A stretch of DNA of 35,795 bases from Candidatus Rokuibacteriota bacterium (GTDB lineage: Bacteria > Methylomirabilota > Methylomirabilia > Rokubacteriales > CSP1-6). The notes below the pieces were generated by a model. It saw only the letters and a program-made list of their open reading frames with translations. It was not told the DNA's origin and made no database searches. The stretch spans positions 1 through 35,795 of the forward strand of contig JACPCF010000063.1 of the NCBI GenBank assembly GCA_016179965.1. Direction: 5' to 3'. The stretch's first letter is position 1. Each line of letters begins with the position of its first letter. Below are positions 1 to 35,795 of the stretch, one piece after another. The position numbers and the translations under genes were made by a program.

Positions 1-390
1 AAGCTCCTTCTCCCCGAGGAGGGGAGCGAGGCGGTCCGCCGCCTCTGGGGGCGGTGGGTCAGCCAGGCCGTGGAGGTCGTCGCGCCGTTTCTCCTCGCCT
101 CTGAGGTTCCCTCGGTGCTGCGAAACACATTGTTTCGAGGAGAGCTTCCCCCGGAGGCGGGCGAGGCCGCCGTCGTCGCGTTTCGAACCCAGGAAATCTC
201 CCTCTCGCACCCGGATGGCATGGATGAAAGAACGTGGGAACTTGCCAAACAGGGGAACCTTCCCACGTGTTATGACGCGGCCTACCTCGCGCTGGCCGAG
301 CTCATGGAAGCCGAGCTTTGGACGGCTGACCGCCGGTTCGCCACCGCCCTTCGAAAGAAAGCGCGGAGAGTCCGACTTATTGGTCGCTGA
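1..390 (+). CDS. PIN-domain (VapC-like) protein, 5' truncated by window edge
   Basis: Frame open from base 1; C-terminal PIN motif CYDAAYLALAELMEAELWTADRRF. Confidence 0.75.
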   Translation, partial: KLLLPEEGSEAVRRLWGRWVSQAVEVVAPFLLASEVPSVLRNTLFRGELPPEAGEAAVVAFRTQEISLSHPDGMDERTWELAKQGNLPTCYDAAYLALAELMEAELWTADRRFATALRKKARRVRLIGR

Positions 391-483
391 CAAGCAGTCG
401 CGGAGGAGCCGGAGCTCGCGCTCACTTGAGGGGGAGCTCTCCGTGGTCAAGGGAACCGAGAAGTAGTAAGTTGGGTGGCGTCC

Positions 484-1224
484 ATGGGCCAGATCGAGCT
501 TCAGTTCCTGGGGTCGGGCGACGCGTTCGGGAGCGGGGGGCGCTTTCAGACCTGCCTGCTCGTCCGGGGCGAAGGCGGCGCCTTGCTCATCGACTGCGGC
601 GCCTCTTCGCTGATCGCGATGAAGCGTGCCGGCGTGGATCCGGGGGAGATCGGCTGGGTCCTCCTGACTCATCTGCACGGGGATCACTTCGGCGGGGTCC
701 CGTTCATGGTGCTGGACGCCCAGTTCAGCCGAAGAACGCGTCCCCTTGTCATCGCCGGGCCGCCGGGGACGCGGGCGCGGGTGGAGGCCGCGATGGAGGT
801 GTTCTTCCCGAACTCGACCCGCGTCGCCCGCCGCTTCACCACCGAGTTTGTCGAGCTTGCCGAGCGCGTGGCCACTCAGGTCGGGCCGGTGACGGTCACG
901 CCGTTTGAAGTCGCCCATGCGAGCGGAGCGCCATCCTATGCCCTGCGCGTCGAGTACGACAGGAAGATCATTGTGTACTCGGGCGACACCGAATGGACCG
1001 AGAGCCTGGTGGAGGCGGCGCGCGGGGCGGATCTCTTTGTCTGCGAGGCGTACTTCTTCGACAAGAAGATCAAGTACCACCTGGATTACGCGACGCTGAG
1101 GGATCAACGGAAGCGGCTCGAATGTTCGCGGATCATCCTGACCCACATGAGCCAGGACATGCTGGATCGGCTGGACGAGTCCGAGATGGAGTACGCCACC
1201 GACGGCCAGATCGTTGTCCTCTAG
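484..1224 (+). CDS. MBL-fold metallo-hydrolase (RNase Z-like)
   Basis: LLTHLHGDHFGG metal-binding motif, YSGDTEW, LTHMSQDM; ATG at 484 preferred over GTG 475. Confidence 0.85.
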   Translation: MGQIELQFLGSGDAFGSGGRFQTCLLVRGEGGALLIDCGASSLIAMKRAGVDPGEIGWVLLTHLHGDHFGGVPFMVLDAQFSRRTRPLVIAGPPGTRARVEAAMEVFFPNSTRVARRFTTEFVELAERVATQVGPVTVTPFEVAHASGAPSYALRVEYDRKIIVYSGDTEWTESLVEAARGADLFVCEAYFFDKKIKYHLDYATLRDQRKRLECSRIILTHMSQDMLDRLDESEMEYATDGQIVVL

Positions 1225-1237
1225 GAGGGAAGCGCCA

Positions 1238-1813
1238 ATGCGGCCTGAGCAGATCAAGGCGCGCGAGTATTTCCAGCAGAAGGGCACGCTCCTCCCGGGG
1301 CGGCAGATCCACGAGCGCGTGCGGGCGGCGTTCGCGGTGACCGAGGAGTTTCTGGCCGGCGTCTCCGAGTTGGATGCCCGGCAGCGGGCGGCGCCGGGCG
1401 AGTGGTGCGTCCAGGAGGTGGTGGATCACCTCGTGGAATCGCACCGCCCGAGCGTCGAGGAGCTGCGCTGCCTCCTCCGCGGCGAGCGGCCGACGGGAGG
1501 CCCGGTACCTGCCAGCCTTCAGTCGAAGGCGCCGCTCGACCGCCCCTGGCCGGAGCTCGTCGGCGGGCTAAAGCGGCTCCACTCCGAAGCGCTCAGGCTT
1601 CTCGCCGGGGTGCCGGAAGGGTTGGGCATGGAGGCGAAGGCCCCCATCGTCATGGTGGTCAACGCGAAGAACCCCGACGGGAGCGAGAGCCCGCTCCACT
1701 GGATCGAGGACCTCGACTGGAAGGCGTACTCGGCGGTGATCTTCCGCCTCCACGAGATCGACCACCTGAATCAGGCCAAGCGCGCCCTGAAGGCCGCTAA
1801 ACGCGAGATCTGA
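1238..1813 (+). CDS. DinB-like superfamily protein
   Basis: AAPGEWCVQEVVDHLVESH and FRLHEIDHLNQAKR, typical of the DinB_2 fold. Confidence 0.75.
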   Translation: MRPEQIKAREYFQQKGTLLPGRQIHERVRAAFAVTEEFLAGVSELDARQRAAPGEWCVQEVVDHLVESHRPSVEELRCLLRGERPTGGPVPASLQSKAPLDRPWPELVGGLKRLHSEALRLLAGVPEGLGMEAKAPIVMVVNAKNPDGSESPLHWIEDLDWKAYSAVIFRLHEIDHLNQAKRALKAAKREI

Positions 1814-1861
1814 TCCCCATCTGCGTTGCCCCCTCACCTTGATCCTCTCCCCCTCACCCTG

Positions 1862-1897
1862 CCTCTCCCCACCGGGGAGAGGAGAAGAGGTGAGGGG
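1862..1897. repeat. Intergenic palindromic repeat, copy 1 (CCTCTCCCCaccGGGGAGAGGAGAAGAGGTGAGGGG)
   Basis: 9-bp perfect inverted repeat with 3-nt loop; 34/36 identical by eye to 18343..18378. Confidence 0.8.
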
Positions 1898-1913
1898 CGT
1901 CGGGTGGGGGTCG

Positions 1914-3095
1914 TCAGCGGGCGAACTCTTCTTTCGCCTTTCTCAGCTCCTCCGGCGAGGCCAGCAGGTCGAGCGCCGTCATCGCGAGCGCCTTGGCCGC
2001 GGCCACCATCCCCGTGCGCGCCAGCGGGGACTTCGCCCATTCGGCGAACTCGCGCGAATGCCCCGGGACCCCGTTGGGCGCGATCCGGATGTAGGGATGG
2101 ATCGTCGGGATCGCCTGGCTCACATTGCCGCAGTCGGTGGAGCCATAGCCGGCCTCCGTGTCCTCCGGGTCCACGGGGAAGTCGATCCGCGCGAGGTTCT
2201 TCTCGAACAGCGCGGCCAGACTGAAGTTCGGCTTCAGCGGCTCCTCCATCGTCGGGTCCACCGTGACGGTGACGCTGCAGCCGGTCGCCGTCGCCGCCCC
2301 CTGAGCGCACCCTTCGAAGCGCCGGAGGAGTTCTTTTAGGTATTCCTTGTTCGGGGAGCGAAGGTAGAAGGCGGCGGCGGTGTACTCGGGGATGATGTTG
2401 GGCTTGTCGCCGCCGTGGGTGATGACGCCGTGGACGCGGGCGTCGGGCCGGAGCTGCTGGCGCATGGCGTCCAGCCCGACGAAGAGCTGGATCACGGCGT
2501 TCAGCGCGTTGGCGCCCCGCCACGGCCAGGAGGAGGCGTGGGCGGCCTTGCCGTGGAACTCCGCCTTGACCTTGATGATCCCGAGACTCGGCCGCCAGAT
2601 CTGAGTGCCGCAGCGCGGGTGGATCATCAGGGCCGCCTCGACGCCCTTGAACGCCCCGGCCTCCAGGAGGCGCACCTTGCCCGCCCCTCCTTCCTCCGCC
2701 GGCGTGCCGATCACCTGGATGGTTCCCGGGAAGGGGATGGTCTTCAGGGCCACGGCCAGCGCCGCGCCGGCCCCGCAGCCGGAGGCCGCGATGACGTTGT
2801 GGCCGCAGGCGTGGCCGATCTTCGGCAGGGCGTCGTACTCGGCCATGATGGCGATCGTGGGCCCGGGCGCGCTGCCCGGGACGGTGGCGCGAAACGCCGT
2901 CGGCAGGCCCCCCACGCCGCGCTCCACCTTGAGACCCTTCTGCTCCAGGAACTCGGTGAGCCAGGCGGCGGCCTTCTGCTCCTCGTAGCAGAGCTCGGGG
3001 TTGGCGTGGAGCCGGTGGGAGATCGCCTCGAGCTCGTCGGCCAGCGCGTCAAGGGCGCGGCAGACCTTTGTCTTCAATTCGTCGGTGGTTGCCAT
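1914..3095 (-). CDS. M20 family amidohydrolase/peptidase
   Basis: SHRLHANPEL, GHACGHNVIAA, GTPAEEGGAGKVRLLEAG; paralogous to 8134..9303. Confidence 0.9.
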   Translation of the reverse strand: MATTDELKTKVCRALDALADELEAISHRLHANPELCYEEQKAAAWLTEFLEQKGLKVERGVGGLPTAFRATVPGSAPGPTIAIMAEYDALPKIGHACGHNVIAASGCGAGAALAVALKTIPFPGTIQVIGTPAEEGGAGKVRLLEAGAFKGVEAALMIHPRCGTQIWRPSLGIIKVKAEFHGKAAHASSWPWRGANALNAVIQLFVGLDAMRQQLRPDARVHGVITHGGDKPNIIPEYTAAAFYLRSPNKEYLKELLRRFEGCAQGAATATGCSVTVTVDPTMEEPLKPNFSLAALFEKNLARIDFPVDPEDTEAGYGSTDCGNVSQAIPTIHPYIRIAPNGVPGHSREFAEWAKSPLARTGMVAAAKALAMTALDLLASPEELRKAKEEFAR

Positions 3096-3112
3096 ATGGT
3101 CTCACCGTCGGG

Positions 3113-3317
3113 CTATTTGCCGTTGTCGCGCTCGAAGCGGGTCTTGTACGTCTTGTTCAGATCCTCGACCCCGTCGATGTACTTGATGGTGCTCCAGGTC
3201 GCGCGGGCGGCTCCGCGCATCGCGTAGTAGAGGGTCTCCATGATCTCGTCCTCGGTGGCGCCGGCTTGCTTCGCGGCCGCGAAGCGTCCCGGCACTCAGG
3301 AGGTGCAGCCGAGCCAT
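3113..3317 (-). pseudogene. Truncated carboxymuconolactone decarboxylase (AhpD-like) C-terminal fragment
   Basis: RFAAAKQAGATEDEIMETLYYAMRGAARATWSTIKYIDG resembles a CMD C-terminal helix pair; the N-terminal half is absent. Confidence 0.5.
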
Positions 3318-3335
3318 TATACCCGATGCGATCGC

Positions 3336-4199
3336 TCAGCGGGCCAGCGCCACGCAGGCCACCCCCGCCAGGATGACCGCCGCGCCCAGGAGCCGCGGAC
3401 CCAACCGGCCCTCGCCGAGCCAGAGGCTCCCGATAATCGCCGAGAACACGATCGAAAGCTCGCGCGCGGCGACCACGTAGCCAGTTTTGGAGAGGCGGAA
3501 GGCGAACAGCACCAGGAGGTAGGCCGTGAGGTTCATGGCGGAGGCGACGAGGATCGCGCGCCAGTTCATCGCCCATTCCCGGCGCAGCGCGTCCCGCTGG
3601 ACGAGGATGGCCGGGAGGAGAACGAGGCTCGAGCCTAGACCCAGGAGCGTGATGTACGGGAGCGGATGGAGGCGGGCAACGCCGGCCTTGTCCACCAGCG
3701 AGTAGGCGGCGACGGTGAGGCCGGTCAGGAGCGCCCACCCCGTGCCGGCTCCCACCGAGCGCGACGGAGAGGCCACTGCGCTCACAACCCCAGGCGTCAG
3801 GTGGAGGGCGATGATCCCGAGGACGACCAGCACCACGCCGGCCGTTCCCAGGGGTGAGAGGCGCTCGTCCAGCAGAGGCAGCGCCAGGAGCGGCACCAGC
3901 ACCACCCCGAGCCCCCGGGCGATGGGGTACACGAGCGAGAACTCCCCCCATCGGTATGCGCGCCCGAGAGCGAAGAAGTAGAACGCGTGGAGGAAGATGG
4001 TCGCGACCACGAACGGCGCTGCGCCGGGGGGGAGTCCCTGGTTTCGGGGCCAGAGGGCGAATGGCCCGAGGAGGAGCGTGGCGAGGGAAACCGACGACCA
4101 GAGAAACGCGAGCTGGTTCTGGGCCCGCTTGGTGAGGGCGTTCCAGATCGAATGGAGGACGGCGGCGCCGATCACCAGCGCGAGGGCCGTGCCCGTCAT
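3336..4199 (-). CDS. EamA/DMT family transporter
   Basis: About 10 hydrophobic segments; EamA-like repeats ending AAVILAGVACVALAR. Confidence 0.85.
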   Translation of the reverse strand: MTGTALALVIGAAVLHSIWNALTKRAQNQLAFLWSSVSLATLLLGPFALWPRNQGLPPGAAPFVVATIFLHAFYFFALGRAYRWGEFSLVYPIARGLGVVLVPLLALPLLDERLSPLGTAGVVLVVLGIIALHLTPGVVSAVASPSRSVGAGTGWALLTGLTVAAYSLVDKAGVARLHPLPYITLLGLGSSLVLLPAILVQRDALRREWAMNWRAILVASAMNLTAYLLVLFAFRLSKTGYVVAARELSIVFSAIIGSLWLGEGRLGPRLLGAAVILAGVACVALAR

Positions 4200-4211
4200 C
4201 GCGACAGGGAG

Positions 4212-5327
4212 CTAGAGGGCGTAGAGGCTCCGGGCATTGCCGGCCAGGATCTGTCCGGCCAGGTCGCGGGCCTCCTCGAGCCGGCACTGGCCGCGCTCCA
4301 CGAGCCAGCCGAGCGCCTCTCCCAGGGTCGCCCGGGCCCAGTCGGCGCTCAGCGCGTAGAGTTCGGGGAGGGCGCCGAGGTCCGAGCCATACATGAGCTT
4401 GCTCGCCGGGGCGAGTGAGAGCACCTCGACCAGCGGCGGGATCGCTCCGGCTCCGAGGAAGGGCAGCGCCAGGGAGAGATCCACGAAGACCTGAGGCCAC
4501 ACGGCGGCCATGAAGGCGGCCTCCCGGAAGTACGGATAGGCCAGGTGCAGGAGCACGAGCCGGAGGGGGTTCCAGCGTCCATCGTCGAGGATCGGCTGGA
4601 GCAAGAGCGGGTTCGCCTGCGGGAGTTCGATGTCCGGGTCCCCCATCCCGGCGTGAACCTGGAAGGGGAGCCCGGTCTCGGCCGCCACTGTCAGCGCGAG
4701 AAGAAAGAGCGTGTCGAGGAGCGGCTTCTCCGTCAGACGCGTCGGGCCGCCCGCGTGGGCGCGCGCGACGGCCGCGCGATAGGCCGCTTCGGCGCTGGCG
4801 CCCGGCCACTCCCGCACCGCGAGGCCGGATCGGTAGGCGATGATCGATTTGAGCGCCACGCTGCGGGCCCGCGCGGCGGCGATTTCCTGGCAGAACGCTT
4901 CCAGAAACTCCGCGTACGTAAGGGCCTTCGGGAGGAGCGCTTCCGCGCAGCTCTCGATCCGGAAGACTTCGTGGATCGCGCAGGGCAGGAGGCGGCGCAT
5001 CTCGGCGAGCGGCATGGCCCCGGGGGGGTAGCCCGTATCCACCAGGAGGGCGCTCACGCGGCTCTCCGAAAGAAGGCGGCCCGCCTCGGCGGCCCCGACG
5101 ACCTTCCGGGTGCCGAGGATCGCCTCCGGGGTCTCCTCGCAGTCCAGGCGGCGGGCCAGCTCGCGGAGGGCCCGCCGGCAGTAGAGCGTGTAGGGGACGT
5201 GGTCGGCCATACTTCCGGGGCGTCCCTCGGTGAAGAGATCGAGGAATTCCCCGGGGGACACTTTCCATGGATCGGCACGCAAAGGGTGGCAGTGTCCATC
5301 CACCACAGGCAGGCCCGAGAGGTCCAA
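4212..5327 (-). CDS. Amidohydrolase family protein (FluG N-terminal type)
   Basis: VVDGHCHPL, GLPFQVHAGMGDPD, KLMYGSDLGALPELYAL. Confidence 0.85.
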   Translation of the reverse strand: MDLSGLPVVDGHCHPLRADPWKVSPGEFLDLFTEGRPGSMADHVPYTLYCRRALRELARRLDCEETPEAILGTRKVVGAAEAGRLLSESRVSALLVDTGYPPGAMPLAEMRRLLPCAIHEVFRIESCAEALLPKALTYAEFLEAFCQEIAAARARSVALKSIIAYRSGLAVREWPGASAEAAYRAAVARAHAGGPTRLTEKPLLDTLFLLALTVAAETGLPFQVHAGMGDPDIELPQANPLLLQPILDDGRWNPLRLVLLHLAYPYFREAAFMAAVWPQVFVDLSLALPFLGAGAIPPLVEVLSLAPASKLMYGSDLGALPELYALSADWARATLGEALGWLVERGQCRLEEARDLAGQILAGNARSLYAL

Positions 5328-5330
5328 CTC

Positions 5331-5888
5331 TTACCGCTCGATTCGCCAGAGGTAGAGGATGTGCTCCTCCCCTCTATTGGAGGATATCCGCACGACGCGA
5401 GCTGGATCCCAGTCGCCCATGTCGTGCATGTGTGAGATCACTCGCGCTCCGGGCCGAAGTTGCCTCTGAAGGGAAGGGCGCAGCCGCAGATTGGCCTCCC
5501 GCGTCAGGTACAAGGTGACCACCGTGGCGGGGGAGACATCCACAGTGAGCGCATCCTCCGGGACGAAGCTCACGAGATGATCCACCTTTTCCCGCCTCGC
5601 ATTGCGCTCCGAAAACCACACGAGGCGGGGATCGATCTCCACCCCCACCCCTCGCGCTCCATACCGCTTGGCGGCCCGGATCACGATGCGCCCATCTCCC
5701 GAGCCGAGGTCGTAGAGAACATCGTCCTTGGTCACCTCGGCGAGCTCCAGCATCCGCTCCACCACCTCCAGGGGAGTTGGAACGTACTCGCCGAGGTTGG
5801 GCGCATCCCGCACAGTCGCCGCTGAGCAGCCTACGCCCAGCAGCAGAATGAGCGGAGCAGCCAGGGCCGGAGGGTTCGGCCTCGGCAC
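5331..5888 (-). CDS. SAM-dependent methyltransferase with N-terminal lipoprotein-like signal
   Basis: VLYDLGSGDGRIVIRAAKRYGARGVGVEIDP (SAM motif I/II); GTG start; PPALAAPLILLLGVGC lipobox-like. Confidence 0.8.
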   Translation of the reverse strand: MPRPNPPALAAPLILLLGVGCSAATVRDAPNLGEYVPTPLEVVERMLELAEVTKDDVLYDLGSGDGRIVIRAAKRYGARGVGVEIDPRLVWFSERNARREKVDHLVSFVPEDALTVDVSPATVVTLYLTREANLRLRPSLQRQLRPGARVISHMHDMGDWDPARVVRISSNRGEEHILYLWRIER

Positions 5889-5889
5889 G

Positions 5890-7230
5890 TCAGTATTTGT
5901 AGAAGTGGTGCTCGATCTCGAAGGCGACGTCCTTGCCCTCGAAACCGCGGACCTCCGACCGCTTGACCGCGATGTACTCCTTCGCGAGCACATCGCCGAG
6001 CGCCGGCCGCAGGACCTCGTCCCGCTCCAGAGCGTCCAGCGCCTGGGCGAGCGTCGCGGGGAGGCGGCGGATCCCCCGGCGCTTCCGCTCGGTCTCCGTG
6101 AGAGTGTCCGGATCCACGAGCGCCGGCTCTCCCGGGTCCAGCTTCCGTTCGAGGCCGTCGAGGCCCGCGGCGAGGAGACCCCCCAGCGCCAGGTAGGGAT
6201 TGTTGGACGGGTCGCACGGCTTCAGCTCCAGATTGGTGGACTCCATTTCGAGACCCCGGCGCTTGGAGGGGATCCGGATCGCGGCCTCACGGTTGTCCGG
6301 GCCCCAGGCGGTATAGGCGCTGGACCAGAAGCGCGGCTGGAGGCGGCGGTAGGAGTTCACCGTCGGGGCCGTCAGCGCGACGAGCGCTGGCAGGTGAGCG
6401 AGGACGCCGCCGACGAAGGCATAGCCCGCTTCCGAGAGGCCGTAGCGCCCCTTGGGATCGTGGAAGTGATTCTTCCCATCCTTGAGCCCCCAGAGGCTGA
6501 AGTGAACGTGGCTCCCATTCCCGGCCTGGTCGGGGAACGGCTTGGGGGCGAAAGAGGCGAGGAGACCGTGCTGCCAGGCGACGCCCCGCGCAGTGTCGCG
6601 CAGCGTGATCTGGTTGTCTGCGGCGTGGAGGGCATCGGCGAACCGCACCGGCAGCTCCTGTTGGCCGGGGCCTAGCTCGGCGTAGTACTGCTCCGGATAG
6701 ACTCCCTGCGCCTGCAAGGCTTCGATGATCTCCAGCATCAGCGGCGCCGCCGAGTCCATCCCGATCGAGGAGAAGCACGGGCTCCGATCGAGCGGGACCC
6801 GGTCCTGCGTGGCGAGCGTGAACTCGTTCTCGAAGGCCGCCTTGAGCGTCACGCCCGCGCTTCGGGCACGGGCGATCATCCGCTTGAGGAAGGTGCGGGT
6901 GCAGGCCCCCCACGGCTCCCCCTCGAGCGTCACCATCTCGCAGAGAAGCCGGGCGGTCTTTGCCACGTAGGGGAGGACCGCGAAGGTCTCCGGGTCCGGC
7001 ATGAGGCGGATCTCCCCCACGGGGCCGAAGGAACCCTCCGGCACGAGCTGGTCCAACATGTTGAAGGACTGCATGGCCACGGTGAGGCCGATCCCCGATT
7101 CCAGGTAGGAGGGGAGAAACCGGGAGTGGCAAGCCTTGCCCCGGATCACGCCGTCGTTGCCGCAGTACAGGAACCGGACTAGCTCGACCTTCCGGCGGCG
7201 GACCGTCTTGATGATCTGCTGCCGCTGCAT
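5890..7230 (-). CDS. Glutamine synthetase family protein
   Basis: FENEFTL, GNGSHVHFSLWG, NSYRRLQPRFWSSAYTAWGPDNREAAIRIP; ATG at 7230, upstream part of the 635-aa ORF not supported. Confidence 0.9.
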   Translation of the reverse strand: MQRQQIIKTVRRRKVELVRFLYCGNDGVIRGKACHSRFLPSYLESGIGLTVAMQSFNMLDQLVPEGSFGPVGEIRLMPDPETFAVLPYVAKTARLLCEMVTLEGEPWGACTRTFLKRMIARARSAGVTLKAAFENEFTLATQDRVPLDRSPCFSSIGMDSAAPLMLEIIEALQAQGVYPEQYYAELGPGQQELPVRFADALHAADNQITLRDTARGVAWQHGLLASFAPKPFPDQAGNGSHVHFSLWGLKDGKNHFHDPKGRYGLSEAGYAFVGGVLAHLPALVALTAPTVNSYRRLQPRFWSSAYTAWGPDNREAAIRIPSKRRGLEMESTNLELKPCDPSNNPYLALGGLLAAGLDGLERKLDPGEPALVDPDTLTETERKRRGIRRLPATLAQALDALERDEVLRPALGDVLAKEYIAVKRSEVRGFEGKDVAFEIEHHFYKY

Positions 7231-7241
7231 GCTTCCCGCGC

Positions 7242-8129
7242 TCAGAGGGACCGACCGGTCAGCAGGCGGTAGGCTTCGAGGTACTTCTCTGTGGTCCGGC
7301 GCACCACCTCGGGGGGGAGCGGCGGCGCCGGCGGCTGCTTGTTCCAGGTGAGCGTCTCCAGGTAGTCGCGGACGTACTGCTTGTCGAAGGAGGGCGGCGA
7401 CATCCCCGGCGCGTACTCCGACGCGGGCCAGAAGCGCGAGGAGTCCGGGGTGAGGACTTCGTCCACCAGGAGGATCTCGCCGCCGGCGCGGCCGAACTCG
7501 AACTTGGTGTCGGCGATGATGATCCCGCGCGTGGCGGCGTAGTCGGCGGCGCGCGTGTACACGGCGAGGGTGAGCCGCTTCAGAGTGGCCGTCACCTCCG
7601 CGCCCGCGGCCTTGGCCATCTCGACCTCGGAGATGTTCTGGTCGTGTCCCGACTCGGCTTTCGTGGCCGGCGTGAAGATTGCTTGTGGCAGCTTTTCGGC
7701 TTCTCGCAGGCCGGCAGGGAGAGGGATCCCGCAGACCTCGCCGGTCTTCTGGTACTCCTTCCAACCGGAACCCGCCAGGTAGCCGCGTGCCACGCACTCG
7801 AAGGGCACGACCGCGGCCCGTCTCACCAGCATGGAGCGGCCCTCGAGCTGCGCGGCGTACTTCCTGAGCGGCGCCGGGTAGCGGGCGACGTCAGCGGTGA
7901 TCAGGTGGCTGGGGACGACGTCCCGGATCAGGTCGAGCCAGAAGAGGGTCAGCGCGGTGAGGACCCGGCCCTTCTCCGGGATCGCGTTCGGGAGCACGAC
8001 GTCGAAGGCCGAGATCCGGTCGGTGGCGACGATGAGGAGTCGGTCCCCCTCGACGGCGTACACGTCGCGGACCTTCCCGCGCCGCACAAGAGGCAGGTCC
8101 GGGAACGAGGTCTGGACGACGGTGGCCAT
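7242..8129 (-). CDS. purC: Phosphoribosylaminoimidazole-succinocarboxamide synthase
   Basis: RRGKVRDVYAVEGDRLLIVATDRISAFDVVLPNAIPEKG; IIIADTKFEFG; VDEVLTPDSSRFWP. Confidence 0.95.
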   Translation of the reverse strand: MATVVQTSFPDLPLVRRGKVRDVYAVEGDRLLIVATDRISAFDVVLPNAIPEKGRVLTALTLFWLDLIRDVVPSHLITADVARYPAPLRKYAAQLEGRSMLVRRAAVVPFECVARGYLAGSGWKEYQKTGEVCGIPLPAGLREAEKLPQAIFTPATKAESGHDQNISEVEMAKAAGAEVTATLKRLTLAVYTRAADYAATRGIIIADTKFEFGRAGGEILLVDEVLTPDSSRFWPASEYAPGMSPPSFDKQYVRDYLETLTWNKQPPAPPLPPEVVRRTTEKYLEAYRLLTGRSL

Positions 8130-8133
8130 GCCG

Positions 8134-9303
8134 CTACTTGGGCGCCGTGAACTCGTCCTTCGCCCGGCGGACGAGGGCTGGGTCGGCGAGGAGGTCGGCC
8201 GTGGTCATGGCCAGCGTCTTCGCCGCCGTCACGAGCCCCTGGCGGGCCAGCGGCTTCACCGCGGCCTCGGCGAAGGCCCGCGAGTGGATGGGCGTCCCGT
8301 TCTCGGCGATCTTGATGTACGGCTGGATCGCCGGCATCACCTGGCTCACGTTGCCGATGTCCGACGAGCCGAGGCGGTTGGGGTCCGGCGCCTCGGGGGT
8401 GACTCCGAGCCGCTCCAGGTTGGCCTTGAAGACGCCGAGGAGGGTCTCGTTGCGCTTCATCGGCTCGTAGATGGTCGGCAGCTGGACCGTCCGGAGCTGG
8501 GCCCCCGTCGCTCGAGCCGCGCCCTCGGCGCAGGCGACCACCTTCCGATAGACCTCCCACATGTACTCGAGCGTCGCGGCGCGCACGTAGAAGGTGGCGG
8601 AGGCGGCCTCGGGGATGATGTTGGGCGCCTGGCCGCCGTTGGTGATGATCCCGTGGATCCTCACGTCCGGGCGCACCTGCTGGCGGAGGGCGCTGATCGC
8701 GTTGAAGGTCTGGATGACCGCGTCCAGCGCGTTGACGCCCTGCCACGGGTCCGCCGCGGCGTGGGCGGCCTGGCCGGTAAAGTCGAAGTTCACGCGCACG
8801 ATTCCCAGGAGGTCCGCGTGGAGGACGTTCCGGTCGAGGCCGTGGATCATCATGGCGCAGTCCACGTCCTTGAAGACCCCGCCCTCGATGAGCTTCATCT
8901 TGCCGCCGCCGCCCTCCTCGGCGGGCGTGCCAACGACCTGGATGCGCCCCTTGGGCAGTTGCCCCCGCACCGCGGCCAGCGCCGCGCCCGCGCCGGCGCC
9001 CGAGGTGGCGATGACGTTGTGGCCGCAGGCGTGGCCGATCCCGGGGAGCGCGTCGTACTCGCAGAGGATCGCGATGGTCGGCCCCTCGCCCGTCTCGATG
9101 GTGGCGCGGAAGGCGGTCTCCACCCCCGCCACGCCCTTTTCCACCTTGAAGCCCTTGGCGGCGAGGAACTCCGAGAGCCAGCCGGAGGCCTTCACCTCCT
9201 GGTAGCCCAGCTCGGGGTTGGCGTGAATCCGGTGAGAGAGGGATTCCAGCTCGTCGGCCAGGCCGTCCACAGCGCGGCCGATCGCATCTTTTAACGCGCT
9301 CAT
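8134..9303 (-). CDS. M20 family amidohydrolase/peptidase (second copy)
   Basis: SHRIHANPELGYQEVKA, GIGHACGHNVIATSGAGAGAALA; RBS AAGGAGG before ATG 9303. Confidence 0.9.
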   Translation of the reverse strand: MSALKDAIGRAVDGLADELESLSHRIHANPELGYQEVKASGWLSEFLAAKGFKVEKGVAGVETAFRATIETGEGPTIAILCEYDALPGIGHACGHNVIATSGAGAGAALAAVRGQLPKGRIQVVGTPAEEGGGGKMKLIEGGVFKDVDCAMMIHGLDRNVLHADLLGIVRVNFDFTGQAAHAAADPWQGVNALDAVIQTFNAISALRQQVRPDVRIHGIITNGGQAPNIIPEAASATFYVRAATLEYMWEVYRKVVACAEGAARATGAQLRTVQLPTIYEPMKRNETLLGVFKANLERLGVTPEAPDPNRLGSSDIGNVSQVMPAIQPYIKIAENGTPIHSRAFAEAAVKPLARQGLVTAAKTLAMTTADLLADPALVRRAKDEFTAPK

Positions 9304-9344
9304 ATTCGTTGTGCCTCCTTGAACGGCGAGAGCCTACCACACGG

Positions 9345-9371
9345 TTATCCACATTTCCACAGTTATCCACA
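9345..9371 (+). promoter_or_regulatory. Pair of DnaA boxes (TTATCCACA x2, direct orientation)
   Basis: Exact TTATCCACA at 9345..9353 and 9363..9371. Confidence 0.65.
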
Positions 9372-9571
9372 ATCCGGGAAATCGACGGCGGGACGCGCTT
9401 TCACGGGAACAGCCCTCGGAATTCCCGCTCCGCGTCTGCGCGCGAGCAGCACAGGCCAAGAATCCTCCCGTCTCATGCGGGTGCGGCGCGCCGCCCGCTC
9501 GAAAGCGCGCGTCTCGGGCGGCCAAACGCCCTCTTGACGCGGTTTGGGTGAGCTCTCTAAGGTGGCGTGTT

Positions 9572-9928
9572 GTGAGAATTCTGGTCATCGATGATCAGCC
9601 GACGGTGGCAGAAGTAGTGGCCGAAGTGCTCGAAAGCCAAGGTCATGAGGCGTTCGTAGCCGGGAGCGGCGAAGAAGGCCTCCTGTTGATCGAGCAGGGC
9701 CCGCCGGACGCGGTCTTCCTGGACGTCGTGATGCCGGGAATCGACGGGATAGAAACGTTGCGCCGGATCCGCCAGAGGCGCCCCGACCTACCGGTCATCC
9801 TTCTCTCCGGGACGGTCACCGAGAAACAGATCGAGGTGGCCCGGGAGCTCGGCGTCACCGACGTCCTGCACAAGCCGGCCCCGTTCAACCACTTCGCCGA
9901 AGCCCTCGCCCGCGTCCGCCCTACCTAG
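9572..9928 (+). CDS. CheY-like response regulator receiver protein
   Basis: RILVIDDQPTVAEVVAEVLE, DAVFLDVVMPGIDGIETL, VLHKPAPF; GTG 9572 or upstream start 9548. Confidence 0.85.
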   Translation: MRILVIDDQPTVAEVVAEVLESQGHEAFVAGSGEEGLLLIEQGPPDAVFLDVVMPGIDGIETLRRIRQRRPDLPVILLSGTVTEKQIEVARELGVTDVLHKPAPFNHFAEALARVRPT

Positions 9929-9932
9929 TCCT

Positions 9933-10988
9933 TCAGGAGGGACCGAGGACGCGGTGGACTTCCACGTCCTCGAGAATATTCTTCAGGTGCTGGGGGCCGA
10001 GCCTCTCGAGCCGGTAGCGATCCCTTAGGCGCCGCACGGTTTCCGGGCCGGCCAGGATCTGCCCGGGCGCGGCGGCCGCCGCCAGCCGGGCCGCCAGGTT
10101 CGTGACCGACCCGCTGGCCGTGAACGTCCAGCGGGTCCCCCGGAGCCCATCGAAGCGGGTCGAGCCGACCAGGGCCACCCCCGAGTTGATCCCCATGTGC
10201 ACCGAGAGCGGATGTTCGCTGCTTTCCCGGTTGAGCGCTTCGGTGGCGATCAGCAGGCCGAGGGCCGTGTCCGTCGTCGTGGCGGCATGCGCGTCCGGAT
10301 CGGCATCCTGGAAGATGGCCATGAACCCGTCGCCGGCGGTCTCGTTGATGTCGCCGCCGGATTCCTGGATGCGGTTGAGGAACGTGGAGAAGTAGCGCTC
10401 GACCAGCGTATTCAGCGTCTGCGGGGGGAGCCGCTGGCTCAGATCGGCATACCCGCTGATGTCGAGGAATAAGATCGACAGGTCGCGCTCGCGCTTGGCC
10501 AGCTCCGGGGCCGTGGGGTTGGCCGAAACCAGGCGCTTGACGGCCTCGGGCACGAACTTGGCGAAGTGATCCTTGATCCGGTGAAGCTCGCTCATTTTCA
10601 GGTCCACGTTGCTCTTGAGCCGGAGGGCCGTCTCGATGCGCGCGGTCAGCTCCCGCGGGTTGATCGGCTTGGCGAGGTAATCGTCCGCCCCCGCCTCGAT
10701 TCCCTTGATCCGCTCCTCGATCCCATCCAGGGCCGTCATGATGACGATCGGGATCAGGCGGGTCGCCTCGTCGCCCTTCAGGATCCGGCACACCTTGAAG
10801 CCGTCGATGACCGGGATCACGATGTCCAGCAGGATCAGATCCGGCGAGTCGGCCGCGACTTTCTCCAGGGCGTCCCGCCCGTTTGCGGCGCTCACGGTCT
10901 CGTAGCCCAGGCGCTGGAGGTACTCTTCCAGGTAGTCCACAATCATTCGCTCGTCGTCCACGATCAGGATCCGGGGGGGGCGGGTCAC
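9933..10988 (-). CDS. Response regulator receiver-adenylate/guanylate cyclase fusion
   Basis: RILIVDDERMIVDYLEEYL receiver; class III cyclase core LSILFLDISGYADLSQ, GDGFMAIFQDAD, HMGINSGVALVGS. Confidence 0.9.
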   Translation of the reverse strand: MTRPPRILIVDDERMIVDYLEEYLQRLGYETVSAANGRDALEKVAADSPDLILLDIVIPVIDGFKVCRILKGDEATRLIPIVIMTALDGIEERIKGIEAGADDYLAKPINPRELTARIETALRLKSNVDLKMSELHRIKDHFAKFVPEAVKRLVSANPTAPELAKRERDLSILFLDISGYADLSQRLPPQTLNTLVERYFSTFLNRIQESGGDINETAGDGFMAIFQDADPDAHAATTTDTALGLLIATEALNRESSEHPLSVHMGINSGVALVGSTRFDGLRGTRWTFTASGSVTNLAARLAAAAAPGQILAGPETVRRLRDRYRLERLGPQHLKNILEDVEVHRVLGPS

Positions 10989-11845
10989 TTGTAGCGCTCC
11001 CCCAAAGCCATCTGCTCGGTGACGCCGATCAGCTCGTTGAACTCGGCGAAGGGAATGTAGCGGTCGGCGAAGGCCAGGACGTCGTCCTTCGCCTTCACGC
11101 CCGCCAGGAAGGCCTGGATTGCCTTGACTGCCACGAAGAGGGTGTCCACGGGCAGGAGGATGATGGCGTACTCGAGCTCCCGGAGCCGCTTGAAGGGCAG
11201 GAGCGGAGACCGGCCGCCGGGAGCGTAGTTGAAGAGGAGGGGCGTATCGAAGGTCCGGGCCACGGTCTCGATCTGCTGCTCCGACGTGGGGGCCTCCACG
11301 AACAGGATGTCGGCGCCGGCCTTGATCGCCGCCTCGCCGCGGCGGAGGGCGTCGTCGAAACCGGTCACGGCGATGGCGTCGGTGCGGGCGATGATGAGGA
11401 GATCGGGGTCCGTGCGCGCCTCCACCGCCGCCCGGATTTTCTGGGCGAACTCCTCCAGGGGCACCACCTGTTTCCCCGCCAAATGGCCGCAGCGCTTCGG
11501 GAGCATCTGGTCTTCCAGGTGAAGCGCCGCCACCCCGGCCGCCTCGTAGGTCCGCACCGTGCGGCGCACGTTCAGGGCGTTACCGTAGCCCGTGTCGGCG
11601 TCGGCGATCAGCGGGATGCCGACCGCGCTCGCCATGTTGTGGGCGTGGTCCGCCATCTCGGCAAGGCCGGCGAAGCCCAGGTCGGGAAGCCCGAGGCGGG
11701 AGGCGGAGGTCCCGTACCCCGTCATGTACACAACCTGAAAGCCCGCGCGTTCGACCAGCTTGGCCGACACGCAGTCGTACGCGCCCGGCACCACCAGCCC
11801 CTGCTTTCGTTCCACCAACTCGTGAAGCCTTCGTCGCGGATTCAT
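10985..11845 (-). CDS. Isocitrate lyase/PEP mutase family protein
   Basis: LVVPGAYDCVSAKLVERAGF, IPLIADADTGYGN, ALHLEDQMLPKRCGH, IIARTDA. Confidence 0.9.
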   Translation of the reverse strand: MNPRRRLHELVERKQGLVVPGAYDCVSAKLVERAGFQVVYMTGYGTSASRLGLPDLGFAGLAEMADHAHNMASAVGIPLIADADTGYGNALNVRRTVRTYEAAGVAALHLEDQMLPKRCGHLAGKQVVPLEEFAQKIRAAVEARTDPDLLIIARTDAIAVTGFDDALRRGEAAIKAGADILFVEAPTSEQQIETVARTFDTPLLFNYAPGGRSPLLPFKRLRELEYAIILLPVDTLFVAVKAIQAFLAGVKAKDDVLAFADRYIPFAEFNELIGVTEQMALGERYK

Positions 11846-13006
11846 GAATGCCCCTCACCCTGCCCCTCACCTCTCGTCCTTTCACGCAAGATGCGAGCGA
11901 AGGCGAGCCACCTTGTCGGGCACCCGACTCTTGTGGTCGGGTCGGGTAGGGTGAGGGGGGAGAGGAAACGTTGAGCCATCTCGATGCGGCGCTCGATGGA
12001 GGGATGGGAGTAGAGGACGAACTCCTTCAGGCGGTTTGGGCGGCGCTCGGCGAGGTTCAGCTTCGCGAGCCGCTCCATGGCGCTGATGAACGCCCCCGGG
12101 CTTCGGGTGGTCGTGAGGGCGAAGGCGTCGGATCAGCCCGAGGAGGAGCAGGATCAGGGCAAGGAGCGGAAGCCCCCACGGGTCCGCCGGCCCCTGATAG
12201 CCGAAGCGGGCGCTCCCGAGCCGCAGCAAATAGTCCGCCGCCCAGAACGTCGCCAGCAGGGCGGTGCCCTGGACCAGGAGCCCGCGCATGAGGTCGCCGT
12301 GAACGTGGTGGCCCAGCTCGTGGGCCAGGACCGACTCGATCTCCTCGGGGGTGAACTCGGCGATCAGCGTGTCGAAGAGGAGGATCCGCCGGGTTCGGCC
12401 GAGTCCGGTCAAGGCGGCGTTGGCGGTGCGGCTCTTTCGGGACTGGTCTGCCACCCATACGCCAACCACTGCGACGCCCACGCGCTTGGTCAGCTCCAGG
12501 AGCCGTTCCTTGAGCGCCGCGTCCTTCAGGGGGACCAACCGGTAGAAGAGCGGAACGATCCAGACCGGCACCACCACCGTGAGGAGGAGCGAACCGGCGA
12601 AGAGAACGAGGGCCGCCCAGAGCCACCACCAGGCGGAGAGTCGGAGGGAACCGTAAATGATCTCAAGCGCCATCAGCGTCAGCGCCCCGCCGATGGCGGC
12701 GGCTTTGAGCCGGTCCCAGCACCAGGCGACGAAGGACTGGTGGAGGAGGCCGAAGCGCGTGGGCAGCCAGTACCCGCGAACCCAATCGAGCGGTGAGGTC
12801 AGAAGTTTCAGGCCGGCCCCCAGGATCACCGCGTAGAGGGCCACATCGCGCCACCAGAGCGGAGTCGGCCGCAGGTGACGCGAGGGGTCCGCCTGGACAC
12901 CGACGACGATCCACGCCAGGTACAGGATCGTGACGAGGAGGCTCGCGCAGGAGAGCCAGAACTGCCAGCGGTGGTAGACCGCGGCCTGGTCGTCGGCGGG
13001 CCTCAC
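11842..13006 (-). pseudogene. M48 (Ste24/CAAX protease-like) metallopeptidase, frameshifted/deleted
   Basis: VLAHELGHHVHGD intact; C-terminal SDAFALTTTRSPGAFISAMERLAKLNLAERRP...YSHPSIERRIEMA lies in another frame after about 12135. Confidence 0.75.
11851..11958. repeat. Structured repeat element with 11-bp terminal inverted arms and inner hairpin
   Basis: CCCCTCACCCT (11851..11861) / AGGGTGAGGGG (11948..11958); inner ACCCGAC-TCTTGTG-GTCGGGT (11922..11942). Confidence 0.6.
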
Positions 13007-13326
13007 GTGCGGGCCTTCACCATCTTCTGAAGGCGGACGAGGTCGGCGTAGGGGAGCGAGGCGAAGGCGAAGGAATGCCCCTGTGCATCCTTCCGGACCA
13101 CGGAGGCGCGGGCGGAGATGATCGGCCCGCCGTCCGGAGGCGAGAAGATCAGGGTGACCATGGTGCCCGGGTCCAGGTCCCCGGGGAACTTCACCTTCAC
13201 GCCGCCGGGGCTCACGTCAATGGTCTGGCCGTCCCACTGCGCGCCCGACTCATCCTCCACCGACACCTTCCAGACGGTGACGTCGAACGACAGCCCGGCG
13301 CGGGGGTGCCTACGCTTGTCCTCCAT
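13003..13326 (-). CDS. PilZ domain protein
   Basis: MEDKRRHPRAGLSFDVTVWK...TIDVSPGGVKVKFP; ATG at 13326 rather than the long ORF start. Confidence 0.85.
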   Translation of the reverse strand: MEDKRRHPRAGLSFDVTVWKVSVEDESGAQWDGQTIDVSPGGVKVKFPGDLDPGTMVTLIFSPPDGGPIISARASVVRKDAQGHSFAFASLPYADLVRLQKMVKART

Positions 13327-13407
13327 GATCGGAGCATACCCGGAAAGACGCCTCCCTATCAAGGGCTGTGGTAGAATGAACCGCAATTCATCGGGCGAGG
13401 AGCCGAC

Positions 13408-14322
13408 ATGTTCAAATCCGTGGAGGAGGTCCAGCAGCGCTTCCGGGAGGCGCGCTACATCGCGACCCGCCGGATCGCGACGGTGGTCTATCTGGCTGAG
13501 CGGATGGGCCGCCCCATCCTGATCGAAGGACCGGCCGGGGTGGGGAAGACGGAGATGGCCAAGGTGCTCGCCGAGGTCACGGGCCGCCGGCTGATTCGGC
13601 TGCAGTGCTACGAAGGGCTCGACGAGGGCAAGGCGCTCTACGAGTGGAAGTACGCCAAGCAGCTCCTCTACACCCAGCTCCTCAAGGAACGGATCGGCGA
13701 GCTGATCGAGGACACCCATTCGCTTCCGGAGGCCGTGGCGAAGATCGCCGGCCAGGACGACGCCTTTTTCTCCTACCGCTTCCTCTCGCCCCGGCCCCTC
13801 CTCTCGGCCATCCAGGCCGACGACGAGGTCGTCCTCCTGGTGGACGAAATCGACAAGGCGGAGCCGGAGTTCGAGGCGTTCCTGCTCGAGGTGCTCTCCG
13901 ATTTCCAGGTCTCCGTCCCCGAGCTCGGCACGATCACGGCCAAGCACATTCCGCTCGTGGTCCTGACCTCGAACAACGCCCGCGAGCTGTCGGACGGCCT
14001 CAAACGCCGGTGCCTCCACCTGTTCATTGATTTCCCGGCGCCCCGGGACGAGCTTGAGATCCTCCGGCTCAAGGTCCCCGAGATCTCCGAGCGGCTGGCC
14101 CAGGCCGTGGTGACGGCCGTCCAGCGCATCCGCGTCATGGAGCTCCGCAAGCCGCCGTCGGTGTCGGAGAGCCTGGACTGGGCCCGCTCGCTCGTGATCC
14201 TGAACGCCGAGACCCTGGACCCAGCCGTGGTGGAGTCCACGCTGACGATGCTGGTGAAGTACGAGAAGGACATGGAGCGCGTCAAGGGCGCGCTCGACAG
14301 GGTCCTGGCGGATCTGAATTGA
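13408..14322 (+). CDS. MoxR-type AAA+ ATPase (CoxD-like)
   Basis: Walker A IEGPAGVGKTEMAK, Walker B VVLLVDEIDKAEPEFEAFLLEVL; RBS GAGGAG. Confidence 0.9.
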   Translation: MFKSVEEVQQRFREARYIATRRIATVVYLAERMGRPILIEGPAGVGKTEMAKVLAEVTGRRLIRLQCYEGLDEGKALYEWKYAKQLLYTQLLKERIGELIEDTHSLPEAVAKIAGQDDAFFSYRFLSPRPLLSAIQADDEVVLLVDEIDKAEPEFEAFLLEVLSDFQVSVPELGTITAKHIPLVVLTSNNARELSDGLKRRCLHLFIDFPAPRDELEILRLKVPEISERLAQAVVTAVQRIRVMELRKPPSVSESLDWARSLVILNAETLDPAVVESTLTMLVKYEKDMERVKGALDRVLADLN

Positions 14323-14876
14323 CGGACTGGAAGACGCTGAGTGAGTTTCGAGAGCTCTGGTTTCCGTGCCCGCGCATCCGGCTGCCTGAGCTGGCTCCCG
14401 CGGGGCCGGTCTTCATCGAGGGGGGCCGGTGCATCTCCGGCCTCCTTGGCGAGTACACCAAGATCTGGCTCTTAGCCGCGGGGCGCTGGCACTTCTACTA
14501 CCTTCATCCGCTGCCGCGCGACTTCTTTTTGGTCACCATGCCCGAGGCTGTGCCCCACCTGCTGAATCCCGACGAGCTGACCGTGGAGACGTTCCGCCAG
14601 GGGCGCTCTTACAAGGTGGTGCTGGGGCTCCGGGCCACTGAGGGGCCCGTCCGCGTTCTCCATCTCGTGGGTGATGTCCCCGACGTGACGGCGTGCGTGG
14701 AACGGGAGGAAGCGGTGCCCGCCGGGCCGCTCGGGTGGAAGCTCTCGATGACCCACGTCATCGGCCAGGGCTCTTTCCACGGCCTGATCCGTCTGGAGGA
14801 CAGCCGCCTTCACCCAATCAGCCGGGAAAAGGGCGAGGATGTCTTCAAGGCCTCCTGGGTGACGTTCAGCCGCTAG
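14319..14876 (+). CDS. Uncharacterised protein, translationally coupled to MoxR gene
   Basis: TTG start overlaps MoxR stop; 185 aa; no family recognised. Confidence 0.6.
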   Translation: MTDWKTLSEFRELWFPCPRIRLPELAPAGPVFIEGGRCISGLLGEYTKIWLLAAGRWHFYYLHPLPRDFFLVTMPEAVPHLLNPDELTVETFRQGRSYKVVLGLRATEGPVRVLHLVGDVPDVTACVEREEAVPAGPLGWKLSMTHVIGQGSFHGLIRLEDSRLHPISREKGEDVFKASWVTFSR

Positions 14877-14913
14877 CCTGACCGTGAGGCTTAGATTCCG
14901 TCGGGCTCGTCCG

Positions 14914-15495
14914 ATGAATGCCACTGTGTCCTCGAAGGGGCAGCTCACCCTCCCCCGGTTCGTACGGGAAGCTCTGGGGCTCAAGGCCGGCTCGATGGTC
15001 AGCCTTACACTGGAAGAAGGAGGAGTTCGCCTTCGCCCGGCGCCGGCAGGAACGGCCCACCGCCTAGCCGGCTCCCTTCGACGCTACGCCAAGCCGGGCA
15101 CGGTCAAATCTATTCGAGCCCATGTGAAAAAGGAGGCGCATCTGATTGATACCAACGTGATCGTTCGGTATCTCATGGGCGACATTCCTGCCCAAGCGGC
15201 TCGGGCGGCGGCGTTGATGGAACGGTTGGAATCGGAACGGGCGGAAATCGTGGAAAGCGTGATCGCCGAGGCTGTCTGGACGATGGAGTCGTTAATTGCC
15301 GAACGGCTGGCCGCCATCCTAACGTTCCGGGGCGTCTTGGCTCCGAGCAAAGGGGTGCTCGTTAGCGCTCTGGCTCGGTTTGGCTCGACCTCTGCCGATT
15401 TCGTGGACTGCCTCCTCGCTGCTCGGGCCCGGCAAAGGAACTTGACGGTCTACTCGTTCGACGCCAAAGACTTCCGCCGCCTCGGCGTCGCCTGA
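14914..15495 (+). CDS. AbrB/MazE-type antitoxin domain fused in frame to PIN (VapC) toxin domain
   Basis: NATVSSKGQLTLPRFVREALGLKAGSMVSL (SpoVT-AbrB) then HLIDTNVIVRYLMGD...STSADFVDCLLAARARQ...FDAKDFRRL (PIN), no stop between. Confidence 0.8.
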   Translation: MNATVSSKGQLTLPRFVREALGLKAGSMVSLTLEEGGVRLRPAPAGTAHRLAGSLRRYAKPGTVKSIRAHVKKEAHLIDTNVIVRYLMGDIPAQAARAAALMERLESERAEIVESVIAEAVWTMESLIAERLAAILTFRGVLAPSKGVLVSALARFGSTSADFVDCLLAARARQRNLTVYSFDAKDFRRLGVA

Positions 15496-15509
15496 GAGGC
15501 ACCGGCTTA

Positions 15510-16919
15510 ATGGACCGGCGGATCCTGGAGTTCATCGGGGACCTCAGGCGGGCGGAGATCCGTGTCTCGCCGTCGGAGGCCGTGGATGCGCTGGCCGCTT
15601 CGGCCGAGATCGGCCTCGTGGACCGCGAGACGTTCAAGACCGCCCTGGCCACCACGCTCATCAAGGAGTTCCGCGACCTCCCGACGTTCAACCGCCTCTT
15701 CGATCTCTACTTCCTCGACCTTCAGGCGCTCGGCGAGGGGTTGAAGAAGGCTCTGGGCCCGACGGACCCGAGAATCCAGGACCTGCTCGAGCGGCTCATG
15801 GCCCAGGAGGGCATGGAGGTTGATCCCCTGACCGAGCTCATTCTCCGGGGCGGGGGAACCGAGATGGAGATGGCCATCCGCCAGGGCGGCCAGCACGTGG
15901 GCCTCGAGCGGCTGATGTACTTCCTCCAGATCGGCTACTTCTCGCGGCGCATCCAGGACCGCTTCGACTGGGACGAGATCGAGCGGGACCTGGCCCGCCT
16001 GATGCGGCTCCTGGAGGCGCAGGGGCTGGATCCCGGGCAGCTCGCTCGCATCAGGAACTACCTCGATCTGCGCCTGGAGGCGTTCCGCCGGATGATCCGC
16101 CAGCACGTCGAGCGCGAGCTGGAGCGTCGCGCCTACCGCCAGGGGGAGAAGCTCACACGCGAGGTCCTCACGGAGAAGCCCCTCTTCGCCCTCACGGCCG
16201 ACGAAGTGGCGCAGATGAAATCCGTCGTCGCGCGGCTGGCCCGGAAGATCAAGGACGCTCTGGCCTTGCGTCAACGCCAAGAAGAGAAGGGACGCTTGGA
16301 TTCCCGGCGGACGGTGCGCAAAAGCCTCCAGTACGGCGGCATCCCCATGGAGCTCAAGTTCCGCCGCCGCCACCGGGAGAAGCCCAAGCTCATCACGATC
16401 TGCGACGTCTCCGACTCGGTGCGCAACGCCTCGCGCTTCATGCTCCAGCTCGTCTGGAGCCTCCAGGAGTGCTTCAGCCGCGTCCGCAGCTACGTCTTCG
16501 TCTCCGAGATCGCCGAGGTGACCCAGGCCTTCAACACCTATCCGGTGGAGAAGGCCATCGAGTGGGCTCTCCGCTCCTCGCCCGTGGACTATCACTGCCG
16601 CTCCGACTTCGGCTACGCCTTCAGCCGCTTCTGCCGCACGGAGCTGGAGAGCCTGGACCGGAAGACGACGATCCTGATCCTCGGCGACGCCCGCAATAAC
16701 TACAACGACCCCCAGCCCTGGGCGCTGAAGCACATGCGCGAGCGGGTCAAGGGAATCATCTGGCTCAACCCCGAGGGGCAGTGGGGGTGGGGGATCGGGG
16801 ATAGCGTGATGCCGCTTTACGCGCCCCACTCGGACATCGTGCGCGAGTGCCGGACGATCGGCCAGCTCGCCCAGGTGGTGGATAACCTCGTCCACCACTG
16901 GTGGCGACGCGGCCGCTAG
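15510..16919 (+). CDS. VWA domain-containing CoxE-like protein
   Basis: KLITICDVSDSVRNASRFMLQLVWSL (MIDAS-like), SSPVDYHCRSDFGYAFSRF, TILILGDARNNYNDP. Confidence 0.85.
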   Translation: MDRRILEFIGDLRRAEIRVSPSEAVDALAASAEIGLVDRETFKTALATTLIKEFRDLPTFNRLFDLYFLDLQALGEGLKKALGPTDPRIQDLLERLMAQEGMEVDPLTELILRGGGTEMEMAIRQGGQHVGLERLMYFLQIGYFSRRIQDRFDWDEIERDLARLMRLLEAQGLDPGQLARIRNYLDLRLEAFRRMIRQHVERELERRAYRQGEKLTREVLTEKPLFALTADEVAQMKSVVARLARKIKDALALRQRQEEKGRLDSRRTVRKSLQYGGIPMELKFRRRHREKPKLITICDVSDSVRNASRFMLQLVWSLQECFSRVRSYVFVSEIAEVTQAFNTYPVEKAIEWALRSSPVDYHCRSDFGYAFSRFCRTELESLDRKTTILILGDARNNYNDPQPWALKHMRERVKGIIWLNPEGQWGWGIGDSVMPLYAPHSDIVRECRTIGQLAQVVDNLVHHWWRRGR

Positions 16920-16929
16920 CCGGCGACCT

Positions 16930-17601
16930 CTAACCGACGATCACGTGCTCCGTCGTGAGGATGAAACGCATAGGTCCCGGAGCCAGGAAGCGTTCCCGGT
17001 CGGCGGCGGCCACCGCGTACTCGGGCGTCGCGGCCGCCGCGCGGATGGCCTCGGTCGAGTCGAACCAGGTGACGGCCAAGCCGTCGTAGGCGGGCGCGCG
17101 ACCCGCGTCGTAGGCCGCGCGGCGCGTGTGGCTCTGGACGTACCGCCGAAGCGCCGGGATCCGCGCCGCGATGGCCCCGTGGACCTCGCGCCAGTAGCTC
17201 TGGAAGTCCCCAACCCTCATGCTCGGTTTTCGCGTCAGGAACTCGACGTTCTTAATGTTGCCGGGGGAGACGGACCCTTCCTTGATCGTGTGCTCCTCGG
17301 TGACGAGGTACCCCATCGAGGCACGGTCGATGAAGTTGGCCTCGTCGGCCTGGACCCGTGCGTATTCGGGACTCCGCGTCATGGCCCGCAGCGCGTCCGT
17401 GTCGTCGGCCCAGACCTCGGCGATGCCGTCATAGATCGGCTCGCCCTTCCGGTAGCCGGCGGGCAGGGTGTGTGACTGGACGTACCGGCGCACGCCGGGC
17501 AGCCGCGTGACCACCTCGGGATGTCGCGTTCGCCAGTACGCCTGAAACTCGTCCACCGGCATCCCGGTCTTGCGCTTTAAGAACGTCACCACTTTGACCA
17601 T
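16930..17601 (-). CDS. Tandem EthD-domain protein
   Basis: Two similar halves: FLKRKTGMPVDEFQAYWRTRHPEVVTRLPGVRRYVQSH and FLTRKPSMRVGDFQSYWREVHGAIAARIPALRRYVQSH. Confidence 0.8.
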   Translation of the reverse strand: MVKVVTFLKRKTGMPVDEFQAYWRTRHPEVVTRLPGVRRYVQSHTLPAGYRKGEPIYDGIAEVWADDTDALRAMTRSPEYARVQADEANFIDRASMGYLVTEEHTIKEGSVSPGNIKNVEFLTRKPSMRVGDFQSYWREVHGAIAARIPALRRYVQSHTRRAAYDAGRAPAYDGLAVTWFDSTEAIRAAAATPEYAVAAADRERFLAPGPMRFILTTEHVIVG

Positions 17602-17793
17602 ATTCACTGGATACAGCGTGAACGACCGTGGCGTCAAGCGGGTGAGGGGCGTCACCTCCTCGACTTCCAGTGTCGCGGAGAGAACACCGTCGGCGGCCTG
17701 ACCTCCCCGCCATCTATCCTTTTCTATTCAGTTTTTCGTAGATCCGGCCCTGGCAAACCTGTTGCAGCCGGAGGTTTGCAGGAGGGCAATGCC

Positions 17794-18336
17794 ATGGAAC
17801 GGATTGGCCGGGTTGGCGTCCTGATGTCGGTTCTCCTGATCGCGGCGGCCGGGTGCTCCTCGATAGAGTGGCTGCGCGGTCCGTCGAGCAAGAAAGAAGC
17901 GACGAGCGACCAGCGCAGGGAGGAGGAGCGGATCAGTCCCGGCTCCGACCGGCCGGACAGCCAGCCCGCGTCGCTGCCGGCGGCTAGCCGCGTCGCGAGC
18001 CAGAGTGAAGCCGTCCACGTCCTGTTCGCCTTCAACCGCTGGGACCTCAACGGCAGCGCGCAGACGGACCTCCTCTCTCTCGTGAAAAGGCTCAAGGAGA
18101 ATCCCAAGCTGGGCGTCGAGCTGGAGGGGTACGCCGATTCCGTCGGCTCGCGCGACTATAACCTGCAGCTCAGCCAGAAGCGGGTGGAGACCGTCCGCGG
18201 CTTCCTCGTAGACAAAGGGGTGGAGGCGCCGCGCATCCGGTCGGCCAGTCTGGGCCAGCTCCCCGACGCCGGCACCGCGGAGGAGCGGGCCAAGAACCGC
18301 CGGGTGACGGTCAAGCTGATGCTGCCGAAGGACTAG
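17794..18336 (+). CDS. OmpA-family (Pal-like) lipoprotein
   Basis: Lipobox VLLIAAAGCSS; VHVLFAFNRWDLNGSAQTDL...LEGYADSVGSRDYNLQLSQKRVETVRGFLVDKGV; RBS AGGAGG. Confidence 0.85.
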   Translation: MERIGRVGVLMSVLLIAAAGCSSIEWLRGPSSKKEATSDQRREEERISPGSDRPDSQPASLPAASRVASQSEAVHVLFAFNRWDLNGSAQTDLLSLVKRLKENPKLGVELEGYADSVGSRDYNLQLSQKRVETVRGFLVDKGVEAPRIRSASLGQLPDAGTAEERAKNRRVTVKLMLPKD

Positions 18337-18342
18337 CGGCCC

Positions 18343-18378
18343 CCTCTCCCCGCTGGGGAGAGGAGAAGAGGTGAGGGG
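18343..18378. repeat. Intergenic palindromic repeat, copy 2 (CCTCTCCCCgctGGGGAGAGGAGAAGAGGTGAGGGG)
   Basis: Near-identical to 1862..1897. Confidence 0.8.
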
Positions 18379-18426
18379 GAGTCAGGTGGGGTTGGGTGAG
18401 GGGGATTTTTCTGCTAGGCTTGGCCC

Positions 18427-19500
18427 ATGCCCCGGACGACCAAGCGCTCCAACGGTCCCGACTCCCAGGCCGACGCCATCGAGGACCTCTACGCGCGGGG
18501 TGTGACCGACGGCCTGCCCGTCGTGCCGCCCACGCTCACCCGCGTGGAGAGGGCGGTCAAGGCGTCCGGGCGGCAGCCGGACGACCTGATCGCCCTGGTG
18601 CCGCCGAATTACGGCCGGGCCACCGTGGAGAAGATCGCGGTGAACGCGGTCATGGCGGGATGCCGGCCCGAGTACCTGCCGGTAGTTATCGCCGGGGTCG
18701 AGGCGATGTGCGACGAGGCTTTCGACCTCCATGGCCTCGGGGGCACCACTAATTCAGCCTCGCCTCTGTTCATTATCAACGGGCCGATCCGGAAGCGCCT
18801 CGACGTCAACTGTGGCGCCGGCGTCTTCGGACCGGGCTGGCGCGCGAACGCGACGATCGGCCGGGCCCTCCGGCTGATCGCCGTCAACCTCGGAGGAGCC
18901 CGTCCGGGGATCATCAGCATGTCCACCCTGGGCCACCCGGGCCGCTACACCTACTGCATCGGTGAAAACGAGGAGGAGAATCCCTGGGAGCCGCTCCACA
19001 TCGAGCACGGGTTCCCGCCGTCGGAGAGCACCGTGGCCGCCTTCGCGGGGGAGCCCGCCCTTGAGATCTACGACCACCGGAGCCGGGCCGCCAAGGATCT
19101 CCTGGCTACCATCGCCCGGAGCGTGGAGGTGATCTGGCACCACAAAGCCACCGCCCTCGGCGATACGCTCATCGTCCTGTCCCCCGAGCACGCCCGTACC
19201 ATCGCCGGAGACGGCTGGTCGAAGGCCGACATCCGGCGCTTCCTCTGGGAGCGCCTCCGGAAGCCGGTGAAGGACCTGCTGCCGGGCAGGGACGGTGGCG
19301 AGGGGCTCCCCGAGCACGTCCTGGCGAAGATCCCGAGCCCGGAAACCGACGAGACGCTGATCCCAAAGTTCCGCGCGCCCGAGCATCTCAAGATTCTGGT
19401 GGCCGGGGGGACGGCGGGGCGCTTTTCGGCGGTGATTCCCGGCTGGACGTTCCCCAACGGCTCGAACCTGGTGATCAAGAAGATCCAGATGCACGAGTGA
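18427..19500 (+). CDS. Uncharacterised partner protein of UGSC selenoprotein
   Basis: 357-aa ORF ending 12 bp before the UGSC gene; a degraded paralogue follows at 20063. Confidence 0.75.
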   Translation: MPRTTKRSNGPDSQADAIEDLYARGVTDGLPVVPPTLTRVERAVKASGRQPDDLIALVPPNYGRATVEKIAVNAVMAGCRPEYLPVVIAGVEAMCDEAFDLHGLGGTTNSASPLFIINGPIRKRLDVNCGAGVFGPGWRANATIGRALRLIAVNLGGARPGIISMSTLGHPGRYTYCIGENEEENPWEPLHIEHGFPPSESTVAAFAGEPALEIYDHRSRAAKDLLATIARSVEVIWHHKATALGDTLIVLSPEHARTIAGDGWSKADIRRFLWERLRKPVKDLLPGRDGGEGLPEHVLAKIPSPETDETLIPKFRAPEHLKILVAGGTAGRFSAVIPGWTFPNGSNLVIKKIQMHE

Positions 19501-19512
19501 GGGAGGAAAATC

Positions 19513-20040
19513 ATGCCGAAGGACGATCTTTACCTGGATCCCACCGACTCGGTGGCTGTGCCGCGGAAGACTGCTCAGCGGCCGGCGACACTCGACGGCA
19601 AGGTGGTCACGCTCCTCGACATCTCCAAGGCCAAGGGGGATCACCTCCTCGACCGCATTGAGGAGCTGCTCCGGGAGCGCGCCAAGCCCAAGGCGATCCT
19701 CCGCCGGAAGAAGCCGACCTTTGCCCGCCCGGCGCCCGATGACCTCCGGCAGCAGATCCTGAAGGAGAGCCACGTCGTCATCGAAGGTCTGGCCGACTGA
19801 GGGTCGTGCACAACGTGCAGTGTGCACGACGGCGTGTTCTTCGAGGATCAGGGGCTCCCGACGGCGACGGTGATCTCTTCGGAGTTCGTGAAGGCGGCGC
19901 GGGCTCAAGCCGACGCGCTTGGTGCGCGGGAGTACCGGCCGGTGGTGGTCCCGCACCCGATCCAGCCGCTCACGCGCGAGGAGGTGCGGCTCCTGGCCGA
20001 CAAGGCCATTGACGAGATCCTCGCCCGCCTGACCCGGTAG
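19513..20040 (+). CDS. UGSC-type selenoprotein (in-frame TGA at 19798..19800 = Sec96)
   Basis: ORFs 19513..19800 and 19822..20040 share a frame; joined reading ...VVIEGLAD-U-GSCTTCSVHDGVFFEDQGLPTATVISSEFVKAARAQ...; RBS GGAGG. Confidence 0.85.
19803..19830 (+). promoter_or_regulatory. Candidate bacterial SECIS stem-loop
   Basis: GTCGTGCACA-ACGTGCAG-TGTGCACGAC, perfect 10-bp stem beginning 2 nt after the TGA. Confidence 0.65.
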
Positions 20041-20062
20041 CGGCGCTCGCTCGGAAGCGCTC

Positions 20063-20284
20063 GTGCCCCGGACAACGAGGCGCCCCAGCCGGTCCGGCTC
20101 GGAGGCGGATCCCATCGAGGACCTCCCTGTGGTGATCGCCGGCGTCGAAGTTCCGCGCGCGGGAGAACCTGAAGGTCCTCGTGGCCGGGGGGACGGCGGG
20201 GCGCTTCACGGCGGTCGTGGCAGCTGGCCGTTCGCCAACGCGCCCTCGAGCCTGGTGATCAAGAAGATCCGGTTCCCGTCCTAG
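20063..20284 (+). pseudogene. Internally deleted paralogue of 18427..19500
   Basis: N-term PRTTRRPSRSGSEADPIEDL, middle PVVIAGVE, then KFRARENLKVLVAGGTAGRFTAV (other frame) and SSLVIKKI, each matching separated parts of 18427..19500. Confidence 0.8.
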
Positions 20285-20781
20285 GCCAGGCGCCAGACGC
20301 GGCCCTGGGGTGGCTCGTCGGTCAGGGTGAACTGGGGCAGCGCGATCTCCGGCGACAGGTCCTGGAAGAGGACGCGGACGCGCTTGCCGATGGCGACGTG
20401 CTCCTCGCGCTCCGGCGTGAAATCCGGCTTCACCAGGTTGGCGATCATGCGGAGCCCCTCGTCGGGCGTCGGGCTGCCCCGCTGCTCGTCCAGCTCGACC
20501 AGCACCACGGGGTAGGGCGCCCAGTCCCTGAAGCCGGGCTGGATCGCCTGGACCACGATCTCGTAGGAGTGGATCGTCCCCTTGCCGCTCACCTCCTGCC
20601 ACGACCAGCCGAGGTCGCCGCACCAGGGGCAGCCGTGGCTCGGCGGATAGCGTAAAAGCCCGCAGGCCGCGCACTTCCTCATGACGAGTTTGTGCTCGCG
20701 TGCCGTTTTCACGTATTCGCGCCACTCGGAATCGTTCTCCGGCACGATCAGGTTCATCCCGCGGTACTCAACGTTCGGCAT
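20281..20781 (-). CDS. Zn-ribbon/OB-fold (DUF35-type) acyl-CoA-associated protein
   Basis: RKCAACGLLRYPPSHGCPWCG zinc ribbon; KGTIHSYEIVVQ...PYPVVLVELDEQRG. Confidence 0.85.
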   Translation of the reverse strand: MPNVEYRGMNLIVPENDSEWREYVKTAREHKLVMRKCAACGLLRYPPSHGCPWCGDLGWSWQEVSGKGTIHSYEIVVQAIQPGFRDWAPYPVVLVELDEQRGSPTPDEGLRMIANLVKPDFTPEREEHVAIGKRVRVLFQDLSPEIALPQFTLTDEPPQGRVWRLA

Positions 20782-20786
20782 CCGTC

Positions 20787-21941
20787 TTATCCCCGGCGCT
20801 GGGTGAAGCGACGGCCGAGGATCTCGGCCGCGATCAGATTCCGCATAGCCTGGACCGTCCCGCCGCCGATCGTGAACATGCGGACGTCGCGGAGCATCCG
20901 CTCGAGCGGCAGCTCCCGCGAGTAGCCGTCGCCGCCAAACACCTGGAGCGCCTGGCTCGTCACCTCGATGGCGCTCTCGGCGGCGAACGTCTTCGCGAGG
21001 GCGGCCTCGAATTTGTCCGGGAGGCCGTCGCCGGCGTTGACGGCGGCCCGGTGGATGAGCAGGCGGGAGGCCTCGAGCTTCAGGATCATGTCGGCTAGCA
21101 TCCACTGGATCCCCTGGAACTCGCAGATCTCCCGGCCGAACTGTCGCCGCGTCTTGGAGAAGGCGAGCGCCTCCTCATAGGCGCCCTGGGCGATCCCCAG
21201 GGCCACGGTGGCGGCGCCGAGGCGCTGGGCGTTGTAGGCCGCCATCAGCTTGCCGAAGCCGTCCTTGCCCACGACCAGGTTGTCGGCCGGGACCTCGCAG
21301 TTCTTGAAGATGAGCATCCCCTCCGGGATCCCGCGGAGCCCGAGCGTGGGGATCCGCGGCCCCAGCGTGAAGCCCGGTGCCCCCCGCTCCACGACGAGGG
21401 CGCCGATCCCCAGGTCGCCGCCGGCCTCGACCAGGCGGCAGAAGACCAGGTGGAGGTGGGAGATGCCCGCCCCGGTGATCCAGCGCTTGGTCCCGTTGAG
21501 GATCCAGCGGTCGCCTTTCCGCACCGCGGTCGCGGCCATGTCCGTCGCCGCCGTCCCCGCCTCGGGCTCCGTGATGCAGATCGCCGGCTTATCACCCTCG
21601 ACGACCTTCGGCAGCCAGCGCCGCTTCTGGGCGTCCGTCGCGTAGTGGACGACGGCCGACACGACGCCGAGGTTCGCGTCCACCACGATCCGTCCCGAGA
21701 TGCCGCACGCCTTGGCCACCTCCTCGATGACCAGGACCGTGTCGAAGATCGTGCGCTCGGCGCCGCCGTAGGCTTTGGGCACCGTCATCCCCATGAAGCC
21801 GGCCTCGACGAGGTCCTTGACGTTCTCCCAGGGGTACTCCTCCGTCTGGTCCCAGCGGGGCGCCCGTCCGCGGAAGGTCTCGGCAAGCTCGCGCGCCCGG
21901 GCCTTCAAGGCCTTCTGCTCGGACGAAAGAGGATAGCTCAT
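20787..21941 (-). CDS. Acyl-CoA dehydrogenase
   Basis: AICITEPEAGTAATDMAATAVRKGDRWILNGTKRWITGAG; QVFGGDGYSRELPLERMLRDVR. Confidence 0.95.
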   Translation of the reverse strand: MSYPLSSEQKALKARARELAETFRGRAPRWDQTEEYPWENVKDLVEAGFMGMTVPKAYGGAERTIFDTVLVIEEVAKACGISGRIVVDANLGVVSAVVHYATDAQKRRWLPKVVEGDKPAICITEPEAGTAATDMAATAVRKGDRWILNGTKRWITGAGISHLHLVFCRLVEAGGDLGIGALVVERGAPGFTLGPRIPTLGLRGIPEGMLIFKNCEVPADNLVVGKDGFGKLMAAYNAQRLGAATVALGIAQGAYEEALAFSKTRRQFGREICEFQGIQWMLADMILKLEASRLLIHRAAVNAGDGLPDKFEAALAKTFAAESAIEVTSQALQVFGGDGYSRELPLERMLRDVRMFTIGGGTVQAMRNLIAAEILGRRFTQRRG

Positions 21942-22183
21942 CGTCGTTTCTCCTCCGGGGCCCCGGCCCGGGGCTGGATCCAGACGTGATCGCCGCGGGG
22001 CAGGAGCCGCTCGGCGCGCTCCGGGTCACCCGCGCGGAAGCACTCCTCGATCAACCTCTCGTGGAAGACGTCCCGCTGCGCGCGGCTCCCGCCGATCTCG
22101 ATGATGCGCGGTCTCAGCGGCTCGATGAGCTGGATCGTCCGGGACGTCGCCGTGACCGACAGACCGTACGCGTCAGCCGGCAT
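21938..22183 (-). CDS. Small uncharacterised protein (81 aa) coupled to acyl-CoA dehydrogenase
   Basis: 4-bp overlap with the next start; MPADAYGLSVTATSRTIQLIEPLRPRIIEIGG... Confidence 0.55.
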   Translation of the reverse strand: MPADAYGLSVTATSRTIQLIEPLRPRIIEIGGSRAQRDVFHERLIEECFRAGDPERAERLLPRGDHVWIQPRAGAPEEKRR

Positions 22184-22203
22184 GGCGCGGATGATAGCAC
22201 ATT

Positions 22204-23418
22204 CTAGCGCCGCAGGATGAGGGCGGAGCCGGTGGCCGGCGTGGACCAGCCGAGGTTCATGGCGATCTCGGCGTCCTCCACCTGCCGGCATTTCCCGGGT
22301 GAGTAGTCGTAGGAGTGCTTCCCCTCCGCCCACCCCGGGCAGTAGTCGTCGGCGGTTCCCCGGAGCTGGCGGACGTTTTCGATCACCAGGTTCATCCCGT
22401 GCGTGTACGCCTCGCAGAGGTGGCCGCCCGAGGTGTTGTTGGGGCGCGCGCCGCCGAGCTCGATGCTCCCGCTGGAGACGTAGGCGCCGCCCTCCCCCTT
22501 CTTGCAGAAGCCGTACTCCTCCAGCTGGAGCAGGGTGGTGAAGGTGAAGGCGTCGTAGGAGCCGGTGAGGTCCACGTCCTCGGGGCCGATGCCGGCCATG
22601 GGAAAGACGATGTCCTTGGCGTAGTAGCCCGCCACGCGGCTGATGGGGCCGTGGGCGAAGTGGAAGTCGGTCCGCGGCTTCGACACGCGCCCCGCGACCC
22701 CCATGATGTGGATCGGTCGCTGCCGGAGGTCCCGGGCCCGCTCGGCCGAGGTGACGATCAGGCAGGTGGCGTTGTCGGTCTCCACGCAGCAGTCGAGGAG
22801 GTGGAGCGGCTTGACGATCCAGCGCGAGTTGAGGACGTCCTCCACGGTGACGCGCTCCTTGTGGAGCGCCTTGGGATTCTGGGAGGCGTGCGTGGAGTGG
22901 GCCACCTTGACGTGGGCGACCTGCTCCGAGGTGGTGCCGTAGTCGTACATGTGGCGCATGAACGTGGGGGCGAAGTTCTGCCCGGCGCTCGTCATCCCGT
23001 AGGGGCGCCAGGCCAGCTCCTGGCCGCGCACCGGCGCCGCGGCGCGGGTCCCCGTCCCCCCGATCCGCACCTCGGTGTAGCCGTTCATGGAGCGGAAGAT
23101 CGCCACCGTCCGGCACAGGCCGACCTCGATGGCGCCCATGGCGAGGCCGATCAGGGCTTCGGTGCTCGATCCCCCGCCGACCACGTCCATCCAGAAGTTG
23201 AGCCTGATCGCCAGATCCGGGCCGACGATCAGCGACGGCGTGGAGTCGTTGCCCTGGTAGGACATCATCCCGTCCACGTCCTTGGGGCCGAGCCCTGCGT
23301 CGTCCATGGCCTTCCGGATCGCCTCCACGGCCATGGCCCGTGTCGTGCGGCCCGAATTCCGGCTGTACTCCGTCTCGCCGACTCCCACGACGCAGTACCG
23401 GTCTTTCAGGGTTCCCAT
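22204..23418 (-). CDS. Thiolase family protein (lipid-transfer/acetyl-CoA acetyltransferase type)
   Basis: VVGVGETEYSRNSGRTTRAMAVEAIRKAMDDAGL; GGGSSTEALIGLAMGAI; NTSGGHLCEAYTHGMNLVIENVRQLRG. Confidence 0.9.
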   Translation of the reverse strand: MGTLKDRYCVVGVGETEYSRNSGRTTRAMAVEAIRKAMDDAGLGPKDVDGMMSYQGNDSTPSLIVGPDLAIRLNFWMDVVGGGSSTEALIGLAMGAIEVGLCRTVAIFRSMNGYTEVRIGGTGTRAAAPVRGQELAWRPYGMTSAGQNFAPTFMRHMYDYGTTSEQVAHVKVAHSTHASQNPKALHKERVTVEDVLNSRWIVKPLHLLDCCVETDNATCLIVTSAERARDLRQRPIHIMGVAGRVSKPRTDFHFAHGPISRVAGYYAKDIVFPMAGIGPEDVDLTGSYDAFTFTTLLQLEEYGFCKKGEGGAYVSSGSIELGGARPNNTSGGHLCEAYTHGMNLVIENVRQLRGTADDYCPGWAEGKHSYDYSPGKCRQVEDAEIAMNLGWSTPATGSALILRR

Positions 23419-23426
23419 GACAGGGG

Positions 23427-23432
23427 AGTATA
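23427..23432 (-). promoter_or_regulatory. -10 box TATACT, 8 nt upstream of thiolase ATG
   Basis: GGGGTATACTCCCCTGTCATG on minus strand. Confidence 0.6.
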
Positions 23433-23498
23433 CCCCAGGTCCGCGCTGTCTGACGCTCGCGGCTTGACCCTCCGAGCGTCCCCGGATAATCTCGCCTC

Positions 23499-25151
23499 AT
23501 GGCGCGGATCGTCAGGATTGCCACGAGCGCGGACAGCCCACCGCGATTGCGGGGGGAGGTCGTCGCGCTGGATCGCTTCTCGGCCAGCGTGGCGCTGGAA
23601 ACGCGGGAAGCCGCCCTGCGCGAGGGAGCCAGCGTCTGGCTCCACTTCGATCCGCCCGGTGGCGGCTCTTCTCTGTCCGTGGCGGGGATCGTCAGTGGCA
23701 TGGCTCGGGGAGGGCGGATCACCGTTCTTCTGAGCCTCAGTCCCGGGGAATACAGCCGGCTCCAGGGTCTCCCGGACCCTGAGGTCCGGAGAGGCCGCCG
23801 CGCCGCCCAGCCGTCGTCGCTCACGCCACCGGGTATCAAGCCGATCCAAAAGCGGGAGGCGCCGGAGCCTCGCCCCGAGCCCGCGAGCCCGCGGCCGGCC
23901 CAGCCGACGGAGACACCGTCCCCGGCGCCGTCAGCCGCGGAGCCCGACATTGCCAGCCTGAGCCCGATCGCGCGGGCAAAGGCGCTGGCCGCGGCCCTGG
24001 CGGAGATGATTGGGCCCGGCGGGGAGCCCGCGTCGCCGAGGCCGAGCGAGCCGGCTGCAGCCGTGGAGACGGTCGCGCCGCCGCCCGAGCCGGTGAGCGT
24101 GAGCCCGGCGGAGCCGGCGGAGACGCCGGTAGAGATCGTCGAACCTGAGCCCGAGCCGGTCAGCCCGAGCCTGATGGAGCCGCTGGAGGCGCCGCCACCG
24201 GTGGTCAAGCCCAGCGTTGTCCGCCCGAGCCTGATCGCGCGGGCGAAGGCGCTGGCGGCGGCCCTGGCGGGGATGGGAGGGCCCAGGGCCGAGCCGGCGT
24301 CGTCGGCGCCGGGCGAGCAGGCGGAGGCACCGGTGCCGATGATCGCGCCTGAGCCCGAGCCGGTGAGCGCGAGCCCGGTAGAGTCGGTGGAGGCGCCGCT
24401 GGCGGTCGAGCCCAGCGCCGAGCCCGCGTGGCTGAGGCCCGCCGAGGCGGCCGAGGTTCCGGTCGAGGTGATCGAGCCTCCGCCCGCGTCGGCCAGCATG
24501 AGCCCGGTGGAGCTGGTGGAGGCACCGGTGGAGATGGTCGAACCTCAGCCACAGCCGGTGAGCGTGAGCCCGGCGGAGCAGGCGGAGGCGCTGGTGGCCC
24601 GCGGCGACCTCGAGGGGGCGTGGAAGGTTTACTACGACGCCCTTCGGGTTGCGTCGGACGACCTGAGGCTCTGGTACGGCCTCGGACTGACGCTCAGTCG
24701 CCTGAACCGGCGAAAGGAGACCGAGGAGATATTCCAGTATGTGGTGAGCCGCGGGGACCCCGGCTCCGAGGACGTGAAGCATGCGCGGCAGTGGCTCGTC
24801 CGCGCCGGGTCGCTGGCCGAGCCGGCGGCGCCGGCCGTCCCTGCCGCCCCGCGAAGCGAGACGGGGCGGTGGGCGACCGTCAAGGGGAGGGTCACCTGGG
24901 GAGAGCCCGAGCCGCCGCGTGAGGTCTTCCTCGTTCTCCAGGGGCTCGACAAGGATGGAACTCGCTCGCACACCCGTGTCCCCCTCGGCGAGTTCTACGA
25001 GTTCGACCGGCTCCCTCCCGGGTCATATCATCTGATCGGAGGAGTGGAGACGGAATGGCTGTGGGACCTCAGGTTCACGGTCGAGGCCGGCCAGGAGATG
25101 GTCCTCGACCTCTCGAGGGAGAACAGCACCAGCCCCACCGCTCAGGTGTAG
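23499..25151 (+). CDS. Multidomain protein: PilZ-like N-terminus, Pro/Glu/Ala repeat linker, TPR segment, C-terminal beta domain
   Basis: RLRGEVVALDRFSASVALET; repeated (S)xIARAKALAAALAxM and EPVSxSPxExxEAPVExVEP modules; ALVARGDLEGAWKVYYDALRVASDDLRLWYGLGLTL. Confidence 0.75.
   Translation: MARIVRIATSADSPPRLRGEVVALDRFSASVALETREAALREGASVWLHFDPPGGGSSLSVAGIVSGMARGGRITVLLSLSPGEYSRLQGLPDPEVRRGRRAAQPSSLTPPGIKPIQKREAPEPRPEPASPRPAQPTETPSPAPSAAEPDIASLSPIARAKALAAALAEMIGPGGEPASPRPSEPAAAVETVAPPPEPVSVSPAEPAETPVEIVEPEPEPVSPSLMEPLEAPPPVVKPSVVRPSLIARAKALAAALAGMGGPRAEPASSAPGEQAEAPVPMIAPEPEPVSASPVESVEAPLAVEPSAEPAWLRPAEAAEVPVEVIEPPPASASMSPVELVEAPVEMVEPQPQPVSVSPAEQAEALVARGDLEGAWKVYYDALRVASDDLRLWYGLGLTLSRLNRRKETEEIFQYVVSRGDPGSEDVKHARQWLVRAGSLAEPAAPAVPAAPRSETGRWATVKGRVTWGEPEPPREVFLVLQGLDKDGTRSHTRVPLGEFYEFDRLPPGSYHLIGGVETEWLWDLRFTVEAGQEMVLDLSRENSTSPTAQV
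23931..24600 (+). repeat. Intragenic degenerate repeat region encoding Pro/Glu/Ala-rich modules
   Basis: Recurrent gagcccgagccggtgagc...gcggagccg units by inspection. Confidence 0.7.
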
Positions 25152-25154
25152 CCG

Positions 25155-25250
25155 TTACGACGGGCAGCTCGCGTAGAAGGATTCGATGAGCCGGAGGACC
25201 TCGTCGGCGGTCCTCCTGGACGAAGTGGCCCGCGTCGTCGACTAGGCGGC
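25155..25250 (-). pseudogene. Decayed C-terminal remnant of alpha/beta hydrolase
   Basis: LVDDAGHFVQED then, after a frame change, DEVLRLIESFYASCPS*; matches LDDASHFVQEDQPEEVARLIEAFYARRP of 30712..31566. Confidence 0.7.
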
Positions 25251-25282
25251 GCCTCCGGGCGCCGGCCGGAAAGGAGCGTCTC

Positions 25283-26161
25283 ATGAAGCTCGTGCGCTAC
25301 GGGCGATCCGGCGCCGAGAAGCCGGGCATCATCGACGCCGAAGGCAAGCTCCGCGATCTCTCGAAAGTCATCGATGACATCACACCGGCGGCCCTGGCCT
25401 CGACGGCGCTGCGCCGGCTCCGCGGGCTCGACCTCTCGCGCCTCCCGGTGGTGCGGGGCCGCCCCCGCCTCGGTTGCCCGCTGGCCGGCATCGGCAAGCT
25501 GGTCTGCATCGGCCTCAACTACACCGACCACGCGGCGGAGGTCGGCAGGGAGCTACCCAAGGAGCCGATGCTCTTCATCAAGGCGAGCAGCGCGATCTGC
25601 GGCCCCTACGACGCCATCGTGCGCCCGCGTGGTGCCACGAAGCTCGATTACGAGGTCGAGTTGGCCGCCGTGATCGGGCGCGACGCGCGCTACGTTGACG
25701 AGGCGGACGCGCTCGGCTACGTGGGCGGCTACGCTCTGGTCAATGACGTGTCGGAGCGGGCCCTTCAGATGGAGCACGGCGGCACCACGACCAAGGGCAA
25801 GAGCGCTGACACCTTCGGCCCCGTCGGCCCGTGGTTGGTCACCGCCGACGAGGTGCCCGACCCGCACGCGCTCGAGCTCTGGACGACAGTCAACGGCGAG
25901 CGCCGACAGCACGGGAACACCGGGAAGATGATCTTCTCCGTGCGGTACCTCGTCGCCTACGTGAGCCGCTTCATGTCGCTGCGCGCCGGTGACCTCATCT
26001 CGACGGGAACGCCGGCGGGCGTCGGGCACGGCCACAAGCCGCCGAAGTATCTCCAGCCGGGTGACGTCGTGGAGATGGGGATCACGGGCCTGGGTACCCA
26101 GCGTCACGAGATCATCGCGTGGGAGGCGGTCGCCAAGCGTTCGGGGCTCAGGCGATCCTGA
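25283..26161 (+). CDS. Fumarylacetoacetate hydrolase family protein
   Basis: IGLNYTDHAAEVG, YEVELAAVIGRDARYV, GYALVNDVSERALQ, ISTGTPAGVGHG. Confidence 0.95.
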   Translation: MKLVRYGRSGAEKPGIIDAEGKLRDLSKVIDDITPAALASTALRRLRGLDLSRLPVVRGRPRLGCPLAGIGKLVCIGLNYTDHAAEVGRELPKEPMLFIKASSAICGPYDAIVRPRGATKLDYEVELAAVIGRDARYVDEADALGYVGGYALVNDVSERALQMEHGGTTTKGKSADTFGPVGPWLVTADEVPDPHALELWTTVNGERRQHGNTGKMIFSVRYLVAYVSRFMSLRAGDLISTGTPAGVGHGHKPPKYLQPGDVVEMGITGLGTQRHEIIAWEAVAKRSGLRRS

Positions 26162-26903
26162 TGATGCCTGGCTCGACCGGCTTGAACCGGTCGGCGACTT
26201 CCGGGTCATGGCCCGCGACGATCAGCCGCTGGGCACCGGCAAGAGCCTGGATCGTCTCGAAGGCCGCGAGCATCTCGGGCAGGCTGGTGACAATCTGGAC
26301 GGGCTGGCGCGTCTCCACGTTGCGGTAGAAGTGCGAGGCGTCGGAGGTGAGGACAACCGTGCCGCGCTCGGTCTGGACGGTGACGATCTGGAGCCCTGCG
26401 GTATGGCCGCCGACGCGGTGAACGCTGACCCCGGGGAACACCTGGCGGTCGCCTTCGACGATCCGGACGCGGTTCGCGTAGTTCAGCGTCACCAGCCGCG
26501 CCAGCGCCCCCGGGTTGGCCGACTGCCGGAAGGCCTGATAGCGGCCGAAGGGCCCCGTCCAGAACGCCACTTCGTCCCGCTGGATCCAGTACTCCGCGTT
26601 GGGAAACAGGCTATGCCCGGCCCAGTGGTCATAGTGGAGATGGGTGATGAGTGCGAGGGGCACGTCGCCCGGCTTCACGCCCGCGCGCTCGACCATCGCC
26701 GCCGGGCTCACGTAGTTCCGCATCCCGCGCTCCCGCGCGTCGTCGTCGAGGAACCCGGTGTCCACGAGGATCGGGTGGGGGCCGCCCTTGATCAGCCAGA
26801 CATAGTAGTGGAGCGTGATCGGCGCGTGCGACGCCTCGCGGTAGAAGAACTGGCAAGCCGTCGTGTCCCGCTCCGCGTACTTGAGCGCGTAGACTTCGTA
26901 CAT
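26148..26903 (-). CDS. MBL-fold hydrolase, N-acyl homoserine lactonase-like
   Basis: ALITHLHYDHWAGHSLFPNAEYWIQRDE; VHRVGGHTAGLQIV; LTSDASHFYRN. Confidence 0.85.
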   Translation of the reverse strand: MYEVYALKYAERDTTACQFFYREASHAPITLHYYVWLIKGGPHPILVDTGFLDDDARERGMRNYVSPAAMVERAGVKPGDVPLALITHLHYDHWAGHSLFPNAEYWIQRDEVAFWTGPFGRYQAFRQSANPGALARLVTLNYANRVRIVEGDRQVFPGVSVHRVGGHTAGLQIVTVQTERGTVVLTSDASHFYRNVETRQPVQIVTSLPEMLAAFETIQALAGAQRLIVAGHDPEVADRFKPVEPGIIRIA

Positions 26904-26975
26904 GATTCACCTCGCTGGCGTCCCGAAGTGTACTCCATAACTCTATGATTGCGCTACAAGAGAAAGGAGCGACCC

Positions 26976-27308
26976 TTGAGCACACCTTTATCCGCATCGT
27001 CTGCCCGTAGCGAGGTCCGGCAGGTCGCGCCGAAGCTCATCGAGCTCAGTGAGACGGTGCTGTACGGCGATGTCTGGGAGCGGCCCGGGCTCTCCAAGCG
27101 CGACCGGAGCCTGATCACGGTCGCGGCGCTGACCGCCATGGGCCGGAGCGACCAGCTCCCGGGGCACATCGAGCGCGCCCTCGCCAACGGCGCCACCCGG
27201 GAAGAGATCGGGGAGCTCATCACCCACATGGCCTTCTATGCGGGTTGGCCGGCGGCCATGACCGCGGGTCGCATCGCCAAGAGGGTCTTCGACGAGACGA
27301 AGCCATGA
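26976..27308 (+). CDS. Carboxymuconolactone decarboxylase family protein
   Basis: DVWERPGLSKRDRSLITVAALTAMGRSDQLPGHIERALANGATREEIGELITHMAFYAGWPAAM; TTG start after AAAGGAG. Confidence 0.9.
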   Translation: MSTPLSASSARSEVRQVAPKLIELSETVLYGDVWERPGLSKRDRSLITVAALTAMGRSDQLPGHIERALANGATREEIGELITHMAFYAGWPAAMTAGRIAKRVFDETKP

Positions 27309-28264
27309 AGATCGGGTTCATTGGTCTCGGCACCATGGGGCGCCACATGGCGTCCAACTTGATGAAGGCGGGCCACCAGCTCGTGGTCCACGACGTGAGA
27401 ATGGAGGCCGCGGCGCCTCACCGGGAGGCTGGTGCGGGCTGGGCGGAGACGCCGCGGCGGGTGGCCGAGGCGACGGAGGTAGTGTTCACGTCGCTGCCGG
27501 GTCCCCCGGAGGTTGAGACGGTTGCGCTCGGAGAGCAAGGCCTCCTCGCGGGGCTCGCGGCGGGCAAGGTGTACTTCGACCTCACGACCAACGCGCCCGC
27601 GCTCGTACGCCGAATCCACGAGGTGTTCAAAGGACGCGGGATCCACGTGCTCGACGCACCGGTGAGCGGCGGCCCTCGGGGGGCCGAGACGCGGAGGCTC
27701 GCCCTCTGGGTCGGGGGAGACGAGGGAGTCTTCAAGCGCTACAAGCCGGTGCTCGATGCCATCGGAGATCAGCCCTATTACGTCGGCCCAATCGGCGCGG
27801 GCTCGATCGCGAAGCTGGTCCACAACTGTGCCGGATATGTCATCCAGACGGCGCTGGCCGAGGCCTTCACGCTGGGCGTCAAGGCGGGCGTCGATCCCCT
27901 CGCGCTGTGGAAGGCGGTACGCCAGGGAGCGGTTGGGCGGCGCCGCACGTTCGACGGCTTGGTCGATCAGTTCCTCCCCGGCAGGTTCGAGCCCGCGGCG
28001 TTCGCGTTGCGGCTGGCGCACAAGGATGTCACGCTGGCGACCATCCTCGGCCGTGAGCACAAGGTGCCCATGCGGCTCGCCAATATCACGCTCGAAGAGA
28101 TGACGGAGGCGCTCAACCGGGGCTGGGGCGAGCGCGACTCGCGGGTCCCAATGCTCCTGCAGGAGGAACGCGCGGGCGTCGAGATTCGTGTGCCCGAGGC
28201 CGCGATCCGCCAGGTGCTCGAGCTCGAAAAGAGCGGCCCGGCGTCGCCCGGCACGGTTCCGTGA
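27305..28264 (+). CDS. NAD(P)-dependent oxidoreductase, 3-hydroxyisobutyrate dehydrogenase family
   Basis: MKIGFIGLGTMGRHMASNLMKAGH; DAPVSGGPRGAE; ATGA overlap with upstream CMD gene. Confidence 0.9.
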   Translation: MKIGFIGLGTMGRHMASNLMKAGHQLVVHDVRMEAAAPHREAGAGWAETPRRVAEATEVVFTSLPGPPEVETVALGEQGLLAGLAAGKVYFDLTTNAPALVRRIHEVFKGRGIHVLDAPVSGGPRGAETRRLALWVGGDEGVFKRYKPVLDAIGDQPYYVGPIGAGSIAKLVHNCAGYVIQTALAEAFTLGVKAGVDPLALWKAVRQGAVGRRRTFDGLVDQFLPGRFEPAAFALRLAHKDVTLATILGREHKVPMRLANITLEEMTEALNRGWGERDSRVPMLLQEERAGVEIRVPEAAIRQVLELEKSGPASPGTVP

Positions 28265-28278
28265 CCTACAGTTTGCGG

Positions 28279-29280
28279 CTATGCCCCACGCGGCGTGATG
28301 ACGGTCTTGATACCCTGCCCGGCCGCCGCGTGGGCGAAGGCTTCGTCGATCCGTTCCAGCGGGAAGCTCTTGGTGACGAGCCGCTTGATGCCGAGCTTGG
28401 GCATGAGGGCGAGAGCGCGGCGGAAGGCGGTGCCGCGGCCGAAGACGCCCCCGATCCTGATCTCGCGGAATTGGACGTCCCAGAGGTCCAGAGAGAGCTG
28501 ACTCCCCTTGGGGCTCACGCCCACAAGGTGGACGACGCCGGTGGGCTTGGTCAGGGCCACGGCCTCGGCCACGAGCGCCGGCTTGCCCACCGCCTCGCAG
28601 ACGACGTCCGCTCCGCGGCCACGCGTGAGCGCCATCACTCGATCGCTCAGGCTCTCCCGCAACGGGTCGACGACGACGTGAGCCCCCAGGCGCCGGGCGA
28701 TCAGGCGGCGCTCCTCGATGGGGTCGGAGAGGATGAGGCGCCGGGCGCCGCGCCGGCGGGCCAGCACCATGGTGAGGAGCCCCATCAGGCCGCCGCCGAT
28801 GACGAGCACCGTGGCCCCACGCGGTATCTCGAACATCTCGAGGCCGGCGAGGCAGCAGGCGGCGGGCTCGGTCATCGCGGCCGTGACGGGATCGAGGCCG
28901 CGGGGTAGGGGATGCACGCAGCTCGCGGGCAGCACGACGCGCTCGGCGAAGCCGCCGACGCGGACGCAGCGTGGACACTGGCCCACGCGCCCCGCGTGGC
29001 ACTCGGCGCACTCGCCGCAGCCGTACGAGGGTTCGCAGGCCACGAGGCGCCCGACGAGGCCCCGGCTCACGCCCCGGCCCACCTCGCGCACGATGCCGGT
29101 GTACTCGTGGCCCAGCACCATGGGCGGCGTCCGCGGGAAGAGCCCCTGGGTCGTGTGGACGTCGGTGCCGCAGATGCCGGAGGTGTGGATGGCGACTACG
29201 ACCTGAGCCGGCCCCGCGACGGGGTCGGGCACCTCGTCGAGGGTGAAGCGCGCTTCGCCTCGCCAGGTGGCGACTCTCAT
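28279..29280 (-). CDS. Zinc-dependent alcohol dehydrogenase (MDR family)
   Basis: SGICGTDVHTTQGLFPRTPPMVLGHEYTGIVREVGRG; CGECAECHAGRVGQCPRC. Confidence 0.9.
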   Translation of the reverse strand: MRVATWRGEARFTLDEVPDPVAGPAQVVVAIHTSGICGTDVHTTQGLFPRTPPMVLGHEYTGIVREVGRGVSRGLVGRLVACEPSYGCGECAECHAGRVGQCPRCVRVGGFAERVVLPASCVHPLPRGLDPVTAAMTEPAACCLAGLEMFEIPRGATVLVIGGGLMGLLTMVLARRRGARRLILSDPIEERRLIARRLGAHVVVDPLRESLSDRVMALTRGRGADVVCEAVGKPALVAEAVALTKPTGVVHLVGVSPKGSQLSLDLWDVQFREIRIGGVFGRGTAFRRALALMPKLGIKRLVTKSFPLERIDEAFAHAAAGQGIKTVITPRGA

Positions 29281-30260
29281 GCGCGCGTCGCCCCCGCGTG
29301 CTGCGAGAACTTCGGCATCACCTCCGTCGCGAGCAGCTCCATCGAGCGCCGCCAGAGCTCCGGCTTGTCCCAGTCGTGCCCGCCCATGAGCAGCGTCCCG
29401 AAGTGGCCGGTCTCCTCGCGCAGGGCGACGAGCTGGTCGAGGACGCGGCGGGGGTTGCCGGCGATGACCAGGGCGCGCTTGACCGTGTCTACGGTCACGT
29501 CCTCGTCGGGCACCTCGAGGTCGGGCTTGAGCATGAAGAGGGCCTTGCGGCCGTGGGCGAAGCTGTGGAGGAAGAAGCGATAGTAGAACGAGAGGCCGCT
29601 CTCGGGGTCGGCGAGGTAGTCCTCGGCCTCGGCGTCGGTCTCGGTGACGAGGACGCTCCGCGAGACGCGCCAGACGTCGGGGTCGGGGCGCCGGCCGACC
29701 GCCTTGCACCCCTCCGCGTACTTCTCCCAGTGGCCGCGGAGATAGCGCCGGTGGAAGAACTGGCCCGAGATGGGAATCCAGCCGCGCTCGCCGGCGGTGC
29801 GGGCACTCGACGAGTTTGGCGTGATGAGCGACAGCGCGATGGGCGGATGCGGCTGCTGATAGGGCCGCGGGACGTAGCCCACCTTGAACTCAGGCCAGAT
29901 GTTGTTCGTGAGTGCGATCTTCCAGAACCGGCCCTCGAGCTCGTAAGGCGGGTCCTGGGCCCAGAGCTTGAGGATCATGTCGATGGACTCGAGCACCATC
30001 TGCGGCCGCAGCTCCGCCTGGCCCACGTCGAAGAGCTCGAGGTCGCTCACGAGCCCTCCCGGGCCGATGCCCATGATGAAGCGGCCCCGGCAGAGGTGGT
30101 CGAACATGGCCAGGGGCAGATTGATCACGCCCACGAAGGCCTCGGAGAAGCCGAGGCGGTCGGCCAGGACGATGGCCTCCTGGTCCTCCTCTAGGATGGT
30201 GGCGTAGTCCCGGGCGGGGTGGTGGAAGGGCATCGTGAACATGCCGAGCTTGACGGTCAC
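29277..30260 (-). CDS. LLM class flavin-dependent oxidoreductase
   Basis: LADRLGFSEAFVGVINL; MFDHLCRGRFIMGIGPGGLVSDLELF; VIAGNPRRVLDQLVALREETG. Confidence 0.9.
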   Translation of the reverse strand: MTVKLGMFTMPFHHPARDYATILEEDQEAIVLADRLGFSEAFVGVINLPLAMFDHLCRGRFIMGIGPGGLVSDLELFDVGQAELRPQMVLESIDMILKLWAQDPPYELEGRFWKIALTNNIWPEFKVGYVPRPYQQPHPPIALSLITPNSSSARTAGERGWIPISGQFFHRRYLRGHWEKYAEGCKAVGRRPDPDVWRVSRSVLVTETDAEAEDYLADPESGLSFYYRFFLHSFAHGRKALFMLKPDLEVPDEDVTVDTVKRALVIAGNPRRVLDQLVALREETGHFGTLLMGGHDWDKPELWRRSMELLATEVMPKFSQHAGATRA

Positions 30261-30279
30261 GGGAGCCTCCTTTTGCTCC

Positions 30280-30672
30280 TCAGCGCTCCGCGCGCATCTC
30301 GGCGAAGACCTCCTTCGCCGTGAGCACGGCCTCGCGGATCAGGGGCACGCCGACGTAGCCGGAGAGGAGCAGGAGCACCTCGATCAGCTCATCCTCGCTC
30401 CAGCCCTGGCGGAGCGCCATGCGCAGGTGGATGGCCAGTTCGGGGGTGCGGCCGGTGGCCGCGTCAGAGACCACGCAGACCAGGGTCCGCGTCTTCAGAT
30501 CCAGTCCCGGCCGGCTCCACAGCGCGCCGAAGACGGTCTCGGTCGCCACGTCGATGAACTTCTTCATGATGGGGTCGGCGTAGATGGTCTGGTTCATGCG
30601 CTCCACGTAGGCGTCGCCCATGAGGGTGCGCCGCAGCTCGCGGCCCTTCCGGTAGGTCTCGCTCTCGGCCAT
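30280..30672 (-). CDS. Carboxymuconolactone decarboxylase family protein
   Basis: WSRPGLDLKTRTLVCVVSDAATGRTPELAIHLRMALRQGWSEDELIEVLLLLSGYVGVP. Confidence 0.9.
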   Translation of the reverse strand: MAESETYRKGRELRRTLMGDAYVERMNQTIYADPIMKKFIDVATETVFGALWSRPGLDLKTRTLVCVVSDAATGRTPELAIHLRMALRQGWSEDELIEVLLLLSGYVGVPLIREAVLTAKEVFAEMRAER

Positions 30673-30711
30673 GGCCGTCCTCCTTGGGTAGGGCGTTGCG
30701 GTACTTCTCTC

Positions 30712-31566
30712 TCAGGTGTCCCATGGGCGCCTCGCGTAGAACGCCTCGATGAGCCGCGCGACCTCCTCCGGCTGGTCTTCCTGGACGAAGTGGCTGGCGT
30801 CATCGAGAATGAAGAGCGATGAGCCCGGGAGGTCCCGGTGGAAGCGCTCCGCGGTCTCCACGGGAATATAGGGATCCTGGCGCCCCCAGATGATCAGCGC
30901 GGGGACATTCAGGCGCCGGAGGCCCTCCTCCCACTCGGGGTAGTCCGACGGCGTGGTGTTCCGGTAGAGCCTGAGGACCGCGGCCCGCATGGCGGGATCC
31001 GCGATGGGCTCGTAGTACGCGGCCAGATCCGCGGGCGTCAGGTTCTCCGGGTGCGCCAGCGACTTGAGCCGCCCCTCGGCGAAGCGCTCCCGCGTCCACC
31101 CGGCCATCCATCGCTCGCCCTCGCCGGGCGTCCGCCAGATCTTCGCGAGGCGGTGCCACTCGTAGTCCGGATAGAAGATCGTATTCATGATCACGAGGCT
31201 CCGGATCCGCTTGGGATGCTGGAGCGCGAAGCCGAGGCCGAAGGGGCCGCCGAAATCATGCACGACCAGATGAAGTCCGTCCAGCCCGAGGGCGGCGGTG
31301 AACTCCTCCAGGTATCGGACGTAGCCCGGCACAGAGTAGTCGGCATCGGCGGGCTTGTCGGATTTCCCGAAGCCGTAGTGGTCAGGGGCCACGGCGCGGC
31401 CAAAGCGGGCGAGCCGGGGGCGGGTACCCACGAAGTGGGTGCGCCGCCAGAGATAGGACGAGTTGGGATTGCCGTGGAGGAGCAGGATCGGCTCGCCGGC
31501 CCCGGCCTCCCGGTAGAAGATGGCCATCCCGCCGACGCGCACGGTGCTCTCGCGGACCTCCGGCAT
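30712..31566 (-). CDS. Alpha/beta hydrolase (haloalkane dehalogenase-like)
   Basis: LLLHGNPNSSYLWRR; LVVHDFGGPFG; IIWGRQDPYIP; LDDASHFVQEDQPEEVARLI. Confidence 0.9.
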   Translation of the reverse strand: MPEVRESTVRVGGMAIFYREAGAGEPILLLHGNPNSSYLWRRTHFVGTRPRLARFGRAVAPDHYGFGKSDKPADADYSVPGYVRYLEEFTAALGLDGLHLVVHDFGGPFGLGFALQHPKRIRSLVIMNTIFYPDYEWHRLAKIWRTPGEGERWMAGWTRERFAEGRLKSLAHPENLTPADLAAYYEPIADPAMRAAVLRLYRNTTPSDYPEWEEGLRRLNVPALIIWGRQDPYIPVETAERFHRDLPGSSLFILDDASHFVQEDQPEEVARLIEAFYARRPWDT

Positions 31567-31576
31567 GACAGGGGCG

Positions 31577-31582
31577 AGTATA
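31577..31582 (-). promoter_or_regulatory. -10 box TATACT, 10 nt upstream of alpha/beta hydrolase ATG
   Basis: GGGTATACTCGCCCCTGTCATG on minus strand. Confidence 0.6.
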
Positions 31583-31648
31583 CCCTAGGCACCGATTCGC
31601 TTCGAAACCGTTAGGGCGGTGAGGGGAACAGCCGGGAACGGCTTCCCG

Positions 31649-32023
31649 CTAGTTCTGGACGTGGGTCTCGATGAACTCGATGATCTTCTCCGGATCCACG
31701 GGCTTGGCGATGAACGGCCGGCCTCCGATGTTGCGCCCGCCACCCGCCTCCTTGTTCGTCACGAGCGCCGTCAGGAACACCACCGGTGTGTCCTTGAGGC
31801 TGACGTCGGCGGTCATCTGCGCCGCCACCGAGGCCCCGTCCATATCCGGCATGACGACATCGAGGAGCACCATATGCGGCCTGAATTCCCGGGCCGCCGC
31901 CAGGGCCCGCTTGCCCTGGTTCTCGGTCCGCACCTCGTAGGCCTGGGTCCCCTCCAGATACATCTTCAACATCCGCGTCACGCCGGCCTCGTCATCCACG
32001 ATCAGGATGCGTTTCTTGTCCAT
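31649..32023 (-). CDS. Response regulator receiver protein
   Basis: RILIVDDEAGVTRMLKMYL; MVLLDVVMPDMDG; PFIAKPVDPEKII. Confidence 0.9.
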   Translation of the reverse strand: MDKKRILIVDDEAGVTRMLKMYLEGTQAYEVRTENQGKRALAAAREFRPHMVLLDVVMPDMDGASVAAQMTADVSLKDTPVVFLTALVTNKEAGGGRNIGGRPFIAKPVDPEKIIEFIETHVQN

Positions 32024-32025
32024 CG

Positions 32026-33741
32026 CTACTTTCCTCCCTCCTGCAGCTTGAACAGGATCGTCGCACGGACACCACCCTCGGCCCGATTACGGATGTCCAT
32101 CACCCCGCCCTGCATCTCGACGAGTTGCCGCGAGATCGACAGCCCGAGTCCCGTGCCCTTTCCGGTGGGCTTCGTTGTGAAGAAGGGGTCGAAGATCTTC
32201 TTCAGCTTGTCTCCCGGGATCCCCGTCCCGGTGTCGTCCACCTCCACGCCGACCGCACCTTCCGGGGTCGGCACATCCGCCAGGGGATCGTCCGCTCCTC
32301 CGCCGCCGGGCGGGCGCCGGTAGGTCTTGACGGTGAGCATGCCGCCCTCCGGCATCGCGTGAATCGCGTTGGTGAAGAGGTTCACCAGCACCTGCTGGAT
32401 CTTGAAGCTGTCGAGCGTCACCGGGGGGAGGTTGTCCTCCAGCTTCTTGATGGCGTTGATCTGCCCGCGGTCTAAGTCGTGCTTCACGAGCAGCAGCGAT
32501 TGCTCGACGATCGGGTTCAGGTCCTCGAGCTTCATGTCGAGCTCGCGCGGCGCGGACAGGTCCAGGAGGCCGCGGATGACCTTGTCGGCCCGCTCGACGG
32601 CGTCGCTCATGTCCTCGAGCACCTGCTTCACGCTGTCGTCCTCGGTGGGCAGGCGCTTCGACAGGTACTTGATCCCGGTGAGGAGGATCATCAGGGGGTT
32701 CTTGACCTCGTGCGCCACCCCCGCCGCCAGCCGGCCCACCGACTCCAGCTTCTCGGCCTGGACCATCTGCTGCTGGGCCACCGTCAGCCGGAGCTCCTGG
32801 TCCTGCACCACCTCGCGGAGCTGCTTGGCGGACTGGAGCGCTTCCTCCAGCAACCGTGCGTTGTCCAGCGCGTAGGCCACGTAGGTCATCAGCGCGTTGA
32901 GGAACTGAAGGTCCGTGGGCGTGAAGGACGAGGCGCCGCCCAGCCCCGGCATGCCGTGCTCCCGCCTGGCCAGGTTGATGACGCCGATGATCCGGTCCGC
33001 CACCCGGATCGGCATGCAGATGAAGGAGCCGCCACCGTACGCCGGGTGATGGTCCTTGGCGAACCGGGGATCGCTCTCGATATTTTCCACGAGGATCGGA
33101 TCACCATGCTGCGCCACCCTCCCGGCGATGCCGCTTCCGACGCGGAGCTCCACGTCGGCGAGGACGCTGTCTGTCACCCCCCGGGCGGCGACGATCCGGA
33201 GCTTCTGGCGGTCCCGGTCGAGGAGCATGATGGACCCCACGGTCCCCCTGACCGCCCGCATGGTCCGTTCCAGCACGAGGGCGAGAAGATCCTGCAGCTC
33301 GGGAATCCGCGCGGCCAGCTCCACCGTCTCGTTCAGCGTGCCGATCTTAAAGACCAAGTCCTCGAGCCGCTCCGTGGAGCTCCGGATGTCAACGAGCAGC
33401 CGCGCCAGGAAATCCCGAAGCTGGCCGATCTCGGCCACCGCGCCGAGGCCTGGAATGGGGATCTCTCCCGCTGACCCCGTCGCGTCGGTGGCCGTGGGCG
33501 CCTCCAGCGCCCGGACGAGGCTCGAGATGCGGTCCACCATCCGGCGTAGCGCCACGAAGCCGAAGACGGCCAGCACGAGGGCGGCCAGGATGCTCAGCTG
33601 GGCTTCCAGCTTCAAGAGCAGGTTGTGGCGCGAGAGGAAGGCCACCAGGAGGAGCAGGGGGAGCAGTGCGCTGAGGCCGAAGATGGCGGTGGCGGCCTCG
33701 CGCAGGCTCACGGTCTTGGAGAGCCGATTCCACACCTTCAT
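32026..33741 (-). CDS. GAF-domain sensor histidine kinase
   Basis: N-terminal TM pair; GAF core GSIMLLDRDRQKLRIVAARG; GVAHEVKNPLMILLTG H-box; KIFDPFFTTKPTGKGTGLGLSISRQLVE. Confidence 0.95.
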   Translation of the reverse strand: MKVWNRLSKTVSLREAATAIFGLSALLPLLLLVAFLSRHNLLLKLEAQLSILAALVLAVFGFVALRRMVDRISSLVRALEAPTATDATGSAGEIPIPGLGAVAEIGQLRDFLARLLVDIRSSTERLEDLVFKIGTLNETVELAARIPELQDLLALVLERTMRAVRGTVGSIMLLDRDRQKLRIVAARGVTDSVLADVELRVGSGIAGRVAQHGDPILVENIESDPRFAKDHHPAYGGGSFICMPIRVADRIIGVINLARREHGMPGLGGASSFTPTDLQFLNALMTYVAYALDNARLLEEALQSAKQLREVVQDQELRLTVAQQQMVQAEKLESVGRLAAGVAHEVKNPLMILLTGIKYLSKRLPTEDDSVKQVLEDMSDAVERADKVIRGLLDLSAPRELDMKLEDLNPIVEQSLLLVKHDLDRGQINAIKKLEDNLPPVTLDSFKIQQVLVNLFTNAIHAMPEGGMLTVKTYRRPPGGGGADDPLADVPTPEGAVGVEVDDTGTGIPGDKLKKIFDPFFTTKPTGKGTGLGLSISRQLVEMQGGVMDIRNRAEGGVRATILFKLQEGGK

Positions 33742-33864
33742 AATCCCCTCCCCCGGAGGGATAGCAGGATGGATGCCAGGGGATGACGACCCATCTAACC
33801 GCTCGATTTCTTGGAACTACGGAACCACTTCCCGGCACCGTTGCCCGGCGGACGACTGCCGGGG

Positions 33865-33880
33865 TGGCACACTTGTGCCA
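33865..33880. promoter_or_regulatory. Palindromic operator-like site TGGCACA-CT-TGTGCCA
   Basis: Perfect 7-bp arms in the region upstream of the histidine kinase gene. Confidence 0.4.
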
Positions 33881-33944
33881 GGTTGCGTGATGCGCCGTGC
33901 AGGCGCGGCAGCAGCCCGTGTGTTCCCGAACGGGGCCGCGCTGG

Positions 33945-34529
33945 TCACCTCAACTTCAGGGTGATCTCTTCGCCCTTGCCGACGGGCACCGTGACGGAGA
34001 AGAGGGCGGGGTTCGACTTCACGCGCGCAAGGTACTCCTCGAGTTCCTGGGCGTGGGAGATCACGTTGTCTGCCACGAGGAGCCCGCCGAGCACCAGCTT
34101 GGGCAGGGCGAGGTCCAGGTACGTGGAGTAGCTGGGCCGGTCGGCATCCAGGAAGACGAAGTGGAATGGGCCGGGGAGCCCGGCCAAGGTCTCGGCGGCG
34201 TTCCCCTCGAGAACCTCCACGCGGTCGGCCAGCCCGGCACGAGCCAGATTCGCGCGGGCGAGCCTCACCTTGTCGGGATTCCGCTCCAGCGTCGTGACGT
34301 GGCCCCCGGTCGCGCGGGCGGCGTCGGCGAGCCAGATCGTCGAGTAGGCGTTGGATGTCCCCACCTCGAGGATCCGTGTCGCGCGTGCGGCCTGGACGAG
34401 GATCCAGAGCAAGCGCCCGGTGTCGGGGGTGATGTTGAGCATCCGCTTGGGACGCTCGGTCTCGCGGGCGTCGTTCTCCTCGCCGGAGCGCGCCAACTCG
34501 TCCAGGAATGCCGCCAGAGCCCGGTCCAT
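33945..34529 (-). CDS. O-methyltransferase (class I SAM, COMT-like)
   Basis: ATRILEVGTSNAYSTIWLADAA; VFLDADRPSYSTYLDLALPKLVLGGLLVADNV. Confidence 0.9.
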   Translation of the reverse strand: MDRALAAFLDELARSGEENDARETERPKRMLNITPDTGRLLWILVQAARATRILEVGTSNAYSTIWLADAARATGGHVTTLERNPDKVRLARANLARAGLADRVEVLEGNAAETLAGLPGPFHFVFLDADRPSYSTYLDLALPKLVLGGLLVADNVISHAQELEEYLARVKSNPALFSVTVPVGKGEEITLKLR

Positions 34530-34537
34530 GACACCGG

Positions 34538-34543
34538 AGTATA
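34538..34543 (-). promoter_or_regulatory. -10 box TATACT, 8 nt upstream of O-methyltransferase ATG
   Basis: GGGGTATACTCCGGTGTCATG on minus strand. Confidence 0.6.
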
Positions 34544-34586
34544 CCCCAACAGCCGGCGGCGGGAATGTCCAGCTGCCGGACACGAG

Positions 34587-35795
34587 TCAGTGCGCGGGGC
34601 GGGGGCGGGGAGGGAGGGCGAGAGCGAGGAGCGCCAGCGCCGCGCCGTTGAATGCCGCGCTCAAGAGGAACGCCCAGGTGTAAGCGCGGGTGGCGTCGTA
34701 GATCGCTCCTGCGAAGAGCGGGCCCCAGGCGGCCATGGACCCCGCTAGCGCGAAGAGGAACCCGACCAGGCTGCCCGCCTGCTCCCGCCCGAAAAAATCG
34801 CCCACGATCGCCGGGAAGAGCGTGGACACCGCGCCGTAGGAGAAGCCGAACCCCAGTGCCACGAGGTACAGCGACGGGAGCCCGCCGACGAGCGTGAAGC
34901 CCAGAAACGCGGCGGCCTGGAGGGCGATGACCAGCGAGAGGGCGGGCTTCCGGCCGATCCGGTCGGAGACCGCGCCCATGACGAGCCGGCCGACCACCGC
35001 CGCGATCCCCAGCGCGCTGAGGACCGTCGAGGCGACGAGCGGCGACATCCCGAGATCCCGCGCGAAGGGGACGATGTGGACCAGCGGGATGAAGACGGGG
35101 ATCCACGTCGCCGTGAAGATTCCGAAGATGAGCCAGAACGCCCCCGTCCGGATGGCCATGCGGAGCGGCCACTGGGTCTCCGCCGCCGCCTGGCCCGCCG
35201 CGGTCGCGAGACCGGGTCCGCCGTCGGGACTGAGCCCGAGCAGCTCGGGATCGCGCCGCATGACGGTCGCCACGAGATTCAGGATGAGAAAAATCCCCGC
35301 GCCGAAGAGCACGTAAGCCCAGCGCCAGCCCACGGCGCCAACCAGCGCCGCCGCCACCGGCGGCAGGGCGAAGGTGCCCAGGCTTCCCCCGCTCGAGGCC
35401 ACTCCCAGCGCGAGGCCCCGCTGCCGGACGAACCACTTGACCACCGTGGCGTTGCAGGGCACGTACGCCGTGCTCATGCCGAGGGCGGCGACGACGCCGT
35501 AAAAGAGGTAGGGATGCCAGAGCGCGCTGACCCGGCTCATGCCGGCGAGCCCGAGCCCGAGCACGGCGCCCCCGATCGCGATCACGACGCGCGGCCCCCA
35601 GAGATCCGTCAGGCGCCCCGCCGGGAGCCCGATCACGCAGTAGAGGAAGGCGTAGAGGGAGAAGATTCCGGAGAGGCTGGCCCGGCTCCACCCGAACTCG
35701 TCGAGGAGGGCCGAGAAGAACACTCCGAAGGCGTACTGGGTGCCGTAGGCCATGAACAGGACGGCGAACGCCCCGCCTACGACGACCCAGCCGTA
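34587..35795 (-). CDS. MFS transporter, N-terminus beyond window edge
   Basis: YGTQYAFGVFFSALLDEFGWSRASLSGIFSLY; GRLTDLWGPR; frame open to the window end. Confidence 0.9.
   Translation of the reverse strand, partial: YGWVVVGGAFAVLFMAYGTQYAFGVFFSALLDEFGWSRASLSGIFSLYAFLYCVIGLPAGRLTDLWGPRVVIAIGGAVLGLGLAGMSRVSALWHPYLFYGVVAALGMSTAYVPCNATVVKWFVRQRGLALGVASSGGSLGTFALPPVAAALVGAVGWRWAYVLFGAGIFLILNLVATVMRRDPELLGLSPDGGPGLATAAGQAAAETQWPLRMAIRTGAFWLIFGIFTATWIPVFIPLVHIVPFARDLGMSPLVASTVLSALGIAAVVGRLVMGAVSDRIGRKPALSLVIALQAAAFLGFTLVGGLPSLYLVALGFGFSYGAVSTLFPAIVGDFFGREQAGSLVGFLFALAGSMAAWGPLFAGAIYDATRAYTWAFLLSAAFNGAALALLALALPPRPRPAH

Follow-up and report, generated by a model that had tools for sequence, protein, structure and literature searches.

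A UGSC-family selenoprotein gene of Candidatus Rokuibacteriota with an in-frame TGA, a conserved partner gene and a remote profile match to GrdB/PrdB

The open reading frames at 19513-19800 and 19822-20040 of the window (the whole stretch of DNA analysed, 35,795 nucleotides from a Candidatus Rokuibacteriota bacterium) are, as judged by sequence comparison, one true selenoprotein gene of 175 codons. This gene is a new member of the UGSC family, which has been known since 2008 (GOS). The initial annotation had proposed a single selenoprotein gene, and this view is refined here, as the UGSC gene makes up a module together with a second gene. Taking all the evidence together, the best explanation is that the Sec-decoded UGSC protein and its partner probably form a two-component, thioredoxin-fed selenol reductase of the GrdB type. 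The features of the UGSC gene are as follows.

19513-20040, plus strand: UGSC-family selenoprotein gene, 175 amino acids, from ATG to TAG, with a single internal TGA.
19798-19800, plus strand: codon TGA of Sec96, found as TGA in 41/41 relatives covering this position and in each of the six UGSC genes of the same genome, and as a Cys codon in the Cys forms.
19814-19828, plus strand: apical hairpin of a bacterial SECIS, CGUGCA-GUG-UGCACG, identified from a synonymous freeze, covariation and the offset known from fdhF.

Both open reading frames were present as had been claimed, the first with 95 amino acids from ATG and the second with 72 amino acids from GTG, in one frame with an offset of 309 and separated by the TGA and seven sense codons. 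Reading the TGA as Sec gives a 175-aa protein with U96-G-S-C-T-T-C that closes at the TAG. Standard gene calling returned the two frames separately, in line with the expectation that ordinary gene callers would split the gene. The joined protein matched Pfam PF24696 (E 2.1e-50, 171.6 bits, cut-off 25) and NCBIfam NF041046 (164.3 bits, cut-off 125), and because one family model matches from end to end, across the TGA (residues 8-174 of 175), the joined frames are not a product of chance. The active-site motif U/C-G-S-C, present here as U96-G-S-C, was invariant in a 27-sequence alignment. This core of the proposed motif U-G-S-C-T-T-C was thus upheld, and the third Cys of "CTTC" was not, with paralogues carrying TSW or SSG.

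The environmental family named in the initial annotation is the UGSC-containing family of the GOS survey (PMC2398784), where it was among the most abundant environmental selenoprotein families. The window gene resembles this family (PF24696, NF041046) in that the whole protein passes the curated cut-offs and carries both the UGSC motif and a SECIS; nothing basic differs, and the Rokubacterial set is expanded, this genome having six paralogues and a relative as many as twelve. A 2026 review still lists the family without a known function. UGSC genes were not found in the viral and phage collections.

The exact TGA codon was found in 41/41 homologous loci of other genomes that cover the site, with the frame kept on both sides. 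These loci include Myxococcales, Hydrogenedentota, Burkholderiaceae and marine proteobacteria, and the nearest relatives of the window gene are in Candidatus Rokuibacteriota/Methylomirabilota MAGs. Six UGSC genes (the window gene and five paralogues) are present in the same genome, all with the TGA. Within the phylum, 72/95 genomes have the family, with the TGA in all matches listed; in the 12 genomes that were searched fully, 60/67 matches have one TGA, and the other seven are weak (<=48 bits) and mostly partial. Homologues with Cys at this position have GDCGSC (Halorientalis, Natrinema, Halalkalicoccus, Arthrobacter and Roseovarius) or ADCGSC (Embleya). The homologues spanning the TGA carry either U, in 41/41 loci, or C, in the Cys forms of haloarchaea, Arthrobacter, Roseovarius and Embleya, the usual Sec/Cys exchange.

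The genome (2.99 Mb, 92% complete) contains the Sec machinery that the initial annotation had proposed to look for, with tRNA-Sec, selA, selB and selD all present. The tRNA-Sec gene is on contig 34 (59.4 bits, cut-off 47; ARAGORN anticodon tca), selA and selB are 1.3 kb beyond it, and selD is itself a TGA gene for a Sec-containing SelD with the motif CAGUASK. An in-frame TGA by itself would also suit a variant code that assigns TGA to Trp, Gly or Cys throughout the genome. However, TGA is used as an ordinary stop, as the partner gene of the same operon ends in TGA and most UGSC orthologues close with TGA while the internal TGA stays; tRNA-Sec and SelB are present, and homologues without the TGA have Cys there, not Trp or Gly. 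Genome-wide reassignment in place of site-specific Sec is therefore extremely improbable.

Site-specific decoding is also supported by the sequence directly downstream of the TGA, where the suggested search for a SECIS yielded a hairpin with covariation. No synonymous difference at all was seen at codons +5 to +11 past the TGA across 32 Rokubacterial orthologues, compared with mean synonymous changes of 0.34 upstream of the TGA and 0.38 past codon +14. All 32 orthologues use AGT for the Ser at +7; AGT makes up 2.8% of the Ser codons of the adjacent partner genes and does not occur among the other Ser codons of the UGSC gene that were counted. In 28 orthologues and paralogues, stem columns 15-22 and 26-33 are paired in 94% of cells, with compensatory exchanges of C21-G27 to G-C in 9 sequences and of U19-A29 to G-U/A-U in 6, and the covariation score of the stem was matched by 0/500 shuffles. 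The loop G-U is located at +22/+23 from the U of the UGA. The E. coli fdhF SECIS (taken from the E. coli genome) likewise has its hairpin directly past the UGA with the loop G-U at +22/+23, and differs in stem sequence, the window hairpin consisting of a six-base-pair stem with GUG as its loop. In the Cys forms, the stem is partly kept, presumably due to amino-acid constraint, and the AGT and the loop G-U are lost. The longer stem GUCGUGCACA/UGUGCACGAC, which is the lowest-energy fold of the window, was rejected as the SECIS; it is broken by TCC/TCT codons in the relatives L034, L035, L041 and L049, and for this reason the inner hairpin was taken as the SECIS. Rfam gave nothing above the gathering score at this site.

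A real stop at the TGA, whether in a pseudogene, a split gene or a sequencing or assembly error, would agree with the two frames returned by standard gene calling and with the true decay of a neighbouring partner copy (20063-20284). This explanation is scarcely credible, given that 41 loci of other genomes and five paralogues share this TGA, that frozen synonymous sites and a covarying stem follow it, and that the Sec machinery of the genome is complete. Family models, TGA conservation, Sec machinery and SECIS covariation all support the original reading of the gene as a UGSC selenoprotein, and of the two findings that the initial annotation named as refuting it, neither was made.

The GOS paper gives a likely Trx-like fold for UGSC (PMC2398784), which we compared with a predicted structure. 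The AlphaFold model (27 sequences, Sec modelled as Cys) has a mean pLDDT of 89.5 and shows an alternating beta-alpha sheet in which U96 opens the helix 97-112. This predicted fold does not have the thioredoxin topology (beta-alpha-beta-alpha-beta-beta-alpha, with CxxC at the first core helix). The PDB fold search with UGSC gave generic alpha/beta matches, with no thioredoxin among the matches listed, and the PDB sequence search with the UGSC profile gave nothing significant.

Profile comparison pointed instead to the GrdB family. In hhalign, the UGSC profile matched same-phylum GrdB-family proteins, which are TGA genes themselves, with prob 95.6, P 1.1e-8 and a score of 61.8 over 94 columns reaching the C-terminus; the match with PrdB-like proteins alone was weaker (prob 34, P 4e-4). 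As controls, 100 column shuffles reached a maximum of 22.9 and the reversed profile 25.4; the shuffles were restricted to well-filled columns, as one absurd score of 132.9 arose when gap-rich columns were included. Both families have a signature of identical spacing, UGxC-x(11)-E-x-x-G-[IL]-P. The UGSC genes were absent from the PF07355 (GRDB) matches of their own genome, and a Pfam scan of UGSC at E 10 gave the UGSC model and no GRDB. UGSC thus does not belong to Pfam GRDB, and by profile comparison it is remotely homologous to the half of GrdB/PrdB that bears the Sec. That UGSC is not thioredoxin-like and is instead a remote GrdB/PrdB homologue is possibly new.

A thioredoxin-like redox protein, such as a peroxidase or a general disulfide reductase, would be consistent with the UxxC redox motif, the thioredoxin genes found as neighbours and the fold stated in PMC2398784. 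We consider this improbable, because the predicted sheet is unlike thioredoxin, no thioredoxin was among the listed fold matches, the profile match goes to GrdB/PrdB, and six paralogues with catabolic neighbours suit a substrate-specific enzyme better. UGSC has the UxxC motif in common with the thioredoxin-like UxxC selenoproteins (GOS Trx-like, Prx-like), but its predicted fold differs and thioredoxin is present as a separate domain or a neighbour. The GrdB/PrdB relation, the partner and the fused thioredoxin domain described below speak against the assumed thioredoxin-like fold.

In glycine and proline reductases, the Sec of GrdA/GrdB/PrdB and a thioredoxin-type electron supply are established (PMC13188914). 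UGSC resembles GrdB/PrdB (PF07355) in the remotely homologous Sec-bearing half, where the UGxC and G-[IL]-P motifs are equally spaced. Like the GrdB/PrdB of glycine/betaine/sarcosine and D-proline reductases, it is encoded as a pair with a partner gene upstream and has thioredoxin as the likely electron source. In contrast to GrdB/PrdB, it is half as long, has no direct Pfam GRDB match, has a partner unlike GrdE in sequence, and also occurs as a Cys form in haloarchaea, actinobacteria and a roseobacter.

Separate GrdB-like genes were also observed. The same genome has two PrdB/GrdB-like selenoprotein candidates, L155 (G000:C151:17326-17754) with an in-frame TGA at PVUPVCHQS and L156 (G000:C46:11717-12097) with one at PVUQLCHQS, and the TGA is also present in 12 relatives. 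In the phylum Methylomirabilota, pairs of GrdE-like (PF09338) and full-length GrdB-like (PF07355) genes with TGA active sites were found in many Rokubacteria (L135-L153 and L169-L183). Several Rokubacterial GrdB-like active sites have UGTS, UGTG or UGSG in place of UGTC.

The partner gene and a remnant of a second copy flank the UGSC gene as follows.

18427-19500, plus strand: partner gene, 357 amino acids, matched by no family model of Pfam or NCBIfam, with its stop 12 nt 5' of the UGSC start and a GGAGG ribosome-binding site between them.
20063-20284, plus strand: decayed fragments of a further partner-gene copy in tandem, with the N-terminal 21 aa, then the C-terminal ~24 aa and a shifted tail.

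The partner adjoins UGSC or is fused with it in nearly every locus that has enough flank, including the Rokubacterial orthologues, the paralogues of the same genome, distant Sec forms and 9/9 plasmid loci read. It is also present beside Cys-form UGSC genes in haloarchaea, and two of these loci have a partner copy on either side of UGSC. No partner was seen in L034, a locus that holds 336 N. A PDB sequence search with the partner profile gave nothing significant, and the partner was rejected as a homologue of GrdE (PF09338; prob 0.1 against 14 GrdE-like proteins) and as a relative of class I fumarases (a weak fold match, E 3.7e-4, TM 0.3). Its residues C79 and C177 are near-invariant, yet they are not kept in all paralogues. 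The GOS paper described UGSC fused to a conserved domain, "Unknown_1" (PMC2398784), which may be the 357-aa partner family; the association of UGSC with this family is possibly new. The decayed copy is directly 3' of UGSC, where haloarchaeal loci hold an intact second copy, and was located by tblastn of the partner against the window (20148-20219, 79%, E 4.6e-7; 20063-20125, 57%, E 0.034).

Thioredoxin is linked to this module in two ways. The partner proteins of Myxococcales, Hydrogenedentota and proteobacteria have an N-terminal CPTC domain that matches solved thioredoxins (E 1e-5). Among the Cys forms, Arthrobacter has the gene order trxB-trxA-partner-UGSC and Roseovarius the order partner-UGSC-trxB. 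The fused thioredoxin domain and the trxA/trxB neighbours are possibly new as well. The partner of Rokubacteria is without the fused domain, and thioredoxin is assumed to be their electron donor. Neither the GrdB relation nor the partner/thioredoxin module turned up in the literature searched, and the papers by Haft (J Bacteriol 2023, mSystems 2025) may mention part of them.

The following mechanism is proposed for the GrdB-type reductase. As shown by comparative evidence, the UGA at 19798-19800 is read as Sec by SelB/tRNA-Sec at the SECIS directly downstream. The UGSC protein, by its profile homology, would be the subunit that provides the catalytic selenol in a reductase of two components, and the 357-aa upstream partner, with its genomic association, probably holds or presents the substrate. 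The selenolate of Sec96 at the helix N-terminus would attack the bound organic substrate, the oxidised Sec96 would form a selenenyl-sulfide with Cys99, and thioredoxin/thioredoxin reductase would reduce this again. These last steps are proposed from the UxxC motif, from the distant taxa whose partner protein has a fused thioredoxin domain, and from the trxA/trxB neighbours of the Cys forms. No report of enzyme activity for any UGSC protein was found in the literature searched, and we therefore infer both substrate and reaction. With its relation to GrdB/PrdB, its near-constant partner and the thioredoxin domain fused to that partner, a family described without function becomes a concrete enzyme system.

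The two subunits could also have their roles exchanged, with UGSC serving in electron transfer or as a redox relay and the true catalytic centre, hydratase/lyase-like for example, lying in the partner. The partner is the larger and well-conserved protein, it weakly resembles class I fumarases in fold (E 3.7e-4, TM 0.3), and C79 and C177 are near-invariant. Nevertheless, this arrangement is unlikely, as the GrdB/PrdB relation puts the Sec of UGSC near the substrate, the fumarase match is low in TM-score, and the two cysteines are missing from some paralogues.

Conservation of the neighbourhood was analyzed by tblastn with chosen window proteins around the orthologue loci. A thiolase and a zinc-ribbon/OB-fold (ChsH2-like) protein were each found near UGSC in 21 orthologue loci, and also in three marine proteobacterial loci. 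Cys-form neighbourhoods contain recurring CoA-transferases, TRAP components and lyases. In the window, the minus strand at 20281-23418 encodes an OB-fold/zinc-ribbon protein, an acyl-CoA dehydrogenase and a thiolase, and a PEP-mutase/isocitrate-lyase family gene is located at 10985-11845, with relatives near UGSC in L125, L129 and L023, a paralogue locus of the same genome. As far as gene content can indicate, this context argues for a catabolic role, with small organic compounds as substrates, over one in defence against oxidative stress, and the neighbours (acyl-CoA dehydrogenase, thiolase, CoA-transferase, PEP-mutase-like lyase and TRAP/TTT uptake) suggest breakdown of small organic acids or amines. 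The six paralogues in one genome suggest several substrates. More tentatively, UGSC and its partner could represent a class of reductive-cleavage enzymes, widespread and undescribed, that are driven by thioredoxin and are evolutionary relatives of glycine and D-proline reductases with a different substrate subunit and with paralogues for different substrates, in bacteria and Cys-form haloarchaea, including aerobes.

The analysis also exposed an annotation problem, namely UGSC genes cut at the TGA. Standard gene calling would cut six active-site genes of this one genome at the TGA, and one real case is on a plasmid of Acidovorax. The IncP plasmid NZ_CP021650.1 of Acidovorax sp. T1 carries a Sec-type UGSC gene (L125 5923-6213) annotated as the truncated hypothetical protein WP_087748617.1, which ends at the Sec TGA, and this TGA is followed by a fully paired SECIS-type hairpin. 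A divergent relative of UGSC, in which CSTC replaces U/CGSC, was found on a plasmid of Neorhizobium galegae (L131 5917-6939), adjoined by a divergent partner.
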